From Puia sp. (GTDB lineage: Bacteria; Bacteroidota; Bacteroidia; Chitinophagales; Chitinophagaceae): 64,000 bases of DNA. Numbering within the stretch: the stretch's first letter is position 1; the number at the start of each line of letters is the position of its first letter. Shown piece after piece: positions 1 through 64,000 of this stretch. The translations under genes and the position numbers were made by a program. The DNA lies in contig JARLGZ010000034.1 of the NCBI GenBank assembly GCA_031292515.1, forward strand, positions 119,120 through 183,119, written 5' to 3'. Below the pieces are notes generated by a model that saw only the letters and a list, made by a program, of their open reading frames with translations, did no database searches and had not been told where the DNA came from.

Positions 1-126
1 ATACATATCAAATAATCGCATAGACGATCTGGTTACCCATTCGAAAATAAATCCTGCTAAATACCGTTTTATCGTCACTCCTATACTTTTCACAATCTTG
101 GAAACCTGTTTAACCAACTGATCACT

Positions 127-1917
127 ATGAAATCTCCACGCCAACTGGTCGCCCTGTCATTCCTGCTGCTTGCAGTATTCTACGCCTGCAGGAAAAACAA
201 TACCGAAAACCACACTGCCCAGCCGACACCGGTAATACCCGATCTAACGGCGAGTATCAGCGCTTCCGTCGCCGGTTTTGTTACCGATGAGACGGGTAAC
301 CCCATCGCCTTTGCGCAGGTCCTGGCCGGCGACAAACAGACCATGACCGATGAATATGGTTATTTTGGGATCGCCGGCGCCCTCCTCGCAAAAACGGCCG
401 GTCTCGTCAAAGTCTCGAAAACAGGGCTTTTTAATGGGTATAAGACCTTTATCCCCCAGGCGGGCAAGGAGACCTTTGTCCGCGTCAAACTGCTGGCAAA
501 GACCGAAATCGGCGTGGTAGACGCCGCTGCCGGCGGAACGGCCTCCACCACCGACGGCGCGCAGGTGGCCTTACCCGCAAACGGCGTGGTGCTGGCAATA
601 GGATCCTCTCCTTATACGGGACCGGTACACATCAGCGCCCGCTGGATAGACCCGTCGGATAATAGCGACAACCAGCTCGGCATGCCCGGCGACTCAAGGG
701 GAACAGACAGCGCCGGCTACCTGAAAGGGCTTCAGTCTTATTCCACCCTGGCAGTCGAACTGACCGGCAACAACGGGCAACTGCTGCAGATCGCCCCGGG
801 AAAAACCGCTACCCTCACCACTCCCATCCCATCGCCCCTATCCGCCCGGGCGCCGGCATCCCTTTCCTTGTGGTCTCTGAACGACAGCAGCGGACTGTGG
901 AAACAGGAGAGCACGGCCGTAAAAACAGGCAACTCCTACACGGGGACGGTGTCTCATTTTTCTTTTTGGGATGACGCCATCGGAGCGCCCTTGGTAAATT
1001 TTACCGCCAGGATCCTCGACGCAGCCTCCCAGCCCCTGACAAATGTTCCCGTCAGCATCACCCTCGCCAATATGCCCCAGAATGCGGGCTATGGCCGCTA
1101 CGGCTATACCGACGCAAATGGCATCGTCACCGGCGAAGTCTTTGCCAACGCCAACCTGGTACTAAATGTCCTGACTACCTGTTCGCTGCCGGCCTACTCG
1201 CATCCCTTCACGACAACCGCCGCCGATATCGATCTGGGCACCCTGACGGGGGACCTGGGACAAAACGAAGTCACCATCAAAGGGACGGTCACCAATTGCA
1301 GCAACCAGCCGGTTACCAGCGGTTTTGTGCAGACCTATGACAATGGATTTTATAACAGGATCCCCATCAGCAACGGAGCTTTCAACTTTACAGGCCTGGC
1401 CTGTACGAACACATCCGCGCAGATCGTCGTCGTTGACAATGGATCTAACCAGCAGAACACCCCGGTAACAATCACCTTTGTCCCTGGCCTCAACGACCTG
1501 GGCGCACTCACGGCCTGCGGGGTCAGCACGATGGGCAGCGCCACTTACACCATCGACGGTGTCTCCACAACCCTTATCGAACCCACCGATACGATCGACG
1601 CGTATTTTCTGACGACGGCGAATATTACCGCGACCCAGATCCTCACCGCCAGCGGACATCCGAACACGGACCAGCAGCTCTCCTTTCAATTCGACGGGGG
1701 AACCGATACCGGTGTCGCTCATCACTTCTCGGCTGTATATTCAAACGGGTTCCCGGGCGGCAGCGCCTCCTGGCCGGTTCCGGTGCCGGTACATATCTCG
1801 TCTTATGGAAAAATCGGCGACTTTGTGAGCGGAGATATCAATTGTAATCTTATAGACGCGAACAACACGGCCATCCATACATTCGTTTGCACTTTTCGGG
1901 TGAGACGGTTTAACTGA
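127..1917 (+). CDS. Lipoprotein with carboxypeptidase-regulatory-like domain
   Basis: A 596-residue surface or periplasmic lipoprotein of unknown function. The N-terminus is a lipoprotein signal: hydrophobic residues 7-19, then Ala20-Cys21 as the lipidation site. Residues about 49-95 look like a CarboxypepD_reg/Cna-B type beta-sandwich (GFVTDETGNPIAFAQV, then a DEYGYF turn). A second sandwich-like segment begins near residue 315 (ARILDAASQPLTNVPV). The rest is rich in Thr, Ser, Asn and Gly, as in secreted Bacteroidota proteins. It stands alone, with no operon partner on the same strand within 100 bp. No catalytic motif is visible, so a structural or binding role is the most that can be inferred. 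Confidence 0.75.
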   Translation: MKSPRQLVALSFLLLAVFYACRKNNTENHTAQPTPVIPDLTASISASVAGFVTDETGNPIAFAQVLAGDKQTMTDEYGYFGIAGALLAKTAGLVKVSKTGLFNGYKTFIPQAGKETFVRVKLLAKTEIGVVDAAAGGTASTTDGAQVALPANGVVLAIGSSPYTGPVHISARWIDPSDNSDNQLGMPGDSRGTDSAGYLKGLQSYSTLAVELTGNNGQLLQIAPGKTATLTTPIPSPLSARAPASLSLWSLNDSSGLWKQESTAVKTGNSYTGTVSHFSFWDDAIGAPLVNFTARILDAASQPLTNVPVSITLANMPQNAGYGRYGYTDANGIVTGEVFANANLVLNVLTTCSLPAYSHPFTTTAADIDLGTLTGDLGQNEVTIKGTVTNCSNQPVTSGFVQTYDNGFYNRIPISNGAFNFTGLACTNTSAQIVVVDNGSNQQNTPVTITFVPGLNDLGALTACGVSTMGSATYTIDGVSTTLIEPTDTIDAYFLTTANITATQILTASGHPNTDQQLSFQFDGGTDTGVAHHFSAVYSNGFPGGSASWPVPVPVHISSYGKIGDFVSGDINCNLIDANNTAIHTFVCTFRVRRFN

Positions 1918-2143
1918 CGAGAACGTATCGACCTCGATTGCAGCAGCCAGGTGCTCCTCCAAACCGGAAGTCATTGTCCCGTTTAGAGGTAGCCATCGGC
2001 GTAAAAGTCTCGCGATGATCAACGTCTCCGGCCGGATCTTCTCCGGCAGGTAACCCGTGGATCTATTTAGGAAATGCTTAACGTTCCATCGGCTATTTTT
2101 GGTCCTCCTGCTGACCTTCACCCGGCCCCAAACCTTATGCGCC

Positions 2144-2884
2144 ATGAGAAAAAATTCAGGCTGTCTGCTCCCGTCCTCATCCACGCTCCCTTTCCCATCT
2201 ACGCTCCCTTTCCCATTTCTGCGCTCGCTCCCATTCCCATCCTCATTGCGCCGCCGGCCGTCATTCCCGTTCCTGTCCCTGGTTGTTTTCCCTTTGCTAT
2301 TGCTGTCGTCCCGGCTATCGGCACAGGATAAATTTCACGGCGGGATCGGCATGACGGGGGGAACGTTTAATGCTTCAAAAAGTGTCTCGGGCGCACTATC
2401 CATTTTTCTCGAAAGGGATATTTTACAAAGGGACAACGCTTCCCTGAGCCTGTGCAGCCGCCTGGAATTCGGCCTCCAGGATAAGACGAATACCGGCCTC
2501 GAGGTCCCCGCCATTTGCGCGATCGCATTCATTGTCGGAGGGCTGGGAAACAATTCAAATGTATGGAATGGCAATATACAGGCCGATCCCTTTGTAGAAA
2601 TTCCCCTGTCCCTTCACTATAATTTTGGGTGGGGCTCAGGCGACTACACCGCTAAGACAACCGGCTTCTACCTGGGCGCCGGCATGAACTATATCGTCGC
2701 CGACTACTCGGACACCGCCGGCAACGCACAGAAGAATTCCTTTTTCGGCTGCAAACTGGATGGCGGTATCCGCTTTCACAAAAGATGGGACATCAACCTG
2801 TCGAATACCATCCCCCTGAAATCCATCGGGCAAATCCGCCGGCCCCTATTCCTTGAACTCACGATATCGGCCTATTTTCGATGA
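2144..2884 (+). CDS. Putative outer-membrane beta-barrel protein with repeat-expanded signal region
   Basis: The mature part, from about residue 63 (RLSAQ then DKFHGG), has alternating hydrophobic strands, many Gly and aromatic residues, and ends in Phe-Arg (ISAYFR), typical of small Bacteroidota outer-membrane barrels. The signal core (FPFLSLVVFPLLLLSS) ends in a normal SAQ site. I chose ATG 2144, which leaves an unusually long n-region made by an 18-bp tandem repeat (SSTLPFP-like units). An upstream ATG at 2057 is in frame and has its own hydrophobic stretch, so the start is uncertain. Function unknown; the barrel assignment rests on composition only. Confidence 0.6.
   Translation: MRKNSGCLLPSSSTLPFPSTLPFPFLRSLPFPSSLRRRPSFPFLSLVVFPLLLLSSRLSAQDKFHGGIGMTGGTFNASKSVSGALSIFLERDILQRDNASLSLCSRLEFGLQDKTNTGLEVPAICAIAFIVGGLGNNSNVWNGNIQADPFVEIPLSLHYNFGWGSGDYTAKTTGFYLGAGMNYIVADYSDTAGNAQKNSFFGCKLDGGIRFHKRWDINLSNTIPLKSIGQIRRPLFLELTISAYFR
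2183..2250. repeat. 18-bp tandem repeat in signal-peptide coding region
   Basis: Two almost identical 18-bp units (ACGCTCCCTTTCCCATCT at 2183 and its copy at 2201) are followed by degenerate copies. It is in frame in the beta-barrel gene and lengthens the n-region of its signal peptide. Confidence 0.8.
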
Positions 2885-2931
2885 CCCCTTCCTGCCAGGA
2901 AGATTACTGCCGCAGGAAAGACTAATTCCAT

Positions 2932-4038
2932 TTACAATGGCTGGTGCCTGATCAACGCATCGATCAGATGCTGCACTTCGACCGGCGGTTTTTCAACGAC
3001 AAGATAAGACTGCAGGAACCCCGATCCGATTCCCCCCGGCCCTTTCTCTAAGCCACCCTCCTTTCCGGCATCCTCCCAGGTATTGCTACCGTCATCGGCA
3101 ACCTTTATCCGTCCCGGCCTCACGGTATAGTAACGCTTATACCCGCCCAGGGCCACCAGCACAGCCGTCTCATCCCAGCTCTTCCTCCCCATACGATCTT
3201 CCTCCACCTGCGGGATGCTGATCCGGAACACGTCTTTGACCGGGCTGTTTTGAATACTTTCGTCATGGATCAACGGCAGCCCACACCGGATATTCATCCC
3301 GATCTCAAATCCGCTGAACAGCACCCGCGAAGGCCAATGCGCAAATACATATTGAGAGGAACGGGCATCTCTGAAAACGTTAAATTCCTTCCCCGACGGG
3401 AACCTTCCGGCCATAGATACCAGCAACCGGACCTTCTTCCTGACCAGCTCCGGCCCGCTCAACGGGGAATATTCGTCCGGTCCCGAATGAAGAAGACCCG
3501 AGAGATTGGTCAGGAACCCCACCGTGACCACCACGACCCGGCCATCGTCCTGCCCAGCCAGTATCTTCCTGTACAGTCTCACCGCATCCGGCGCCTCGCT
3601 GTTAAGCCTGATGGCATGCGGATAGCGCGCGAGAATGCTATCCGTCCAATGCTGAGAATCCCGCTGATCGACGGCATCCCCTTTTGGAACACCGATGGGA
3701 ATGCCCGGCCGGTGAAAATAAGTGTTGAACAAATTGAGCACCGCCGCGACACCCTCGTATTTATTACTGGCCATCGTCGCAAGAATATCCGCCCTCCCGC
3801 TGTCCGCAAAAGCATGCAGCAGGGCGATGGCTCCCACATCATCATAATCGGGACCCATATCGGTATCGAATATAACCTTCACCGGTCGGGGCTTCTCGAC
3901 AACTGCTTCCAGTTGCTCCTGCACGCTCTTTGTACGATCCTGGGAAGAGGCGCCGCTACTCGTAAAGAGGCTTATAAAAACAGGTATGCATCGAACGGCC
4001 ATTCTTTTCGACAGGCTGACTATATTCTTCAACATCAT
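2932..4038 (-). CDS. Secreted nucleoside hydrolase (IUNH family)
   Basis: Hydrolyses the N-glycosidic bond of (ribo)nucleosides to give base and ribose. Residues about 52-68 carry the family signature DTDMGPDYDDVGAIALL, whose Asp residues bind Ca2+ and the ribose hydroxyls; the late Asp of the family is in DETAVLVAL near residue 290. An N-terminal hydrophobic segment and a following SSQ suggest export to the periplasm. At 368 residues it is somewhat longer than cytosolic members (about 310), the excess being the signal and linker. It follows a sugar transporter and ribokinase on the same strand, 97 bp downstream of the transporter, so the three together suggest nucleoside cleavage outside the cytoplasm, ribose uptake and phosphorylation. 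The exact nucleoside is not predictable. Confidence 0.9.
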   Translation of the reverse strand: MMLKNIVSLSKRMAVRCIPVFISLFTSSGASSQDRTKSVQEQLEAVVEKPRPVKVIFDTDMGPDYDDVGAIALLHAFADSGRADILATMASNKYEGVAAVLNLFNTYFHRPGIPIGVPKGDAVDQRDSQHWTDSILARYPHAIRLNSEAPDAVRLYRKILAGQDDGRVVVVTVGFLTNLSGLLHSGPDEYSPLSGPELVRKKVRLLVSMAGRFPSGKEFNVFRDARSSQYVFAHWPSRVLFSGFEIGMNIRCGLPLIHDESIQNSPVKDVFRISIPQVEEDRMGRKSWDETAVLVALGGYKRYYTVRPGRIKVADDGSNTWEDAGKEGGLEKGPGGIGSGFLQSYLVVEKPPVEVQHLIDALIRHQPL

Positions 4039-4135
4039 TTTTGTTTTTCAACCGAACCGGTTATTTTAAATTTCTCACAATCCTGCGATACTCCCCCCGC
4101 ATAGACCGATTCCAACTCCCCGGGAAACGCCGATG

Positions 4136-5155
4136 CTAACTGCCCGCATAGATGATCATCCCGATGCCCGCGATAAAACAGGCGAACATACCGGTAATAA
4201 GCAACCGTGTTTGAGAAGAAGCCGGCAAAAACTCCTTCCAGATGAATACTCCCCAGGCCGCGGCAACCAGCGTGGCCCCCTGGCCCAACCCGTAAGAGAT
4301 CGCAGGCCCCGCCTTCCCCGACGCCAGCAGGTTCAGGGAATTGCCCAGCCCCCAGATCAGGCCTCCCAGCAACCCCACTCCATGCGTTTTCAGGAGACCC
4401 GCAAAATAATCTCTATAAGATACGGGAGGCCCGCTCACAGGCCGGCGCATGAGGATCGTGTTGAACAGGAAATTGCTCACGAAAATACCAATGGAAAACA
4501 CAAACACCGCCGAATATGGCGTCATCTTACCCGCGGCGGGATGATGAAAGTCGGACAGATCCATGGAAGCCGCGATAAACCGGTAGAAGAAAGACATCAG
4601 CACCCCCGCCGATACGGCTAGCAGGATGCCCTTCGAGCCCACCTTTTTGCTTACGCCCGAACGCCGGTATGCGGCCGCATTCAACAGGATCGCGACGATA
4701 ATCAACGCCACCCCCCCAAAAAGCCAGTACGCATCCCCCCGCTGGTCGGCAATATAATTAAGCGAAACCCCCAGTACCAGCGCCATGCCGATTCCGATGG
4801 GGAAAGCGACCGCCATACCCGCCACGGAAATCGCCGCGGAAAACAGGATATTCGCCGCGTTGAAGAGTATGCCCCCCGTAAAGGCACTCCCCAGGCTGCC
4901 CCCCGCCGCCTGTTTGAGATCCGCAAGGAACCCCCTGCCCTCCGACCCGGTACTGCCCGCTGTCAAGCCAAAGAGAACCGAAAAAACAAGGATACCGATC
5001 ACATAGTCCCAATAAAACAATTCAAAACGCCAGGCTTTGCTGGCGAGCTTCTGGGTATTGGCCCAGGAGCCCCAGCAGATCATGGTGATCACACAAAAGA
5101 GAACGGCAGTCTGGTAACTTTCGACGATATACATACACGATAATTGACAATTCAT
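4136..5155 (-). CDS. GRP-type (RhaT/RbsU-like) sugar transporter
   Basis: An inner-membrane protein of about 339 residues with roughly ten hydrophobic helices, of the DMT superfamily glucose/ribose/rhamnose porter group. Recognisable stretches include CWGSWANTQKLASKAWRFEL near the N-terminus, and repeated Gly/Ala-rich helices ending in GMFACFIAGIGMIIYAG. The start at 5155 is chosen because its ATG overlaps the ribokinase stop in an ATGA arrangement, with GGAG a short way upstream; an in-frame ATG 21 nt later (5134) is an alternative. Coupled to ribokinase upstream and a nucleoside hydrolase downstream, it most likely imports ribose released from nucleosides; this is inference from context. 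Confidence 0.85.
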   Translation of the reverse strand: MNCQLSCMYIVESYQTAVLFCVITMICWGSWANTQKLASKAWRFELFYWDYVIGILVFSVLFGLTAGSTGSEGRGFLADLKQAAGGSLGSAFTGGILFNAANILFSAAISVAGMAVAFPIGIGMALVLGVSLNYIADQRGDAYWLFGGVALIIVAILLNAAAYRRSGVSKKVGSKGILLAVSAGVLMSFFYRFIAASMDLSDFHHPAAGKMTPYSAVFVFSIGIFVSNFLFNTILMRRPVSGPPVSYRDYFAGLLKTHGVGLLGGLIWGLGNSLNLLASGKAGPAISYGLGQGATLVAAAWGVFIWKEFLPASSQTRLLITGMFACFIAGIGMIIYAGS

Positions 5156-6078
5156 TTCCGGCCTTGCTCCATAAACAGCTCGGTCTCCTCGCGTCCCGGC
5201 GCGGACGCCTGAGCCCCCAGCTTTGTGACAGACAAAGCCGCGGCGTGATTGGCAAAACCCACCGCATCGGTCAACTCCCTGCCTTCGGCTAAAGCTACCG
5301 CCAGGGCGCCGTTGAACACATCTCCTGCGGCGGTCGTATCGACCGCCTCCACCTTCGGAGCAGGCAGGACAGCACTGGTACGGCCATCCCACACCAGCGC
5401 CCCCTTCTTCCCCAAAGTGATGATCACCGTGCCGATACCCTTGACGGATAATGCCTTCGCAGCCAGCAAAGCCGTGTCGGCGTCCACCACCGGGATACCC
5501 GTGAGCAGCTCCGCCTCCTTCTCGTTGGGCGTGATAAGAGAGATCCGTTTTAAAAGGCGATCTGGCAACACACGGGCAGGCGCGGGGTTCAGGATGACCC
5601 GCTTGCCGGCGGCAACAGCCAGCTCAACGAGCGCATCCACCGTCTCCAGGGGAATCTCCAGCTGCACCAGCACGATGTCCGCCTGCAAAACAGCCTCCCT
5701 GGCAAGCAGCACATCGGCCGCACCCAACCTGTCATTGGCCCCGGGTGCGACGACGATACAGTTTTCACCCGCGGCATCCACGGTGATCAACGCCACCCCC
5801 GAAGCAACTGCGGGATCGCAGAAGATATAACGGCAATCGATGTCCTCCTTTTTAAACTGTTCGATGGCTTGCGAACCGAAGATATCGGCCCCGGTCTTCG
5901 CCACAAAGACCACCGCCCCCCCAAGCCGGGCTGCAGCCACGGCCTGGTTCGCCCCCTTTCCACCCGCATTCATAAAGAACTGCCCCCCCAGCACGGTCTG
6001 CCCCGGACGGGGAAGAACAGAAGTCTTAACGACCATATCGGTATTGGAACTTCCTGCAACAAGGATTATTGGCTTCAT
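5152..6078 (-). CDS. rbsK: Ribokinase
   Basis: A PfkB-family sugar kinase, ATP + D-ribose to ribose 5-phosphate, cytosolic. The 308-residue length is normal. The N-terminal signature GGKGANQAVAAARLGG (about residues 39-54) and the C-terminal DTTAAGDVFNGALA (around 250), which contains the anion hole and the catalytic Asp, are both intact. The N-terminus GSSNTDMV has the family's sugar-binding Asn-x-Asp. It is the first gene of the salvage operon and overlaps the transporter by four bases. Other PfkB sugars cannot be excluded, but GGKGANQA plus the nucleoside hydrolase neighbour support ribose. Confidence 0.93.
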   Translation of the reverse strand: MKPIILVAGSSNTDMVVKTSVLPRPGQTVLGGQFFMNAGGKGANQAVAAARLGGAVVFVAKTGADIFGSQAIEQFKKEDIDCRYIFCDPAVASGVALITVDAAGENCIVVAPGANDRLGAADVLLAREAVLQADIVLVQLEIPLETVDALVELAVAAGKRVILNPAPARVLPDRLLKRISLITPNEKEAELLTGIPVVDADTALLAAKALSVKGIGTVIITLGKKGALVWDGRTSAVLPAPKVEAVDTTAAGDVFNGALAVALAEGRELTDAVGFANHAAALSVTKLGAQASAPGREETELFMEQGRK

Positions 6079-6201
6079 ACAATCTGAGAATTATCGTTTA
6101 AACATCCTGTTTTATACATTTTCCTCCCAAAATCTCCCATCGCCAACAAATCGTCTCACACTTACTTACTAATCGACCACCACCCACTCACTACTCACCA
6201 C

Positions 6202-8403
6202 TCACTTTTCCTCCGGTAGCGAAAAAGCCACATACGAATCCCCCGACCGGGTATTCAGCTTGCCGCCGCCACAGGCGATGACCACATACTGCCTGCCGTT
6301 CACCGAATAAGTGGCCGGCGTGGCGAAACCCGCGGCAGGTAGCCTCGTTTCCCACAGCAGCTTCCCGTCCCGCTTATTATAAGCCCTGAACATCCCGTCC
6401 TTTGTCGCCCCGATGAACAGAAGCCCCCCGGCGGTGACAATGGGACCTCCATAGTTCTCTGTCCCGGTTACAGGATATCCCCGGCCTTTAAAACGCTCGT
6501 CTTCGCCAAAAGCCTGGGTCCATACGAGCTGCCCGCTGTTCAGGTCGATGGCATTCAGCGTGCCCCATGGCGGTGCAATGGCGGGCTGCCCGCTGGCGGA
6601 GAGGAATTTGTTATACCCCGAAATATTATAAGGCACAAGCCGGAATGAATCCTGGGCCGATAGCTGTTGCACATAAGGCTTTACCTGCTCCTTTCTCAAA
6701 TTCAGCACAAACGAGGCGATAGCCTCCTTATCCTGCTGCTGCAAATGCCCGAAGGCGGGCATCATTCTCCTCCCGCCATTTATAAAGCCGATAAAATGGC
6801 CTTCATCATATTTCTTTCCCACACCCAGCAGGGAGGGATAGTTGCCGCTGCCCTTCAGGTCTGCGCCATGACAGGCCATGCAATGTTGCATAAACAGCCG
6901 CTTCCCGGCCGATCCATTGTCTTCCTTTGCCTTCGCCCCGGCATCGATATTCAGCATCTTCAGGATCCAGGCCATCTGGTTGGCATTCACATACAGGATC
7001 CCGGTAGCCGGATCCACGGCCGGACCGCCCCACTCCCCACCGCCGTCAAACCCGGGGAAGATGATGGTCCCTTCCTTCGACTGCGGAGTGAACATTCTCC
7101 CGGTATGGTAGGAGGCCAGCCGTTTTTTTACATCGGCATATTCTTCCGGCGTCAGATAGGGATTGATGTCTTTTTCGGTAAATGCCTGCCGGATAAATGG
7201 CTTGGGTAGCTGCGGGATCGGCTGGGTCGGCCAGATCTTCTCATGCACAAGTTCCGATACGGTATCGACAGCCGTCTCCACGATCGGAAACAGCGGTTTT
7301 CCCGTCACCCGGTCAAACAGGAATACAAAACCGGTCTTGGTCGTCTGCGCTACGGCATCGACGGGCCGGCCATCGTGAGTTACCGTTAGCAACACCGGGG
7401 CCGAGGAGGGATCGTAGTCCCAGGTATCGTGATGGATATATTGAAAATGCCAGAGCAGTTTACCGGTAGCTGCATCCAGCGCCAACAGGCAATCCGCATA
7501 GAGATTAGAACCCCTGCGTTTGCCGCCGTAGAAATCCATGGAAGCCGACCCGATGGGCAGGTAGGCGATGCCCCGGTCGTGGTCGATCGTCAGCCCCATC
7601 CAATTGTTGGCGCCGCCGGTAAACTTCCAGGCATTGGGATCTTCCCAGGTCTCATAGCCCGGCTCCCCCGGCTGGGGTATGGTATGAAAGATCCATACCT
7701 GCTTTCCCGTCCGGGTATCATATCCACGAATATGACCCGGCGCCGCATCCATGGCTTCCGAAACCCGTGTGCCCGTTATGACAATATTACCATAGACGGA
7801 AGGCGCGGAAGTGGCGGTCACATATAGATCGTGTACGTCCACGCCAAGTCCGTCGTGCAGATCGACCCGTCCTTTATGGCCGAAGCTGTCGATCAGTCTT
7901 CCTGTTTTCGCGTCGACCGCCGTCAGGTAAGGTCCGGCTGTATAAAAGATGCGCTCGTCTCCCTTCCCATCCGTCCAATAAGCGACACCCCGGTTGTTAT
8001 TCATGCCAAAATCCCCTCTCTTGTTTCCAGTGACCGAATCGAAAGGCGAAAACGACCATTTCAAAGTTCCGGTGGCCGCGTCCAGCGCAAAGAGCTTTAG
8101 CTGCGGAGAGGTCCCGTATAGCGTGCCGTTGACCATGATCGGATTGCATTGGATCTGCGAATGCGCTGCGGTATCCATATCCCCGGTATGATAAGTCCAG
8201 GCCAGCTGCAGCCGCTGCACATTGGAAGTATCGATCTGGTCGAGCGAAGAATATTTGTCCCCGCTGGCATTGCCTCCCGCTATTTCCCATTTGTCAAAAG
8301 GAGACCCGGAGGGTTTGGCATGACCGCAGGAAGAGAAAAAGAAAGATGCCAGGCCGGCCATCACCAGGGAAGACAGTAAGTTCGGGGAAAGCAATCTTTT
8401 CAT
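6202..8403 (-). CDS. PQQ-dependent dehydrogenase with internal cytochrome c, lipoprotein
   Basis: A quinoprotein alcohol/sugar dehydrogenase-like enzyme that oxidises a substrate in the periplasm and passes electrons to its own heme. Residues 1-26 are a lipoprotein signal (FFFSSC, Cys26). Beta-propeller repeats with W-docking motifs (DAATGTLKWSF, LDAATGKLLWHF, DLNSGQLVWTQ, DGKLLWETRLP) run on both sides of a cytochrome c domain inserted at about residues 500-570, with CMACH at 508-512 and a Met-rich segment RRMMPAF as probable distal ligand. The 733-residue length matches membrane-anchored fused quinoproteins. Substrate unknown. No PQQ biosynthesis gene is in the window, so cofactor supply is unknown. 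It is preceded by broken genes and followed, 120 bp on, by ribokinase. Confidence 0.88.
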   Translation of the reverse strand: MKRLLSPNLLSSLVMAGLASFFFSSCGHAKPSGSPFDKWEIAGGNASGDKYSSLDQIDTSNVQRLQLAWTYHTGDMDTAAHSQIQCNPIMVNGTLYGTSPQLKLFALDAATGTLKWSFSPFDSVTGNKRGDFGMNNNRGVAYWTDGKGDERIFYTAGPYLTAVDAKTGRLIDSFGHKGRVDLHDGLGVDVHDLYVTATSAPSVYGNIVITGTRVSEAMDAAPGHIRGYDTRTGKQVWIFHTIPQPGEPGYETWEDPNAWKFTGGANNWMGLTIDHDRGIAYLPIGSASMDFYGGKRRGSNLYADCLLALDAATGKLLWHFQYIHHDTWDYDPSSAPVLLTVTHDGRPVDAVAQTTKTGFVFLFDRVTGKPLFPIVETAVDTVSELVHEKIWPTQPIPQLPKPFIRQAFTEKDINPYLTPEEYADVKKRLASYHTGRMFTPQSKEGTIIFPGFDGGGEWGGPAVDPATGILYVNANQMAWILKMLNIDAGAKAKEDNGSAGKRLFMQHCMACHGADLKGSGNYPSLLGVGKKYDEGHFIGFINGGRRMMPAFGHLQQQDKEAIASFVLNLRKEQVKPYVQQLSAQDSFRLVPYNISGYNKFLSASGQPAIAPPWGTLNAIDLNSGQLVWTQAFGEDERFKGRGYPVTGTENYGGPIVTAGGLLFIGATKDGMFRAYNKRDGKLLWETRLPAAGFATPATYSVNGRQYVVIACGGGKLNTRSGDSYVAFSLPEEK

Positions 8404-8524
8404 ATGTAAAAAATATTAAGCCCGGGCACGGATTCGGGTTCGAAAAACCGGCTGCTAAACCGGCTGTTAAACCGACTTGGGGTTCGTTATCCCGATATTT
8501 AAAGATACCGGATAAATTTCATAT

Positions 8525-8812
8525 CTATTCCATCGGCTGATCGCTCGCTTTGCATCTGGATAGGAGTATTGCCCTTTGCAGCTTCTCTGCGAAAAATTCT
8601 CTTGATGGCAACTCTGTCAAGTACTCTGCGACCCGTATATGACCGCTTTCCAGTTCCAATAATTCGATCTGCTCTGGTCGCTTCTCCGAGCATAAAATTA
8701 ATCCGATTGGACTCCCTTCGCCATCCCTTCTTTCAAACTTATCGAGCCATTTCAGGTATAACTCCATTTGCCCCTTATAGGCTGCCTTGAACTTACCCAG
8801 CTTCAAGTCTTA
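8525..8812 (-). pseudogene. C-terminal remnant of DUF1016/YhcG-type PD-(D/E)XK nuclease
   Basis: About 95 residues match the C-terminal end of DUF1016 (YhcG) nucleases: DLKLGKFKAAYKGQ, MELYLKWLDKFERRDGE, SPIGLILCSEK and AEYLTELPSREFF. In the intact family (about 350 residues) DLKLG belongs to the catalytic D-x-K motif. Here the reading frame is closed by a stop just before it, so the first two-thirds are missing. No proper start codon precedes the fragment. It lies next to two other gene fragments and marks an old insertion or deletion site. Not expected to encode an active enzyme. Confidence 0.8.
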
Positions 8813-8932
8813 TGTTGCGTAGACAATTATGTGTTGTCAACTGCATTTTCCCTGTTAAATCGGGCTCTTCATTGTATTCAACACAACATGATTTTACGTC
8901 CTTATTCTTCATCTTTGCGTAATTTTGATTAT

Positions 8933-9750
8933 ATGACATTGAATGAATTGGAAGTATTAATACAGTAAGGAGAAGGGTACAACGTTGAGTACAAACAATC
9001 ATTTCCTTCCAAACTCAGTGAATTGGCCACTGAATTATGCGCCTTTGCCAATGCTAATGGAGGTGTATTATTGGTTGGAATAAACGACAAGCAGCAAGTC
9101 GTAGGAATTACGCTAGACAATACCCAAAGGTCAAGGATTCAGGATGTAATCAGTCTGATTGATCCTCCACTTCCAATACAAGTATCAGAGCATAAAATAA
9201 GCGGGAAAGTTATACTCTCTTTAGAATGCCCAACGGGAGAACAAAAGCCTTACGCAGTATCAGGAAGTATTTATGTTCGTAATGGCCCAAATTCTGAACG
9301 GGTTACTTCTATTGAACAGATGCGAAGGTTTTTCCAGCATTCGGACAGTATTTTTTTTGATACAGCACCCTGCCCCTCATTCAAGTACCCCGAGGACTTT
9401 GATTCTGACTACTTTTCGGAATTTACACGCATGGCAGGCATTACCGTCAATATTAGTGAAAGCAGTTTGCTGGAAAATCTTAGGCTCATTGCCGTGAACA
9501 AGCAGTTAACCAATGCTGCCGTATTGTTTTTTGGGAAAAACATACAAAGCTATATTGCCCATGCTACTATCCGGTGCGTGCTTTTCAAAGGCATTGATAA
9601 GCGGTATATTCTCGATAGCAAGGAAATCACCGGCAACCTTGTTGTGCAATACGAAGAGGCCCTAAAATATATCATTTCCAAATTAAACCTGCGTTACGAG
9701 ATAGAGAACCAGAAAGGTGGCCTGCTCAAAGAAATACTTGAAATACCTGA
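8933..9750 (+). pseudogene. Broken AlbA_2 (Schlafen-type) domain putative regulator
   Basis: The natural start is ATG 8933 (MTLNELEVLIQ), but codon 12 is TAA at 8966-8968, where homologues usually have a Gln or other codon before GEGYNVEYKQSFPSK. After the stop the frame continues through the AlbA_2 hallmarks: ELCAFANANGGVLLVGI, then YVRNGPNSERVTS near residue 105. It breaks near 9750 after KEILEIPE, exactly where the ATP-binding C-terminal region (ALREALVNAL type) should follow. So it carries a nonsense mutation and a 3-prime truncation, and its open frame is fused to another gene fragment. Low-GC composition suggests horizontal origin. Confidence 0.85.
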
Positions 9751-10510
9751 ATGCCTCCTTATCCTGTTATTGCCCTGCCTAGCCACCCTTTCAAACGCCC
9801 AGGACCGCATCCGGCAATACGTCCAACAGGCACTCGTCCCCATCTCATCCATCCAGCCCGGCTCGACGGAGGACACCGACTTGCAGGTCATCGGCAAGGC
9901 GATCGGAAATTCCAGGGTCGTGATGCTCGGCGAACAGGCTCATGGGGATGCCCCCGACTTCCTGGCAAAGACACGTATCATACAATACCTGCATGAGAAA
10001 AAGGGATTCAACGTCCTGGCTTTCGAGAGCGATTTTTTTGGACTGAACGACGGATGGGAAAATCTCCCAAAAGACCAGCACCCGACAGACAGCTTTATCA
10101 GGAGAAATGTCTTCGGCGTTTGGACGAACTGCAATACCGGCGAGGCGCTTTTCTACCATTATATCCCCGCGACGGCAGCCACCGCGACGCCCCTGATTCT
10201 GACAGGATTCGACAATCAGATGATCCTGGGCTATTCATACTTTCACCTCGTACACCGGCTCGACAGCCTCTTAAGATCGCTGGACCTGGCCATCACAAAA
10301 CAGACTCGTTATACGACCGAATTCCTTCCGCTGATGGACTCCCTGACACGCCGGTATTCATTCGCCCCGCCAAAGGCAGATTCGATATTTGCAAAATGTG
10401 CCGACTTGCTAACCGAAGTAAAGACGGAGGCAGGCGCGAAACTGCAGAAGGATGATTTCTGGATGATGGCCTGTTTTACATCCGGGAGATATATCCTTGC
10501 AAAATCAACT
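9751..10510 (+). pseudogene. Truncated erythromycin-esterase-like protein
   Basis: From 9751 the same frame encodes the rest of a signal peptide (LLILLLPCLATLSNAQ) and then an erythromycin esterase (Ere)-like domain: VVMLGEQAHGDAPDF with the family's EQAHG/GE-H motif, then FNVLAFESDFFGLN and GVWTNCNTGEALF. The N-terminal few residues are replaced by the AlbA_2 fragment. The C-terminal third of a roughly 400-residue enzyme is missing: similarity fades after DDFWMMACFTSGRYILAKS near 10500, and the frame then runs through a Pro/Thr-rich low-complexity stretch into the 3-prime end of the opposing gene. Most likely non-functional. Intact family members hydrolyse lactone or ester substrates. Confidence 0.75.
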
Positions 10511-10604
10511 GACCGCGGATCTCCCGCCCCTCATCGTCTGTCAACCCCATCATTACCTATCACAATTCCTCGCCACCTGTCACACCCTGCCACCACACTA
10601 CCTG

Positions 10605-12830
10605 TCACACCTCATCCAGCCGAAAAGGCAGGTTTCGGATACGCTTCCTGGTAAGATCGAAGATCGCATTGCAGAGGGCCGGCGCAAACGGAGGAAGCCC
10701 CGGCTCCCCCACCCCGCCCGGCTTCTCGTCATTCTCCATGACATACACTTCGATATCCGGGATCTCGTTGATGCGAGGCATGTCATAGCTATTGAAATTC
10801 CGTTCGACGGCCTTGCCATCCCGGAAATGTGTTGCATGTTTGATGGCCGCCCCCAGCCCCATCACGATGCTTCCTTCCACCTGGGCGCTTATGATATCCG
10901 GGTTCACGTACCAGCCGCAATCCATCAGTGCGATCACCCGTTCGATTTTCACTTTCCCGTCCGGCTTGCGCGACACCTTGACGATATGACCCACGATACT
11001 GCCAAAACATTCGGTGATGGCTACCCCCCATCCTGCTCCCCGCACCCTGGACTTCCAACCCGAAAGACTGTCCAGCCGGTCGATCATCGCCTGGTAGCGG
11101 GGATTGGGAAGATGTTCCTTCCGGAAGTCCAGCGGATCCTTACCGGCTTCATGCGCCAGCTCGTCGATAAAACTCTCCCAGGCAAAGCCCTCTGTAGAGG
11201 CCGAGACCGAACGCCACCACATCGTTGGAATCGGGGAGACCGTCGCGTGACCGCCAAAACTATAGTGAGGAATGGACTGCAAATAGGACCTTAACATACC
11301 ATCCATTCCGCCGCTGTTCGTAGACGCAGCAACCGGCGCCCGATCCACGTCTACCTCCTCCCCGATCGGCTGTGAAGCCGTAAGCACCTGCGAAGCCAGG
11401 ATCCGCCCCTCTTTGTCCAGACCTCCCCGGCAAACGTAGACGGCCCCGGGACGAAAAGGTCCTCCGGTCATATCGTCCTCCCGGGTCCACATCACCTGGA
11501 CGGGCGCCCTCATCTCCTTTGAAATCAGGGCAGCCTCATACGGATAGTCCAGGAATGCCTTGCGCCCGAATCCACCGCCAAGAAAGGTCATATTGACCGA
11601 GACCTGCTGAATGGGCATCTTCATCCGCTCGCTGAGATCGGCCTGTATCCAGTTCGCCTCCTGGAGCGGCCCCCACATCTCGATACGGTCCTCCCTGACG
11701 TCGGCAATGCAGTTGAGGGGCTCCATACAGCTATGGGATTGGTAAGGGGTCTCATAAAACACCTCTATCTTCTTTTCGGCCTGCCCGTACGCTTTTTCAA
11801 ACTCCGGCGAAGGCTGCGGTTTTTTCAGATCTTCATGCATCCGCGTCAGCAGTTGCTCCGAACTCAGATGTTCGAACCCTTGGTCATTCCATTCGACTTT
11901 TAACAACCTGCGGCCCCGCATGGCCGCCCATAAGGAATCCGCAACGACAGCCACCCCTTCGTACAGATGCGTGAAGACCACCCGCTGCACCTTGAAGACG
12001 CGCTTTACCCCCGGAACAGCCAGGGTAGCGGAGGCATCAAAGCTTTTGACCTTTCCGCGGAAACGGGGATTCCGTTCCACCTGCGCATACAGCATACCCG
12101 GCAATTTCTTGTCCAGACCGAACCCGGCGCTTCCATTTATTTTGATAGGGGTATCCTGCCGCGGCATGGGCTTGCCCACTATTTTATAATCCTTGCGTTC
12201 TTTTAGCTTCACCTCCTTTGGAGGAGTCAATTTCGACGCCGCTTCCACCAGGACGCCATAGCCCAACCGATTGCCCGAAGGACGATGGATGACCTCGCCC
12301 CGCTCAGCATAACATTCCCCAACCGGAACATTCCATTTCTTCGCGGCCGTCTCGATCAGCATTTCCCGTGCAGATGCACCGATTTGCAACAATTGTTTGT
12401 ACCAGCCACGGACCGAAAAACTCCCCTCCTGAGGCTGCGGTCCCCATTTTTTTGGATTGGCCGCCGCAAACCGGATCGTCATCTGATCCGTTCCCACTTC
12501 CAGCTCTTCGGCAATGATCTGTGGAATAGCCTGAAAAGTACCCTGCCCCATCTCCGAACGGTGGTTGAAGATGAGCACCCTGCCGGCGGAATCGATGGAG
12601 ATCCAGGACAGCAACTCGACCTCCTGGTTCACCCCGTCTATTGAACCCAGGTTGACGATAGCCGCCTTTCTTTCGCCACCCGCCGGCAAGTAAGCCCCGA
12701 TAGTCAGAGCCATCCCCGAAATAGCCGTCTGCCGCAGGAAATTCCTGCGGGATAGAGGCCGCGGCACAGTTTGTGCTGGCCGGAGATCTTCTGAAGGCTG
12801 CGTTATTTTTGAGGGTCCCTTGGTTTCCAT
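10605..12830 (-). CDS. Xanthine dehydrogenase-family molybdopterin-binding subunit (IorB-type)
   Basis: A 741-residue large subunit like isoquinoline 1-oxidoreductase beta: it binds molybdopterin cytosine dinucleotide and hydroxylates aldehydes or N-heterocycles. A twin-arginine signal is visible (SRRNFLRQTAISGMALTIGA at about residues 28-47), so export is by Tat. Cofactor-region motifs include NHRSEMGQGTFQAIPQI (about 90-106), TFLGGGFGRKAFLDY (about 420), and the C-terminal KPGGVGEPGLPPFAPAL with the catalytic Glu. IorB enzymes normally need a small [2Fe-2S] subunit encoded next to them. None is found on either side (a kinase gene upstream, a pseudogene downstream), so the partner must lie elsewhere or be absent. 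Confidence 0.88.
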   Translation of the reverse strand: METKGPSKITQPSEDLRPAQTVPRPLSRRNFLRQTAISGMALTIGAYLPAGGERKAAIVNLGSIDGVNQEVELLSWISIDSAGRVLIFNHRSEMGQGTFQAIPQIIAEELEVGTDQMTIRFAAANPKKWGPQPQEGSFSVRGWYKQLLQIGASAREMLIETAAKKWNVPVGECYAERGEVIHRPSGNRLGYGVLVEAASKLTPPKEVKLKERKDYKIVGKPMPRQDTPIKINGSAGFGLDKKLPGMLYAQVERNPRFRGKVKSFDASATLAVPGVKRVFKVQRVVFTHLYEGVAVVADSLWAAMRGRRLLKVEWNDQGFEHLSSEQLLTRMHEDLKKPQPSPEFEKAYGQAEKKIEVFYETPYQSHSCMEPLNCIADVREDRIEMWGPLQEANWIQADLSERMKMPIQQVSVNMTFLGGGFGRKAFLDYPYEAALISKEMRAPVQVMWTREDDMTGGPFRPGAVYVCRGGLDKEGRILASQVLTASQPIGEEVDVDRAPVAASTNSGGMDGMLRSYLQSIPHYSFGGHATVSPIPTMWWRSVSASTEGFAWESFIDELAHEAGKDPLDFRKEHLPNPRYQAMIDRLDSLSGWKSRVRGAGWGVAITECFGSIVGHIVKVSRKPDGKVKIERVIALMDCGWYVNPDIISAQVEGSIVMGLGAAIKHATHFRDGKAVERNFNSYDMPRINEIPDIEVYVMENDEKPGGVGEPGLPPFAPALCNAIFDLTRKRIRNLPFRLDEV

Positions 12831-13035
12831 GATCGTTTCTTAAAGATAAAATACTCCTGCTTCAAAACAATATACCAATATCAAAGCAATAAATATCCCG
12901 GCAACCGGAAAAATCGCAGTGACCAGCGGCAGGAAATAATTGACGAAACGCAACCCTGCATCTTGTCAATTATTTGCGTCCACTCGTATAGCAGGCTTCA
13001 AAAATCCCCGGGGATTGGCGTACCTTAGAACTCGC

Positions 13036-14166
13036 ATGAAAACAGGTGACTATAGCAACCCTGTCCTGAACCGGGCAATGAAATACAAACTCTACCAACT
13101 CCCTTTCTGGTTGTTATACAATTATTTATGGTGGGCAGTGACCCTCGGCAATCCCGTCAAGGCCGCGGTTGAAATATTTACCACCCCCTTCTTTGTAAAG
13201 TTCTCTTTTTATGTCGTCTTCCAGGCGCTGGCCGTCTGCTTCAACCTGTATTACCTGATCCCGAAATTCCTCGAAAAAGGCAGGTTCACGGCATATTTCG
13301 TCTGTATGACCCTGACCATCGGGGTCGCCGCCCTCTGCATCGTTCCCGGATACTACCTAAGCGCCCACTTCTATGGAAAGACCCTCCAGGAAGTCTACGG
13401 GGTAAACACCTGTTTTTATATCCTGTTTATGGGCGCCCCCTTGTCCTCCACCGTGGCGAGTATGACCCTCGGAATGAGCATCAAACTGACAAAGAGCTGG
13501 ATGCAGACAAAAAAAAGACAACAGATGCTGGAAAAGGAGAAGTTGGAAACCGAGCTGAACTTCCTGAAATATCAGTTCAACCCGCACTTCCTTTTTAACA
13601 CGATCAATTCCATCTTTTTCCTGATTCACAAAAACCCCGATATGGCCTCCGATTCGCTGGCTAAATTTTCGGACTTGTTAAGATACCAGCTCTATGAATG
13701 CAACGATGCACAGATCCAGGTAAGCAAGGAGATCACCTGCCTGGAAAATTCTGTAGAGCTCGAAAGACTCCGGCAAAATGACAACGTAGAAGTGACCCTC
13801 CAGATAAATCGCGCCGGTACGGAAAGACTGGGCATCGCCCCCTTTATCCTGATGACATTCGTGGAGAACGCTTTTAAACACGTCTCCAAGCATACCGACA
13901 AACCGAATTGGATCCGTATAAAGCTGAACATGGAAGGACAACGACTGCACTTCTCCGTGTCCAACAGCGCTTCCTACAATACTTTTAAAGACGTCATCGA
14001 CTACGGAGGAATCGGCCTGAAAAATGTCAGGAGACGCCTGGACCTGATCTACCCGGAACAATACGAACTCGATATCCAAAGTGGCAATACTCAGTTCGAG
14101 ATCAGGCTGCAATTGGATCTGACGGAACTTCAAATAAGACAGAACCCCTTACAAAAAACAGCCTGA
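13036..14166 (+). CDS. LytS-family sensor histidine kinase (pair 1)
   Basis: A membrane sensor kinase of about 376 residues. Four or so transmembrane helices occupy residues 15-155. The His_kinase (PF06580) motif follows, LKYQFNPHFLFNTINSIFF, with the phospho-accepting His. The HATPase part has MTFVENAFKHVSKH (N-box) and YGGIGLKNVRRRLDLIYP (G-box). Start 13036 is preferred over an in-frame upstream start at 12940 because the extra residues are not family-like. A TAnnTTTG-like box (TACCTTAG, 13021-13028) sits only 7 bases before the ATG, suggesting a leaderless or near-leaderless transcript. It is followed 57 bp on by its LytTR partner. The signal sensed is unknown. Confidence 0.9.
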   Translation: MKTGDYSNPVLNRAMKYKLYQLPFWLLYNYLWWAVTLGNPVKAAVEIFTTPFFVKFSFYVVFQALAVCFNLYYLIPKFLEKGRFTAYFVCMTLTIGVAALCIVPGYYLSAHFYGKTLQEVYGVNTCFYILFMGAPLSSTVASMTLGMSIKLTKSWMQTKKRQQMLEKEKLETELNFLKYQFNPHFLFNTINSIFFLIHKNPDMASDSLAKFSDLLRYQLYECNDAQIQVSKEITCLENSVELERLRQNDNVEVTLQINRAGTERLGIAPFILMTFVENAFKHVSKHTDKPNWIRIKLNMEGQRLHFSVSNSASYNTFKDVIDYGGIGLKNVRRRLDLIYPEQYELDIQSGNTQFEIRLQLDLTELQIRQNPLQKTA

Positions 14167-14223
14167 GAACGGCAACGACAACAATAAACGCCACAAAACC
14201 GGCGCAAAGACAAAACCGCAATC

Positions 14224-14970
14224 ATGATCAACTGCGTGATAATAGACGATGAACCGCTGGCCCGGGAAGGTATCGCCAGCTATGTAAAGGAAGTCGACTT
14301 CCTCAACCTGGTCGACACCTGTGAAAATCCCGTCGAACTCCTGAAAGTAATGGATCGACAGCCCATCGACCTGATCTTCCTCGATATCCAGATGCCGAAG
14401 ATGAGTGGACTGGACTTTCTCAAAATCGTCCAGAAACCTCCGATGGTCATCATCACTACCGCCTTTCCCACTTATGCCCTCGAAGGTTTCCAACTGAATG
14501 TAATGGACTACCTGTTGAAACCCATCACCTTCGACCGGTTTTTTAAATCGGTCAGCAAAGCCAGGGACTATCACCAACTCATCACAAAAGCCGACAACCC
14601 CGGGACAGCTGCCCCCAAAGAAGGACCGGCGGCCGACTACTTCTTCATAAAATGCGGTAGCAAATACGAAAAGATCCAGTTCGACGACATACTCTACGTT
14701 GAGGGGATGCAGAACTACGTCACTATCTATACCCGGAAAGGGAAGTTTATCACCCTGCTCTACCTGAAGAACCTGGAAGAGAACCTGGACGCCCAATCGT
14801 TCATCCGCGTACACAAATCCTATATCGTATCCATCAATAAGATAGAAAGCATAGAAGGCAACGAGATCTTTATGCAGAACCACCGGATCCCTATCAGCCG
14901 GAACTACAGGGAACAGGTGATCGAACAGGTGGTGAGCAATAAATTATGGGATAAGATCAAATTCTCATGA
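14224..14970 (+). CDS. LytTR-family response regulator (pair 1)
   Basis: A DNA-binding regulator of 248 residues. The receiver domain (about 1-120) has the acidic pocket DDEPLAREG, phospho-Asp in LIFLDIQMPKMSG, TTAF, and Lys in YLLKPITFDRF. The LytTR domain (about 138-240) has YFFIKCGSKYEKI, DDILYVEGMQNYVTIYT, FIRVHKSYIVS and ISRNYREQV. It is encoded directly after the LytS-type kinase and should be phosphorylated by it. No target operator could be identified. Confidence 0.92.
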   Translation: MINCVIIDDEPLAREGIASYVKEVDFLNLVDTCENPVELLKVMDRQPIDLIFLDIQMPKMSGLDFLKIVQKPPMVIITTAFPTYALEGFQLNVMDYLLKPITFDRFFKSVSKARDYHQLITKADNPGTAAPKEGPAADYFFIKCGSKYEKIQFDDILYVEGMQNYVTIYTRKGKFITLLYLKNLEENLDAQSFIRVHKSYIVSINKIESIEGNEIFMQNHRIPISRNYREQVIEQVVSNKLWDKIKFS

Positions 14971-15480
14971 AGTCGCAAAGAATCAATCCCAATCGTATCG
15001 GCCTTTACAGAATCAGTTGCAAAACGATCAGAATTTCATGATCCTTTTGTAATTGTCCTCATATACCCATCCGCCAGGTAACTCCCTGTCGCGAACACCA
15101 CCCCTTTTGAATACCACCCCTTTTTCCGGCTTCACGCCTTTCCGTAAAACCAACACCAGCGCTCTTTTCCCAAATATTATTAACCCGGACACCCCAGAAT
15201 CGGCTTCCCGTAAATAAACTACACGAACCATAAATACAAATACCTATAAACCAATACATTGCGCAATTAATTATATATCGGCGGATAAAATAAAAAAATC
15301 CCTCTTTGCGTTTAAGGGTATACTTATGATGACCGTACCGTTTTATCCGCATCTGGCATACAGATTCCCATCGGAACGCCTGCCCGTTCCAGGCTCATGC
15401 CTCCCAAATTTATTCGTTTGACAATAATCCATAATCCATGTTTCTTATAACCTGCATTCTCAACACCTAAATTCAAAATC
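14971..15480. other. Intergenic region, no gene supported
   Basis: About 510 bases between the LytTR gene and the collagen-like lipoprotein gene. It is AT-rich in its second half. A 67-codon open frame on the minus strand (15028-15231) has no recognisable similarity. No tRNA, terminator or perfect inverted repeat was found. It probably holds the promoter of the lipoprotein gene, but no convincing TAnnTTTG box could be fixed. Confidence 0.5.
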
Positions 15481-16092
15481 GTGAAAAATCTGAAACCACT
15501 GAAATCACTGAAAACCTTTTTCCTGGCATCGCTCGCGATCGCGGTTTGTGCGATGGTAAGTTGCACAAAGACCGGTCCGGCGGGTCCAGCGGGTGCGACA
15601 GGCGCAACGGGCGCTACAGGTGCTACAGGTGCCACAGGCCCGGCAGGCCCTGACAGCGTCCAGTACTCTCCCTGGATAACCCTCAATATGACGCCAGGCG
15701 CAGACGTCTACAACGACGCCATATTCATAGACACAATCCAGTCTGCCGCCCTCACGGCTTCTGTCGTCTCCCAGGGAGTGGTATTGGGTTACATGTATTC
15801 CCCGACCGGCCTGGCGGATGGCGATTCGGCCGTCGCCAGCGTAAATGACGCATATGTCAACTATCTCGGTCAGATCATCGAACCAGGCCAGATCATTCTC
15901 TATTCCAGTATAGATTTTACCGGTTACAAATATCGTTTTGTCATCATTCCGGGCAGTATCGCGATCACCGACGCCAGCGGACAATCCGTGACCTATACAC
16001 GGGCCCAGATAAAAGCAATGACTTATTCCACCATGTCCAATACCTTCAGGATTCCCGCAGCCGGCGGAACCCTAAAGGCAGGAGCCAACTAA
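15481..16092 (+). CDS. Collagen-like lipoprotein
   Basis: A small secreted lipoprotein of 203 residues starting at GTG 15481. Signal residues 1-28 end in CAMVSC (lipid-modified Cys near 28). A collagen-like run of Gly-x-y triplets (GPAGPAGATGATGATGATGA and on) covers about residues 32-57. The remaining 145 residues form a predicted beta-rich head of unknown function (DSVQYSPWITLNM to the end). Such modules occur as surface lipoproteins in this group. The triplet region is coded by 9-bp-related repeats and could vary in length. A strong terminator follows at 16131. Confidence 0.8.
   Translation: MKNLKPLKSLKTFFLASLAIAVCAMVSCTKTGPAGPAGATGATGATGATGATGPAGPDSVQYSPWITLNMTPGADVYNDAIFIDTIQSAALTASVVSQGVVLGYMYSPTGLADGDSAVASVNDAYVNYLGQIIEPGQIILYSSIDFTGYKYRFVIIPGSIAITDASGQSVTYTRAQIKAMTYSTMSNTFRIPAAGGTLKAGAN
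15574..15651. repeat. Collagen-like Gly-x-y coding repeat
   Basis: About 78 bp coding for 8-9 Gly-x-y triplets, with near-identical 9-bp units (GGTGCTACA-type). In frame, inside the lipoprotein gene. Confidence 0.85.
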
Positions 16093-16130
16093 CAATCACA
16101 TTCGCTTCGCAACACATATACCCTGACAAC

Positions 16131-16161
16131 AAGGGCCATCACTACTCCTGTGATGGCCCTT
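16131..16161 (+). terminator. Rho-independent terminator
   Basis: Perfect 12-bp arms (AAGGGCCATCAC at 16131-16142 and its complement at 16150-16161) around a 7-nt loop, followed by T-rich sequence. It lies 39 bases after the stop of the collagen-like lipoprotein gene. Confidence 0.9.
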
Positions 16162-16247
16162 TTACTATCGTCTCAATGTTTTCCCGGCATGATAGACTCT
16201 ATTCTCACCGCTGGTTACTGACTACTCACCACTGACCACTCACCACT

Positions 16248-18692
16248 TCACCCCTCACCCCTTAAGCTCTCCACCGGATTCGCCGTCGCGGCCTTGACAG
16301 ACTGGAAACTAACGGTAAGGATAGCAATCAGGATAGCAGCGCCCCCCGCCGCCACGAATACCCAACCTGATATCGGAACACGGTAAGAGAAATCCTGCAG
16401 CCATTTGCTCATGGCCCACCAGGCCACCGGCGTTGCGATCAGGATCGAAATAAAGACCAGCCTCACAAAATCCTTCGCCATCATCGAAGTAATACCCGCT
16501 ATACTGGCGCCCAATACTTTCCGGATGCCGATCTCCTTGCTTCTCTGCTCGGCCATAAAGGCCGACAAAGCAAACAGACCCAGACAGGCGATGATGATCG
16601 CGAGTACGGCAAAGCTTGTAAAGATTTTCCCCATCCTTTGGACATCTTCATACATCTTCGCGAAGCCCTCATCCATAAACGTATAGCGGATCGGCTGGTC
16701 GGGCACGAATTTCTTCCACACGCCGGTAATCGCAGGAATAACGCTCTTCATGTCGGCACTGTTCAGCTTCACGGAAACGATGGACGGGCTGATCCCAAGG
16801 ATCATGCTGACGCCTTCGATCCCTTCCCTGCCATGCACGGTCTCAAAGTCAAAATTCTCAACGACGCCAATCACGGTCCGGATCCCGTCGCCATTCGTAA
16901 TTCTTTTCCCGACAGGATGATCTCCCAGGTTCAGCCTGGTGGCAAGCGACTGGTTGATGATGATCGCCTGCGTATCAGTAGCCATTTGCCGGGAGAAATT
17001 TCTGCCATCCACCAACCGCATACCCATCGTGGGGAGATAGTCTTCGTCGACGACCCAGAACTGACCACTGACATGATCGTCGATATTCGTCCTGCCTTCT
17101 TTAAAGAAATAATTGCCGTCCCGCTTGGTACCGTCGATCGGAAGATAGTCGCCGATGGACGCGTCCCTGACCTGGGGAAGGCGTTGAAGCTCTTTTTTGA
17201 AGGTCCTGATCTCCTCACCCATCGCATTGGTCCCCTGGATCAGCAGGACCTGGTCCTTGTCGAAACCCGTTTTCTTGTGGAGGATATATTGCACCTGCGT
17301 ATAGATGATAATGGTCCCGATGATCAGGACGATCGAAGTCGTAAATTGAAAGACCACCAGGAAACTCCGCAGGCCGGCATTCTTGCTTCCCAGGCTTAAT
17401 TGCCCCTTTAGCACCTGGATGGGCTTAAAAGACGATAGATAAAACGACGGATAAAGACCCGCCAGGATCCCCACGATCACCGAGGACACCAGCAACACGG
17501 GCGCAAGCCACCAGGCCGTCCAGGGAAAGACCAGCGATTTCGACGTCAGGCTGTTGAAATAAGGCAGCAGCAGCCACGCCACGACCAATGCGAGCGCAAA
17601 AGACAGAACGCTGAACAGCAACGATTCAGCCAGGAATTGCCGGATCAGGTCGATCCGGTATGAACCGATGACTTTACGAAGTCCGACCTCCCGGGCACGA
17701 CTGGCCGATTTTGCCGTCGCCAGGTTGATGAAATTGATACACGCAATAAACAGGATAAAAAAGGCGATCCCCCCAAAAAGCCAGACGAAACGCATATCGC
17801 CATGTTGTAAGCCATCCCGGTCGGCAGCCAGGTGAATCGACTTCACCGGCTCGACATGAAAGATGTTCGAAGCCACCATCCGGTTAGCATCTTTAAAGCC
17901 CTCGGCTGTTAAGCTGGGAAGGAGATATTGTTTGTTGATGGAAGTCAATTTGGATTCAAAACCGGCGATATCCGTTCCTGGCTTCAGCAATACATAGATC
18001 CTGTAATTAGTCGTTACCCAGTACGTCTGTTCACCCGGCCAAAGCTCTTTCCCTTTCATCGTCAACAGGAAATCAAATTGAAGATGCGAATTGGACGGAA
18101 AATCATCCATGACGCCTCCGATTTTATAAGGATTCTTGCGGTTGTTATTCAGGTAGATGATTTTTCCAACCGGGTTTTCGCCGGGAAAATATTTGTCCGC
18201 CTTTCGCCTGGAAAGCACCATCGTATTGGGCTCGTCGAGTGCATGCGTCGCATCCCCATACACCATATGAATACCGAAAATATCGAGCACATCCTGATCC
18301 GCATAGGCAAAGCCTTCTTCATAGATAGACTGGCCGCCTTCCTCTTTCTTCATCTGGTTGCTCCCGGCCCCTTCAAACAACGGCGAAGCCATGATCCGCC
18401 CCGACTTTTCCACTTCCGGAAAATGGGTCTTCAACACCCCGGCAAGGGGCGCAGGGCAAAAAACACTCATGCCCGCTTTCCCATTGTCGTCATATTCATG
18501 GGCAAGCCGGTAGATCCGGTCGGCATTCGGGTAACTCCGGTCATAGCTCAACTCATCACGGATAAAAAGAGCGATCAGCAGACAGGCGGCGATGCCCAGC
18601 GCAAAACCCCCGATCTTGATGGCCGAATACATTTTTTGCTTCATCAGCTGCCGGGCCGCAATCTTGAAATAGTTTTTTGTAAACATGCTCAT
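16248..18692 (-). CDS. MacB/FtsX-like ABC transporter permease
   Basis: An 814-residue inner-membrane protein of the family annotated as ABC permease in Chitinophaga-like genomes. Architecture: TM1 at about 25-45 (IKIGGFALGIAACLLIALFI), a periplasmic MacB_PCD domain, a first FtsX block of three helices (about 305-445) with SRAREVGLRKVIGS before it, a second periplasmic domain, and a second FtsX block (about 690-800) with RSKEIGIRKVLGASIAGI. No ATP-binding gene is adjacent, which is usual for these orphans. They are often linked to antimicrobial peptide or lipid export, but the substrate is unknown here. Confidence 0.88.
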   Translation of the reverse strand: MSMFTKNYFKIAARQLMKQKMYSAIKIGGFALGIAACLLIALFIRDELSYDRSYPNADRIYRLAHEYDDNGKAGMSVFCPAPLAGVLKTHFPEVEKSGRIMASPLFEGAGSNQMKKEEGGQSIYEEGFAYADQDVLDIFGIHMVYGDATHALDEPNTMVLSRRKADKYFPGENPVGKIIYLNNNRKNPYKIGGVMDDFPSNSHLQFDFLLTMKGKELWPGEQTYWVTTNYRIYVLLKPGTDIAGFESKLTSINKQYLLPSLTAEGFKDANRMVASNIFHVEPVKSIHLAADRDGLQHGDMRFVWLFGGIAFFILFIACINFINLATAKSASRAREVGLRKVIGSYRIDLIRQFLAESLLFSVLSFALALVVAWLLLPYFNSLTSKSLVFPWTAWWLAPVLLVSSVIVGILAGLYPSFYLSSFKPIQVLKGQLSLGSKNAGLRSFLVVFQFTTSIVLIIGTIIIYTQVQYILHKKTGFDKDQVLLIQGTNAMGEEIRTFKKELQRLPQVRDASIGDYLPIDGTKRDGNYFFKEGRTNIDDHVSGQFWVVDEDYLPTMGMRLVDGRNFSRQMATDTQAIIINQSLATRLNLGDHPVGKRITNGDGIRTVIGVVENFDFETVHGREGIEGVSMILGISPSIVSVKLNSADMKSVIPAITGVWKKFVPDQPIRYTFMDEGFAKMYEDVQRMGKIFTSFAVLAIIIACLGLFALSAFMAEQRSKEIGIRKVLGASIAGITSMMAKDFVRLVFISILIATPVAWWAMSKWLQDFSYRVPISGWVFVAAGGAAILIAILTVSFQSVKAATANPVESLRGEG

Positions 18693-18808
18693 GATTTAAC
18701 AGCCTACCCGGTATCCAAGAAAATGCCGGTTTTTCACCATTTTGATAATCAGCCGTTTATAAAATAGCAACGGCCCCGACTGTCCGGTAACGTACGCCCG
18801 GTGTCCGT

Positions 18809-21800
18809 CTAGGACTTCTTCGCCTTACCCAACCCCACCTTGTAGTCGTCCGGCGTCCCCGTGATCTTCAGGTTCATAAAACGTATCTTCTTGTCCTTGT
18901 CCCTGTATTCGATTGCATCCACCTGGTCCGGGTCCACCTCTTCCTTCCTTTTGCCGAAGAGCATCCGGAAACCGACCTGCGTGACCATCTTTAAAGGAAT
19001 ACGTATATAATACTCCATCTTCATATCCAGGGACTGCTTGCCGGAAATCTCCATATAACCCAGGGACGAATTAATATTCATGTCCGGTATCGTCAGCGCC
19101 CCATTTTTGAGGACCAGCGTATTTTGAAGCGTATCAAACCTCACCAGCTTCAGGTTCTTGTCCTTGAAATACGAAGACATGGCCTGCATGGGTCCGAAAT
19201 TCACCAGCTCGCCATTCAGAATCTCCAGGTCCAGCTTCGCTTCGGAGTTATCCATCAAAGGCGTCAGATCGGGATGCACCTGCACATAACTTTCGATCTG
19301 CCCGCTCAGATAGCCCTTCAGGTTTTTATTGATTACATAATCCTGCCCGAAATAGTCCATTTTAAGCAAGAGCTTTTCTATGTTTACATCTTCCGCACAG
19401 ATCCGGCTCTGCAAATAGATCTTGTTCGGGTCACTGCCGTTAAAGTGCCCCCGGGCGCCGACCCGGCCTTCCGCCACTTCCACGCCCAGCGTGTCCAGGT
19501 AGAGTTGCTGGTTGGACACCATACGGATATTCGTGGAGAGATTCTTCAGCCCCAGGTGATGGTAACGGATCCTGCCGATATTCACGGTTGCGTTAAAGTC
19601 GATAAAAGGTATCTGGAAGATATTGAAGCCGGTAGTATGTGCAACCGGTTTCACCGCCGTTGCATCCGTCGCGCTGGCAACCGTTGCGCCTGTAACCGTC
19701 GGCGTAGCCGATGTCGTTGTCGTTGTCGTCGCAACAGTCGCAGAGCCGTCCCCGGTCCCGGTCTCTCCCCCGGAACTTTCCGGAACCCCGGTCGGGTCTG
19801 AACCCTCCGGCTGACCCGCACCGGCCGTCGCAGGTGTCTGTTCTTCCTCTGCCGTTAGCACATAGTTTGTTAGCTCATCCACGTCCAGGAAACGTGAAGA
19901 GAATTGAAGGAAGTTCTCCTTCTTTCGCCTTGTAGTATCGCTGCCGGTATACAAACGCATGCTGACATTAAAATCGCTGCGCCCGATGATGCCCTTCAAC
20001 GTGTCTATCTTCAGAAAATGATCCGTACCGAATTTGATATTCCCGCTGATGCTATCCAGCCGGTAAGCATGCTGCCGGAGTGAGCCCGAGATATTGGCGA
20101 TCTTTATATTGGCGAACTGAAACACCGAATCATACCGGAGGTCAATTTTCGAACGCAGCCAGATATTCGATCCGACTTCCTCATAATAGCCCCTGGGCAC
20201 ATACTGACGGCTGATCCTCCCCAGCAGATCGTGCATGGCCAGTCGCCGCGATTTCAGGTCGAATGCGACCTGCGTCCTGCCTTTCATGACCTTATTGAAC
20301 CACAGGGCATAGTTATTCACCCGGCCGCTAAAACGGATGTCGCTGCTGTCGATCAGACCGGCAAAATTCCGCAGCAGGATCGAAGTGTCATTGATGGTCA
20401 GTTCCGCGCCAAAATCATGAAACGCATGCGGGTAATTTTTAAAGGCGGAATAAAAGCTGTCTATCTTGAACACCCCTTTAGGCAAGGGTTTGGGATGAAG
20501 CAGTTCACTGACCGATGTCTCCAGGGACAAGCCGATATGGAAGCCATAGATCTCCTCCTTCGCCTTCCTGCTCCGGGTGGAATCAAAAGACAACAACTCT
20601 TTGAGGATCATTCGCTGGCTGCGCATGTTCATTTTTAGCACCACCGGCTTCTCCTGGTGATGGAAAAGTGCAGGCAGATCGGTCAGTGAACCCTCGACAT
20701 GGAAATCGGATCCGCCGATCATACACGCCAATGAGTCCAGCTTCACAAAGCCGTTCTTCATATTGGCGTGCAGGTTGAGGTGCTCTATGATATAAGGATA
20801 CGAGGGGACGCGGAAAGTCAGGTTCCGTACCGTGAGCTCACTCTGGATACCCTCCGTCAATTCGCTCAGCTCCTTTTCCGGGGCGCTGAAATCCACCAGG
20901 TCCCTGAAATTCATCTTCAGGCTGATATGGCCGGTAATCCGCTCCAGGTCTTTGATGCCCAGGAAGGCGCCGACAAAACCCAGTTCCAGTTCCGAATTTA
21001 CCTGCATGAGTATCCTGGGATCTGTAAAATCCCTGAGGATAAAGTTTCCTTTAAAGACACCCTTGTCCGGCCTCGCCTGGATGTCGAGCAACCGCAATTC
21101 CGATGTCTTCAGCGACTGCCCCGCACCGTTCGTATAGTATCCTTTAAAGGCCAGCGAATCCAGCTTCTTATTCGCCGTCGTATTGTGCAGCCACGCATCG
21201 GCACAGGAAAAGCGGACCTCGATAAGAGGCATTTTTCCACCCTTCAGGGCTCCTTTCATGCTGCCGCTAAAACTCAGATGCCCGTCATATTTGAAATGCT
21301 TTAATTCCCGGGCGACTTCTTCCGGGGCAAAGGAGAACAACTGCCGGAAGTCCGGCTTGTCTCCTGAAAAATGCAGGTCCACCGTATTATCATGGAGCAG
21401 ATCGGCCGTACCGGTGACATTGAAAAGAGCGTCCTCCAGTTTCAGCCGGCCCTCGGTAAGATGGACCATTTCGCTGGGCTTGTCGTAGGTGAATTGTATG
21501 TTGGTCTCCAGGCGCTTGTGCCTGAACAGTGAATTGTAACCCGGCCTGGTATAGTCAAAGACCAGGGCCCCTTTCAGATCCGCATCGATCAGCCGGTCGT
21601 TGTCCTGTAAGGAAGACTGTATCCGGTCGATATGCGTCAGCACCTGTTGCCCCGTCAGGCTGTCCCGGTAGGAAATGTCCATATTCTTCAACACGATCTT
21701 TTTGATGTCGAGGTCCAGCTCCGCCGGCCGGGTGCTGTCGGTGGTGCCCGTATCGGTATTTATATGGCTGGCTTCCACGATATTCAGCTCGCCGTCCTTT

Positions 21801-22222
21801 TCTTTCAGCAGATCCAGGTGCCCGTTCTTAACGGCAATCACCTTCACCCGGTAATGCTGTTTCAAAATATCGGTAAGACTAAACCCTGCAAATATCTTTT
21901 CCGCCTCATAGATCGGCACGAGGGCAGGCCGTGCGGTGTCGACCTTGCCGGCATAAAACCGGACACGCTGCAAGCCAATGGAGATATAAGGAAAATTCTG
22001 AAAAACAGACAGCTCGCTGCCGCCCACCACCAATTCGCCGGGCCATTTTTTATTCAGTTCCTCTACAGCCAGCCCGACCAGGCGCTGCCGTTCGAAATAT
22101 AAAATAGCGACCGCTGCGATAACCAGGATGAAGAGCGAAGCAACGGGTATCAGGATCAGGCGAAATAGCCTCTTTCGCGTTTTGTTTTTCACGGGCGATG
22201 TTTTGATCTCTTTTGACCGCAC
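18809..22222 (-). CDS. AsmA-family protein
   Basis: A very large envelope protein (1137 residues) with one N-terminal transmembrane helix (LILIPVASLFILVIAAVAIL, about 23-42) and a long beta-rich body like AsmA/TamB/YhdP proteins, which bridge the periplasm and are linked to phospholipid transport. AsmA-type sequence near the N-terminus includes ELNKKWPGELVVGGSELSVF and FPYISIGLQRVRFY. The C-terminal AsmA_2 part has LEILNGELVNFGPM and IPLKMVTQVGFRMLF. A Thr/Ala/Val-rich low-complexity linker lies at about residues 805-860. It ends 117 bp before the divergently organised permease region and is probably monocistronic. Function beyond the family role is not visible. Confidence 0.87.
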   Translation of the reverse strand: MRSKEIKTSPVKNKTRKRLFRLILIPVASLFILVIAAVAILYFERQRLVGLAVEELNKKWPGELVVGGSELSVFQNFPYISIGLQRVRFYAGKVDTARPALVPIYEAEKIFAGFSLTDILKQHYRVKVIAVKNGHLDLLKEKDGELNIVEASHINTDTGTTDSTRPAELDLDIKKIVLKNMDISYRDSLTGQQVLTHIDRIQSSLQDNDRLIDADLKGALVFDYTRPGYNSLFRHKRLETNIQFTYDKPSEMVHLTEGRLKLEDALFNVTGTADLLHDNTVDLHFSGDKPDFRQLFSFAPEEVARELKHFKYDGHLSFSGSMKGALKGGKMPLIEVRFSCADAWLHNTTANKKLDSLAFKGYYTNGAGQSLKTSELRLLDIQARPDKGVFKGNFILRDFTDPRILMQVNSELELGFVGAFLGIKDLERITGHISLKMNFRDLVDFSAPEKELSELTEGIQSELTVRNLTFRVPSYPYIIEHLNLHANMKNGFVKLDSLACMIGGSDFHVEGSLTDLPALFHHQEKPVVLKMNMRSQRMILKELLSFDSTRSRKAKEEIYGFHIGLSLETSVSELLHPKPLPKGVFKIDSFYSAFKNYPHAFHDFGAELTINDTSILLRNFAGLIDSSDIRFSGRVNNYALWFNKVMKGRTQVAFDLKSRRLAMHDLLGRISRQYVPRGYYEEVGSNIWLRSKIDLRYDSVFQFANIKIANISGSLRQHAYRLDSISGNIKFGTDHFLKIDTLKGIIGRSDFNVSMRLYTGSDTTRRKKENFLQFSSRFLDVDELTNYVLTAEEEQTPATAGAGQPEGSDPTGVPESSGGETGTGDGSATVATTTTTTSATPTVTGATVASATDATAVKPVAHTTGFNIFQIPFIDFNATVNIGRIRYHHLGLKNLSTNIRMVSNQQLYLDTLGVEVAEGRVGARGHFNGSDPNKIYLQSRICAEDVNIEKLLLKMDYFGQDYVINKNLKGYLSGQIESYVQVHPDLTPLMDNSEAKLDLEILNGELVNFGPMQAMSSYFKDKNLKLVRFDTLQNTLVLKNGALTIPDMNINSSLGYMEISGKQSLDMKMEYYIRIPLKMVTQVGFRMLFGKRKEEVDPDQVDAIEYRDKDKKIRFMNLKITGTPDDYKVGLGKAKKS

Positions 22223-22316
22223 AGGACCCCTGCGCAGATAGGTATAGCATCTCCGACAACGCTTTTTTTAGAAAATTATTTTATTAAATTTTTGTTTACT
22301 AAAAACCTTGGTAATT

Positions 22317-23498
22317 TTAGTCTCTTGGGATGACTTTTTCAATAGCCGCCTCCAATCCCGGGGAATAGCCCAGACTCACGTATACGACCTTCCCGCTGCC
22401 GTCGATGAGCACATACAGCGGGATCGCGCCGACCCGGTAATCCTTTTTGAATTGCTCGTTGCCAATCAGCATCGGAAAACGGATACCGCGTTTCTGTACC
22501 AGGAGCCGGGAGGGTTCGAGCTGTTTCGTCTCATTGATGACGCCAAATACCTGCAAGCCTTTGTCCTTATATTTCTCATAGAGATGCTCCACTTTTGGCA
22601 TCGATTCGATACAGGCCCCGCACCAGACTTCCCAAAAATCCAGCAGCACCGGCTTGCCCCGCAGACCCGTCAGGGATACCTCCTGCTTTTCAAAACCAGT
22701 CAGCACGAAACCCGGAGCATCCTGTCCCTCGAGCTTCTGCAAAGGCGGGGATGGTTCTAAGATATGTTGGGTGTAGTTAGCCAGGAAGACGGGAGAAGAA
22801 AAGTCATAGTCGAATCCCGGATCGTTCAGCCGGATGTCCTTCAAGGTATAATAAAGATCCTGCACTTTCCCCAGCGTCTCCTGGTGACTTCTCATGGCCA
22901 CAGGCAAAAAAGAGACCGGGTCGATGGTCAGCGTCTTCGAACGTTTGCTGACATCGTACTGCGTAAGATCGGGGTAATGCATCCGGAGATAGAGAAAGGC
23001 CCCGTCCTGCCAGGATTCAAAACCGACAGCGCCCGAAGTATCCAGCCTGACCAGGTCAGGCAGAATGATCTGTCCGCCATGCTGCCATAAAGCGTGGGAC
23101 AGCAGGGCCGGATCGGTGATGACCGTGTAGACCTTTTGCTCATCGTCCGTTTCATAGATGACTCGCCCGCCATAAACGATCGCGCCATGCACACCCTCCA
23201 TCCTGGCCTCGAATTCAAACCCGAACAGGCTGTCTTTCCGATCGGCCCTGATCAGGGCCTTGCCTTTCAGCACCCGCGTGTCACCCGTCACCAGGGTATC
23301 GGCGCGTTCCGTCGTATAGGAGATCGTCCGGATCGATTCCTGCGCCCTTTTGATTTTCCGGATAAGGGCATCGATTTTCCCGTTCCGGGCAGGGGCGACT
23401 CCGATACCGCAACCTGACGCTGCTGCGCTGCAGAAGACAGGCATATAAACAAAGAGCAGCGCGAGCGACAGCGGGAAGGACAACATAAGTGCTTTCAT
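22317..23498 (-). CDS. TlpA-like thioredoxin protein with LolA-like N-terminal domain
   Basis: A periplasmic 393-residue redox protein. A Sec signal is at about 1-26. Residues about 40-245 are a beta-rich, LolA/outer-membrane-lipoprotein-sorting-like domain (DTLVTGDTRVLKGKALIRAD). The C-terminal thioredoxin fold (about 255-393) starts at APGFVLTGFEKQEVSLTGLR and has an active-site WCGAC, then VFGVINETKQLEP and the cis-Pro AIPLYVLIDGSGKVVYV. It likely reduces or oxidises periplasmic disulfides. The pairing of these two domains is common in Bacteroidota. A good promoter lies just upstream (23517-23544). Confidence 0.85.
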   Translation of the reverse strand: MKALMLSFPLSLALLFVYMPVFCSAAASGCGIGVAPARNGKIDALIRKIKRAQESIRTISYTTERADTLVTGDTRVLKGKALIRADRKDSLFGFEFEARMEGVHGAIVYGGRVIYETDDEQKVYTVITDPALLSHALWQHGGQIILPDLVRLDTSGAVGFESWQDGAFLYLRMHYPDLTQYDVSKRSKTLTIDPVSFLPVAMRSHQETLGKVQDLYYTLKDIRLNDPGFDYDFSSPVFLANYTQHILEPSPPLQKLEGQDAPGFVLTGFEKQEVSLTGLRGKPVLLDFWEVWCGACIESMPKVEHLYEKYKDKGLQVFGVINETKQLEPSRLLVQKRGIRFPMLIGNEQFKKDYRVGAIPLYVLIDGSGKVVYVSLGYSPGLEAAIEKVIPRD

Positions 23499-23516
23499 AT
23501 GCTTTTTTTATACACA

Positions 23517-23544
23517 CAAACCTATCTCGTTTTTGTAACCCAAA
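23517..23544 (-). promoter_or_regulatory. Bacteroidota-type promoter of the TlpA-like gene
   Basis: On the minus strand, a -7 box TAGGTTTG (23517-23524) matches TAnnTTTG exactly. TTTG at 23541-23544 is the -33 element with a 16-bp spacer, slightly short. The start codon is 19 bases downstream of the -7 box. Confidence 0.6.
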
Positions 23545-23667
23545 ACATCCAAATAGACAGGGCTCCGCGAATATTCGACAAAATCATCGGGACGCCCTTT
23601 TGTCGAAAAAAGAATCGGTTTTGTCGAAAAATCCCGTCGCCCGGAAAATAGTAGCTATTTTGAAGCC

Positions 23668-24855
23668 ATGCATCCAGACAGGCGCTTTCTCCGGGATAAA
23701 TTCACAAGGATCGAGATCGGCTTTTTCCTCGTCTATTTTATTCTTTTTAATATACTGACCGATATCGAATACAATCTCTACGAGAGACACAACTATGTCC
23801 TTTTTGTAAAGGATATCCCCGGCAGGCTGATTTACGGCATCGTCTACCTGATTCCCTTTGCCATTTGCTACAAATTCCTGATCCGGGGCTATCTGTTTGA
23901 AAAAAAATACGGACGGTTCTTTTTACTCCTGGCCCTCTTTCTCCTATTGCTCAATTTCTACCTGTTGTACAGTTACTGGGTCATCTCGAAATTATCTTTT
24001 CTCCCTGCGACCATCACCCGGGATGCCGATACCTACTACCACTCCGGGGCCCTCGTCCACTTTAGCGTAATTTACATCCTCAGGGAACTCATGGTCATCT
24101 CCTTTCTCGCCTATTTCATCCGATCGGCCAAACAGGAAAAGTGGATGAACGCCATCCGGGAGGAACAGCTGCAGGCGGAACTAAAATATCTGAAGGTCCA
24201 GTTGCAGCCACACTTCTTTTTTAATACCCTGAATAATATTTACGCCCTCACCCTGGAGCAATCGGCCGAAGCAGCGCCGCTCGTAGCAAAACACGCCGAT
24301 ATGATGCGGTATATCCTCTATCATTCAACCAGCCCCAAAACACCCCTGGAAGAAGAATTGGCCTTCCTGGAAAACTATGCCCGGGTCGAAGCAGTCCGCT
24401 TCGGAAAGAAAATATCCGTTAGCTTTGATAAACAAGGCATACAGGACAGGGACACAATCGAGCCGCTCCTCCTCCTTCCCTTTGTCGAAAACGCATTCAA
24501 ACACGGCGCGGGAAAAGAGACCCGGACCGGTTATATCCGGATCATCGTCTGCGTCGTCGGACGGGAACTGATACTGGAGGTGATGAACAGCAAACCCGCC
24601 CTCTTTGAAAATATCGCGCCCGTCGAAAAAACCGGGTTCGCCGATAAAACCGCCTCCCCGGATAAAACAGGATTCCCGCAAAACAGCAGATTCCCGGAAA
24701 ACAGCGGATTCCCGGACAAAAAGCAGGGAATAGGCTTGAAAAACGCCCGGCAAAGACTATCCCTCCTGTACCCCCAAAGACACCTGCTCGAAATCAATGA
24801 GAAGGACACCGATTTTGAACTGAGACTGACCTTACAATTAGACACCGATGGTTAA
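23668..24855 (+). CDS. LytS-family sensor histidine kinase (pair 2) with repeat-expanded ATP lid
   Basis: A 395-residue kinase with four transmembrane helices (about 14-155), the His-box YLKVQLQPHFFFNTLNNIYA (His near 190), N-box PFVENAFKHGAGKE and G-box KQGIGLKNARQRLSLLYP. Between the N- and G-boxes, where homologues have a short loop, residues about 319-352 consist of five to six copies of a six-residue unit (VEKTGF, ADKTAS, PDKTGF, PQNSRF, PENSGF). This enlarges the ATP-lid region. The gene overlaps the following LytTR gene by eight bases, so they are co-translated. Confidence 0.9.
   Translation: MHPDRRFLRDKFTRIEIGFFLVYFILFNILTDIEYNLYERHNYVLFVKDIPGRLIYGIVYLIPFAICYKFLIRGYLFEKKYGRFFLLLALFLLLLNFYLLYSYWVISKLSFLPATITRDADTYYHSGALVHFSVIYILRELMVISFLAYFIRSAKQEKWMNAIREEQLQAELKYLKVQLQPHFFFNTLNNIYALTLEQSAEAAPLVAKHADMMRYILYHSTSPKTPLEEELAFLENYARVEAVRFGKKISVSFDKQGIQDRDTIEPLLLLPFVENAFKHGAGKETRTGYIRIIVCVVGRELILEVMNSKPALFENIAPVEKTGFADKTASPDKTGFPQNSRFPENSGFPDKKQGIGLKNARQRLSLLYPQRHLLEINEKDTDFELRLTLQLDTDG
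24622..24723. repeat. 18-bp in-frame repeat in histidine kinase
   Basis: Five full 18-bp units plus a partial one, starting at 24622, 24640, 24658, 24676 and 24694. The best-conserved pair is at 24676 and 24694. It keeps frame and encodes the six-residue units in the ATP lid. Confidence 0.85.
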
Positions 24856-25540
24856 ATGCATTGTAGTAGATGACGAACCGCTCGCACGACAGGTCCTGGA
24901 AAAACATATCCTGCGCACCCCGGAACTGGTATTGGTAAAAAAATGTGCGAATGCCCTCGAAGCCTTCGACACGCTCAGCCGGGAGAAACCAGACCTGGCA
25001 TTCCTCGATATTCATATGCCCGTCCTGAACGGAATAGACTTCATCCGGTCCCTCAAAGCACCGCCGGCCGTCATCATTACCACGGCTTTTTCAGAATATG
25101 CCGTGCAAAGCTATGAGCTGGAAGTGGTCGACTACCTGATGAAACCCATCACCTTTGAGCGCTTTTCGATGGCCCTGTCCAAATTCCTGAAGATACACGC
25201 AAAGCCGCCGGAACCAAACTCCTATTCTTATTTCAAAGTCGACGGCAAACTGGTAAAACTCGAACACGCGGATATCCTCTACGCACAGTCCATCAGAGAC
25301 TATATCATCCTGGGTACCTCACACGGCAACCGGATCGTACACATGACGATGAAAAACCTCGAAGAACTCCTCCCCGCATCGATGTTTGCCCGGATTCACC
25401 GGTCTTTCGTCATCGGCATGGCGCATATCACGACGATCGCAAAGGACCAGGTCAGTATTGGGGAAATATCGATCCCGGTTGGCGGCAACTATAAGACGGC
25501 CCTCGATGGCTTAAAAGCCAGGATACTTTCAAAAGGCTAA
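24848..25540 (+). CDS. LytTR-family response regulator (pair 2)
   Basis: A 230-residue regulator. The receiver has VVDDEPLARQ, phospho-Asp in LAFLDIHMPVLNG, TTAFSEYAV and YLMKPITFERF. The LytTR domain (about 125-228) has YSYFKVDGKLVKLE, ADILYAQSIRDYI, MFARIHRSFVIG and ISIPVGGNYKTAL. Its ATG overlaps the kinase stop (ATGGTTAA), a normal arrangement for a dedicated pair. Target genes are unknown; the nearest downstream gene is a broken skp-like gene with a palindrome in its leader. Confidence 0.92.
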   Translation: MVKCIVVDDEPLARQVLEKHILRTPELVLVKKCANALEAFDTLSREKPDLAFLDIHMPVLNGIDFIRSLKAPPAVIITTAFSEYAVQSYELEVVDYLMKPITFERFSMALSKFLKIHAKPPEPNSYSYFKVDGKLVKLEHADILYAQSIRDYIILGTSHGNRIVHMTMKNLEELLPASMFARIHRSFVIGMAHITTIAKDQVSIGEISIPVGGNYKTALDGLKARILSKG

Positions 25541-25579
25541 CTAAAAAAATGTTAAAAAGGCAAAGGCCTCTTCCCAGAT

Positions 25580-25597
25580 ATACGAACATATTCGTAT
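25580..25597. promoter_or_regulatory. Palindrome upstream of the truncated skp-like gene
   Basis: Inverted 7-bp arms ATACGAA (25580-25586) and TTCGTAT (25591-25597) around CATA, 29 bases before ATG 25626. It could be an operator or a weak hairpin. It lies between the LytTR regulator gene and the next gene. Confidence 0.4.
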
Positions 25598-25625
25598 TTT
25601 CAAAAACACCAAAAAACGAATAAAT

Positions 25626-25887
25626 ATGAGAAAGATCATCGTCGCCACCCTTTTAACAACCGTATTGTTGTCAGCAGCGGACAGAACAACGGCACAGACG
25701 AAGACCGGCTGCATCAGCTTCAATGAATTACTCAATGCGATGCCGGAGTTCAAAAAAGCGGATACCCTGCTGGCGAAATTCAGGGACACCCTCCAACAGG
25801 AATTTGACGCTTATAAGGCGGAATATTCGGAACAGGAGAATTTGCTGAATTCGCCGGATACAATCAAATACAATATCGCACAGCTTC
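25626..25887 (+). pseudogene. Truncated Skp/OmpH-like periplasmic chaperone
   Basis: The first 87 or so codons look like an OmpH/Skp chaperone: signal peptide (VATLLTTVLLSAADRTTAQ), the strand KTGCISFNELLNAMPEFKKA, then a coiled-coil helix (DTLLAKFRDTLQQEFDAYKA). Intact homologues are about 170 residues and continue with a second long helix. Here similarity stops near DTIKYNIAQL (about 25885). The frame then continues as the mirror of the 3-prime flank of the opposing serine-hydrolase gene, to a chance stop at 26114. The second half was therefore lost in a deletion or rearrangement. Confidence 0.75.
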
Positions 25888-25972
25888 CCTGCTTAGCGAC
25901 AGCCGGCCAACCTCCGCTGACGGCTGGATGGGCATGGCCGATAGTCGCATGGGCATCATCGACAGCGTGGCC

Positions 25973-27286
25973 TCATCGCGTGGACGCCAGTATCTGCCCC
26001 AGGAAATGGTCGGTATCCAGCTTGTCGCCATGCTCGAGCGCAAGCCGGACGACAACCAGCTTCCTCGAGGGGATGACCCAGACATGCTGCCCCTCGTATC
26101 CTTCACAGGAATAGCAATCGGCCGGCACATGCGGATATTTCTTCAACCACCACAGCGCCCCATAACCCGTACCGGACCGGGTAAAATCCACCCAGCCTTC
26201 CGGCAATATCCGTTCCCCGCCCCAGACGCCGTCGTTCAGATAGAGCAGCCCGAACCGCGCCCAATCACGGGGTGTAGCATAGCAATAGGATGAACCCACA
26301 AAAGTGCCGCCGGCATCCGGTTCCAGCAGCGTATGATACATCCCGATCCTGAAGAACAATTGTTCGTAAGGAAACCGGTAGTAACCGTTGTCACCGATGG
26401 TTTGCCGGATAATAGCCGACAGGATATTCGCGGTCCCGCTGGAGTAGGTGAATCGTATGCCGGGTGTGTCCTTTAGCGGTGAACCCGTCGCAAAAGCGCC
26501 CATATCCTTTTCCTTAAAGAGCATATCGGTACAGGCGCTGGGTCCTGCATAAAACTCCCACCAACGCAGCCCGCTTCGCATATTCATGAGGTTGGTCAGC
26601 GTGATCGTCCGCCTCTCATCATTCCTCCACGCTTCCACCGGCGCGGCAGACCGGATATCCAGCTTACCCTGCTTTACGAGGATGCCCAACAGCGCATTCG
26701 TAATGCTTTTTGTCATGGACCAGCCCAGTTGCATCGTATTCCTGGAGAAACCGGGAGCATACCGTTCACCGACCAGTTGCCCCTTATACAGAACGATCAC
26801 CGCCCGGGTCCTCCTCTTATGCGATTTCCCTTCCCGGAATGCCCCATCGATCGCGCGCTCTATCCCCGCCCTGTCCACGCCATCCTGAAGCGTATCCGCA
26901 ATGCGGTCTCCCTGTGGCCAATTGACGGTGTCGGGATCAAGGGAAGGGGGAACGGCCAACGCCACCCGCCTGTTTTTAAACGCCTCCTCGCTGACCCCGT
27001 TGAGCAATACCCCACCGAGCCCCTGGCGAAACACCGCCTTCTTGCGGGCCAGCCCAAGCACCGACCCGGTCACCGATTGATCCTTCCGGTCTACCGTAAA
27101 AGAAACCAGGTTGAAAGGGAAATCTCCCAGATCGTCACGCTCCACTTCTTCCGGCTCGCGGCCGGCCACAAATACCCCCGAACACAGAACCTTTGCCCCA
27201 TACCCGCTCAGGATGGGCAGGCTCTTCCAGATCAGCACGAACAAGGCGCCCAACAGGATAAACAGGATATAGCGAAATACTTTCAT
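25973..27286 (-). CDS. Serine hydrolase (class C beta-lactamase/DD-peptidase fold)
   Basis: A 437-residue membrane-anchored or exported hydrolase. There is an N-terminal hydrophobic helix (YILFILLGALFVLIW). The nucleophile motif is SMTK (S-x-x-K) in QLGWSMTKSITNALLG at about residue 190. The Tyr-motif is YSSGT near 280. The third conserved motif is probably within the C-terminal GYEGQHVWVIPSRKLVVVRL region. The length and the preceding 100-residue extension fit the beta-lactamase-related serine hydrolases of Bacteroidota, whose substrates are usually esters or peptides. Antibiotic hydrolysis should not be assumed. It ends 86 bp from the truncated skp-like fragment, convergent to it. Confidence 0.87.
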   Translation of the reverse strand: MKVFRYILFILLGALFVLIWKSLPILSGYGAKVLCSGVFVAGREPEEVERDDLGDFPFNLVSFTVDRKDQSVTGSVLGLARKKAVFRQGLGGVLLNGVSEEAFKNRRVALAVPPSLDPDTVNWPQGDRIADTLQDGVDRAGIERAIDGAFREGKSHKRRTRAVIVLYKGQLVGERYAPGFSRNTMQLGWSMTKSITNALLGILVKQGKLDIRSAAPVEAWRNDERRTITLTNLMNMRSGLRWWEFYAGPSACTDMLFKEKDMGAFATGSPLKDTPGIRFTYSSGTANILSAIIRQTIGDNGYYRFPYEQLFFRIGMYHTLLEPDAGGTFVGSSYCYATPRDWARFGLLYLNDGVWGGERILPEGWVDFTRSGTGYGALWWLKKYPHVPADCYSCEGYEGQHVWVIPSRKLVVVRLALEHGDKLDTDHFLGQILASTR

Positions 27287-27369
27287 CCCTCAAAAATAGC
27301 GAAACCCGCTCCTTCTCCCTTGCCACCCGGAAAGAATGGCTTACAGTCGGCGAAGAACCTGCCCGCCGC

Positions 27370-28290
27370 TCAGGAATTGGCAAAGTTGAACATCCAGTTG
27401 ACCCCAAACTGGTCGGTGCAGGATCCGAAATAGGAACCAAAGAACATATCCTCCAAAGGCATCGTCACCTTCCCGCCTTCCGATAATGCATCAAATAATC
27501 GTTTAGTCTCTTCGCGACTCTCCGGTTCCAGGTTGATATGCATATTACTGCCATAGTCCAGCTTAAAACCCATGCTCTCAGGTGCATCCGTGGCCATGAG
27601 GATATGACCGCCGGGAATCGACAGTTCGACATGAATGATCAATTTTTTGTCGGCGTCGGACAGCGGAGGGATTCCCTCGGGAAGTGCAACATCGCCGAAC
27701 CGTCGAAGGCCATCGCCAAGAAAGGTTCCCCCAAAAACTTTTTTGTAGAAGAGGAAAGCCTGCTCGGTAGTACCGGGGAAGTTCAGGTAGGTGGTCACCC
27801 GCGCCTTGTGATCCGTCTTCAGTTTCTTCTGCATATCCATCCGGGTTTGCAGGTAATGAGAAAGTTTATCGACATTCTGCTTCAGCCCCTGATCCGCCTT
27901 GAACGTCTTAATAACCTGCTCAAACTCTTCCTTCGTATCAAACAGCATATGCCAGGTCAGATGCGTCTGCTCTCCGCGCGGATCGAACTCGATGGTAGCC
28001 GTAAATTTGGGGCCGCTGACATGCTCATAGACGATCTTCCTGTGTTTGACAATCTCTCTGAATATACTCTTGTTCTTAAAATCGGTTCCGTCGGGGCCAT
28101 GCATGACCAAATCCCATTCACCACCCTTCTTGAACTCCATCGTATAGATGGTATTGGTGAACCCGTTGGGCCCCCACCAGTTCTTGATATGTTCGGGCTT
28201 TGTCCATACTTCCCAAACCAGCTCGACAGGCGCGTTCAGCAATCGTGTGAGGATCAGCTCACGATCCTTGGTGTTACTTTCTTTTCCCAT
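27370..28290 (-). CDS. Fused AHSA1/SRPBCC and PhnB-like VOC protein
   Basis: A 306-residue cytosolic protein joining two usually separate domains. Residues about 8-150 are an AHSA1 (SRPBCC) ligand-binding domain (NAPVELVWEVWTKPEHIKNW, FDPRGEQTHLTWHMLF). Residues about 165-306 are a glyoxalase/VOC PhnB-type domain (YLNFPGTTEQAFLFYKKVFGG, GGHILMATDAPESMGF, MFFGSYFGSCTDQFGVNWMF). It overlaps the upstream ArsR-type regulator by 17 bases, the classic ArsR-AHSA1 operon layout. The reaction is unknown; VOC members bind metals, but this subgroup often lacks enzymatic proof. Confidence 0.88.
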   Translation of the reverse strand: MGKESNTKDRELILTRLLNAPVELVWEVWTKPEHIKNWWGPNGFTNTIYTMEFKKGGEWDLVMHGPDGTDFKNKSIFREIVKHRKIVYEHVSGPKFTATIEFDPRGEQTHLTWHMLFDTKEEFEQVIKTFKADQGLKQNVDKLSHYLQTRMDMQKKLKTDHKARVTTYLNFPGTTEQAFLFYKKVFGGTFLGDGLRRFGDVALPEGIPPLSDADKKLIIHVELSIPGGHILMATDAPESMGFKLDYGSNMHINLEPESREETKRLFDALSEGGKVTMPLEDMFFGSYFGSCTDQFGVNWMFNFANS

Positions 28291-28615
28291 TTTTTTTTAT
28301 TTTTTGAAGTTTTTCCAAATAGACCTCCAGGGAATCCAGGTGGCTTTCCCAATGCTTTTTATATCGCTCCACCCATGCGGAGACTTCGCTCAGCTTGTCC
28401 AGCCGGGCTTCGCAAAACCGCTCCCGGCCCTCCTGCCTGATGACGATCAGCCCGCATTCGGCAAGGATCTTCACGTGCAGGGAGACCGCCTGCCGGGTCG
28501 TATCGAATTTCCCCGCGATGGCATTCACATTCAAAGATTCGTGGGCAAGCATATTAATGATCTCCCGACGCGTCGGATCCGCGATAGCCTGAAATACATC
28601 CCTTCTCGACTCCAT
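28274..28615 (-). CDS. ArsR-family transcriptional regulator
   Basis: A 113-residue winged-helix repressor. Residues 1-75 form the HTH (QAIADPTRREIINML, AIAGKFDTTRQAVSLHVKIL with the recognition helix). A C-terminal helix rich in Trp and Lys follows (VERYKKHWESHLDSLEVYLE). This AHSA1-linked subgroup lacks metal-binding Cys motifs. ATG 28615 is preferred over 28654 because family members begin about here and because the -7 box at 28636-28643 leaves only a short leader. Two palindromes overlap its own promoter, so autoregulation is likely. Confidence 0.9.
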   Translation of the reverse strand: MESRRDVFQAIADPTRREIINMLAHESLNVNAIAGKFDTTRQAVSLHVKILAECGLIVIRQEGRERFCEARLDKLSEVSAWVERYKKHWESHLDSLEVYLEKLQKIKKNGKRK

Positions 28616-28620
28616 AATAT

Positions 28621-28667
28621 GCAAGTATTTGCTTGCAAATATAAACGCAAGCATTTACTTGCGCAAA
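28621..28667 (-). promoter_or_regulatory. Promoter with twin ArsR operators
   Basis: Two 16-bp palindromes of form GCAAG-N6-CTTGC (28621-28636 and 28647-28662), 26 bp apart, sit exactly on a minus-strand Bacteroidota promoter: -33 TTTG (28664-28667), 20-bp spacer, -7 box TATATTTG (28636-28643). Binding of a repressor here would block the promoter of the ArsR-AHSA1 operon. Sequence match is direct; ArsR binding is inferred from position. Confidence 0.8.
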
Positions 28668-28803
28668 TTTTAGGGCAGGAATTTTATATGACTTTTACAA
28701 GGTTTTTTTTCGGCTTTCCCCGTCTTCTTTCATTCCGGCTCTGCCTTTCAAAAAGGATTCGGATATTTGCCCTCAATATATTACTACCTCAATCCATTAC
28801 TAT

Positions 28804-29232
28804 ATGCCTATAAAAATATTAATGGTCGAAAATGACCTTGACGATCGTCAACTTACAGAGGAGACCTTCAAACAGGAATGGCCCGGAGCCGCTGTCGAAT
28901 TTATATACGGCGCCGATTTGCCGGGTTGGTTGCAGCATAAAAGCAAAAAGCCGGACGCGACAGACGGTACGCCACCCTCACTCATCCTCCTCACCATGAA
29001 CGCCAATCCGAATGGCGCGATGAATATGATCCCACAGATACGCTCAAAAGAAGGATACGGCGAAATACCCGTCATTGTACTAAGCGAAACCACCTCACCG
29101 GAGGAGATCCGGGCCGCCTATTCGGCAGGAGCCAGTAGTTTCATAAAGAAGCCCTCCGGCTATGAGGATACCCTATTCAAGATACGCTCATTTATCAACT
29201 ACTGGATCCGGACGGTTGAACTCCCCGTTTAA
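28804..29232 (+). CDS. Stand-alone pseudo-receiver protein
   Basis: A 142-residue single receiver domain of Rcp1 type. It keeps the acidic pocket (VENDLDDR, residues 8-15), the Ser-Glu-Thr after strand 4 (residue 94) and the Lys-Pro (KKPSGY, 115-120). However, the phospho-accepting Asp is replaced by Thr64 (SLILLTMNANPNG where LILLDLN is normal). It therefore probably cannot be phosphorylated in the usual way and may act as a constitutive or protein-binding module. No kinase is nearby. It faces the ArsR promoter divergently. Confidence 0.85.
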   Translation: MPIKILMVENDLDDRQLTEETFKQEWPGAAVEFIYGADLPGWLQHKSKKPDATDGTPPSLILLTMNANPNGAMNMIPQIRSKEGYGEIPVIVLSETTSPEEIRAAYSAGASSFIKKPSGYEDTLFKIRSFINYWIRTVELPV

Positions 29233-29268
29233 TCCTGCCTGATCAGTTTTCATTCCTCCTCATCAGCT

Positions 29269-30308
29269 TTAATCTTTCCTCATCAGTCCGAACGCAAATT
29301 GCAACTGCGTCTGTACCCCATGCAGCAGATCGCACAAATTATCCGGCACCTCGTAATCCGGCATCGTCCCCCGTCCTTCCGCATAAGGCGGAACAACCGC
29401 GTTCTCATAATAGACCAGCGGGATCCATTGACCAGGAAATAAACCTTACCCGTAAAGGCGCCGGGCTGTGGCTTGACCGGGGCCAGCGGTGCGTTGTATT
29501 GTTCCCGAAGCAGGAAAGTCCCATCGGCCTCTCGTTGCAACTGCTCCCGCAACCACCGCCATTGTAACGCAGATCCACCACGAGATGACCGGTATGCTGA
29601 TCCCTCAGCTTACGCATGGACCCCCCCAAAAAATCATGCATCTTCTTTTTAGCCTCGGCTTCGTCTTTCCCTCCTCCAAAAGAGCGGATCGTGAGCAATG
29701 CGGCGTTTGAGTCTTTGAAGATTTCCAATCGCCAGGGGTGGACTTGGTTTGCTTTCATAACTGTCTTATAGGCACGCAGCAGATCCGCGTTGACCGGGTT
29801 ACCGACGAGATTGCGGCTGATCTCCCGGTAAGAGAGGGCCGGGCTAGTCTGCTCCTGTACGGATCTGGACGCGTCCTTGTACCGGATGACAAACGAATCC
29901 GGCCGCTCCACCATCCAATAATAGAAGAGGTTGAAATACTCCTCATTACACATTTTCTGCTTTGAGGTTATAATATATCCATCCCCCCACAAGTGACGGT
30001 ATATATATGATCGGATCGAATCGATAGGACGACCGTTGATGCTGAGCAATTCATCACCTGACCGGATCCGGCGATCGGCCGTACGGTTCAGTATGATATA
30101 GGCACGGGAACCGAACCAGAAAATATTGTATGGGAATACCCGGTACTGGCTTTGATACCGGGCCTCCCAGTCCGAACCGGTGTAAACGCCGGTATGGGCA
30201 CAACGAATGCGCTAAACCAGCGTGGCCAGCAGCGGTTCGCTCAAAAGAGCCGCAAAACCCGGCAACAGGCAAAACAAAAAAAAGGATCAGGTGTATAAAC
30301 CAGCTCAT
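29269..30308 (-). pseudogene. Degenerate S41-family (C-terminal processing) peptidase
   Basis: Pieces of a secreted S41 peptidase appear in different frames. There is a signal peptide at MSWFIHLILFFVLPVAGF (start 30308). A PDZ-like segment, LNRTADRRIRSGDELLSING, then reads into a frame with PVNADLLRAYKTVMKANQ and the peptidase hallmark RKLRDQHTGHLVVDLRYNGGG. After a shift near 29560 comes REQYNAPLAPVKPQPGAFTG and KVYFLVNGS; a third frame gives VVPPYAEGRGTMPDYEVPDN to the stop at 29269. At least three frameshifts are needed, and the segment with the catalytic Ser/Lys after LVNGS is deleted. Dead gene. Confidence 0.85.
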
Positions 30309-30321
30309 ATGGGCTATGGAA

Positions 30322-30329
30322 TACATTTG
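30322..30329 (+). promoter_or_regulatory. Putative -7 box of the permease gene
   Basis: TACATTTG matches TAnnTTTG exactly, 60 bases before ATG 30390. It lies just outside the S41 pseudogene start, in the divergent region. No clear -33 TTTG at the usual distance, so confidence is limited. Confidence 0.4.
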
Positions 30330-30389
30330 TCGTAAATTTAATACATCCCGGCAAAACATATTATATTGTCATAAACTTCCCACCTGACG

Positions 30390-32795
30390 ATGTTCAAAAA
30401 CTATCTCATCCTGGCCTGGCGAAACCTGTTAAAGAACCGGGTCTACTCCTTTATCAACATCTTCGGCCTCTCGTTGGGAATCGCATTTGCGTTACTGGCC
30501 GGAGCCTTCGCCTGGAGCGAACTCCGGGTAAACCATTCCTTAAAAAATGCCGACCGCCAATACATCATTCTAAGCGAATGGAAAAACCCGGATACCAGCC
30601 CGGAGACCATATCCCTTGCGGGACTACCGGTCGCCCTGAAAAGACTATACCCACGGCTGGTGGCGGACTATTATCGTTTCGACGGACGCTCCTCTATTGT
30701 ATCGCGAGGCAATAATCATTTCCGGGAGGGTCTGCAATTTGGCGACAGCACCTTGCTGAAAATGTACGGCTTCAAACTACTATACGGCGATCCGGCAAAT
30801 GCGCTGAATGATCCCTCCTCAGTGGTGTTAACAAAGGAAATCGCGCTGAAATATTTTGGGCAGAGAGACCCCATAGGCCAGACAATAACCGTCGAAGGCG
30901 TTTCGGGTGACAGGCGTGATTTCATGGTCACCGGGGTATTGGATAAACCAGAGAGAAATACGATTATTAAGCTGGGTTTTAACCATGACAATTTATTTTT
31001 TAATACGGCGGCCGCCAAATTTTTCAGAATCGATTTTGACGAAGCATGGGATAACGCTGAGATGAACGATCTCATCGAACTCCAAAAGAACGTGAGCCCA
31101 AAAGACGTCGAAGCCGCCATGCGCGAACTGCTTAGAAACAATGCCCCCGAAATAGCAAACGATCTGACCCCCCGCCTGGTGTCATTGACCGACTATAACC
31201 TCCTGGCAAATAATGGGCTCGTAAAAAAGATGATCGTCACGATGTCTTGTATTGCCGGGTTTATCCTGCTGATGGCCATCGTCAATTTTGTAAACATCTC
31301 CATCGGCCGCTCCTCCTCCCGTATGAAAGAGATGGGCATCCGGAAAGTAATAGGCGGCCTGAGGAAACAACTGATTGGGCAGTTCCTGGTTGAATCGAAC
31401 ACACTCGTCTCGCTAGCCACCCTGCTGGCATTTGTCATTTATTCCGTCGCTAAATCCGGCTTCGGCCGCCTGCTGGACAAAGAAATGCCGGCCATACCGG
31501 ATTTCTCACCCGGTTTTTTTGTCGTCTCCCTCCTTTTCGTCTTTTTGATCGGCTCACTGGCAGGGATCTACCCGGCACTGGTCCTATCAGGACTAAAATC
31601 CGTCGATTCGTTAAAAGGAAACCTGAACGCCGTCCGGGACAATATCTGGTTTCGGAGGACTTTGGTCGGCTTCCAGTTCGCCACAGCCGCCATCGTCTTT
31701 ATCGGCGCGATCATCGTCACCCAACAGGTCAACCTTTTTTTCAGCGACCGGCTGGGCTACAACAAAAATCAGATCCTATATGTACAGTTGCCTCGGGACT
31801 GGACGGCAAACGGGGTTCTGAAGGCGGAAGGCATCCGTAACGTGCTGTCCGGCGTACCGGCCGTCTCCTCGATCTCGTTGTCGTTTGAAATACCGGACGG
31901 AAGCAATACTTACAATAGCCCCTTCTACAGACAGGGCTCAAACCCTTCACAGGCTATTCTGACGCAGGGACTAACGGTTGACAATCAGTTCGCTGACACC
32001 TACGGCATACCCTTACAGGCAGGCGTATTTTTCGGACCCTATGATCATGCCGGCGATTCCGACCGGGTCGTGATCAACGAGACGGCCTCAAAAGCGATGG
32101 GATGGGCCAGGCCGGAGGATGCCGTCGGGCAAAAGATCATGACCGCAGGCGCCTCCCTGCCCTTGACAGTCGTGGGCGTCACCGCAGACTTTCATTATGG
32201 ATCCATGCAATCGCATATCCTGCCGCTAATCTTCAACAATATCTACTATACGGAGTCTTATCGTTATTTATCCATCCGGCTAAAACCAGGAGACATCACG
32301 GAAAACCTTTCCGCCCTGCAGCAGAAATGGTCGGTCCTCTTACCCGGTGAACCCTTCGCGTATCATTTTATGGACGAAGCCCTCGAGAGATTGTACAGCA
32401 GCGAAATACAATTAAAAAGAGCTACCTATCTCGCGACGGGTCTGGCCATCATCATCGTATTGCTGGGGGTGACAGGACTGGTATCCCTGAGTATCCGGAA
32501 AAGGGCAAAAGAGATCGGCATCCGAAAAATATTGGGTTCTTCTGTCCCGGGCATCATCGCGCTGTTCCTGAAAGATTTCCTGGCGGTCGTCGCGATATCC
32601 GGACTCCTAGCCTCCCCCCTGGCCTATCTCATCATGCAAAAATGGCTCAACGACTATGCCTGCAAGATCCCTATCTCCTTCGGACCATTCGGGATCTCCC
32701 TGGGCCTGATCACAATCATAACCGTTTTGCTGATCATCCTGCAAACCATAAAGACCGCTCACGCAAACCCGATAAAAAGCCTGCGAAGCGAATAA
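30390..32795 (+). CDS. MacB/FtsX-like ABC transporter permease
   Basis: An 801-residue membrane protein of the same family as the 16.2-18.7 kb gene, but not a recent copy. TM1 is at about residue 20-40 (NIFGLSLGIAFALLAGAFAW). The first FtsX block (about 280-425) is preceded by SSRMKEMGIRKVIGGLRKQL. A long periplasmic domain follows, and the second FtsX block (about 675-795) has IRKRAKEIGIRKILGSSVPG. No ATPase is adjacent. It shares the divergent region with the dead S41 gene and carries a TAnnTTTG box upstream. Substrate unknown. Confidence 0.88.
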   Translation: MFKNYLILAWRNLLKNRVYSFINIFGLSLGIAFALLAGAFAWSELRVNHSLKNADRQYIILSEWKNPDTSPETISLAGLPVALKRLYPRLVADYYRFDGRSSIVSRGNNHFREGLQFGDSTLLKMYGFKLLYGDPANALNDPSSVVLTKEIALKYFGQRDPIGQTITVEGVSGDRRDFMVTGVLDKPERNTIIKLGFNHDNLFFNTAAAKFFRIDFDEAWDNAEMNDLIELQKNVSPKDVEAAMRELLRNNAPEIANDLTPRLVSLTDYNLLANNGLVKKMIVTMSCIAGFILLMAIVNFVNISIGRSSSRMKEMGIRKVIGGLRKQLIGQFLVESNTLVSLATLLAFVIYSVAKSGFGRLLDKEMPAIPDFSPGFFVVSLLFVFLIGSLAGIYPALVLSGLKSVDSLKGNLNAVRDNIWFRRTLVGFQFATAAIVFIGAIIVTQQVNLFFSDRLGYNKNQILYVQLPRDWTANGVLKAEGIRNVLSGVPAVSSISLSFEIPDGSNTYNSPFYRQGSNPSQAILTQGLTVDNQFADTYGIPLQAGVFFGPYDHAGDSDRVVINETASKAMGWARPEDAVGQKIMTAGASLPLTVVGVTADFHYGSMQSHILPLIFNNIYYTESYRYLSIRLKPGDITENLSALQQKWSVLLPGEPFAYHFMDEALERLYSSEIQLKRATYLATGLAIIIVLLGVTGLVSLSIRKRAKEIGIRKILGSSVPGIIALFLKDFLAVVAISGLLASPLAYLIMQKWLNDYACKIPISFGPFGISLGLITIITVLLIILQTIKTAHANPIKSLRSE

Positions 32796-32908
32796 CAACG
32801 ATTACTTAATAATTCGATAACATTCCATACCCGTATTAGTCTCATTTTTGCCGACGATCAAATACCCGCCACAGAAACAGCTGGCAACCTCTTCAAAAAC
32901 TGACTGCC

Positions 32909-34159
32909 ATGAGGCTCCGAAAAATCTTTCCCCGATTCCTTTGTATAGTAATTTATATAGCCGGTTTCTTGGAATGGTTCCCTGCATCCGCGCAACAAAA
33001 TGACAAGACCGCCGTGCAAAGACTCTCGGGGAAATCGGGCCGCCCGCAAAAAATCATCATCGTCATGATGGACGGCTTCGGCGATGAATACTACCGGAAC
33101 AGCGATATGCCCACCTTGAACGAAATGGAAAAGGCGGGTCTGTATAAAGTCGTACCCTCGCTCATGCCATCCGTCACCAACGTAAACAACGCCTCGATCA
33201 TCACCGGAGAAACACCGGAAAAGAATGGAATAACCGGGAACGTATTCCTGAATCCGGAAACAGGCAAGGAGGAATATACCGAAGACCCGAAACAGCTGCT
33301 GGCGCCCACCCTCTTCGAAAAGGCCCGCGCGGCAGGTGTCAAATCCATCCTCTTCTCCTGTAAGACAAAGACCGTCCAGCTATTAAGCGGAGGGGCCGGA
33401 GAGACGATGTGCTGGGAGACGGCTTCCCCGGTCTGGATCAAACGTCTCGGAGAACGCCCGGACATCTATAGCAGGGAAGTCAATTACTGGATCATGGAAG
33501 CGGCTCTCTACAGTATAAGACAGGATCCGGATCTGGGTCTCATCTATATCCATACCACCGACTATCCCATGCACACATGGGCGCCCGAAAGCCCGGAGTC
33601 GAAAGAGCACCTTCATAAAATGGATGGCTATCTCGCACAACTGAGAAAGGCCGCCCCTGATGCTGCCATCCTGATAACGGCAGACCACACCGTCAGGCAT
33701 AAAACAAAGTGCTGGGATCTTGAAAAAGCATGTCCAAACCGCGGCATCGCCATAAAAGCGGCGATCTCACCTGAAAAAGACCGATACTATAAACATCACC
33801 TGGGCATGGGAGGATCGGCCTATGTATACCTCAATAGTGCCGGGGACTCATCCGGGCTCAGACAACTGCTATTGGGGCTCAAAGGAGTGGAAGAAGTCAT
33901 TTCCAGGGCCGAAGCCGTAAGAAGATACCACCTGATGCCGGAACGAATCGGAGACTTCATGGTGCTGGGAGACAGCACAACTGTATTCGGGCACCTGGAA
34001 AACAGCGATTCAGAAGATTTGCCCATGACTTACCGCAGTCACGGCTCTACCTATGAAGCCCGGGTCCCACTGTTCGTCTACAATGCCCGCAAGGCGCCGC
34101 CCCTATCCTATTTTACAGACAATTATAAATTGGCAGCCTGGCTATACCAGGCATATTGA
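32909..34159 (+). CDS. Secreted phosphonoacetate-hydrolase-like phosphodiesterase
   Basis: A 416-residue alkaline-phosphatase-superfamily enzyme with a signal peptide (about 1-30). The metal/nucleophile motifs fit phosphonoacetate hydrolase (PhnA) better than general nucleotide pyrophosphatases: IIIVMMDGFGDEYY (metal Asp), VVPSLMPSVTNVNNASIITG (nucleophilic Thr in TNxNN), NGITGNVFLNPETGKEEY, YIHTTDYPMHTWAP (Asp and His), ITADHTVRH, and a late His in MTYRSHGS. PhnA proper cleaves phosphonoacetate to acetate and phosphate and is usually cytosolic. A secreted form with no phosphonate genes nearby may act on a different phospho-substrate. Confidence 0.8.
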   Translation: MRLRKIFPRFLCIVIYIAGFLEWFPASAQQNDKTAVQRLSGKSGRPQKIIIVMMDGFGDEYYRNSDMPTLNEMEKAGLYKVVPSLMPSVTNVNNASIITGETPEKNGITGNVFLNPETGKEEYTEDPKQLLAPTLFEKARAAGVKSILFSCKTKTVQLLSGGAGETMCWETASPVWIKRLGERPDIYSREVNYWIMEAALYSIRQDPDLGLIYIHTTDYPMHTWAPESPESKEHLHKMDGYLAQLRKAAPDAAILITADHTVRHKTKCWDLEKACPNRGIAIKAAISPEKDRYYKHHLGMGGSAYVYLNSAGDSSGLRQLLLGLKGVEEVISRAEAVRRYHLMPERIGDFMVLGDSTTVFGHLENSDSEDLPMTYRSHGSTYEARVPLFVYNARKAPPLSYFTDNYKLAAWLYQAY

Positions 34160-34218
34160 GAAAGGCATCATACCTGCAGATCACAAGCCATCCCAGCAAT
34201 CAGAACCATCCCGGCAGA

Positions 34219-35385
34219 TTAGAGGCCGTCTTTTAAACTGTTTCTCAACTGAGCCAGATATTCAACGGTAGAGGTCGCACTGCCGGAAGAAGGATCCTGT
34301 ACAGCACAATTCCTCCTGATATAGCTCTTGATATCTGCCATCTGCCAGATGGCGCCTCCTGCCAGACCCGGATAGTCTTTTTTGAATGCGGCCATTTCTG
34401 TCTTGATTTCGTCGGGTGTCTTGCCATTGTGGACGGCGCCACAGACACCAAAGGACCCGCGACACAAAAAGATTGGGTAGACCGGGATATCGGTTGCGAG
34501 ATCCTTTACCCATTGACCGGGAACATTGTTTTTGCCGCCATCATAACATTGCAGATAGACCGCATCTACAATATCGCGTCGCGATCCGGTCGAATGCGAT
34601 CCGGTCAAAATGGCCTTCCAGTATTCCGCATTCTTAAAAGGACAGAGCGTCATATGCAGGTGAAGCTTATGGGCCATCTTGCCCAATAGCACAATGGAGG
34701 GACTATCATATACGGATTCGTCATCGACGCATATCGCGTCGGCTCCTATCGTTTTCTTTAACACTTTGCATAGTTCATACAATGTGCTCTTTCTACCGGT
34801 TCCCGTCGCAATACCCGGTGCGGAATTCGAAGGGTCCGTCCAATCCTTTATAAAATCAAAAGTGTTCGGCGGCTGATTAATCCATCTGCCTTCGAGCAAA
34901 ATTTCGATGCGTCTCACGGAGCTCACCCCTTGTTTCAGGGAGGCTACGCGCTTTAGCCAATCTTTATCACCCACATACTCGCCGTTATGAATGATTGGAC
35001 TTCGGCTGTCGCCGGAATACAGATCCCCATTGGCGTGAATATAGAAACTCGAAAGAACCACGGTTGTAAAACCGGATGTCTTTATATTTTCGAAAGTCGA
35101 ATCATCCCCCGGATACAACCCGCGGCCGTAAAGGATCAGGTTCGTGTCGATGGGCGAAGACCGGCCGGACCGATCAATAGCCGATCGATCAATGACGGAG
35201 CCATCAATACCTGGCCGGTCAATGACGGACCGATGACCCGCTATCCCGGACTTTTCGCTCAGCCTCCGGGAATGCGCATAGACAGGAACACCACATAAGA
35301 AGAAGAAGAAAATCGTCAGTATTGTAATCGTCGGATTTAGCGCCACCGCTTTCATAGCCATCGCTTTCCTAGCCATCCCTTTCAT
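34219..35385 (-). CDS. Secreted protein, possible TIM-barrel glycoside-hydrolase-like
   Basis: A 388-residue exported protein. The N-terminal helix ILTIFFFFLCGVPVYAH is a signal. An Ile-Asp-Arg-rich repeat linker follows (GSVIDRSAIDRSGRS, about residues 50-78). The body (about 80-388) reads like a TIM barrel, with strand motifs FTTVVLSSFYIHANGDLYS, VRRIEILLEGRW, GADAICVDDESVYDS and DAVYLQCYDGGKNN. This is reminiscent of GH18-like folds, but I cannot identify a D-x-E catalytic pair with certainty. Real gene; function unassigned. Binding or glycan cleavage is a guess. Confidence 0.6.
   Translation of the reverse strand: MKGMARKAMAMKAVALNPTITILTIFFFFLCGVPVYAHSRRLSEKSGIAGHRSVIDRPGIDGSVIDRSAIDRSGRSSPIDTNLILYGRGLYPGDDSTFENIKTSGFTTVVLSSFYIHANGDLYSGDSRSPIIHNGEYVGDKDWLKRVASLKQGVSSVRRIEILLEGRWINQPPNTFDFIKDWTDPSNSAPGIATGTGRKSTLYELCKVLKKTIGADAICVDDESVYDSPSIVLLGKMAHKLHLHMTLCPFKNAEYWKAILTGSHSTGSRRDIVDAVYLQCYDGGKNNVPGQWVKDLATDIPVYPIFLCRGSFGVCGAVHNGKTPDEIKTEMAAFKKDYPGLAGGAIWQMADIKSYIRRNCAVQDPSSGSATSTVEYLAQLRNSLKDGL
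35168..35236. repeat. Degenerate repeat encoding Ile-Asp-Arg linker
   Basis: Repeated GATCAAT/GGTCAATGACGGA-like units of about 15 bp on the plus strand. In frame on the minus strand, they give IDR/VIDR-type units between signal peptide and mature domain of the secreted protein. Confidence 0.65.
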
Positions 35386-35601
35386 GATAGAACTTTTTTC
35401 GTCAGCCCAAATTAGCCATTTAACGAATCTGAAATTTTACCGTTCAACACATCTCCGCCATCGGTGATTGCAGGTGGATCCCGGTAGTTTAGCCTCTTTT
35501 TTGGAGGATTTGAGCGTGGACTGCAGGAAAACGGCTTTATTTCTTCGTCTATCCGGCTTTAAAAGCCTATCTTCACCGGTATCGAGCATTACAACATAAA
35601 A

Positions 35602-35874
35602 TCAATTGTATTCCTCACCCCGTTGAAAGGCTTCGAAGGCGGAATGAATTTCGCGAAGGATATCCTCAGGCAGCCCGGTGAACTTCATTTTCTCGAAAGA
35701 GACAGTTGTGGGCAAAAATTGGGCCATGCTCTGGTGATGATTTCTCAGGAAGTCTCGTTTCTCAGAGGGCCAGCGAGGTTCCCCTTTTTCAAAGAATTCG
35801 AGGAATTTCTCTTCGACCTGGTCGAAATTTTTCTTCAGCAATTCAATACCAGAAACTTTTTTATTCATCATCAT
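35602..35874 (-). CDS. Small hypothetical acidic helical protein
   Basis: About 90 residues from the MMMNKKV start (35874); upstream in-frame ATG 35913 is less likely. Predicted to be mostly helical, with charged stretches (DQVEEKFLEFFEKGEPRWPS, EDILREIHSAFEAFQRGEEYN). It is not a shadow of another gene, as codon use is like its neighbours. It lies 60 bp from the divergent FabH-like gene. No family recognised; it could be a small cytosolic accessory protein. Confidence 0.55.
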   Translation of the reverse strand: MMMNKKVSGIELLKKNFDQVEEKFLEFFEKGEPRWPSEKRDFLRNHHQSMAQFLPTTVSFEKMKFTGLPEDILREIHSAFEAFQRGEEYN

Positions 35875-35934
35875 ATTCTTATAAAGGTAGGTAAAATATA
35901 GGCGACCGGACATTTTACTTCTCTATTCGAAACT

Positions 35935-37053
35935 ATGCTTCGTTCAATTATCACAGGATCGGGTTGCTATATCCCGGAAATCGTAGTCAAAAACATCGAT
36001 TTTTCAGAGAACGAATTTTATTCTCCTGACGGATCGCGGCTGGACAGACCGGTTGCGGAAATCGTTACAAAATTCAGCAAGATCACAGGCATCGCCGAAC
36101 GCCGGTATGCGCATCCGGACCTGCTCACTTCCGATATAGCGGCAAAGGCCGGGGAACTGGCAATCATCGACAGCGGCATCGATCGCGAGGAAATCGACCA
36201 GCTCATCGTGGCACACAACTTCGGCGATATGACCACGCACCGCGCCGACGAGAGAGATTTCTCTCATCCGGCACAGACCGACATCGTACCTTCCCTCGCA
36301 TCGAGAGTAAAAAGACAATTGCGTATCGTAAACCCCGCCTGCATCCCGTATGACCTCATATTCGGCTGCCCCGGATGGCTGCAGGGAATGATCCAGGCCG
36401 ATGCATTCTTTAAAGCCGGGATCGCAAAAAACGCCCTCATCATAGGAGCGGAAATTTTATCACGGGTCATAGATCCGCACGACCGGGATAGCATGATCTT
36501 CTCGGACGGCGCCGGCGCCTGTATCCTTCAATACAAGGAAACAGAAGAACCGGGCGCCGGAATCCTTTCCTCAAATACCCGTTCCGATTGCGGAGAAGAG
36601 ACCGGCTACATCCGCCTCGGCGAAACATATAAGCCTGCAACCGGCCAGGACCCGAAATGCCAGGATACGAAATATATCAAGATGCTCGGCCGCAAAGTGT
36701 ATGAATATGCCTTGCGGCACGTGCCTTCGGCGATGAAGGACTGCCTCGACCGTAGCGGATTTGGCATCCGGGATGTAAAAGCCGTCTTTATCCATCAGGC
36801 AAACGAGAAAATGGACGAAGCCATCGTAAAGGCCTTCTTCGGTTTGTATGGAGTGACTGACCTGCCTGCCGACGTGATGCCGATGTGCATTCAATGGCTG
36901 GGCAATAGCTCGGTCGCCACCATTCCCACATTATTTGACCTGGTAAGGAAGGGCAACATGCCCGGCCACAAACTTTGTAAGGGTGACATTATATTGTTCG
37001 CATCAGTGGGGGCAGGCATGAATATCAATGCCGTTTGCTACGGCTGCTGCTAA
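35935..37053 (+). CDS. 3-oxoacyl-ACP synthase III-like (FabH family)
   Basis: A 372-residue thiolase-fold condensing enzyme. The nucleophile Cys lies in YDLIFGCPGWLQGMIQADAF (about residue 145). The catalytic His is in AVFIHQANEKM (about 285) and Asn in QWLGNSSVATIPTLFDL (about 322), completing Cys-His-Asn. The C-terminal GDIILFASVGAGMNINAVCY is typical. It joins an acyl group and malonyl-ACP (or a related extender) in fatty-acid or specialised lipid synthesis. It is followed 14 bp later by a small conserved-looking gene. Primary FabH versus a secondary paralogue cannot be decided from this window. Confidence 0.88.
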   Translation: MLRSIITGSGCYIPEIVVKNIDFSENEFYSPDGSRLDRPVAEIVTKFSKITGIAERRYAHPDLLTSDIAAKAGELAIIDSGIDREEIDQLIVAHNFGDMTTHRADERDFSHPAQTDIVPSLASRVKRQLRIVNPACIPYDLIFGCPGWLQGMIQADAFFKAGIAKNALIIGAEILSRVIDPHDRDSMIFSDGAGACILQYKETEEPGAGILSSNTRSDCGEETGYIRLGETYKPATGQDPKCQDTKYIKMLGRKVYEYALRHVPSAMKDCLDRSGFGIRDVKAVFIHQANEKMDEAIVKAFFGLYGVTDLPADVMPMCIQWLGNSSVATIPTLFDLVRKGNMPGHKLCKGDIILFASVGAGMNINAVCYGCC

Positions 37054-37067
37054 AAAACACATCTACT

Positions 37068-37328
37068 ATGACTATTGAACAGATCGAAAAATTTATCGTA
37101 AGCAATCCGGAAAATGCCGGCCAGACCATCAAAGTCTCTTTCAAAACCAGGAATACGGTGGAGGGAGTCTTTATAAAAACAGCCGACTATAGCGAACTAA
37201 AGAAGAGAAATTTCTGGCGCATCGTGACCCTTAAAAATGTGGAAAGTTACCAGGGCTCAAAAGACCTCAACTTGTCCAGGATCTTCAACGGCGCAGAGTT
37301 CGTGAGGCTTTCCCCAAACGGCAAATAA
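37068..37328 (+). CDS. Small hypothetical protein downstream of FabH-like gene
   Basis: An 86-residue cytosolic protein from ATG 37068, 14 bp after the FabH-like stop, so probably co-transcribed. Sequence has beta-strand-like segments (QTIKVSFKTRNTVEGVFIK, FWRIVTLKNVESYQG), suggesting a small barrel such as an SH3- or Sm-like fold. No family recognised. An earlier in-frame start would overlap the previous gene by 19 bases and is less likely. Confidence 0.6.
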   Translation: MTIEQIEKFIVSNPENAGQTIKVSFKTRNTVEGVFIKTADYSELKKRNFWRIVTLKNVESYQGSKDLNLSRIFNGAEFVRLSPNGK

Positions 37329-37374
37329 CCGGGCCGGCAGGACCACGCGGGACCGGCGGGACTGGCGCATACCC

Positions 37375-37641
37375 TCAATAGAACTCCGAAGGCTTTTCGC
37401 TTACCGAAATTACTTTCCCATCCAGGATCGTTTTGTCGAGCGACAGGATCGCCTGTCTCGCCTGTGCTTCCACAGGCATGCTGACATGTCCATTCTTCAA
37501 AGACCGGCCATTCAGGGAATTCCTGTTTACGCCCGCGGAATCGACGACCCCAAAAGATGAAAAAAGCTTGCTGATCTCCCGGTCGGTAGTATCCTGGCTG
37601 ATATTGAATATCCGGATGTCCATGTTAGATGAATTAGACAT
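37375..37641 (-). CDS. RRM-domain RNA-binding protein
   Basis: An 88-residue single RNA-recognition-motif protein, as found in many Bacteroidota and cyanobacteria. RNP2 is IRIFNI (residues 9-14 or so). RNP1 is present in a divergent form, LKNGHVSMPV (residues about 48-57), where aromatics are reduced: the usual Phe at the third or fifth position is missing. The C-terminal strand VISVSEKP completes the fold. It likely binds single-stranded RNA, with roles in cold or RNA metabolism; partners unknown. Confidence 0.8.
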   Translation of the reverse strand: MSNSSNMDIRIFNISQDTTDREISKLFSSFGVVDSAGVNRNSLNGRSLKNGHVSMPVEAQARQAILSLDKTILDGKVISVSEKPSEFY

Positions 37642-37674
37642 TAAAAGTAAGGCTATTTACCGGCATTACCCAAC

Positions 37675-37986
37675 CTACCCATTGCTCTTTTTACGGTTTC
37701 GTAACTGGCTCCTGGTCATATAGACTTTATGACCCTTTCCGTCAACCCGATAGTATTTCGAATGTTTATCGATATAGACGGTTTCTCCTTTTGGTCCCTC
37801 TTTGTCACTATAGACCTTGTCGACGACAACGGCCTTCCCCTTTGAAGCGATCTCCGCGGTCTTGTCTCCTGCTTTAACGGCCCCGGTCTTGATGTCATCC
37901 CCTGCTTTTTGCACGGTACTCTGTGCGACCGCCGGGCAAATTCCCACCATAAGTACCAGGACCGAAATACCCATAATTCTTTTCAT
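37675..37986 (-). CDS. Secreted protein with PBCV-type basic adaptor-like C-terminus
   Basis: A 103-residue exported protein with a signal (MGISVLVLMVGICPAVAQS). An Ala/Gly/Lys-rich helical part follows (DDIKTGAVKAGDKTAEIASK), and the end resembles the PBCV-specific basic adaptor motif (GETVYIDKHSKYYRVDGKG, HKVYMTRSQLRN). Such basic tails may bind polyanions. Its promoter region is shared with the divergent desaturase gene. Confidence 0.65.
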   Translation of the reverse strand: MKRIMGISVLVLMVGICPAVAQSTVQKAGDDIKTGAVKAGDKTAEIASKGKAVVVDKVYSDKEGPKGETVYIDKHSKYYRVDGKGHKVYMTRSQLRNRKKSNG

Positions 37987-38048
37987 GATTTCATATTTAT
38001 AGCAAATCTGAGCTAATTAATCATGACCACTGTTACAGAGCACACTAT

Positions 38049-38113
38049 ATCATTTACATAATTCACACGTTGAAAGGGGATGTGTGAATTGTACAACATT
38101 TCTGTAAAATGAT
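38049..38113. promoter_or_regulatory. Nested inverted repeats between divergent genes
   Basis: Inner arms AATTCACAC (38060-38068) and GTGTGAATT (38082-38090) are perfect, with a 13-nt loop. Outer arms ATCATTTACA (38049-38058) and TGTAAAATGAT (38103-38113) pair with one bulge. They may be operator sites for the desaturase or a transcribed structure. Confidence 0.5.
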
Positions 38114-38149
38114 GTAATACTCCCGGTATATTGAGACTCTATCTTTAAT

Positions 38150-39283
38150 ATGGATTGGGATGGCCATGGAACCGCTATTCATCCCAACATTATTATGGAG
38201 CAAATGCCCACATTAGTTTATTCAGCCGGCGGGGATGAAAAAAAAGAAAGCCTGATCGACCACGTGTTGGAAACACCTTCTTACGGATGGCAGGACTACG
38301 ATGGCCACTTGATCACCCCCACTGCAAAGCAGCTGTTCAAAGAATTCTGCTCCCGGCTGAATATCGCCAGGACGAAAAAGAACTGGCTGTCCTCCCTGAG
38401 TTGGTTTAAAGTACTGGTCCTCATCCCCTGTCTCTTTATTTTCCTATTCCATTATTTCAATTTCTATCTCTTAGGAATAGCTTTTTTATACAGCATGGTG
38501 ATCATGGGCACCCACGGTACGATCTGGTATCACCGGTATTGCACACATCGCGCCTATACTTTCAGCAACAGGTTCTGGCGGTTTATTACGAGTAACCTGA
38601 CCATCAGCATCATCCCGGAAGAGATTTATGTCATCTCCCATCATGTTCATCATGCCAAATCCGATCAGCCGGGGGATCCCTATAATGCACGCGCGGGATT
38701 TTTGTATTGCTTTCTCGCAGACGTCAACCACCAGTCCGTCTCCAGTCATTTGACGGCAGACGAGTACGCCCGTGTCTTGAGAATGATGGATCACACCGGC
38801 GCCATGCTGAATACTTATTCACAGTATCAAAAATGGGGCTCTGTAGTCAACCCGGCCTGGGCCTTGAGCGGATGGCTTCTCAACTGGGGATTTTGGGGCG
38901 TCACGTTCTACCTGATAGGCGGGCCGGCCCTGGTCTTCTGCCTGTTCGGAGCGGCCGGTTTCTGGGCCATAGGCGTACGTACCTTCAACTATGAAGGACA
39001 TGGCAAAGGAAAAGATAAACACCGGGACGGTAGCGACTTCAATAAAAAAGACCTGTCGATCAATCAAATATGGCCCGGATACGTTGCCGGCGAATGGCAC
39101 AATAATCATCACCTTTTTCCCTCAAGCGCCCGCAGCGGTTTTTTGAACTACCAACTGGACCTCGCCTGGTGTTATATCAGGCTCCTGAGCCTGATCGGAG
39201 CCGTGAGCAGTTACCATGACTCCAAAAAGCTCTTCCTCTCGAAATTCCGGCAACCCTATATCGATAGCAAGAAAATCACCTGA
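38150..39283 (+). CDS. Acyl-CoA/acyl-lipid fatty acid desaturase
   Basis: A 377-residue di-iron membrane desaturase. The three His boxes are HRYCTHRAY (about 122-130), ISHHVHHAKSD (HHVHH, about 162-170), and EWHNNHHLFP (HNNHH, about 310-318). Four hydrophobic spans flank them (FKVLVLIPCLFIFLFHYFNF; LLGIAFLYSMVIMG; LLNWGFWGVTFYLIGGPA). It introduces a double bond into a fatty-acyl chain, probably delta-9, for membrane fluidity. ATG 38150 is used; TATCTTTA immediately upstream (38140-38147) is a near -7 box, so a leaderless message or a start at ATG 38195 are alternatives. Confidence 0.88.
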   Translation: MDWDGHGTAIHPNIIMEQMPTLVYSAGGDEKKESLIDHVLETPSYGWQDYDGHLITPTAKQLFKEFCSRLNIARTKKNWLSSLSWFKVLVLIPCLFIFLFHYFNFYLLGIAFLYSMVIMGTHGTIWYHRYCTHRAYTFSNRFWRFITSNLTISIIPEEIYVISHHVHHAKSDQPGDPYNARAGFLYCFLADVNHQSVSSHLTADEYARVLRMMDHTGAMLNTYSQYQKWGSVVNPAWALSGWLLNWGFWGVTFYLIGGPALVFCLFGAAGFWAIGVRTFNYEGHGKGKDKHRDGSDFNKKDLSINQIWPGYVAGEWHNNHHLFPSSARSGFLNYQLDLAWCYIRLLSLIGAVSSYHDSKKLFLSKFRQPYIDSKKIT

Positions 39284-39397
39284 AAACACGAAAAAAAGAT
39301 AAAAATTCCCTCCGAAATAATATCCCGGGCCGAACAGCCGTTCTTATACCCGGAAGAAAACCTTCCCGATTACCCCAAAATCCTAATAAAAACCAAC

Positions 39398-39724
39398 ATG
39401 AAGAAGTTTACGCTCCTGGTGACCCTATCGGCATTCTCCCTGGCCGTTTTTGCAGGGGAAAACACTAACACCCCGGCGCCCACCGGCCCCCCCAAAGTTT
39501 ATATCATGATGAGACACGGCAAGCTCATAGAAGTCAACCGTGGGAAAAAGAAATTGGTCAAAAAAGACATCACCCTCGTCAACCTGACGACCATCCACCC
39601 AAACGGCGCGATAGATGCTTCCAGCGGCCAAAGCCTGCAACTGAAAGAAGGCCAATACATGACGATGGACGGACGGATCCGCGAATTGAAAGACATGGTT
39701 CGCGCCGCCCCCGCAAAAGGATAG
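39398..39724 (+). CDS. DUF6799-like exported protein
   Basis: A 108-residue protein with a signal peptide (TLLVTLSAFSLAVFAGEN). The motif order YIMMRHGKLIEVNRGKKK, LVNLTTIHPNGAID and LKEGQYMTMDGRIREL matches the DUF6799 pattern of Bacteroidota (methionine-rich, K-D-G-like repeats). Function unknown; homologues are abundant small envelope proteins. A strong hairpin and a repeat array lie after it. Confidence 0.7.
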   Translation: MKKFTLLVTLSAFSLAVFAGENTNTPAPTGPPKVYIMMRHGKLIEVNRGKKKLVKKDITLVNLTTIHPNGAIDASSGQSLQLKEGQYMTMDGRIRELKDMVRAAPAKG

Positions 39725-39838
39725 TCAGCCGATTTTATTGCTTTGTCTGTAAGCAAGTGCCTTTCCTGTAAGCAGGCGGTCCTGTCTTTTTATATACTCC
39801 TCCGGATTTTTCATGGAGAACACAACGATCTTCTAGCC

Positions 39839-39872
39839 AAGGATCCGGGTTATTTTTATTTCCCGGATCCTT
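39839..39872. terminator. Terminator-like hairpin
   Basis: Perfect 11-bp arms AAGGATCCGGG (39839-39849) and CCCGGATCCTT (39862-39872) with a 12-nt T-rich loop. It is downstream of the DUF6799-like gene; no T-run follows, so it may act as a stabiliser rather than a full terminator. Confidence 0.6.
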
Positions 39873-39971
39873 GCATTCACCTGTTTGCATTCATCTATTT
39901 TCATTCACCTGTTTGAATTCGTCTATCTTCATTTACCTATTTGCATTCACCTATTCTCATTCACCTATTTT
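39871..39971. repeat. Degenerate intergenic tandem repeat (about 15 bp)
   Basis: About seven units resembling TTTGCATTCACCTAT or its variants run head to tail in the 414-base gap between the DUF6799-like gene and the DUF5686 gene. The rest of the gap (39725-40138) holds the hairpin at 39839 and no gene that I can support. Confidence 0.8.
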
Positions 39972-40138
39972 AATGGCAGTTTAATCTTCCTGCCAACAAA
40001 TCGTTATATTTTTCAATTCCTCTTTGCCCGAACGTTGTTCCTGGCATTTCATGGATAATTTTATCGCCTTTGGACGTTGCCGATGTCAACGGGTAAGGCA
40101 ACCAAACGAGAATTACTCCGTAACTGGAATTGAATACT

Positions 40139-42910
40139 ATGAATTGTTTCCCGGTAAGATCGCTCCTGCTGTTGTCGGTTATTTTTTGTTCGGTTCGGGC
40201 CCTGGGCCAGGAACTCGCCTTGTCGGGTACGATCCGCGATGGGTCGACACACGAGCCGTTGAAGAATGCAAGCGTTTCTCTAAAACCGGGCAACGAGGGC
40301 GCCCGTACGGATTCGCTCGGAAGGTTCAACCTGACAGTCGCCCACGCAGGAAAGATCAGCCTGACGGTTTCCATGATCGGATATACCACAAAGATTGTTT
40401 CCCGGACGATTGCTAACACAAACTCATCGACCCAGCCAGGCAAGTCTCACGCCCCCGGCAAGTCAGACCTCCCCGGCAAGTCCGATATCCCCGGCAGCGC
40501 CGGTTTTTCCGGCAAGTCTGGCTTCTCCGGCAATCCTAACGCGTCTGACAATCTCAGCATGACCGTAGATCTGGCGCCCGATGCACAAAATCTTAATCAG
40601 GTCGTAATCACCAACAAACGGACAAAAAGATATCGGAACAAGAACAACCCGGCCGTCGATCTCATCCGGAAGGTCATCGCCAACAAGGAATCGAACCGGC
40701 CGGAGGCATTCGACTACGCGACCTACGAGGAATACGAAAAGGCGGAAATAAGCCTGCGGAATGTAGATCCCAAAAAGCTCAACAAGCGATTACTCCGCCC
40801 TTACCGCTTCCTTTTCAACCATCCGGATACCTTGGCCGGGGACACCTCCCTGCTCTACCCCGTCTACCTGGAAGAGAAAATATCAAACAACTATATTCAA
40901 AAAGCACCGGCCCGGACAAGACAAATCGTCACCGCGGAAAAAAGGGTTGACTACGGCGACCTCGTCGACACGAAAGGGGTCAGCGAATACATGAATACGC
41001 TCTTCTCGGATATCGACATCTATGACAACAATATCCTGCTCTTCACAAACCAGTTCCTCAGCCCTATCGCAAATGTCGCCCCAACTTTTTACGAATTCAC
41101 CCTGGGCGATACAATCATCGGCAAAAGCGGAAAACTGGTCCGTTTATACTTTATGCCCCGCAACCCGGACGACCTTCTATTCAGAGGCACCCTGCTGATC
41201 ACCCTGGACGGGAACTATGCCGTCGAAAATGTCTCGATGACCATCAGCAAAAAGATCAACCTGAACTTTATAAAAAACCTGCACATCCGGCAGGAATTCG
41301 AAAAGACCGCCGGCGGACACTACTACCGGATAAGCTCAGATGCCTCCGCCGACTTCTCCATTTCGGGCAAAGGCAAGGGGATACATGGACGAAAATTCCT
41401 GTCCTGCAGTCATCTCGTCACCGGCCAGCCGATACCGGAAGCCGTATTCTCGCAGACAACCACCGCTGAAAGCGCATTGAACCCCGAAAATTCCGGGACG
41501 GATGCGAATAGGGGGAACACTGCGAAAACCAGGAGCAGTCCTGACATCGGGACCGGCGCCGATCCGCTGTCAAAACCAGATTCCTTCTGGGTGGCGCACA
41601 GACACGAGCCGTTGAGCGACGGCGAAGCCCGCACCTATGCCAACGTAGACAGCCTCCGCCACCTGAAAACCTTCGTCAGAACCAAAGACCTCATCAACCT
41701 TGTCCTCGCCGGCTACAAAAGCGCCGGAAAATTTGAAATAGGCCCCGCCAACACCTTCTATAGCTTCAACCCCGTCGAGGGCCTGCGATTAGGTTTTGGC
41801 GGGAGAAGCACGCCCGCCTTCAGCAAGCGCATCTACCTGGACGGTTACGGCGCCTATGGATTCGCCGACCAACGCTGGAAATACAACCTCGGTCTCGCTT
41901 ACTCTTTCAACAAACTATCCGACTATGGATATCCCCTGCATTATATAAAAGCCGGCATCACCCATGATATCGAAATACCGGGTCAGAATCTCCAATTTGT
42001 ACAAGCCAATGGCTTTTTGGCATCCTTCAAAAGGGGAGATGCTTCCAAACTCCTGTATAACGATATCTTTCGCATCGACTACCTCCATGAACTGCCCTCT
42101 CACTTGTCATATGGATTCGGGTTCAGATACTGGGCGCAGCAACAGGCAGGCGATATCCAATTCATAGGCGCCAAAAACGATCTCTTCAATACTCCCGACA
42201 CGGTCCGCAACATCATTTCCTCCCAGTTGTCGGGCCAGATCCGCTGGGCGCCGCACGAGAAGTTCTACCAGGGACGCGTATACCGGGTGCCCTTTCCCAA
42301 TCAGTACCCCGTTTTCAGTCTCCAATATGCTGCAGGCATCAAAGGGTTGTTCGGAGGCGCGTATTCCTATCAGAATATCAATCTCAACATCTTCAAGCGT
42401 TTCTATCTCTCCGCATTCGGCTACGCCGATGTGAACCTGATCGGCGCTTATATCAGCGGGAAACTGCCTTTCCCCCTCCTGGGGATCCTGCCCGCCAATC
42501 AGACCTACGGCTATCAGCCAAACTCCTATAACCTGATGAACTTCCTCGAATTTGTTAGCGACCACTATGCGGGTATCAATGCGGAACACCATTTCAACGG
42601 CTTCATCTTCAACAAGGTCCCCTTTTTGAAAAGACTGAAATGGCGGGAGATCGTCACCGGGAAGATCTTATACGGAGGACTTAGAGCCGAAAACAACCCG
42701 GCAAACGACCCATTGCTCCTGAAGTTCCCCGTCACCAACGGCCAGACCAGCACATTTGCATTGGAGAATCAACCTTATATAGAAGGCGGCGTCGGCATCG
42801 GCAACATCTTCAAAATACTCCGCGTCGATGCCATAGAGCGCTTCACCTACCTGGACAATCCGCAGGTACCTCGCTATGGAATACGCTTCCTTTTTGTATT
42901 CGACTACTAA
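40139..42910 (+). CDS. DUF5686 outer-membrane protein with carboxypeptidase-regulatory domain
   Basis: A 923-residue outer-membrane protein. A Sec signal (PVRSLLLLSVIFCSVRALGQ) is followed by a CarboxypepD_reg-like sandwich at about 25-100 (LSGTIRDGSTHEPLKNASVS). A six-residue repeat linker (PGKSDL-type, about 100-136) comes next, then the DUF5686 body to the end (NKRTKRYRNKNNPAVDLIRK; ATYEEYEKAEISLRN; YFMPRNPDDLLFRGTLLITLDG) and a C-terminal barrel ending in Phe-Asp-Tyr. The start is the ATG at 40139; a TTG nine bases earlier is in frame. The family's role is unknown, possibly in outer-membrane assembly or transport. It ends at a hairpin near 43033. Confidence 0.88.
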   Translation: MNCFPVRSLLLLSVIFCSVRALGQELALSGTIRDGSTHEPLKNASVSLKPGNEGARTDSLGRFNLTVAHAGKISLTVSMIGYTTKIVSRTIANTNSSTQPGKSHAPGKSDLPGKSDIPGSAGFSGKSGFSGNPNASDNLSMTVDLAPDAQNLNQVVITNKRTKRYRNKNNPAVDLIRKVIANKESNRPEAFDYATYEEYEKAEISLRNVDPKKLNKRLLRPYRFLFNHPDTLAGDTSLLYPVYLEEKISNNYIQKAPARTRQIVTAEKRVDYGDLVDTKGVSEYMNTLFSDIDIYDNNILLFTNQFLSPIANVAPTFYEFTLGDTIIGKSGKLVRLYFMPRNPDDLLFRGTLLITLDGNYAVENVSMTISKKINLNFIKNLHIRQEFEKTAGGHYYRISSDASADFSISGKGKGIHGRKFLSCSHLVTGQPIPEAVFSQTTTAESALNPENSGTDANRGNTAKTRSSPDIGTGADPLSKPDSFWVAHRHEPLSDGEARTYANVDSLRHLKTFVRTKDLINLVLAGYKSAGKFEIGPANTFYSFNPVEGLRLGFGGRSTPAFSKRIYLDGYGAYGFADQRWKYNLGLAYSFNKLSDYGYPLHYIKAGITHDIEIPGQNLQFVQANGFLASFKRGDASKLLYNDIFRIDYLHELPSHLSYGFGFRYWAQQQAGDIQFIGAKNDLFNTPDTVRNIISSQLSGQIRWAPHEKFYQGRVYRVPFPNQYPVFSLQYAAGIKGLFGGAYSYQNINLNIFKRFYLSAFGYADVNLIGAYISGKLPFPLLGILPANQTYGYQPNSYNLMNFLEFVSDHYAGINAEHHFNGFIFNKVPFLKRLKWREIVTGKILYGGLRAENNPANDPLLLKFPVTNGQTSTFALENQPYIEGGVGIGNIFKILRVDAIERFTYLDNPQVPRYGIRFLFVFDY
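40436..40543. repeat. 18-bp in-frame repeat in DUF5686 gene
   Basis: Six 18-bp units (CCCGGCAAGTCAGACCTC-like) start at 40436 and step by 18, encoding PGKSxx. It forms the linker between the regulatory-like domain and the DUF5686 body. Confidence 0.88.
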
Positions 42911-43032
42911 CAACTTACTTTGGGGCAGCCATCGATCAGCAGCGAGGTTTTAAAATATTGACCAATATTATGCTAAGTAGAAATCCCTAATTTAAAAAAA
43001 GGTAACGGGCGAGTCTGCGAATACAGTGTTGT

Positions 43033-43053
43033 AAACCGCTTTTTTTGCGGTTT
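43033..43053. terminator. Hairpin at the start of the sigma-like gene
   Basis: Arms AAACCGC (43033-43039) and GCGGTTT (43047-43053) around seven T residues. It ends only five bases before ATG 43059, so it could both terminate the DUF5686 transcript and fold over the ribosome-binding region. Confidence 0.6.
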
Positions 43054-43058
43054 TATAA

Positions 43059-43514
43059 ATGAATCAACCATCCGATCTCCCCTCTCTTCCTGGCCTCGAC
43101 TCTATACAAGACGTCAGCAAGAGAGAGTCGTTCCTCTTGCAAACATTGTACGAAAGCTTTGCACCCGTCGTTTATCGCAAAATCCTGCAGGCCGTAAAGG
43201 ATCCGGACCGGGCCAGAACAGTCCTGGAAAAGACATTTATGTATGCCGTCCGCCGCATCGATCAGCACCTCCCCTCTTTAAGACTGTATATCTGGTTCCT
43301 GCAAATCGCCCGTTTCAAAATCCTGGAGGAAGCCGCCGCTGTGACTATCGGGATCGGCTTTCCCGAAGACTGCCATTTTGATCGTTACACACACTCCTGG
43401 GTCTCCCTCGAAGAGGAGGAGAAAGAGATCTCATTAGAGCAGGTGCAGGTATCGATTACCACAGCCATCGCTCACTTTCACGATCTGCTGTCCCGCACCC
43501 CCGAAAATCGCTGA
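43059..43514 (+). CDS. Sigma-70 region 2-like protein lacking region 4
   Basis: A 151-residue cytosolic protein whose first 100 residues resemble region 2 of ECF sigma factors: ESFLLQTLYESFAPVVYRKI, LQAVKDPDRARTVLEKTFMY, RRIDQHLPSLRLYIWFLQIA. Region 4 (the -35-recognising HTH) is not present: the C-terminus (SLEEEEKEISLEQVQVSITT) is acidic and differs. It could bind core polymerase without promoter specificity, or be a regulator or relic. Preceded closely by a hairpin; no anti-sigma gene is adjacent. Confidence 0.6.
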   Translation: MNQPSDLPSLPGLDSIQDVSKRESFLLQTLYESFAPVVYRKILQAVKDPDRARTVLEKTFMYAVRRIDQHLPSLRLYIWFLQIARFKILEEAAAVTIGIGFPEDCHFDRYTHSWVSLEEEEKEISLEQVQVSITTAIAHFHDLLSRTPENR

Positions 43515-43583
43515 CCGTCCGCATCCCGGGCATGCCGGTCACGTAGCGCGCCGACCAGCCACTTCTCAAACAGACTGTCATTT

Positions 43584-43655
43584 TCATCCGGTCAATTCAT
43601 CCGGTCAATTCATCCGGTCAATTCATCCGGTCATTTCCTGGCCGGTCATTTCCCG
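43584..43655. repeat. 13-bp tandem repeat upstream of metallo-beta-lactamase gene
   Basis: Units TCATCCGGTCAAT from 43584, the first three identical, the fourth with a single change, then two degenerate copies. It ends about 16 bases before the -7 box of the next gene, so copy number could alter promoter spacing. Confidence 0.9.
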
Positions 43656-43671
43656 GATTGCATAAGATCCT

Positions 43672-43679
43672 TATATTTG
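43672..43679 (+). promoter_or_regulatory. -7 box of metallo-beta-lactamase gene
   Basis: TATATTTG is an exact TAnnTTTG match. The ATG at 43683 is three bases downstream, about at the expected transcription start, pointing to a leaderless message. TTTC at 43649-43652 is a weak -33 candidate at 19 bp. Confidence 0.6.
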
Positions 43680-43682
43680 AGG

Positions 43683-44642
43683 ATGCCTCGAAATCAAACC
43701 CGAATCCTCCTTCGCCATATACCAAAATTCAGAAAAACCTTCCCAAACCCGGCGTGTATCGGGCTTAAAATCATACTGTCGGTAACCTGCCTGCTATCCC
43801 CCAACCTCTTCCTGGCTGCTCAAAAAATCATCACACCCAATGGCCCGAAGATCTGGTCGCAAGACTATCGGCCCTTTCGCATCGCAGGCAACCTGTATTA
43901 TGTAGGCACTTACGACCTGGCCTGCTATCTCATCACTACCCCAAAAGGACACATACTCATCAACACAGGGCTGCCGGGTTCGGCCCCGATGATCCGGTCA
44001 CACGTGCAGGCATTGGGATTCAGGTTCCGCGATATTAAAATACTGCTGGCCACCCACGCTCATTTCGACCATGTGGGAGACATGGCCGCCATAAAGAAGA
44101 TGACGGGTGCAAAATTGATGATTCAGGAGCAGGATGCGCCGGTAGTCGCAGACGGAGGCAACTCGGATTACATACTCGGCGGGAAGGGGGCAAGTTTTGA
44201 ACCCCTAAGAGCGGACAGCCTGCTCCACGACCAGGACACCATCCGTTTCGGGGGCATGCGAATCGCCGTGCTTCATCACCCTGGTCACACCAAAGGCGCC
44301 TGTAGCTTTTTATTCGATGTAAAAGACCGGCACCATGTATACCGCGTCCTCATCGCAAATATGCCCACCCTTCTCGATGAGACAAAGCTCAGCGGTATGC
44401 CCGCCTACCCGCAGGTCGGAAAAGACTACGCCTATACGATCGGCGCGATGAAAAAACTCAGGTTCGACATCTGGCTTTCGTCACACGCCAGCCAATTTGG
44501 GCTTCACAAAAAACACAAACCGGGCGCCCCCTATCATCCCGAGGCATTTATCGACCAAAAGGGCTATGACACCGCCCTGGACGACCTGGAACGGGTCTAT
44601 CAAAACAAATTAAGAACAGCAACCACCAGCAACCATTCTTAA
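43683..44642 (+). CDS. Subclass B3 metallo-beta-lactamase
   Basis: A roughly 319-residue secreted zinc hydrolase. The signal is near residues 25-48 (IILSVTCLLSPNLFLAAQ). Zinc ligands match subclass B3: HAHFDHVGD (His-x-His-x-Asp-His, about residue 122), HHPGHTKGACSFLFD (His near 203) and SSHASQFGLHKK (His near 265). Position and spacing fit B3 enzymes such as L1/FEZ-like, without Cys at the second site. It would hydrolyse beta-lactams, carbapenems included in known members, but activity of this one is untested. It is the first gene of a small unit with a membrane protein 7 bp downstream. A tandem repeat lies directly upstream. Confidence 0.92.
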   Translation: MPRNQTRILLRHIPKFRKTFPNPACIGLKIILSVTCLLSPNLFLAAQKIITPNGPKIWSQDYRPFRIAGNLYYVGTYDLACYLITTPKGHILINTGLPGSAPMIRSHVQALGFRFRDIKILLATHAHFDHVGDMAAIKKMTGAKLMIQEQDAPVVADGGNSDYILGGKGASFEPLRADSLLHDQDTIRFGGMRIAVLHHPGHTKGACSFLFDVKDRHHVYRVLIANMPTLLDETKLSGMPAYPQVGKDYAYTIGAMKKLRFDIWLSSHASQFGLHKKHKPGAPYHPEAFIDQKGYDTALDDLERVYQNKLRTATTSNHS

Positions 44643-44649
44643 AGCCATC

Positions 44650-45030
44650 ATGAACACCCTCACCTACTCAAAAAGACTGGATTTCCTGGCTAATGTCCTG
44701 CTCCCCGTTGCACTGGGCGGTCTTCTTTATCGCCTTTTACGGGACAGGACAGGATCGTATCTGCTCATCAGGAATTATATGCCGGATGGCTTGTGGGCTT
44801 ATGCATTCCTTTCATGTGTCCTTATTATTTGGGAAAGGCAGATAAACAGGACCTGGATACTGGCCGTTTTTTTCGCCGCGGCGCTTTTCGAATATCTGCA
44901 ATTTGTCGGTCTGATAGCAGGGACGGGCGATGAAATCGACATCTGCGTTTACTTCACTTCTTTCGGCCTGGCATTATTATCGAACAAATACATCTTGAAA
45001 ATACCCCGTTTGGAAATTCCACTTAGTTGA
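44650..45030 (+). CDS. Small four-helix membrane protein
   Basis: A 126-residue integral membrane protein with four hydrophobic segments: LANVLLPVALGGLLYRL (about 12-30), WAYAFLSCVLIIWE, WILAVFFAAALFEYLQFV and IDICVYFTSFGLALLS. The arrangement of NYMPDGLWAY, EYLQFVGLIAGTGDEIDI resembles VanZ-like and related small membrane families. It starts 7 bp after the B3 lactamase gene and is likely co-transcribed. Function unknown. Confidence 0.6.
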   Translation: MNTLTYSKRLDFLANVLLPVALGGLLYRLLRDRTGSYLLIRNYMPDGLWAYAFLSCVLIIWERQINRTWILAVFFAAALFEYLQFVGLIAGTGDEIDICVYFTSFGLALLSNKYILKIPRLEIPLS

Positions 45031-45090
45031 AAATACGACTCATTTGAAAATACCACACAACGATTAACAACCCGACAAAAACCCAAATCA

Positions 45091-45723
45091 ATGATGTCTG
45101 CACTCGTTTTAAAAAAGAACCTGCTTTCCGCGTTTGCACTCCTTGTTTTCTTTATGCTCGCGGCGGGCAGCACCGTCAGTAGAATCCCAAATGGGGCCTT
45201 TAACCATTTTACACATGTCGAAGACCCGGCCGATACCGGGAGAAGTTACCTCGTCAAAAATGATGGGACAAAAATTTACGGAAACAGGATCGTCTGGAAA
45301 TCGGGGGTCGTGCAAAAACACGAGATAAAAATTGACGATCAAAGATTTCCGATTTCGGAAATCTCTGGATATGGGGGCGGCAACTTCTACTGCGCCAGAA
45401 TGGGCCACGAATACGTCAGAAGAATCGTTCGGGGAAAAATAAACGTCTATCTGAAGGAAAACCAGGTCATTCATACAAGCGGAGCCACAGGTATCATGTC
45501 CTATGAAACCGTCGACATTTACTATATGCAAAAAGGGGATCGGGGAGAATTCATCGTCATCAGGGATCAGAAGGCGATCGCAGAGGCCGTAAACTCCTGC
45601 CCGCTGGCTGTCGGGATGGCCAGTAAAAGCGGCTCAAAACTCAGAAAAGCTATCAAAGCCGATGAAAATTATATGAATGAAATATTCGAGATCTACAACA
45701 ACGATTGCCGCCCGTTAAAGTAG
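45091..45723 (+). CDS. Secreted hypothetical protein
   Basis: A 210-residue exported protein. The signal LLSAFALLVFFMLAAGSTVS is near residues 12-31. The mature part has beta-strand-like stretches (YLVKNDGTKIYGNRIVWKSG, VHTSGATG-like turns) and a helical end with YMNEIFEIYNNDCRPLK. It has a conserved Cys near 105 and a late Cys. No family recognised. No partner within 50 bp on the same strand. Confidence 0.6.
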   Translation: MMSALVLKKNLLSAFALLVFFMLAAGSTVSRIPNGAFNHFTHVEDPADTGRSYLVKNDGTKIYGNRIVWKSGVVQKHEIKIDDQRFPISEISGYGGGNFYCARMGHEYVRRIVRGKINVYLKENQVIHTSGATGIMSYETVDIYYMQKGDRGEFIVIRDQKAIAEAVNSCPLAVGMASKSGSKLRKAIKADENYMNEIFEIYNNDCRPLK

Positions 45724-45860
45724 CGACATCAAACCTCGAATCGCCTTGCTGCATCTTTTCTTCGCCGCCCTGTTTTTCATTCCCATTATCGGAATCCCAT
45801 TCGCCGCTGGCATCTCAAGCTGATGGAATTGGCGCCGACGCGTTTCGGGAAACAGGTGAT

Positions 45861-46076
45861 TTAAACACTGTTTTCCTTTTCCTCCAATTCATCGATATGC
45901 TGTTTGGCTGCTTCAACCCCTTTCTTATTATACAACGAACCTTCATAGTGCTCTTCGGTCGCCGGGTCATATTCAACGGGCTCGTCTCCCAGGAAGATCC
46001 GAACAGAATCGCTCCCGGCCGTCTTAAATACCTTTATTGTATATCCTTTATAGTCTTCCGTCGATAATAGTTCCAT
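45861..46076 (-). CDS. Small hypothetical acidic protein
   Basis: A 71-residue cytosolic protein: a short beta hairpin (YKGYTIKVFKTAGSDSVRIF) followed by an acidic helix (NKKGVEAAKQHIDELEEKEN). Codon use is like its surroundings, and the opposite-strand frame lacks protein-like features. No family recognised. Confidence 0.5.
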   Translation of the reverse strand: MELLSTEDYKGYTIKVFKTAGSDSVRIFLGDEPVEYDPATEEHYEGSLYNKKGVEAAKQHIDELEEKENSV

Positions 46077-46090
46077 AATTTGACTTATCC

Positions 46091-46180
46091 CGCTTGTGTT
46101 ATACGCATTGTGTTATACTCTTTGTGCTATAAGCCTTGTCTTCTACGCTTTGTCTTGTACCCATTCCCTTCTACCCATTA
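46091..46180. repeat. Degenerate intergenic tandem repeat
   Basis: Units of about 15 bp such as CTTGTGTTATACGC and CTTTGTCTTGTACC run between the small acidic gene and the NHL-protein gene. No gene overlaps it. Confidence 0.7.
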
Positions 46181-46211
46181 ATTGCCTCCTGCCCAATTGC
46201 CCGGCCCCTGT

Positions 46212-47330
46212 TTATACCCGGGTCAGCTTTACCGGTGCCGTGTGGTTCGCATTCCATTGACACACATACAGGTTCTTGTCGTTGTCGACACAGACATCAT
46301 GTCCATGCTGAAATACCGGCTGTGCGGCGGCAAGCGTCTGTTGCAGTTTCCCGTTCTTATAAACAGGCGCCGCGCCGCCGGGATTAGAGACCACCTTATT
46401 GGAACCGTCCAGGATCGTGACAAAGCCGGAGTCGCCGCCAAGCATTTTTCCCGCGGCGTCTTTGGACCAGCAGACGCCGGCGTAGAGATTCTCCCCATCA
46501 AAGACCGCCCTGCAGACATACATGCCGGGCATGTCTACCCGTTTGATGAATTTTCCATCCAGGGTATAATATTTGAAGCAATTTTCTTCGCGGGAAGTGC
46601 AGATAACGGTCGGGTTGTTCTTGTCGCGGAGGTCGATGGCTACTCCGTGGGCGTTCGAGAGATTGTGCTCGGGATTTGCGTTGTGATGTCCGCCAAAATG
46701 CCGGATGTATTCGCCCTTCGAAGTATACTGGATAATATAATCCGAACCATACCCGTCGGCCACATAGATATCTCCATTGGGCGCCACAGCGGTTTCGGTT
46801 GGTTTAAAGGGCTCGTCATCTTTGTAAATGCCGATGGTGCGGGGGTGTCCGATGGAAAAGATGAGCCGTCCGTCGACGGTCATCTTGACGACCTGGCCCG
46901 ATTGTGCTTTCCAATCGCCGTTCCGGTCCTGGAAGTAGCCGCAGTCGGTGAGCAGCAGGAAATCCTCGCCGCCCTCGGCAGACAAGGTTAGCCCATGCCC
47001 CCCGGGGAAAGCATGACCCCAGAAATCCAGCAGCTTGCCTGACTTATCGAAAATGAGAATATTGTTTTGGGTATCATCCCCGATCATGATCAGTCTGCCT
47101 TTACTGTCCTGCGCCATTTCATGACAATTCAGCAACGGGTTATTGACCCCGCTGATCTTCGCCCAGCCCTTATCCACTTTATACCGGTAGTTCCCATGCC
47201 CGATAATCTCCTCTTCCGGGTCTTTTCTGCCCTTTGTCAGGATTCCAAAACCAGTCACCGGTCGGGCAACGGCAAAGGCGGATGCGAGCGTCGATTGACG
47301 GAGAAACTGTCTCCTGGAGTGTTTGTGCAT
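46212..47330 (-). CDS. NHL-repeat protein with Tat-like signal
   Basis: A 372-residue exported beta-propeller protein. Start at 47330 gives a Tat-type signal (HSRRQFLRQSTLASAFAVA). NHL-type repeats follow: GRLIMIGDDTQNNILIFDKS, GDIYVADGYGSDYIIQYTSK, EYIRHFGGHH and KYYTLDGKFIKRVDMPG. The family includes peptidyl-hydroxyglycine lyase-like and sugar-lactone enzymes. It lies divergent to the sugar-oxidase-like gene and shares its promoter region, which contains a LacI-type operator. Earlier in-frame ATG codons (to 47405) are possible starts. Confidence 0.8.
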   Translation of the reverse strand: MHKHSRRQFLRQSTLASAFAVARPVTGFGILTKGRKDPEEEIIGHGNYRYKVDKGWAKISGVNNPLLNCHEMAQDSKGRLIMIGDDTQNNILIFDKSGKLLDFWGHAFPGGHGLTLSAEGGEDFLLLTDCGYFQDRNGDWKAQSGQVVKMTVDGRLIFSIGHPRTIGIYKDDEPFKPTETAVAPNGDIYVADGYGSDYIIQYTSKGEYIRHFGGHHNANPEHNLSNAHGVAIDLRDKNNPTVICTSREENCFKYYTLDGKFIKRVDMPGMYVCRAVFDGENLYAGVCWSKDAAGKMLGGDSGFVTILDGSNKVVSNPGGAAPVYKNGKLQQTLAAAQPVFQHGHDVCVDNDKNLYVCQWNANHTAPVKLTRV

Positions 47331-47432
47331 ACAAGCGGGTTTTATGGCCATCATACATACAATCGCCGCCATAAATATAGGAAAGACCCCGCAAGAGCGG
47401 CTCAAAAAATCGTGGGTCTCCGCAAAAAATCA

Positions 47433-47446
47433 TGCAAGCGTTTGCA
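47433..47446. promoter_or_regulatory. LacI/GalR-type operator-like site
   Basis: TGCAAGCGTTTGCA is a near-palindrome with central CG, like binding sites of LacI-family sugar regulators. It lies in the divergent region between the NHL-protein and cytochrome-propeller genes. The regulator is not in the window. Confidence 0.45.
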
Positions 47447-47612
47447 TAAGCCGGCTGAATCCCACCTTCTGCGCAAGATGGCGGGATCGACCACAATTTC
47501 GCTACGTTAACAACGACTATTTCACTACATTACTGCAGTGATCACTACAGTAACCTTGCATATTCCGAGACATGGCCCAGATATTGTCGAACGCTGCAAA
47601 ATCGTTAGCGTC

Positions 47613-50600
47613 ATGAAACGATCCGCCGTTGGTTTCTTATTATTCCCGGGTCTGCTCATCGTCCTGGGGTTTAGCGGCCCGCGTCTCCCCGGAGATCCCG
47701 GCTTTAACCATGCGGTGATTCTGAAAAGCCTGAACAAGGCTACGCTGGAAAAAGGCAGGCTGATCTATACAAAATCCTGCATCACCTGCCACGGTGCGAA
47801 CGGCATCGCCTCCTACCCACAAGCCAGGTCCTTCAGCAAAGACCCATTGCATTACGGGAAGACACCCTATGCGATGTGGCGAACCATCAGCCACGGCGCC
47901 GGCCTGATGGCTGCACAGACCTGGCTCTCGCCTGCCGAAAGATATTATGTGATCCAATATATCCGGGAGACCTTTATCAGACAGTCCAATCCCGGCCAAT
48001 ATTTTAGGATCACCGGCCCCTATCTTGCCGGCCTGCCGAAGTCTGACAGATCGGCCAGCGAGCAACTCGCAATCACCCGGAAAGAAGCACTGACCGGCTC
48101 CCAGAAATACGGCCAGGAATGGTTCAAAGACCAAAGCGGGAACTATGGCCCTGCCATATACTCGCAATTAAAAGATCACGCCACTGCGGCCCTCACCGTG
48201 GACCTCGGCCGCCACATAAAATTGAGTTATAACCTGCTCCGGATGAATACCACCGCCGCCTGGCAGGGTGACCTGGATCTCAGCGAGACCAAATACCGGC
48301 GATACCGGGGAGAAGGCCAGCCCGCCATCCGGGGCAAGGAGCTGGCGGGATTGAATACCTGGCAATGGGCCTATGGCGATCGTTTTGACAGCCTTCAAAA
48401 ATTCACCGGCATCCGCGCACCGCTTCCCTCCTCATTTCTCGATTATCACGGTCACTATGGCAACCAGAGAAACACCGTGCTCTCCTATGCGATTGACGGC
48501 AGGGACGTACTCGAATACCCGCAAGCCCTGATCATGGGTCGCAGAATCGTCCTCTCGCAGACCCTGTATGTTTCACCGGGCGATGCCCCGCAAAAATTAT
48601 ATATCGCCGATCTGAGGAATGGAATGCCTCTAAAACCCGGAGATCCGCCGGCAGCCGATAGACAACAGGCAATTCCGGATGCGCGGCAGCCGTCTTCCCG
48701 GGACCTCGCCGTATTAAAGGATCCTGTCACCGGTCATTTTGTGGCTGCGGGCATCGTCTCCGACAATAAAGAAATCACCTGCGTCACGGACAACCGCCGC
48801 TATATCGTCGTGACGATTCCGGCCAGTCAGGACCCGATTCTCCTGCAGATTTTTCGAACAGCAGCCAGTTCCGGGCAAGACCTCGCGGATTTTTCAAGAT
48901 GGAAGACCGCCAGGATGCAGTCCGGAAAGATCCCTGATCCGAACCGGTTGATAAAAGACGCCCAGGCTGGTGACCCGGCAAACGTGCAGGCAGAAAGGTC
49001 ATCAGTCGTGCAGACCCGTGGAATACTAAATGACAATAAAGCACATTTCGACCCGATCTTCCGCGAGGATTCGGATCGCACCTCCCCGTTAAAAGCCGTG
49101 CCCCTGCCTGCCGACTATCCCTATACCGTCGACAATATCGGGTTGCCATTCGACAACGCCTATCATACATGGGTAAGGCCTACCTGTCTGGGATTCAAAA
49201 GTGACGGCAGCCTGGTTATCGGAACGTACACCGGGGATGTCTGGATAGCAACAGGCATCGACGATCGTCTTGCCCATATTTCCTGGCGCCGGATCGCCAC
49301 CGGTTTATTCGAGCCCATGGGGCTCAAAGTCGTGAAGGATCAAATCTATGTGACGACCCGTAACGGCATCGTGCGACTGCGGGATCTGAACGGGGACGGA
49401 GAGACGGATTTCTATGAGAATTTCTTTTCGGATCCCGATGTCTCTTCCTTCTTTCATGCTTTCAACTTTGGGCTGGAGACCGATAGCAAGGGCAATTTCT
49501 ATTACACCAAGGTCGGCGAATATACAGACAACAAGGAACCTGGAAACGTGATAAAAGTCTCCCCGGACGGGAGGAAATGGGAAAGCATCGCCACCGGCTT
49601 CCGCGTCAACAATGGCATCACGATCACACCGGACGACAAAATCTTTGTCAGTGACAACCAGGGCGACTGGGAGCCTGCTAACAAAATCTGCCTCATCGAT
49701 CAGGATATCGATCATCCTGCCAATCAGGGCGTCGACCATCCTGCGGATCTGAGTATCGATCATCCAGCCGGTCGAGACGTTGACCATCCTGCTGACCGGG
49801 GCGTTGATCCTCCCGTCGGTCGGGGATTTGATCATCCTGCAGGCAGCAGCGTTGATCCAACCCCGGATAATCGCGGAAAGCAAGCCTTCTATGGCTATGT
49901 CCCCAACCTGATATCCGATGGCTGGAGCCCCGATGGCAAAAAGTTTACGCCTGAACAAATGCGAGACGGCGTAATTAGCCCTGACTTCGTAAAAGTTCCC
50001 GACACGTTTCACCAGCCCGTCATCTGGATGCCACAGGAATTTGACAACTCTCCAGGCGGCGGCGTTTGGAGCGACAAAAGCTGGGGACCGCTCGGCGACC
50101 GCTTCATCCACACCAGCTATGGAACGGGCTGGGCCTATTATTTTCTGACCCAGGCGGTGGATAGTATCACACAGGGAGCCCTGATCGCGCTACCCTTTCA
50201 ACTGGATGCAGGCATCCAGCGGGCCGCGGTAAACCCGGTCGACAAGCAGGTATATGTGGTGGGATTGACGGGTTGGGATGATCCGGAGGCGCTTAAATAT
50301 GGTGTCCTCAGCCGGATCCGATATAAGTGCGGCAAGGGCCACCTGCTGACGGGTGCGAGAGTCGTAAAGGGAGGTCTCGAATTGAGTTTCAACTGCAAAC
50401 TGGACGAGCCGGCTGTCAGGGATGTCTCCCGATTCGAGATCACCCAATGGAATTATAAATGGTCCAACGCCTATGGATCCGATCACTATTCCATCCGGGA
50501 ACCGGGCAGGAAAGGAGAAGATCCGCTCAGGGTACGGGAAGCGATGGTTGGCAGTGAGGGGTATTCGGTTGTATTGAAGATACCGGAAATCGGCCCGGCT

Positions 50601-50693
50601 CAGACGGTTAGACTGCGTTTCGACGTGCGGGCCGCGGATGGCGCTCCCATAAAAAATTCCATCTATCTGACGATCCGCAAGATGCCTGAATAA
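47613..50693 (+). CDS. Cytochrome c and sugar-dehydrogenase-like beta-propeller protein (DUF6797)
   Basis: A 1026-residue exported protein. Signal peptide at residues 1-25 (MKRSAVGFLLFPGLLIVL, start ATG 47613). A cytochrome c domain at about 40-125 has CITCH in YTKSCITCHGANG. A central DUF6797-type region follows (GLNTWQWAYGDRFDSLQKF; RRIVLSQTLYVSPGDAPQKL). The C-terminal PQQ/GDH-like propeller has TYTGDVWIATGIDD, RNGIVRLRDLNGDGETDFY, NNGITITPDDKIFVSDNQGD, and a six-bladed end. A DHPA-repeat insert lies at about 698-750 between blades. Likely oxidises a sugar-derived substrate at the cell surface and feeds a cytochrome chain. The next gene encodes a ThuA protein, a common partner. Confidence 0.8.
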   Translation: MKRSAVGFLLFPGLLIVLGFSGPRLPGDPGFNHAVILKSLNKATLEKGRLIYTKSCITCHGANGIASYPQARSFSKDPLHYGKTPYAMWRTISHGAGLMAAQTWLSPAERYYVIQYIRETFIRQSNPGQYFRITGPYLAGLPKSDRSASEQLAITRKEALTGSQKYGQEWFKDQSGNYGPAIYSQLKDHATAALTVDLGRHIKLSYNLLRMNTTAAWQGDLDLSETKYRRYRGEGQPAIRGKELAGLNTWQWAYGDRFDSLQKFTGIRAPLPSSFLDYHGHYGNQRNTVLSYAIDGRDVLEYPQALIMGRRIVLSQTLYVSPGDAPQKLYIADLRNGMPLKPGDPPAADRQQAIPDARQPSSRDLAVLKDPVTGHFVAAGIVSDNKEITCVTDNRRYIVVTIPASQDPILLQIFRTAASSGQDLADFSRWKTARMQSGKIPDPNRLIKDAQAGDPANVQAERSSVVQTRGILNDNKAHFDPIFREDSDRTSPLKAVPLPADYPYTVDNIGLPFDNAYHTWVRPTCLGFKSDGSLVIGTYTGDVWIATGIDDRLAHISWRRIATGLFEPMGLKVVKDQIYVTTRNGIVRLRDLNGDGETDFYENFFSDPDVSSFFHAFNFGLETDSKGNFYYTKVGEYTDNKEPGNVIKVSPDGRKWESIATGFRVNNGITITPDDKIFVSDNQGDWEPANKICLIDQDIDHPANQGVDHPADLSIDHPAGRDVDHPADRGVDPPVGRGFDHPAGSSVDPTPDNRGKQAFYGYVPNLISDGWSPDGKKFTPEQMRDGVISPDFVKVPDTFHQPVIWMPQEFDNSPGGGVWSDKSWGPLGDRFIHTSYGTGWAYYFLTQAVDSITQGALIALPFQLDAGIQRAAVNPVDKQVYVVGLTGWDDPEALKYGVLSRIRYKCGKGHLLTGARVVKGGLELSFNCKLDEPAVRDVSRFEITQWNYKWSNAYGSDHYSIREPGRKGEDPLRVREAMVGSEGYSVVLKIPEIGPAQTVRLRFDVRAADGAPIKNSIYLTIRKMPE
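49704..49862. repeat. 24-bp in-frame repeat in propeller gene
   Basis: Six to seven 24-bp units from 49704, each encoding (I/V)DHPAxxx. In frame; it makes a hydrophilic loop between two propeller strands, just after KICLIDQ. Confidence 0.88.
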
Positions 50694-50778
50694 TACGCGG
50701 TCTACAACGCGCCCGAATAACCATAAGTTTGTAATACCTTAACCGCAATACCTTACCAAAATGCCTTACCAAAATGCC

Positions 50779-50898
50779 CGAACGACTCACCATCAAAACA
50801 TCCGAACGACTCACCATCAAAACATCCGAATGACTCATCAAAAAGACTGCCCAACGACTCATCAACAAGACTGCCAAATGACTCATCAACAAGATATC
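50779..50898. repeat. 24-bp tandem repeat upstream of ThuA gene
   Basis: Five 24-bp units start at 50779, 50803, 50827, 50851 and 50875; the first two are identical. They happen to be open in frame with the next gene, but the natural signal peptide starts only after them at 50902. The flanking 50740-50778 carries related TACCTTACCAAAATGC-like pieces. Contiguous units without spacers: not a CRISPR array. Confidence 0.9.
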
Positions 50899-50901
50899 CA
50901 A

Positions 50902-51966
50902 ATGAAGCATCGTCCAAAATATATCAGCGTTACAATCCTCCGGAAGATTGTGTGGCTGTATCTGGCGATCACACTGACGGGAAATATACTTTGCTATGGA
51001 CAGGGCGACACCCCCTGGGTGGTCTATAGCGGTTTTGAAGGACCCGGCAAAGGGAAACGCATCGTATTCGTGACCGGCGACGAAGAATACAGGTCAGAGG
51101 AGGCAGCCCCCACGCTGGCGCAGATTCTCGCGCGCAAATATGGATTCACCTGCACTGTCCTGTTTTCCACCGATCCCCGAACGGGTCAGATTGACGCCAT
51201 GAACCTTTCGAATATTCGCGGCCTGGAGAGCCTCCGGAAGGCGGACCTCCTGGTAATCTTTACACGGTTCCGTGAGTTACCGGATTCGCAGATGCGATAT
51301 ATCGATGAATACCTTCGGGCAGGCAAGCCGGTCATCGGCCTGCGCACGGCCACACATGCCTTCAACTACAAAAAGGATTCGGCCAGCATCTTCGCTCACT
51401 ATGACTTTCAATGTCGTATAAAAGGCTGGAAAGGAGGTTTTGGTCGCCTGGTACTCGGAGAGACCTGGGTGGCCCACCACGGCATTCACAGAGAGGAAGG
51501 CACCCGTGGGCTGATCGATGGGATCGCACAGGATGCCCGAAACCCCATCCTCAACGGAGTGAGCGATATCTGGACCCCCACTGATGTTTACACCGTGGGG
51601 CCACTGCCAGGAGCGCAGATCCTGGTTTATGGTCAGTCAACGGCCGGCATGTCTCCCGCTTCGCCGGTCAACCTTCAAAAATCTGTAATGCCGGTGGCCT
51701 GGACCAGGGACTATCGCATTCCCGGTGGCAGGCCGGGCCGGGCCTTTGCCACAACGATGGGGGCGGCGATTGACTTCTTGAACGAAGACCTGAGAAGACT
51801 GTTCGTCAACGCCTGCTTCTGGGCCTTGGGCCTTGAAAAACAGATCCCCGAAAGGGCGGATGTCGGTTTCATAAGCGAATATAAACCTACGATGTTTGGG
51901 CCGGAGCTGTTCCAAAAGGGGAGCCTGCCTTCAAAATACGAGCTAGATAAACACCATTCGAAGTAG
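50902..51966 (+). CDS. ThuA-domain secreted protein
   Basis: A 354-residue exported protein of the ThuA (trehalose-utilisation-like, glutamine-amidotransferase fold) family. Signal peptide: KIVWLYLAITLTGNILCYGQ, starting at ATG 50902. ThuA motifs: RIVFVTGDEEYRSEEAAPTL, DLLVIFTRFRELPDSQMRYI, AGKPVIGLRTATHAFNY, SVMPVAWTRDYRIPGGRPGR. ThuA proteins act in glycan or sugar-derivative metabolism, but the reaction is unsettled. It is downstream of the cytochrome-propeller gene and probably shares its role. Two 16-bp repeats begin right over its stop codon. Confidence 0.85.
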   Translation: MKHRPKYISVTILRKIVWLYLAITLTGNILCYGQGDTPWVVYSGFEGPGKGKRIVFVTGDEEYRSEEAAPTLAQILARKYGFTCTVLFSTDPRTGQIDAMNLSNIRGLESLRKADLLVIFTRFRELPDSQMRYIDEYLRAGKPVIGLRTATHAFNYKKDSASIFAHYDFQCRIKGWKGGFGRLVLGETWVAHHGIHREEGTRGLIDGIAQDARNPILNGVSDIWTPTDVYTVGPLPGAQILVYGQSTAGMSPASPVNLQKSVMPVAWTRDYRIPGGRPGRAFATTMGAAIDFLNEDLRRLFVNACFWALGLEKQIPERADVGFISEYKPTMFGPELFQKGSLPSKYELDKHHSK

Positions 51967-52000
51967 GAACTATACGGAGTAGGAACTATACGGAGTAGGA
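51962..52000. repeat. 16-bp tandem repeat at ThuA stop codon
   Basis: AGTAGGAACTATACGG occurs twice in perfect copy (51962 and 51978) and partly a third time. The first unit includes the TAG stop of the ThuA gene. Confidence 0.85.
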
Positions 52001-52045
52001 TGAACAACGTATGAGTTAAGGGCACCGGAAATCCTGCAACATTTG

Positions 52046-52531
52046 TTAGCCCCGGATCCCTGCCGCCTGCTGATTCCTCAACGCCCTTTTTTCTGCCATA
52101 ATGTATCCGTAGTGAAGACCCTCATGAAAAGGGATAAAGCCCAACACCTCATCGATGGTGGAAAGTTGGACGCCATAGCGATTGAGCCATGGGGTATAAC
52201 GCGAAAACGCGTTCTTCGCATAATCGACTTCCAGTTGATCGATCACAGTAAGGAAGAGCCCTTTTATCGTGTCGATCTCCGCCGCGTCAATGACACGGGC
52301 GGGCTTTGTATCCGGTTTGAAGGGAGAGAAATATTTCTCATCCACGCACAATCCAAGCCCCGCACGTATATAACAAACGTTTTGCTGGGTGGAGATGAGG
52401 TGGGCGATATTCCAGATAATGTTGTTGTTGAATCCCTGCGGGATGGTATTCAACTCCTCGGCCGACAGGTCGTCGACAAATCCCAGAAGGTGCCTGCGGG
52501 TGTTGCGAAGAACCTCGATTTGCTTGTTCAT
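52046..52531 (-). CDS. DinB-superfamily metal-dependent protein
   Basis: A 161-residue four-helix DinB/YfiT-type protein. Metal-binding His residues are in NIAHLISTQQNV (about residue 43) and in FHEGLHYGYIMAEKRAL (two His near 135-140), fitting the H-x(n)-H-x3-H pattern. These proteins act as thiol or bacillithiol-dependent transferases or have unknown roles. Start at 52531. No operon partner. Confidence 0.85.
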   Translation of the reverse strand: MNKQIEVLRNTRRHLLGFVDDLSAEELNTIPQGFNNNIIWNIAHLISTQQNVCYIRAGLGLCVDEKYFSPFKPDTKPARVIDAAEIDTIKGLFLTVIDQLEVDYAKNAFSRYTPWLNRYGVQLSTIDEVLGFIPFHEGLHYGYIMAEKRALRNQQAAGIRG

Positions 52532-52682
52532 GGTGGTTAAAATGAGGCAATAAAAGTGAAAATGTCTAAATATCGTTCTTCTAATCGTAACGGTGCTGCT
52601 TCGGATCTCACCGATTCCTCGACGAATAACAGAGAAACCCTTCTAAAGTTCAATTAATGCCGTAAGCTGTAAAAAAAACCGT

Positions 52683-52690
52683 ACATTTGC
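52683..52690 (+). promoter_or_regulatory. Putative -7 box of tRNA-Pro
   Basis: TACATTTG is an exact TAnnTTTG match 75 bases before the tRNA gene on the plus strand. No clear TTTG at -33 was found. Confidence 0.45.
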
Positions 52691-52744
52691 CAGCGCTTCT
52701 GAAAAACGGCCGTCTCCGGAACGAAATCTCCGGTAATCGATTGA

Positions 52745-54352
52745 TCAGAAGAGCTTTACCAGGATCGGGAAGTAGCGCAGGCCGGTAGCGCACCTGGTTT
52801 GGGACCAGGGGGTCGCAGGTTCGAATCCTGTCTTCCCGACTTGAGAGGACAAAGCAGGAATATTCCCGCTTTGTCCTTTTTCATTTTCGCTGAAAGCCTT
52901 GTCCAGCGTGTATATTATTCGGGCCGCTTCATTGATTCTTGTGGTTCGAAGTCGCTCTCCGTCAAAAGTCAATTTTTCCGGATACATCGAACCAATGACT
53001 TCCCGCTTCTTTTCTATTTCGCCATCCTGGTAGATATAGTCCAGTTTCAGAAGATTGTCAATTCCCGCATCCAGCAGGCCGGGCATGTCCTGGTCCTCTT
53101 CCCGCGCCGCAAGCCGGGCTTTAAGCCTTTCTAACTGCTCTGCATACTTCGATTTCATGTCCCGGAAATCGGCAGGCGCAAGTTGTTTAGAGGATACCAA
53201 TTCCTCGATATATGCAATCTTATCTTCCACCTGGGCGACCTGGGCTAACAGTTCCTTCCGATCATTCAGAAGGGGGGCGGTTTGGCTGTACCAGGATTCG
53301 GTAAGGACGACTTTATAAACGTCTATTGCTTCCGGGCGGGGGATATATTTCTTCAGCTCATAGATCAAGCAATCGTTCACGGCATCGGCGCTGAACCGGC
53401 AGGTACACCCATCAAAGCAGTGATAATAGGAATAATACTTGTTCCGGCCTTTGGACGCGCTGCCGGTCAAAATCTTGCCGCATTCGGGGCAAATGAGGAA
53501 TCCCCGTAGGGGCAAGCTGACATTCGATACCACTTTCAGCCGGTAGGTATTTCTTTTTCTTCCATGAAGAACGTCCTGGACCTTGTAATACAATTCCTCG
53601 GATATAATAGGTTCATGCTTGGCCTTTATGAATTGAGCTTCCTCGCCTTTGTACTTTTCAAGGAATATCTTTCCGCAATAGACGGGGTTGGTAATGCAAG
53701 TCCAAAAGAGGCTTTTGGCTCCTTTAAATCCCTTTTCCCTTGCCATCTTATAGACCTGTTCTGTATTATAGGTGCCTTCGGCTACCTGTTCAAAAGACCA
53801 CCGGACAGTACCGGCTAGGGGTTCCTCGGGGGCAATGTATTTCCTGCCTAATTCATCCGTTTTATTGACATAGCCGACAGGTGCCAGACCCATATAACGC
53901 CCTTCCTTTTTGGCCCGCCGCATTCCGGCTATTACATTCAATGCCCTCCGGTCGTTCTCCACTTCCGGGGCGGCAAGATAGAAGGCCAGCATCATTTTGT
54001 TTTCCGGAACGGATAAGTCCAGCGGCTGCTCGATGGCCTGGGGTTCTACCCCCAACTTGCGGAGGGTATTAATCATTTGGTAGGCATCCCCCGCATTCCG
54101 GCTAAAACGATCCCACTTAATAAATAGCACAAGGTCTGCTTTACCCTTATTCCTTTTCAGGTCGATAAGATATCTTTTCCATTGAGGCCGGTTAAAGGTC
54201 TTTGCTGAATGATCCTCAAAGATCACCTGACGAACGGATATATTATTAATGTTGCAATAACGGCGAAGCAGCTCTTCCTGGCTACGCTGAGAATAGCCTT
54301 TGTCTGCCTGTTCATCGGTGGATACCCGGATGTATAAGTCTGCTATTTTCAT
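52745..54352 (-). CDS. Large serine recombinase (site-specific integrase)
   Basis: A 535-residue recombinase that likely inserts and excises the island. Resolvase domain at residues 1-150 with the catalytic Ser in YIRVSTDEQ (Ser11) and YCNINNISVRQVIFEDHSAK. A Recombinase domain at about 160-265 has GYVNKTDELGRKYIAPEEP. A zinc-ribbon at about 288-325 has CPECGKILTGSASKGRNKYY with Cys pairs. A coiled coil covers 355-430. The last 40 codons read through the tRNA-Pro gene and its terminator (GKTGFEPATPWSQTRCATGL), so integration at the tRNA has set the protein's C-terminus. Gene for excision factor not recognised. Confidence 0.92.
   Translation of the reverse strand: MKIADLYIRVSTDEQADKGYSQRSQEELLRRYCNINNISVRQVIFEDHSAKTFNRPQWKRYLIDLKRNKGKADLVLFIKWDRFSRNAGDAYQMINTLRKLGVEPQAIEQPLDLSVPENKMMLAFYLAAPEVENDRRALNVIAGMRRAKKEGRYMGLAPVGYVNKTDELGRKYIAPEEPLAGTVRWSFEQVAEGTYNTEQVYKMAREKGFKGAKSLFWTCITNPVYCGKIFLEKYKGEEAQFIKAKHEPIISEELYYKVQDVLHGRKRNTYRLKVVSNVSLPLRGFLICPECGKILTGSASKGRNKYYSYYHCFDGCTCRFSADAVNDCLIYELKKYIPRPEAIDVYKVVLTESWYSQTAPLLNDRKELLAQVAQVEDKIAYIEELVSSKQLAPADFRDMKSKYAEQLERLKARLAAREEDQDMPGLLDAGIDNLLKLDYIYQDGEIEKKREVIGSMYPEKLTFDGERLRTTRINEAARIIYTLDKAFSENEKGQSGNIPALSSQVGKTGFEPATPWSQTRCATGLRYFPILVKLF
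52766..52839 (+). tRNA. tRNA-Pro (anticodon TGG)
   Basis: A 74-nt cloverleaf. Acceptor arm CGGGAAG (52766-52772) pairs with CTTCCCG (52832-52838). The anticodon stem CCTGG/CCAGG encloses the loop TTTGGGA (TGG anticodon). The T-arm has GGTTCGAATCC. CCA is not encoded. It is the attachment site of the mobile island on its 3-prime side. Confidence 0.97.
52846..52882 (+). terminator. Terminator of tRNA-Pro
   Basis: Arms AGGACAAAGC (52846-52855) and GCTTTGTCCT (52868-52877) followed by TTTTC. It starts six bases after the tRNA and lies inside the recombinase coding frame on the other strand. Confidence 0.85.
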
Positions 54353-54388
54353 GTCAAAGGTTTATATTCAATTTACTAAAAGTTGAAG

Positions 54389-54427
54389 AAAACGGCCTGA
54401 AAATGTAGGGAATCCTCAGGCCGTTTT
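54389..54427 (-). terminator. Hairpin between small gene and recombinase
   Basis: Perfect 12-bp arms AAAACGGCCTGA (54389-54400) and TCAGGCCGTTTT (54416-54427) with a 15-nt loop. On the minus strand it ends in GTTTTCTTC, a rho-independent terminator or attenuator after the 48-residue gene. Confidence 0.75.
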
Positions 54428-54454
54428 GAGCGGAATGATGCTCGTTGCACACAG

Positions 54455-54601
54455 TTACCAGTGACGATCCAGGTAATTAGCGACTACGATGTCCGCTAAC
54501 TTCCGGAGGAATTCCAGGACAATTGTTGCCTGTGCCACTGATACATTCATCCCTCCTTTTCTGAGCATTTCCGCTGCCTTTTCCGGTGGCAATTTTTCCA
54601 T
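54455..54601 (-). CDS. 48-residue helical protein upstream of recombinase
   Basis: A short gene found by reading the minus strand: start ATG 54599-54601, stop 54455. Its protein begins MEKLPPEKAAEMLRKGG, continues MNVSVAQATIVLEFLRKLAD and ends in IVVANYLDRHW. It looks like two amphipathic helices and resembles small proteins I associate with recombinase loci in Bacteroidota; that is from memory, not from a search. It is 102 bp before the recombinase start, with a terminator hairpin between. A regulatory or excision role is a guess. Confidence 0.6.
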   Translation of the reverse strand: MEKLPPEKAAEMLRKGGMNVSVAQATIVLEFLRKLADIVVANYLDRHW

Positions 54602-54822
54602 TTCTCACAGTTTATCATTTTCACAATTGCGCCCTGGTGAAAGGGCATTCCATACAAATATAAGAATAAATGTTAGGTAGAAAAAATATATTTACCAAAC
54701 TCAATGTTAATTCCCGTATCTTTACTCCATTGAACGATTTTGTGCTTATTTGTGCTGTTTTGGTAGGTGGTACCGGAAAAAAATGTGAATAACAGTATCA
54801 AAATCCGTCAAATTTGATCAAA

Positions 54823-55533
54823 ATGGATGAGAAAAAGACATACCAGGTTACTTACAAGGTCTACCATAACGAAAGGCTAAAGAAAGTCTCTTTTCATGGT
54901 AAGCTGGTCTATCCTTTATACCTACGATTAACCTTCGACCGGCGGACTACGGAGTATCGTTCCAATCTCTTTGATCTCTTTATGAAGCCGAAATATGGTA
55001 TTCGTGTTTCGGGGGAAATATTTCCTCCACATATCGATAAGATCATCGAGCGGGAAGAAAAACTGATTGAATTTATCATCGACCGGCATCCAAACGACTT
55101 TTCTTTAGAGTTGTTCAAAAAGGAATATGACTATTATGGCCGGGATCTGCTGGATGAGATGGAGGAAGGTTTTTTGAACTATTTACGCCTTTTCTTTGAT
55201 GATGAAGGAATGCCGCACCTAGGTGATGCCTTTGCTCTCAGCTACCAGGAAGTTACCTTGTACGATATCGTGCTAGACCTTAGAAGGGCATTGAAACCTG
55301 ACCTATACCAACGACTGATAGAGCATTCTTTTCTCTTTGCGCCGCCCTATTACCCATTGCATCAATTCCTCGATACACCACTAAGACCGAACCTTAAAGT
55401 CTTCACTGTTATGGATTGGGAAGATTCTTCAACTAAGCAGAAATTTCAAGAGTTTATGAAATCATTCTATCCCAAACAGGAAGTATTGAGTGTGATAAAC
55501 CAAATCGATGCACGGATGAAAAATGAAAAATAA
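54823..55533 (+). CDS. Hypothetical island protein
   Basis: A 236-residue cytosolic protein. The N-terminal 60 residues form a strand-rich unit (TYQVTYKVYHNERLKKVSFH, LVYPLYLRLTFDRRTTEYRS) faintly like the arm-type DNA-binding domain of Bacteroidota tyrosine integrases, but no recombinase core follows. The remainder is helical and acidic (IIEREEKLIEFIIDRHPNDF). It could be an island-encoded DNA-binding accessory protein; no firm family. Chosen start is ATG 54823; TTG nine bases upstream is in frame. Confidence 0.55.
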   Translation: MDEKKTYQVTYKVYHNERLKKVSFHGKLVYPLYLRLTFDRRTTEYRSNLFDLFMKPKYGIRVSGEIFPPHIDKIIEREEKLIEFIIDRHPNDFSLELFKKEYDYYGRDLLDEMEEGFLNYLRLFFDDEGMPHLGDAFALSYQEVTLYDIVLDLRRALKPDLYQRLIEHSFLFAPPYYPLHQFLDTPLRPNLKVFTVMDWEDSSTKQKFQEFMKSFYPKQEVLSVINQIDARMKNEK

Positions 55534-55796
55534 GGAGGTTATCTGTTACTGAAGATTATCGTCATTTCGGATTTTGGTCTTTTGGGGCTATTTCAAAACG
55601 TGAGTTTTTTCTTCCTTGGGTAAATGCGGCTTGCCAGGTACTAGGTTGATGTTTAGGTAGCCGTACAGGAGGTGAAAAGCTGCTGTTTTCTTACCTCGGA
55701 TATTTTTCCGGTGTTTTAACGGTGAGAATAGAAGAATAAATTCCCTACTTTAAAGCCTCTGATGACAAAAATCGCATTACCATCAACCCTATCACG

Positions 55797-57404
55797 ATGA
55801 GCATAACCGCCACACAAGGACAAGCTGTCCTCGATCGTTTTCTATCAGCATGGAACCTGAATCGGATCAGGGTTATGACGGTGGCTGAATATGCAGATCT
55901 GGGCAACCATGATTCGTTTTGCTACTGGCTCGAATACGGCACGAAGGAACTGGGGCTGATCGGCGGCATCCGCTTACAGAAATTCGAGCTATGGAAGAGT
56001 GATCCGTCAAAGGTTTTCCGGGACGGGCGGTTCCGGCTGGAAAATGGATATGCCTGGAATGCGAATAAGGGGGGCACCCTGGAAGAAGCATTTCAAAGGA
56101 TCAAGGCATTGATCATACGGATCGTCGAACTTAGCCAGGAGGGAGACTGGGAGAAGATTGACCAGGTGCCCTTCAACGCGATTGGAAAATGGAAGATCGC
56201 ATTTCTTTTTTCCGGTAAGCGGCTATTGCCGGTGTACAGTCGCCGGGCCCTGAAGGCGATTGCCGCCGGTTTGGGGTTGACGATCGCCGGCGACGCGCCG
56301 GTGTCGATCTTTCAACGGGGGATATTGTCGCAAAAAGGCCCGGAGGAGGAAGTACTGTCGTTCTCGATCCGGGTCTATTTCGCCTTTGCAGCCAAAGATA
56401 CGAGCCGGCAGTACTTTATCATTGGCAGTATGTACAACGGGTCTGACTCAGTCATGAAGCAATTCCTGGAGCGAAGTTGTGTAGCCATGGGGTGGATCGA
56501 CTGGATGGATTTTTCGGATCTCATGGGTGCGGGAAGGCCGGAGATCGACCGATATGTGGATGATAACTACCACGATCCGAAGCCGAGGGCACAAAACATC
56601 AAGTCTTATTTCCGCATTTTTTCGAAAATACTGGAGGGCGACATCATTGCGGTGAAGTCAAAGGGTTCGCATGGAGAGTTGACAATCATCGCGTATGCCA
56701 GGGTAGTGTGTCGGAACGGCGAGATCTATTTTCACGATGAGGGGGACCTTGGTCATTGTATCCATGTCGAGTTTCTGGACGCCAACTTCGAAAAGTATGT
56801 TGGGGAGAACTATGCCTGGACGATTCATCAGCTGACCCGGGAAAAGGACAAGCAGACGTTTTATGACGTGTTCGGCTGGTATTCCGGAGAAGCGGAAGAA
56901 CATGGAATTGGGGTATCTGATGAAGAGGAGGACTTCCCCACCGCATCCGGGGAGTCGGAAACAGAGGAGGGTTTCGAAGAAGGTTATACAGAGAAGTCCG
57001 AAGAATCTTTCGAACGTTCGGCAGGGGCCAGAGTCTTTGTCGGCCTGGTGCACAACGTGATGCAGAATCGCTTCATGAAATACTTGGAGCAGACGTATCC
57101 CGATGATCTTTTGTCGGGAGAAAAACGATACGTGGACGCCAGAAGGTTGGCTGGGGAGGTGTTGTATCTATACGAGATCAAGCCGGACGCGAGTGTTTAT
57201 ACGTGCATCCGGCAGGGCATCGGACAGCTCCTGGATTATCGTTTTCAGGACCGCAGTGGAAAGGACAAGGTGCTGGTGGTCGTGGGTCAGAACGAGCCGA
57301 ACTCGGATGATCAGCGGTTCATAGATTATATGCGGGAGACCTTGCGGGTGGAATTCCAATATCTGGCGTTTGATTCCGCGAAAATGAGGGTAAAACAGTT
57401 CTAG
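55797..57404 (+). CDS. Putative modification-dependent restriction protein (McrB-N + EVE/PUA-like + PD-(D/E)XK)
   Basis: A 535-residue cytosolic protein with three parts. Residues 1-165 resemble the N-terminal domain seen ahead of the AAA part in many McrB-like proteins (SFCYWLEYGTKELGLIGG; YAWNANKGGTLEEAFQRIKA). Residues about 200-365 look like an EVE/PUA-type nucleobase-binding domain (YFIIGSMYNGSD, SYFRIFSKILEGDIIAVKSK). After an acidic linker (370-410) comes a PD-(D/E)XK nuclease with Asp447 and Glu460-x-Lys462 (YVDARR then LYEIKPDASVYTCIRQGIG). No NTPase motor is present, unlike McrBC. It probably recognises a modified base and cuts DNA. It is first in a three-gene plus-strand cassette. 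Confidence 0.6.
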   Translation: MSITATQGQAVLDRFLSAWNLNRIRVMTVAEYADLGNHDSFCYWLEYGTKELGLIGGIRLQKFELWKSDPSKVFRDGRFRLENGYAWNANKGGTLEEAFQRIKALIIRIVELSQEGDWEKIDQVPFNAIGKWKIAFLFSGKRLLPVYSRRALKAIAAGLGLTIAGDAPVSIFQRGILSQKGPEEEVLSFSIRVYFAFAAKDTSRQYFIIGSMYNGSDSVMKQFLERSCVAMGWIDWMDFSDLMGAGRPEIDRYVDDNYHDPKPRAQNIKSYFRIFSKILEGDIIAVKSKGSHGELTIIAYARVVCRNGEIYFHDEGDLGHCIHVEFLDANFEKYVGENYAWTIHQLTREKDKQTFYDVFGWYSGEAEEHGIGVSDEEEDFPTASGESETEEGFEEGYTEKSEESFERSAGARVFVGLVHNVMQNRFMKYLEQTYPDDLLSGEKRYVDARRLAGEVLYLYEIKPDASVYTCIRQGIGQLLDYRFQDRSGKDKVLVVVGQNEPNSDDQRFIDYMRETLRVEFQYLAFDSAKMRVKQF

Positions 57405-57456
57405 GGTTTATCGGTGGGCAACAAACTTACTACCATTAAGCACATACGTTTATTAT

Positions 57457-58110
57457 ATGGCAAAAACAACAAAGCTCTTAAAACTCCCACCTTATCGTCC
57501 GGAACTGTACGTAAAAAGGACTGTTGCAGTATCTTTTTGGAAAGATAGCAATGACTTACTTTGGCGTGCTACTATATTTAGTAGGCAAATCGGGCATGAC
57601 ACCCTTTCTACAAAAGCCAAAACGTATGTCGATCTGATAATGGCGATTGAATGTTCTTTGAAGTCCCTGATCATGTCGCTCTCGCTGAAAGATGAAACAC
57701 CGGAGAGCGCATATTTGGTAGCAAGACGTTGTTCTCATAACTTAGACAGACTGTATCAGGAGGTAAAAATCAGAGCGAAGAACAGGGTAAAGCTCCTTGA
57801 TCGGTCAGCAGAGGAAATCATTCAAAAGGCTAATAACCTGGGCGTGGGATATAGATATGACATAACTGCATTTATGTTTCTATCGCAAGAAGATTGGTTC
57901 GATCGAAGCCGAAGAAGCGGTTGGATAAGTTCAGTTATCAATCATGATTTTATTGGAAAACTGCATGTAGTGGCTCATGAATTAAATAAGTTGTCTGGCG
58001 ACACGGTTAAAAAATATCTTGGCAAGTATGCCCGAGTGAATACGAAAAGATGGGAAGAGACCGATGCAAGGCATTCGATGTTCTTAACCACCCTGGGAAC
58101 GCGATTTTAG
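57457..58110 (+). CDS. Hypothetical helical protein in nuclease cassette
   Basis: A 217-residue protein between the two nuclease genes, 52 bp after one and 37 bp before the other, so very likely co-expressed. The middle is helical with LIMAIECSLKSLIMSL and ARRCSHNLDRLYQEVKIRAK, faintly like HEPN or AbiV folds, but the classical R-x(4-6)-H pair is not convincing. The C-terminus is Arg/Lys/Thr-rich. It could be a toxin, sensor or structural partner. Not recognised. Confidence 0.5.
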   Translation: MAKTTKLLKLPPYRPELYVKRTVAVSFWKDSNDLLWRATIFSRQIGHDTLSTKAKTYVDLIMAIECSLKSLIMSLSLKDETPESAYLVARRCSHNLDRLYQEVKIRAKNRVKLLDRSAEEIIQKANNLGVGYRYDITAFMFLSQEDWFDRSRRSGWISSVINHDFIGKLHVVAHELNKLSGDTVKKYLGKYARVNTKRWEETDARHSMFLTTLGTRF

Positions 58111-58147
58111 CAGTTGACAGTAGGGTGTTATTAAAATAGCATAGTAT

Positions 58148-59536
58148 ATGTCTGATAATTACGAATGGGTCAAGTCAGCAAAAAAAGCCTTGGACTGGAT
58201 GATCGGGGAAATGACAATGCCGGAATGGCATAGGAGGAGGAAGGGAGTGGTAGATTATTTTCGATCGATCAAACGACAGATGGCGTCGGGCCTTGATTCG
58301 GACAGCATTTTAACAAAGAAAGGGGGTGCGCCATCGGCTGTATACGACGATTGGATCGCGTGGTATTTATACCTGATAGAAAGCATTTTCGAGCGACCGG
58401 GCAACGATGAGCCGTGGCAAACCAATCGGATAGCGCCATTTTTCGCACTTATTGGGAGATACCTGGAGGATGTAAAAAGAATGCCTGGGATCAACGAAAG
58501 GGTGAAGGTGCTATTGAGTGCTAAAGACAATCAGCCGGACAATACCTTGTATGAAGTGGCGATTGCCATTCTGTATCACCGCAATGGTTGGAAGGTCGAG
58601 TTTCTGCCCGCCCGTGGGGGTATGAAGACGCCCGACATGAGGGTATCGAAAGGAGATCGAGACCTTTGGGTGGAATGCAAGCGATTCGCAAAAGTGACAG
58701 GTTATGCAGAGGAGGAGCGTCGATCATGGCATGAACGTGTTTACCATTTGTTCAATGCAATGAAGATAATAGGACCGCCTGCCTATGTCGATATTTTGTT
58801 TAAAGTGCCGTTGGAGGACGTGGACCCGGTTCAATTAGGAGGGGCCTATTGGGCATATCGGGAGAAAGGACTGGCCAGGATGGGGCAAACGTTGAAGCAC
58901 GAGTTGCTGGATATGACCGTTTACCCGATCGACTTAACCAGGATTAACAAGATATTACAGGATAGTCCTACCCGTCTTGGATCACCTTTAATGCTTAAAA
59001 TTTTGACCGGCGGCTATGATATGCACGGACAATATTCCACCCAGTTGGCTCCTTCAGGCATGGAAGAACTGGCACCGGACAACGATTTATACGTATTGAA
59101 CGAATTTTGTACCGGACTTTCGGCGGCTTACGTCGCAAAATGGGATTGTATGGCGGAGAGATCGCTGGAATTGAAATTTAAAGACATCAGAAAAAGGTTG
59201 AGCGAGGCAGTCAGTCAGATACCCGATACGGGAAGTGGCATAGTTCACATAGGTTATGAAACCGTATCAGGGCCTGCCGTTGAAGTTAAGCGACACGCAA
59301 GCATTCAGCAGACGATCAACAGTTTCAACTTTGCGAATAAACGGATTAAGGCTGTCTATTGCAATGCTTTGCAACTATTGTCGACTGCCGAAGGGTTTGA
59401 CTGGGCGGAGACGGTCATTTTCAACGAGAATATCCCTCCGCCGATTTTGGATGACCGGCTTATTTTGGATCTTCCTGGGGGTAAAGGAAGCGACAGTACG
59501 CACTGGGAAGAGGATCAGGAGAAGAGAACCAGATAG
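58148..59536 (+). CDS. PD-(D/E)XK nuclease-like protein
   Basis: A 462-residue protein with a clear PD-(D/E)XK signature: Glu136 in NTLYEVAIAILYHRNGW, Pro162-Asp163 in MKTPDMRVSKG and Glu176-Cys-Lys178 in DLWVECKRFAK, with normal spacing. The flanking N-terminal 130 residues are helical; the C-terminal 280 residues are unassigned. It is the last gene of the plus-strand cassette and ends 81 bp before the convergent Hsp70 operon. DNA cleavage is a reasonable inference; specificity unknown. Confidence 0.6.
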   Translation: MSDNYEWVKSAKKALDWMIGEMTMPEWHRRRKGVVDYFRSIKRQMASGLDSDSILTKKGGAPSAVYDDWIAWYLYLIESIFERPGNDEPWQTNRIAPFFALIGRYLEDVKRMPGINERVKVLLSAKDNQPDNTLYEVAIAILYHRNGWKVEFLPARGGMKTPDMRVSKGDRDLWVECKRFAKVTGYAEEERRSWHERVYHLFNAMKIIGPPAYVDILFKVPLEDVDPVQLGGAYWAYREKGLARMGQTLKHELLDMTVYPIDLTRINKILQDSPTRLGSPLMLKILTGGYDMHGQYSTQLAPSGMEELAPDNDLYVLNEFCTGLSAAYVAKWDCMAERSLELKFKDIRKRLSEAVSQIPDTGSGIVHIGYETVSGPAVEVKRHASIQQTINSFNFANKRIKAVYCNALQLLSTAEGFDWAETVIFNENIPPPILDDRLILDLPGGKGSDSTHWEEDQEKRTR

Positions 59537-59617
59537 GATATATGGCGACTACTACATATGGGCATACTCATTTTTTTTAAAATTAAGATTCGAATAAAGA
59601 GTACAGTCAACAGCTTG

Positions 59618-60100
59618 TTATTTCATTACCCTATGGAGGAGTAATAATAAATTATCATAATTTAGAATTACTGCTGTAATTATGGCACCAAAGAAAACAT
59701 AATTTGCAGCCCGGTTTTTAGTTGTGTCGGAGACTTTAAAGTTTAATAATGCCATTAGAAAAAAACAAGAAAACAAAAGTGCCAAGAAGGTTAAAAATAG
59801 GTCTGTAAAGAATTTGGAAAAAAACGCCAAGCCGATTGTGACAATAAATATCACTCCCGATAAATTCTCTTTCTTTAATTTATTGCCATTCTTTTTAAAT
59901 GTCGAGTAAGAAAGATAAATTGCGCAGACCGCTGAAAAATACAAAACGATGGACCTTAAAAGAGAAAATTTGAAAGTCAGAATAGCAATTGCAGCTAGTG
60001 GAAAGAATATCAGCGCAATTGTCTTCGAGGACTGTCTATCTTCCTTTGTATCCTTATCTTCATCAATTTCTAATGGTTTAATTTCTGTCTCTGACTTCAT
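59618..60100 (-). CDS. Small multi-pass membrane protein, end of Hsp70 operon
   Basis: A 160-residue membrane protein with an acidic cytosolic N-terminus (SETEIKPLEIDEDKDTKEDR) and about five hydrophobic spans (IALIFFPLAAIAILTFKFSL; GVIFIVTIGLAFFSKFFTDL; YVFFGAIITAVILNY). ATG 60100 overlaps the previous gene by 23 bases, a sign of translational coupling; an earlier start would extend the overlap. Function unknown. Its presence behind an Hsp70 gene suggests a membrane-linked role for the operon. Confidence 0.6.
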   Translation of the reverse strand: MKSETEIKPLEIDEDKDTKEDRQSSKTIALIFFPLAAIAILTFKFSLLRSIVLYFSAVCAIYLSYSTFKKNGNKLKKENLSGVIFIVTIGLAFFSKFFTDLFLTFLALLFSCFFLMALLNFKVSDTTKNRAANYVFFGAIITAVILNYDNLLLLLHRVMK

Positions 60101-60392
60101 TGTACTCTTTAAAAAAAACAACTGATAATAGCAGACCAATGGCAACAATAATATCTACGATATTCCAAATTGATCTACCTAATGCTATCTTCACAAATGG
60201 CTGAAATAGCAAAGCAAGGGCAAAGAAAACCACCGTTTCAATTTTGGCTCCTTTTTTGTTTGCCTGAATCGCAAGTAATACGAAACCGATCAATGCTACA
60301 AAGCGTACAAACTGATAATAACCGTACGGCATTTTTAGAAGACATGCCAATAGCAAACCGGCGAGTATTACTTTTATAAGCCCAGGTTTCAT
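60078..60392 (-). CDS. DUF6804-like small membrane protein
   Basis: A 104-residue protein with three to four helices (VILAGLLLACLLKMPYGYYQ; FVALIGFVLLAIQANKKG; VVFFALALLFQPFVKIALGR; VDIIVAIGLLLSVVF). The PYGYYxFVR and NPxxxIxLGRxxW-like pattern (FQPFVKIALGRSIWNIVD) matches DUF6804. It starts 15 bp after the Hsp70 gene and overlaps the next gene, so it belongs to the same operon. Biochemical role unknown. Confidence 0.65.
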   Translation of the reverse strand: MKPGLIKVILAGLLLACLLKMPYGYYQFVRFVALIGFVLLAIQANKKGAKIETVVFFALALLFQPFVKIALGRSIWNIVDIIVAIGLLLSVVFFKEYNEVRDRN

Positions 60393-60407
60393 AGTTGTAA
60401 TATTAAA

Positions 60408-62903
60408 TTATATTCCAAATCTCCCCGTTTTTGCCTCTTGCTGAGCCGTTTTGGGCAGTAAACCGATCAATCCCCAGTTGATTTCCCTAAGACGGTCATA
60501 ATTTTTGTTCGCAATCGCCAGATTCCCGGATTCTATTAAGCTTTTTGCCTGGTCTTGATTATTAAATAATTGGGGTTTTTCAATTAATCGGCTAAAACGG
60601 GACTCTAGGAATGACGGGGTACGCCAAAGGATATTGGCACCCAGGTTAATTAGCTCATCATTAGCCTCAAGGATTTTGATTGGTGTAGCGGAGTTTAAGA
60701 AGGATGGTTCACGTGCTATGATGTCATTAAATAGCTTATGGTCGTGATCATTCCCATTCTCCTGCAGTATTTGCCTGCACCATTCTTTATCTTCTTCATA
60801 TTTTATCTTTAACAGAGATATCCGCTTATCTCGGGTCGCCAAGTCAATTTCCTGGGCAATTTTTCTTTTATCATCTTCATACTGATATTTTTTATCTGTC
60901 ACATCGTCTTCTGTAAGGTGACCGGCATCACCTACCAGATTGTCTACTCTCTTTTTCAAGGCTGTTAGTGTATCTGCCGTTTCATAGTCTTCCCTTTTTA
61001 CGGCTTCCGAGATTTCGGTTTCCAATTGTTCTTCCATGGTTTTGACATCCTCTTTTAAATCGGATACTACCAGGTTGCGTTGTGAGGGATTGAAGACCTC
61101 CGTAAATTGCTGATCGGACATGGGAATATATACCGTGACTTTTAAATCTCTACTTTCTGACATTTCCAAGGTAATTTCGATCTCCGTGTTTTTAAGGATA
61201 TCCCTACTCAAGCTCTTGCCGGTGATCTCGAGATGGCCAATTGTCTGATTGGATTCAGCCAGATTGTATTGTGATCCTTCAACGACTTTAATAATGATCT
61301 TTTCATCACCTCCTTTCAACACCGTTTTGTTAAGCGTGGGATAGATAGTCCGTTTCTGTGGAAGGATGGTGTTTTTTTGAAAAATCAATTCGAGCTTTGA
61401 AGATGCTCCTTCTATGTCCGGATTGGCATCCTTTACCAGGCATATATCATAAGGGAGCGGTTGTCCGGATACATTGTATTTTCCGTGTGCAATCCCTATG
61501 AGTTCTATATCAGTATCTACTACATTATTCAGTTCATCCAAAATCACGAACCGGAAAAAGTTATAAGAGTTTTTCAATAGTGGGAGATCTTCCGATATCC
61601 TCGCTGTTAATTTCTTCCGTCCGCTATCATATCCCTTATCCTCTCTGGTAATCTGATAATAAAGCCCTTCTATCTTGCCATCGACACGTGCGGCCAATAT
61701 TTCCTCCTCTTCCTGAGACGTTTTTTGATAAGCCAACTTTACTTTAATTGAGCTGCTGGATTTTTTGACTCTGTTTTCATCAAAGGTTTTCTCTTTAGTT
61801 CCCGCATAGTAAGCAGCTCCAATGGCTATGGCTGTTGTCGGATCAATGTCACAGTTAATGGGGATTTGAAGGATCTCTTCTACGCGTTTTCGTACATAGG
61901 GAATATAGGTAGAGCCCCCAACCAACAAGGTAAATTGTACGTCGCCAGCTTTCAACGAGTTTCGAACCAAAATTTTCTTGATTTTGTCTGTTGTTTTATC
62001 CACCAGGTCTTTGACCAAGGTTTCGAATTCCGATCGGGTGATTTCGAAGCTTGTATCAATCTCTTCTCCCTCGTCGTCGGTAATGTCTCTAAGCTCAATT
62101 TCTGCTGACGTCTTCATAGAAAGGGATATTTTGGCTTGTTCGGCAAGCCACAATAATCTGAAATAGAGGGCATTCCGCTTTCCGGTAGCGCTTTTTAATT
62201 CATCTTCCAGGTTGGAAAACCGGAAATGTTTATCCAGAAACGGAACAATCATTTTTTCCACCATTAAATTGTCGAAGTCTGCTCCTCCTAGGAAATTATC
62301 TCCTTCATGATCCAGCACCTTCATTTCCCCATCCTTAATTTTTATTAATGCGACGTCAAAAGTGCCGCCTCCCAGATCATATACGAGCCATTGACCATTT
62401 TCCAAATCCTTTTCTTTGTGCTTATTTGCGTAGGCTAGGCTAGCGGCAATCGGTTCCTGAAGAAGGATCACCTGTTTAAACCCAGCCAATAATCCAGCAT
62501 CTTTCGTGGCATTAGATTGTATTACATCAAAGGAGGCTGGTATGGTAATCACCGCGGCGTCCACTTGTTCACCCGTGTGAATAAACCCCTTTAGCTCTTT
62601 CAGCACTTCGGAGGATAATTCCACCGGGGTTTTAATTTGGTCCAGGTTTTTTACTTTAAAGCTTTCAGTAGTCCCCATTTTCCGTTTGAACGTACTGAAT
62701 ACATTTTTGGCGTCCCTCTCTAGATAGGTTCTTGCCCGACTGCCAACAATGATTTTATCATTTTTATAGTATACAACAGACGGGATAGTTTCTTTTCCTG
62801 TTTCGAGGGGGTTCTTAAATACTTCGACTTCCCCTCTTACAAATTTGGCGATAGCCGAATTAGTGGTACCCAGGTCGATGCCGTAGTTTATCATTTTCTC
62901 CAT
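60408..62903 (-). CDS. Divergent Hsp70-family protein with long C-terminal extension
   Basis: An 831-residue Hsp70-like protein, much longer than DnaK (about 640). The nucleotide-binding domain (1-375) has DLGTTNS (10-16), ITIPASFDVIQSNATKDAG (119-137), VYDLGGGTFDVALI (174-187) and LLVGGSTYIPYVRKRVEEI (326-344). Residues 380-600 are a substrate-binding-like beta region; 610-720 a charged helical, coiled-coil-like lid (VKTMEEQLETEISEAVKRED); 720-831 is a helical tail without the usual EEVD or DnaK end. The GrpE-like gene lies 11 bp upstream, so an exchange factor is coupled. No J-domain gene is seen in the operon part visible here. Housekeeping DnaK is unlikely. Confidence 0.85.
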   Translation of the reverse strand: MEKMINYGIDLGTTNSAIAKFVRGEVEVFKNPLETGKETIPSVVYYKNDKIIVGSRARTYLERDAKNVFSTFKRKMGTTESFKVKNLDQIKTPVELSSEVLKELKGFIHTGEQVDAAVITIPASFDVIQSNATKDAGLLAGFKQVILLQEPIAASLAYANKHKEKDLENGQWLVYDLGGGTFDVALIKIKDGEMKVLDHEGDNFLGGADFDNLMVEKMIVPFLDKHFRFSNLEDELKSATGKRNALYFRLLWLAEQAKISLSMKTSAEIELRDITDDEGEEIDTSFEITRSEFETLVKDLVDKTTDKIKKILVRNSLKAGDVQFTLLVGGSTYIPYVRKRVEEILQIPINCDIDPTTAIAIGAAYYAGTKEKTFDENRVKKSSSSIKVKLAYQKTSQEEEEILAARVDGKIEGLYYQITREDKGYDSGRKKLTARISEDLPLLKNSYNFFRFVILDELNNVVDTDIELIGIAHGKYNVSGQPLPYDICLVKDANPDIEGASSKLELIFQKNTILPQKRTIYPTLNKTVLKGGDEKIIIKVVEGSQYNLAESNQTIGHLEITGKSLSRDILKNTEIEITLEMSESRDLKVTVYIPMSDQQFTEVFNPSQRNLVVSDLKEDVKTMEEQLETEISEAVKREDYETADTLTALKKRVDNLVGDAGHLTEDDVTDKKYQYEDDKRKIAQEIDLATRDKRISLLKIKYEEDKEWCRQILQENGNDHDHKLFNDIIAREPSFLNSATPIKILEANDELINLGANILWRTPSFLESRFSRLIEKPQLFNNQDQAKSLIESGNLAIANKNYDRLREINWGLIGLLPKTAQQEAKTGRFGI

Positions 62904-62914
62904 TGTTCGATAAT

Positions 62915-63265
62915 TTATTTTTTGCTTTCAACAATTACGACGGCTCTTTGCACGATCGTCTTGGTATTGCCATATTTAAAGTAGATGATCGGCTTTAAGA
63001 CTTCGATGATTTGTAGATTCTCATGGCTATCCCCTGAAATATTAGCCTCGCAGTCACTTCTTGTCTCGTTATACGGTTCGCCAATCGGGTTATGGAAAGT
63101 AAGCCCTTGCCCATCTTGCATTGCTTCTGTTTCAAAATAGTTTTTCAACTTATCAATGTTCCTTTGAATTGAATTGGCTTCTTTTATATTCCTCAGTTTG
63201 TTTTCAATTTCAAATAATTGATTCAACACAAATGGTAGATATTTAGGTATTTTTATTGATTCCAT
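62915..63265 (-). CDS. GrpE-like protein
   Basis: A 116-residue protein with a helical N-terminal half (LNQLFEIENKLRNIKEANSI, QRNIDKLKNYFETEAMQDGQ) and a C-terminal beta region reminiscent of GrpE (HNPIGEPYNETRSDCEANIS; NLQIIEVLKPIIYFKYGNTK; VQRAVVIVES). Shorter than GrpE (about 190). It sits directly before the Hsp70-like gene (11 bp), as a nucleotide-exchange partner would. Assignment rests on pattern and position; a structural comparison is needed to confirm. Confidence 0.55.
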   Translation of the reverse strand: MESIKIPKYLPFVLNQLFEIENKLRNIKEANSIQRNIDKLKNYFETEAMQDGQGLTFHNPIGEPYNETRSDCEANISGDSHENLQIIEVLKPIIYFKYGNTKTIVQRAVVIVESKK

Positions 63266-63277
63266 TATTAATTATTT

Positions 63278-63880
63278 TCAAAAATCGGTTTCTGAAATAT
63301 GGTCTGTACTGAATGTATTCGAGTTTGGGTCCGAAAAATATGTGCTCAATTTCAGGCTATAGCTAGGAACATTATAACCATTGACGGTTGGAGTCTGGAA
63401 AAAATCCAAGATTTCACTCCCCTTTTTATAAACCGCATTTAGGGTAAAATGTCCCTTGCATTTTGGGTCTCCAATCAGTACGGACCATTGTTCGCCATAG
63501 GCGATTTTTACATAATACCTACCCTGCGGAATATTTCTCACTGAATAGGTTGTACCGGCTTTTATGAAGACGAAGCGAATGCATTCTCCTGTCGCGTCGT
63601 CTATCAATTTTACAGCCGCATCGGTCGTTTCTGCTGAAATAACGAGCTTATTGTCGATTTCGTAATCGTAACTGGGGCGAAATAAGGTGCAGCCAGAAAT
63701 GTTGCCATTCTTCATCTTTACGGGTTGGTACAGGGGATCGATCGGCGGGGTGCTGATCGAAAGTGGAGGAATGGATACGGTTTTCGTGGATTCATAAGAT
63801 GGCTTGGACTCGCTATTAGCGGAGTAGGTACTCGAAGGCGTGCTGTCGGCTGTAGTGGCCGAGAGTATTCCACTAAGTGT
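63278..63880 (-). pseudogene. Beta-sandwich protein gene cut by IS element
   Basis: The C-terminal part (63278-63715, 145 residues) has a compact beta domain: LVISAETTDAAVKLIDDATG, IRFVFIKAGTTYSVRNIPQG and YYVKIAYGEQWSVLIG. The frame remains open upstream of the only ATG (63715) for another 55 codons with a Ser/Thr/Pro-rich linker (SANSESKPSYESTKTVSIPP), up to the IS edge near 63880, where a stop inside the IS closes it. So the real gene began further right and has been split. Distances to the GrpE-like gene (12 bp) show it was the first or an early gene of the Hsp70 operon. Confidence 0.7.
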
Positions 63881-64000
63881 GTCAGTTTAAAATTTTCGTA
63901 AATTTAAACTGATAAACATGGAAAAGCAATCATTCGATTTTGAAACATTCAAAAAGCAGGCAGCCAGCCGGATCAAGAACGGCGAGACGCTGCTGGGTAA
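63881..64000 (+). mobile_element. IS256-type insertion sequence, left end (partial)
   Basis: The element's left end lies near 63881 (GTCAGTTTAAAATTTTCG), followed by a transposase gene. TCAGTTTAAA (63882-63891) and TTTAAACTGA (63903-63912) form a 10-bp hairpin before the ATG. The right end and target duplication are outside the window, so the exact border is not proven. Confidence 0.7.
63918..64000 (+). CDS. IS256-family transposase (N-terminal fragment, cut by window end)
   Basis: Starts at ATG 63918 and runs off the window. The first 27 residues (MEKQSFDFETFKKQAASRIK, then NGETLLG) match the start of IS256/mutator-type transposases, where a LEEFKKQA-like helix leads to KSLTGKDG. No catalytic DDE residues are visible yet. 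Its position inside the disrupted gene explains the broken frame next to it. Confidence 0.7.
   Translation, partial: MEKQSFDFETFKKQAASRIKNGETLLG

Follow-up and report, generated by a model that had tools for sequence, protein, structure and literature searches.

A three-gene bacterial module linking a non-canonical Hsp70 to a GrpE-like protein and a J-like, usually membrane-predicted partner

The window analysed here is a 64,000-nucleotide stretch of a Puia sp. contig, and its last base is also the end of that contig (position 183119). Near this end, five ORFs lie on the minus strand with successive gaps of 12, 11 and 15 bp, followed by an overlap between the end of the DUF6804 gene and gene 5 (Table 1), as the original prediction had described. 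Its proposal of an integrated island is supported by a large serine recombinase adjoining tRNA-Pro and by the absence of the Hsp70 family from all six other genomes of the same genus that were examined; the Hsp70 module is likely to sit on a mobile island. DnaK and GrpE are encoded separately in the genome, on contigs other than this one, which agrees with the view that the Hsp70 encoded here is not the housekeeping protein.

Table 1 Features of the window discussed in the text
Feature	Position	Strand	Basis or remark
Large serine recombinase, island edge	52745-54352	-	Overlaps tRNA-Pro 52766-52840 (+)
tRNA-Pro	52766-52840	+	Within serine recombinase span
Gene 5, membrane protein, nearly orphan	59618-60148 (TTG) or 59618-60100 (ATG, 160 aa)	-	Sequence
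DUF6804 small membrane protein, 104 aa	60078-60392	-	Pfam 4.9e-33
Non-canonical Hsp70, 831 aa	60408-62903	-	Pfam HSP70 3.6e-77; AF2 pLDDT 83.7
Hsp70 extended helical C-terminal region, residues 613-826	60426..61067	-	Predicted secondary structure
Hsp70 substrate-binding beta domain, residues 487-604	61092..61445	-	Alignment and predicted structure
Hsp70 inserted beta domain, residues 387-473, replaces canonical linker	61485..61745	-	Alignment and predicted structure
Hsp70 ATPase domain, residues 1-369	61797..62903	-	Alignment to the genome's own DnaK
Mini-GrpE, 116 aa	62915-63265	-	ORF call; predicted two helices and six-strand beta domain
Remnant ORF ("beta-sandwich")	63278-63715	-	ORF call
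3' remnant of J-like membrane/TPR gene, ~194 codons	63278..63860	-	Open frame and match to L137 relative
Insertion sequence end	63861..64000	+	Transposase ORF start runs off contig end

Compared with the genome's own DnaK, the Hsp70 retains the phosphate and adenosine motifs of the ATP site and Lys73 in its ATPase domain, and has an isoleucine (Ile146) at the position equivalent to Arg167. We follow the residue numbering of Arg167 and the linker in PMC13012618, which, in the part that we draw on, gives D35-R167 and H33-L391 as contacts between the J-domain and Hsp70. The extra C-terminal region noted earlier corresponds to predicted helices between residues 613 and 826. The earlier domain reading was incomplete in that it missed a beta domain of ~100 residues between the ATPase and substrate-binding domains. 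The canonical hydrophobic linker pattern is absent from 45 of 45 Hsp70s from the loci and from 120 of 120 homologues, and present in 65 of 75 controls. Similarly, the Arg167-equivalent residue is not arginine in any of the 42 locus Hsp70s in which the position was resolved (in three it was not) or in any of the 120 homologues, against arginine in 73 of 75 controls. These homologues are the best 120 of 948 proteins that match Hsp70 residues 375-831, and the 119 of them other than the query share 68-80% identity in the C-terminal half. Foldseek fits the predicted model to two-domain Hsp70 structures with the best fits at an RMSD of about 4 (for example 6zmd, TMt 0.82, RMSD 3.9). The protein scores below the NCBIfam cut-offs for both prok_dnaK (264.8 vs 822.55 bits) and HscA (238.2 vs 708.55 bits).

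The GrpE-like partner that had been proposed for this Hsp70 is encoded directly upstream by a mini-GrpE gene. The 116-residue protein has a predicted GrpE fold, consisting of a helix pair and a beta domain, and alignments of its model to GrpE begin at about residues 77-101 of the latter. Identity to seven GrpE entries is 11-21%. The Pfam GrpE family (PF01025) does not match the window mini-GrpE, and within the window genome its cut-off is passed by the housekeeping GrpE alone. Among 31 mini-GrpE members, Pfam GrpE weakly matches four (best 5.3e-4), while Rpf1_C matches more of them, five, but more weakly (best 0.0061). Foldseek by itself returned no GrpE match below E 1e-3 for the mini-GrpE. 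In eight loci, the GrpE-like domain forms the C-terminus of an ORF of 300-336 residues. All eight of these long nucleotide-exchange factor (NEF) ORFs contain a hydrophobic stretch that starts at residue 111-145, upstream of the GrpE-like domain, and four have an N-terminal signal-like stretch over the threshold of a Kyte-Doolittle heuristic. For the kinase/TerB subtype, the prediction is a signal peptide, a coiled-coil and a transmembrane segment ahead of the GrpE-like domain. The mini-GrpE thus differs from GrpE and GrpEL1 in lacking the long N-terminal helix and in forming, in these eight loci, the end of a predicted transmembrane protein.

The ORF upstream of the mini-GrpE gene had been read as a separate gene for a beta-sandwich protein. 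It is instead the 3' remnant (~170 residues) of a larger J-like membrane/TPR gene. The frame is open upstream of ATG 63715, and the remnant aligns to the C-terminus of the intact 826-aa J-like protein of locus L137 with 46% identity over 171 aligned positions (E 1e-47). The J-like frame is cut at ~63861 by a sequence of ~140 bases of which the genome has copies on four further contigs, with alignments beginning at window position 63857 or 63861. We take this to be an insertion sequence, putatively of the IS256/mutator type. The N-terminal part of the L137 relative finds no match anywhere in the window genome assembly; as the insertion sequence interrupts the assembly, the 5' part of the J-like gene could lie in a gap. 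Because the J-like gene is broken, the window copy of the Hsp70 module may be impaired. A stronger version of this reading is that the window copy is non-functional and decaying, irrespective of the family's role elsewhere, and the cut J-like gene and its unmatched N-terminal part point in that direction. Against it, the Hsp70, mini-GrpE and DUF6804 frames are intact, and the missing 5' part may have been lost in assembly. We regard decay as a serious possibility, albeit one that we would not bet on.

Across the family, 33 of 42 J-like ORFs contain at least one hydrophobic stretch by the Kyte-Doolittle heuristic and nine contain none; in the J-like proteins of L142-L145 there is one such stretch, at the C-terminus. 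From these profiles, the J-like protein is predicted to be usually transmembrane. None of the 29 J-like domains that were aligned, out of the 42 ORFs, has an HPD motif at the canonical place. The lone HPD triplet among them, in L155, lies away from that place. The window remnant does not include the part of the gene where HPD would lie. Alignment of J-like profiles to the J-domain with hhalign gives P 2.1e-4 for type 2 and, for type 1, to which the window is closest, 0.28; the relation of the J-like proteins to the J-domain is weak and depends on the similarity between the two types (P 4.6e-5). The DnaJ Pfam model matches two of the 29 members (best 0.029), and a single member matches DUF7225 at 4e-4. 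PDC-S68 was weighed as a possible label for the J-like protein and ruled out, as neither candidate matched. Two neighbour proteins match PDC-S68. At L102, L152 and L165, the module lies divergently beside a CbpA-type gene that has HPD.

These losses could be explained by an ordinary divergent DnaK paralogue in which the linker and Arg167 have drifted and the gene linkage is no more than operon inheritance. The overall Hsp70 fold and the ATP-site residues are indeed kept. However, the loss of Arg167 is universal among the resolved locus proteins and the homologues while the C-terminal half stays conserved, and the aligned J-like partners lack HPD in step with the losses in the Hsp70. We therefore consider simple drift very unlikely.

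We compared 44 loci, a set that leaves out G323 (a 145-aa fragment) and in which L010-L013 are the sole family members kept from a genome-contig scan, among the matches listed (mostly matches to the ATPase domain). The mini-GrpE gene lies directly 5' of the Hsp70 gene in 40 loci, and in L159 it precedes two tandem Hsp70 genes. It was not seen in L013, L106, L153 and L163, the last of which lies at the edge of a contig. In 36 of the 44 loci a J-like gene can be recognised nearby, and 33 have both partners. Pairwise Hsp70 distances correlate with those of the mini-GrpE (r 0.940, 40 loci) and of the J-like protein (r 0.934, 24 loci), with 0 of 5000 permutations reaching the observed value in either case. 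The expectation that all five window genes travel together thus held for the J-like gene, mini-GrpE and Hsp70 but not for the other two: DUF6804, whose identity was confirmed by Pfam, lies downstream of the Hsp70 in 10 of the 44 loci, window included, and gene 5 is nearly unique. A five-gene unit can be ruled out, given that one member is a J-like fragment and another nearly an orphan; the core module is a J-like protein (usually predicted to be transmembrane), a mini-GrpE and an Hsp70 of ~830 residues. In other loci the module is joined by TerB (11 of 44) and, in a subset, by a kinase-AAA protein. Gene 5 most likely starts, judging from the sequence, at ATG 60100 rather than TTG 60148. It has one homologue besides itself among 5.8 billion proteins, which is why we do not count it as part of a conserved set. 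An apparent likeness to the L137 J-like protein (profile 4e-97) was rejected as drift towards transmembrane composition, since direct BLASTP gave E 0.022; BLASTP against another L137 membrane protein gave E 0.005.

The system was found in 32 of 396 genomes. The set recurs in distant bacteria, and its patchy presence indicates that it has no essential function. The Hsp70 family also occurs on 15 plasmid records, two of them with adjoining Tn7-like transposition genes. Searches of viral contigs with a close-relative query and of phages with the L108 query gave no confirmed match.

Several known systems share parts of this design. Like DnaK-DnaJ-GrpE, the module combines an Hsp70 with an ATPase domain, SBD-beta and helical lid, a predicted GrpE-fold exchange factor and a J-like partner. 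Unlike it, the family has the ~100-aa beta domain in place of the linker, no Arg167, no HPD, a GrpE without the long helix and a J-like partner that is usually predicted to be transmembrane. HscC with DjlB/DjlC is, as far as the consulted part of PMC8215388 describes it, also a specialised Hsp70 of sporadic distribution, whose J proteins are genetically linked to it and anchored in the membrane; DjlB and DjlC are tail-anchored, and DjlC stimulates HscC. HscC has 550-580 residues and presumably works without GrpE, whereas the window Hsp70 has 831 and an adjacent mini-GrpE. Closest in the open-access literature searched is the second theme of the GAP1-N2 GTPase-centred systems, which, in the part of PMC7159879 consulted, includes HSP70, GrpE and a DnaJ/TPR-type partner and has been predicted to work close to the membrane, in a conflict context. 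It is built around a GTPase and an FNIII-repeat protein and is predominantly actinobacterial/firmicute; on reading the Hsp70 neighbourhoods, we noticed neither a GTPase nor an FNIII-repeat component.

We slightly favour the interpretation that, where intact, the three genes form a self-contained chaperone cycle at the inner membrane, separate from DnaK/DnaJ/GrpE. The membrane J-like protein would bring Hsp70, in its ATP-bound state, to clients on the cytoplasmic side. With HPD missing from the J-like N-terminal domain, and Arg167 and the Leu-rich linker missing from the Hsp70, the ATPase would be triggered through a contact other than HPD-Arg167-linker; the inserted beta domain would probably provide the coupling. 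Nucleotide exchange by the mini-GrpE would follow, and the client would be released. In the kinase/TerB subtype, an envelope event may set nucleotide exchange directly, because there the GrpE-like domain sits at the C-terminal end of a protein with a predicted signal peptide, coiled-coil and transmembrane segment. From this arrangement we infer a joint function of the genes in handling membrane or envelope stress and a sensor role for the outside domains.

The same parts could instead serve a specialised chaperone on the HscC/HscA model. It would have no sensing role and would act on a single membrane or envelope client, or a few of them, encoded elsewhere. The stimulation of HscC by tail-anchored DjlC is consistent with this, as are the single C-terminal stretches of the L142-L145 J-like proteins and the three loci beside cbpA/cbpM-like genes. 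Yet HscA and HscC are described, in the same part of PMC8215388, as needing no GrpE partner, and the present family keeps one. In addition, no recurrent client gene was noticed in an unsystematic reading of the neighbourhoods. We consider this model unlikely.

An anti-phage (conflict) system differs from the favoured membrane cycle more in purpose than in parts. Here the J-like protein would sense phage damage at the membrane or capture one of the phage's proteins; the Hsp70 cycle, joined in some subtypes by kinase-AAA and TerB, would activate the effector or be it. Several mobile copies do adjoin defence genes: Thoeris ThsB and a PDC-M50A-like gene lie just upstream at L108, BREX BrxL/PglZ and DruE (Druantia) are among the neighbours at L156 and L160, respectively, a type I restriction fragment is some 5-7 kb off at L140, and Gabija GajA/GajB occur with a type IIG enzyme at L205 and as GajA/GajB-like genes near L207. 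At L204, a Polaromonas plasmid with mini-GrpE, Hsp70, AAA and J-like genes, the neighbours are Zorya ZorA/ZorB and GajB. The window itself has a PD-T4-1-like gene (6.1e-18), and the plasmid and Tn7-like settings also fit. On the other hand, many chromosomal copies lie among housekeeping genes. PADLOC matched no family to the window Hsp70, mini-GrpE, remnant ORF, DUF6804 or gene 5, to the Hsp70s and NEFs of L108 and L157, or to J-like proteins from L157 and L137, and several of its kinase and AAA defence models match the kinase and AAA proteins.

The check proposed earlier, enrichment near defence genes, was run on plasmids and on chromosomal loci. Defence genes lie near the locus on five of eight plasmids, compared to two of eight antipodal control stretches, with PADLOC applied to the locus side alone; by annotated names alone, Aminobacter drops out and the count is four of eight. 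Stretches were 25, 15 or 19 kb on the locus side and 19 kb for the control, and toxin-antitoxin, Fic, HNH and the CARF regulator of L091 were counted as defence on neither side. Scans of up to seven neighbours per locus (at least 120 aa, within 7 kb) gave 116 PADLOC families at E <= 1e-8 beside "accessory" loci vs 48 beside "housekeeping-like" loci, a contrast that is not blind because the chromosomal loci were split after being seen. The "accessory" scan covered 108 of 117 listed neighbours from 22 loci. The "housekeeping-like" scan covered 113 of 134, its 20 loci reduced to 18 by dropping L143 and L144 as near-duplicates, with seven further, mostly long proteins left out; L152 and L165 are in neither set. 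The "housekeeping-like" neighbours also include a type II methyltransferase and restriction enzyme. A defence role in the mobile copies is plausible. As an account of the system, the anti-phage reading seems to us rather unlikely, if somewhat less so than the specialised-client model.

The contact of HPD with Arg167 and the linker is widely taken as the switch by which J-proteins fire Hsp70. The present Hsp70 family is widespread and well conserved; chaperone and partner together lack all three of these contact points but keep a dedicated GrpE-fold protein. We tentatively suggest, at somewhat less than even confidence, that the family is a fourth bacterial Hsp70 class beside DnaK, HscA and HscC, which has abandoned the HPD-Arg167-linker trigger and in which membrane-spanning J-like proteins and, in one subtype, transmembrane GrpE proteins relay envelope or phage-infection events to ATPase cycles, with the inserted beta domain as coupler. 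If the module works, it would be a natural second solution to Hsp70 control, possibly with a nucleotide-exchange factor that spans the membrane. Should the mobile copies protect against phage, defence would work through the chaperone cycle itself.

The first four ORFs of the operon are 12, 11 and 15 bp apart and the fifth overlaps the fourth, which bears out the original prediction of five closely spaced genes on one strand. Two of them belong to Pfam families, while the remaining three have no Pfam family above the cut-off, and gene 5, a membrane protein, has one homologue besides itself. The same genome encodes a housekeeping DnaK, canonical linker included, on separate contig C242 and its own housekeeping GrpE on contig C33. 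The island appears to abut a tRNA, because a serine recombinase ORF and the tRNA-Pro gene overlap on opposite strands. The second island edge is not within the window contig, whose end coincides with the window end. The four genes at 54.8-59.5 kb lie on the strand opposite to the Hsp70 operon. One of these, which encodes a 535-aa protein with PD-T4-1-like and PDC-S02-like stretches, is a candidate defence gene.

Features of the Hsp70 operon and its surroundings in the window
Feature	Position	Strand	Support
Serine recombinase ORF	52745-54352	opposite to tRNA-Pro	
tRNA-Pro	52766-52840		
535-aa protein	55797-57404	opposite to Hsp70 operon	PD-T4-1-like, 6.1e-18; weaker PDC-S02-like, 3.1e-4
Five-ORF operon	59618-63715	minus	
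DUF6804	60078-60392	minus	Pfam 4.9e-33
Hsp70	60408-62903	minus	Pfam 3.6e-77
Insertion-sequence end	63861-64000		

The first gene had been taken for a beta-sandwich protein, but its 145-aa ORF is a fragment, with the frame open upstream to ~63861, the start of sequence also found on four more contigs of the assembly. The same insertion-sequence end is present on five contigs (that of the window and L006-L009); the window contig terminates inside the insertion sequence, and L007 (1640 bases) stops where its match ends. The fragment product aligned (46% over 171 positions, E 1e-47) with residues 659-823 of a protein of 826 aa from L137, the closest intact locus. There, its gene lies directly upstream of those for Hsp70 and the mini-GrpE, a small protein with a predicted GrpE fold minus the long helix. 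The 826-aa protein comprises an N-terminal J-like domain, two hydrophobic stretches, TPRs and a beta domain. Since a search of the window assembly with this protein matched the C-terminal fragment and unrelated TPR regions and nothing else, the J-like gene may be truncated in this genome, or its 5' part may lie in an assembly gap or be too divergent to detect. The window copy of the Hsp70 module is damaged by an insertion sequence.

The Hsp70 retains the catalytic motifs (Lys73, the GGGTFD loop and Glu150) and contains a beta domain of ~100 residues between the ATPase and substrate domains (predicted strands 387-473). The full model (pLDDT 83.7) aligns, with the insert, to two-domain Hsp70 structures, with RMSDs ranging from ~4 to >20 because the domain arrangements differ. 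All 45 locus proteins (from 44 loci, L159 contributing two) and all 120 homologues lack the linker pattern, the window protein being counted in both sets, whereas 65 of 75 control DnaK-like proteins have it. At the Arg167 position, arginine was found in none of 42 resolved locus proteins (3 unresolved), in none of the 120 homologues, and in 73 of the 75 controls (one Gln, one unresolved). Excerpts of a published account describe the HPD aspartate as docking on Arg167 and the HPD histidine on linker Leu391 (PMC13012618).

Gene linkage was counted with iterated profiles in 44 loci (the window, L010-L013, L090, L091, L101-L108 and L137-L165). A mini-GrpE gene lies 5' of Hsp70 in 40 loci, a gene for a J-like protein, usually predicted to be transmembrane, is present in 36, and 33 have both. 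TerB was found in 11 loci, and DUF6804 and the kinase/AAA profile in 10 each. Pairwise Hsp70 distances correlate with those of the mini-GrpE (r 0.940, 40 loci) and of the J-like proteins (r 0.934, 24 loci), values reached by 0 of 5000 permutations in each case. The eight loci with no recognised J-like gene are the window (truncated), L163 (contig edge), L146, where the neighbourhood holds no nameable J-like gene, and L010, L091, L103, L104 and L108. In these last five, a neighbouring gene gives a marginal match to the type-1 J-like profile (E 0.002-0.45, the searched set being eight proteins), for some little more than chance. The E-values of the linkage search are not independent, as the profile seeds came from the same 44 loci.

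The J-like N-termini form two mutually related types (P 4.6e-5). They show likeness to helices I-II of the J domain (type 2, P 2.1e-4; type 1 alone, 0.28; shuffles, at least 0.22), a resemblance that by sequence comparison appears significant for type 2 only. HPD was at the canonical place in none of 29 aligned J-like domains. At least one hydrophobic stretch occurs in 33 of 42 J-like ORFs, and the C-terminal parts vary, with TPRs, beta domains, cysteine pairs, or nothing past the hydrophobic stretch. In the single cluster of L159, two family Hsp70s (847 and 763 aa) stand in tandem, accompanied by two J-like genes. L148, L149 and L147 have two or three paralogous J-like genes next to a single Hsp70, an arrangement in which one chaperone might serve several membrane partners. 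In L102, L152 and L165, the module is divergent to an adjoining CbpA-type J gene and a small gene that we take to be CbpM-like. The L157 kinase gene encodes a protein kinase-AAA fusion (PF00069, 4.9e-35; PF00004, 3.7e-35), clustered with Hsp70, TerB and DUF6804, and its L108 counterpart has the AAA part only. TerB support (PF05099) was 3.7e-6 in L139 and 0.024 in L157.

Hsp70 residues 375-831 matched 948 proteins (E <= 1e-3; 7996 candidates scored), the best 120 of which are 68-80% identical, the query itself excepted. Of genomes drawn from the phylum, 9 of 296 carry the family, as do 32 of 396 from the order, two draws that overlap; none of the six other same-genus genomes listed has it, and occurrence across whole genomes is patchy. 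Distant members come from records named Nubsella, Bacillota MAG, Pseudonocardia and Myxococcales MAG. Fifteen plasmid records carry a member: Sinorhizobium (seven), Aminobacter (two), and one each from Pseudomonas, Vibrio, Shewanella, Aeromonas, Polaromonas and Haliscomenobacter. Two plasmid Hsp70 genes are interrupted (L208, L209), one being annotated as two ORFs and the other having an ISNCY transposase inside.

The neighbours suggest that the Hsp70 module may have a defence role. They include Thoeris ThsB (L108), BREX (L156 and L206, the same record judging by length and neighbours), DruE (L160), Zorya with GajB (L204), GajA/GajB with a type IIG enzyme (L205) and GajA/GajB-like genes (L207), and Tn7-like transposition genes adjoin L203 and L208. 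Against this role, numerous chromosomal copies have housekeeping genes as neighbours. Eight plasmids were compared after excluding Aeromonas, S. medicae and the other redundant rows. Defence genes were near the Hsp70 locus in 5/8 (Polaromonas, S. meliloti, Sinorhizobium sp. CCBAU 05631, Aminobacter and Haliscomenobacter). Near the locus of the Pseudomonas, Vibrio and Shewanella plasmids none was found, and the antipodal control stretch held defence genes in 2/8 (Haliscomenobacter and Sinorhizobium sp.). This difference is not significant, and PADLOC aided the locus side only, annotated names alone giving 4/8.

Our molecular reading is of an alternative Hsp70 cycle that would be held at the membrane. 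The J-like protein would bring in Hsp70 there, the trigger would be HPD-free, and the mini-GrpE would act in exchange. Portions of one published study offer a precedent for membrane recruitment in HscC and tail-anchored DjlC; HscC is thought there to work without GrpE (PMC8215388), whereas the present module has a mini-GrpE. The closest published relative that we found is the set of GAP1-N2 GTPase neighbourhoods, ~14% of which contain HSP70 and GrpE according to extracts of that report (PMC7159879). The Hsp70 module is real, recurrent and mechanistically odd.
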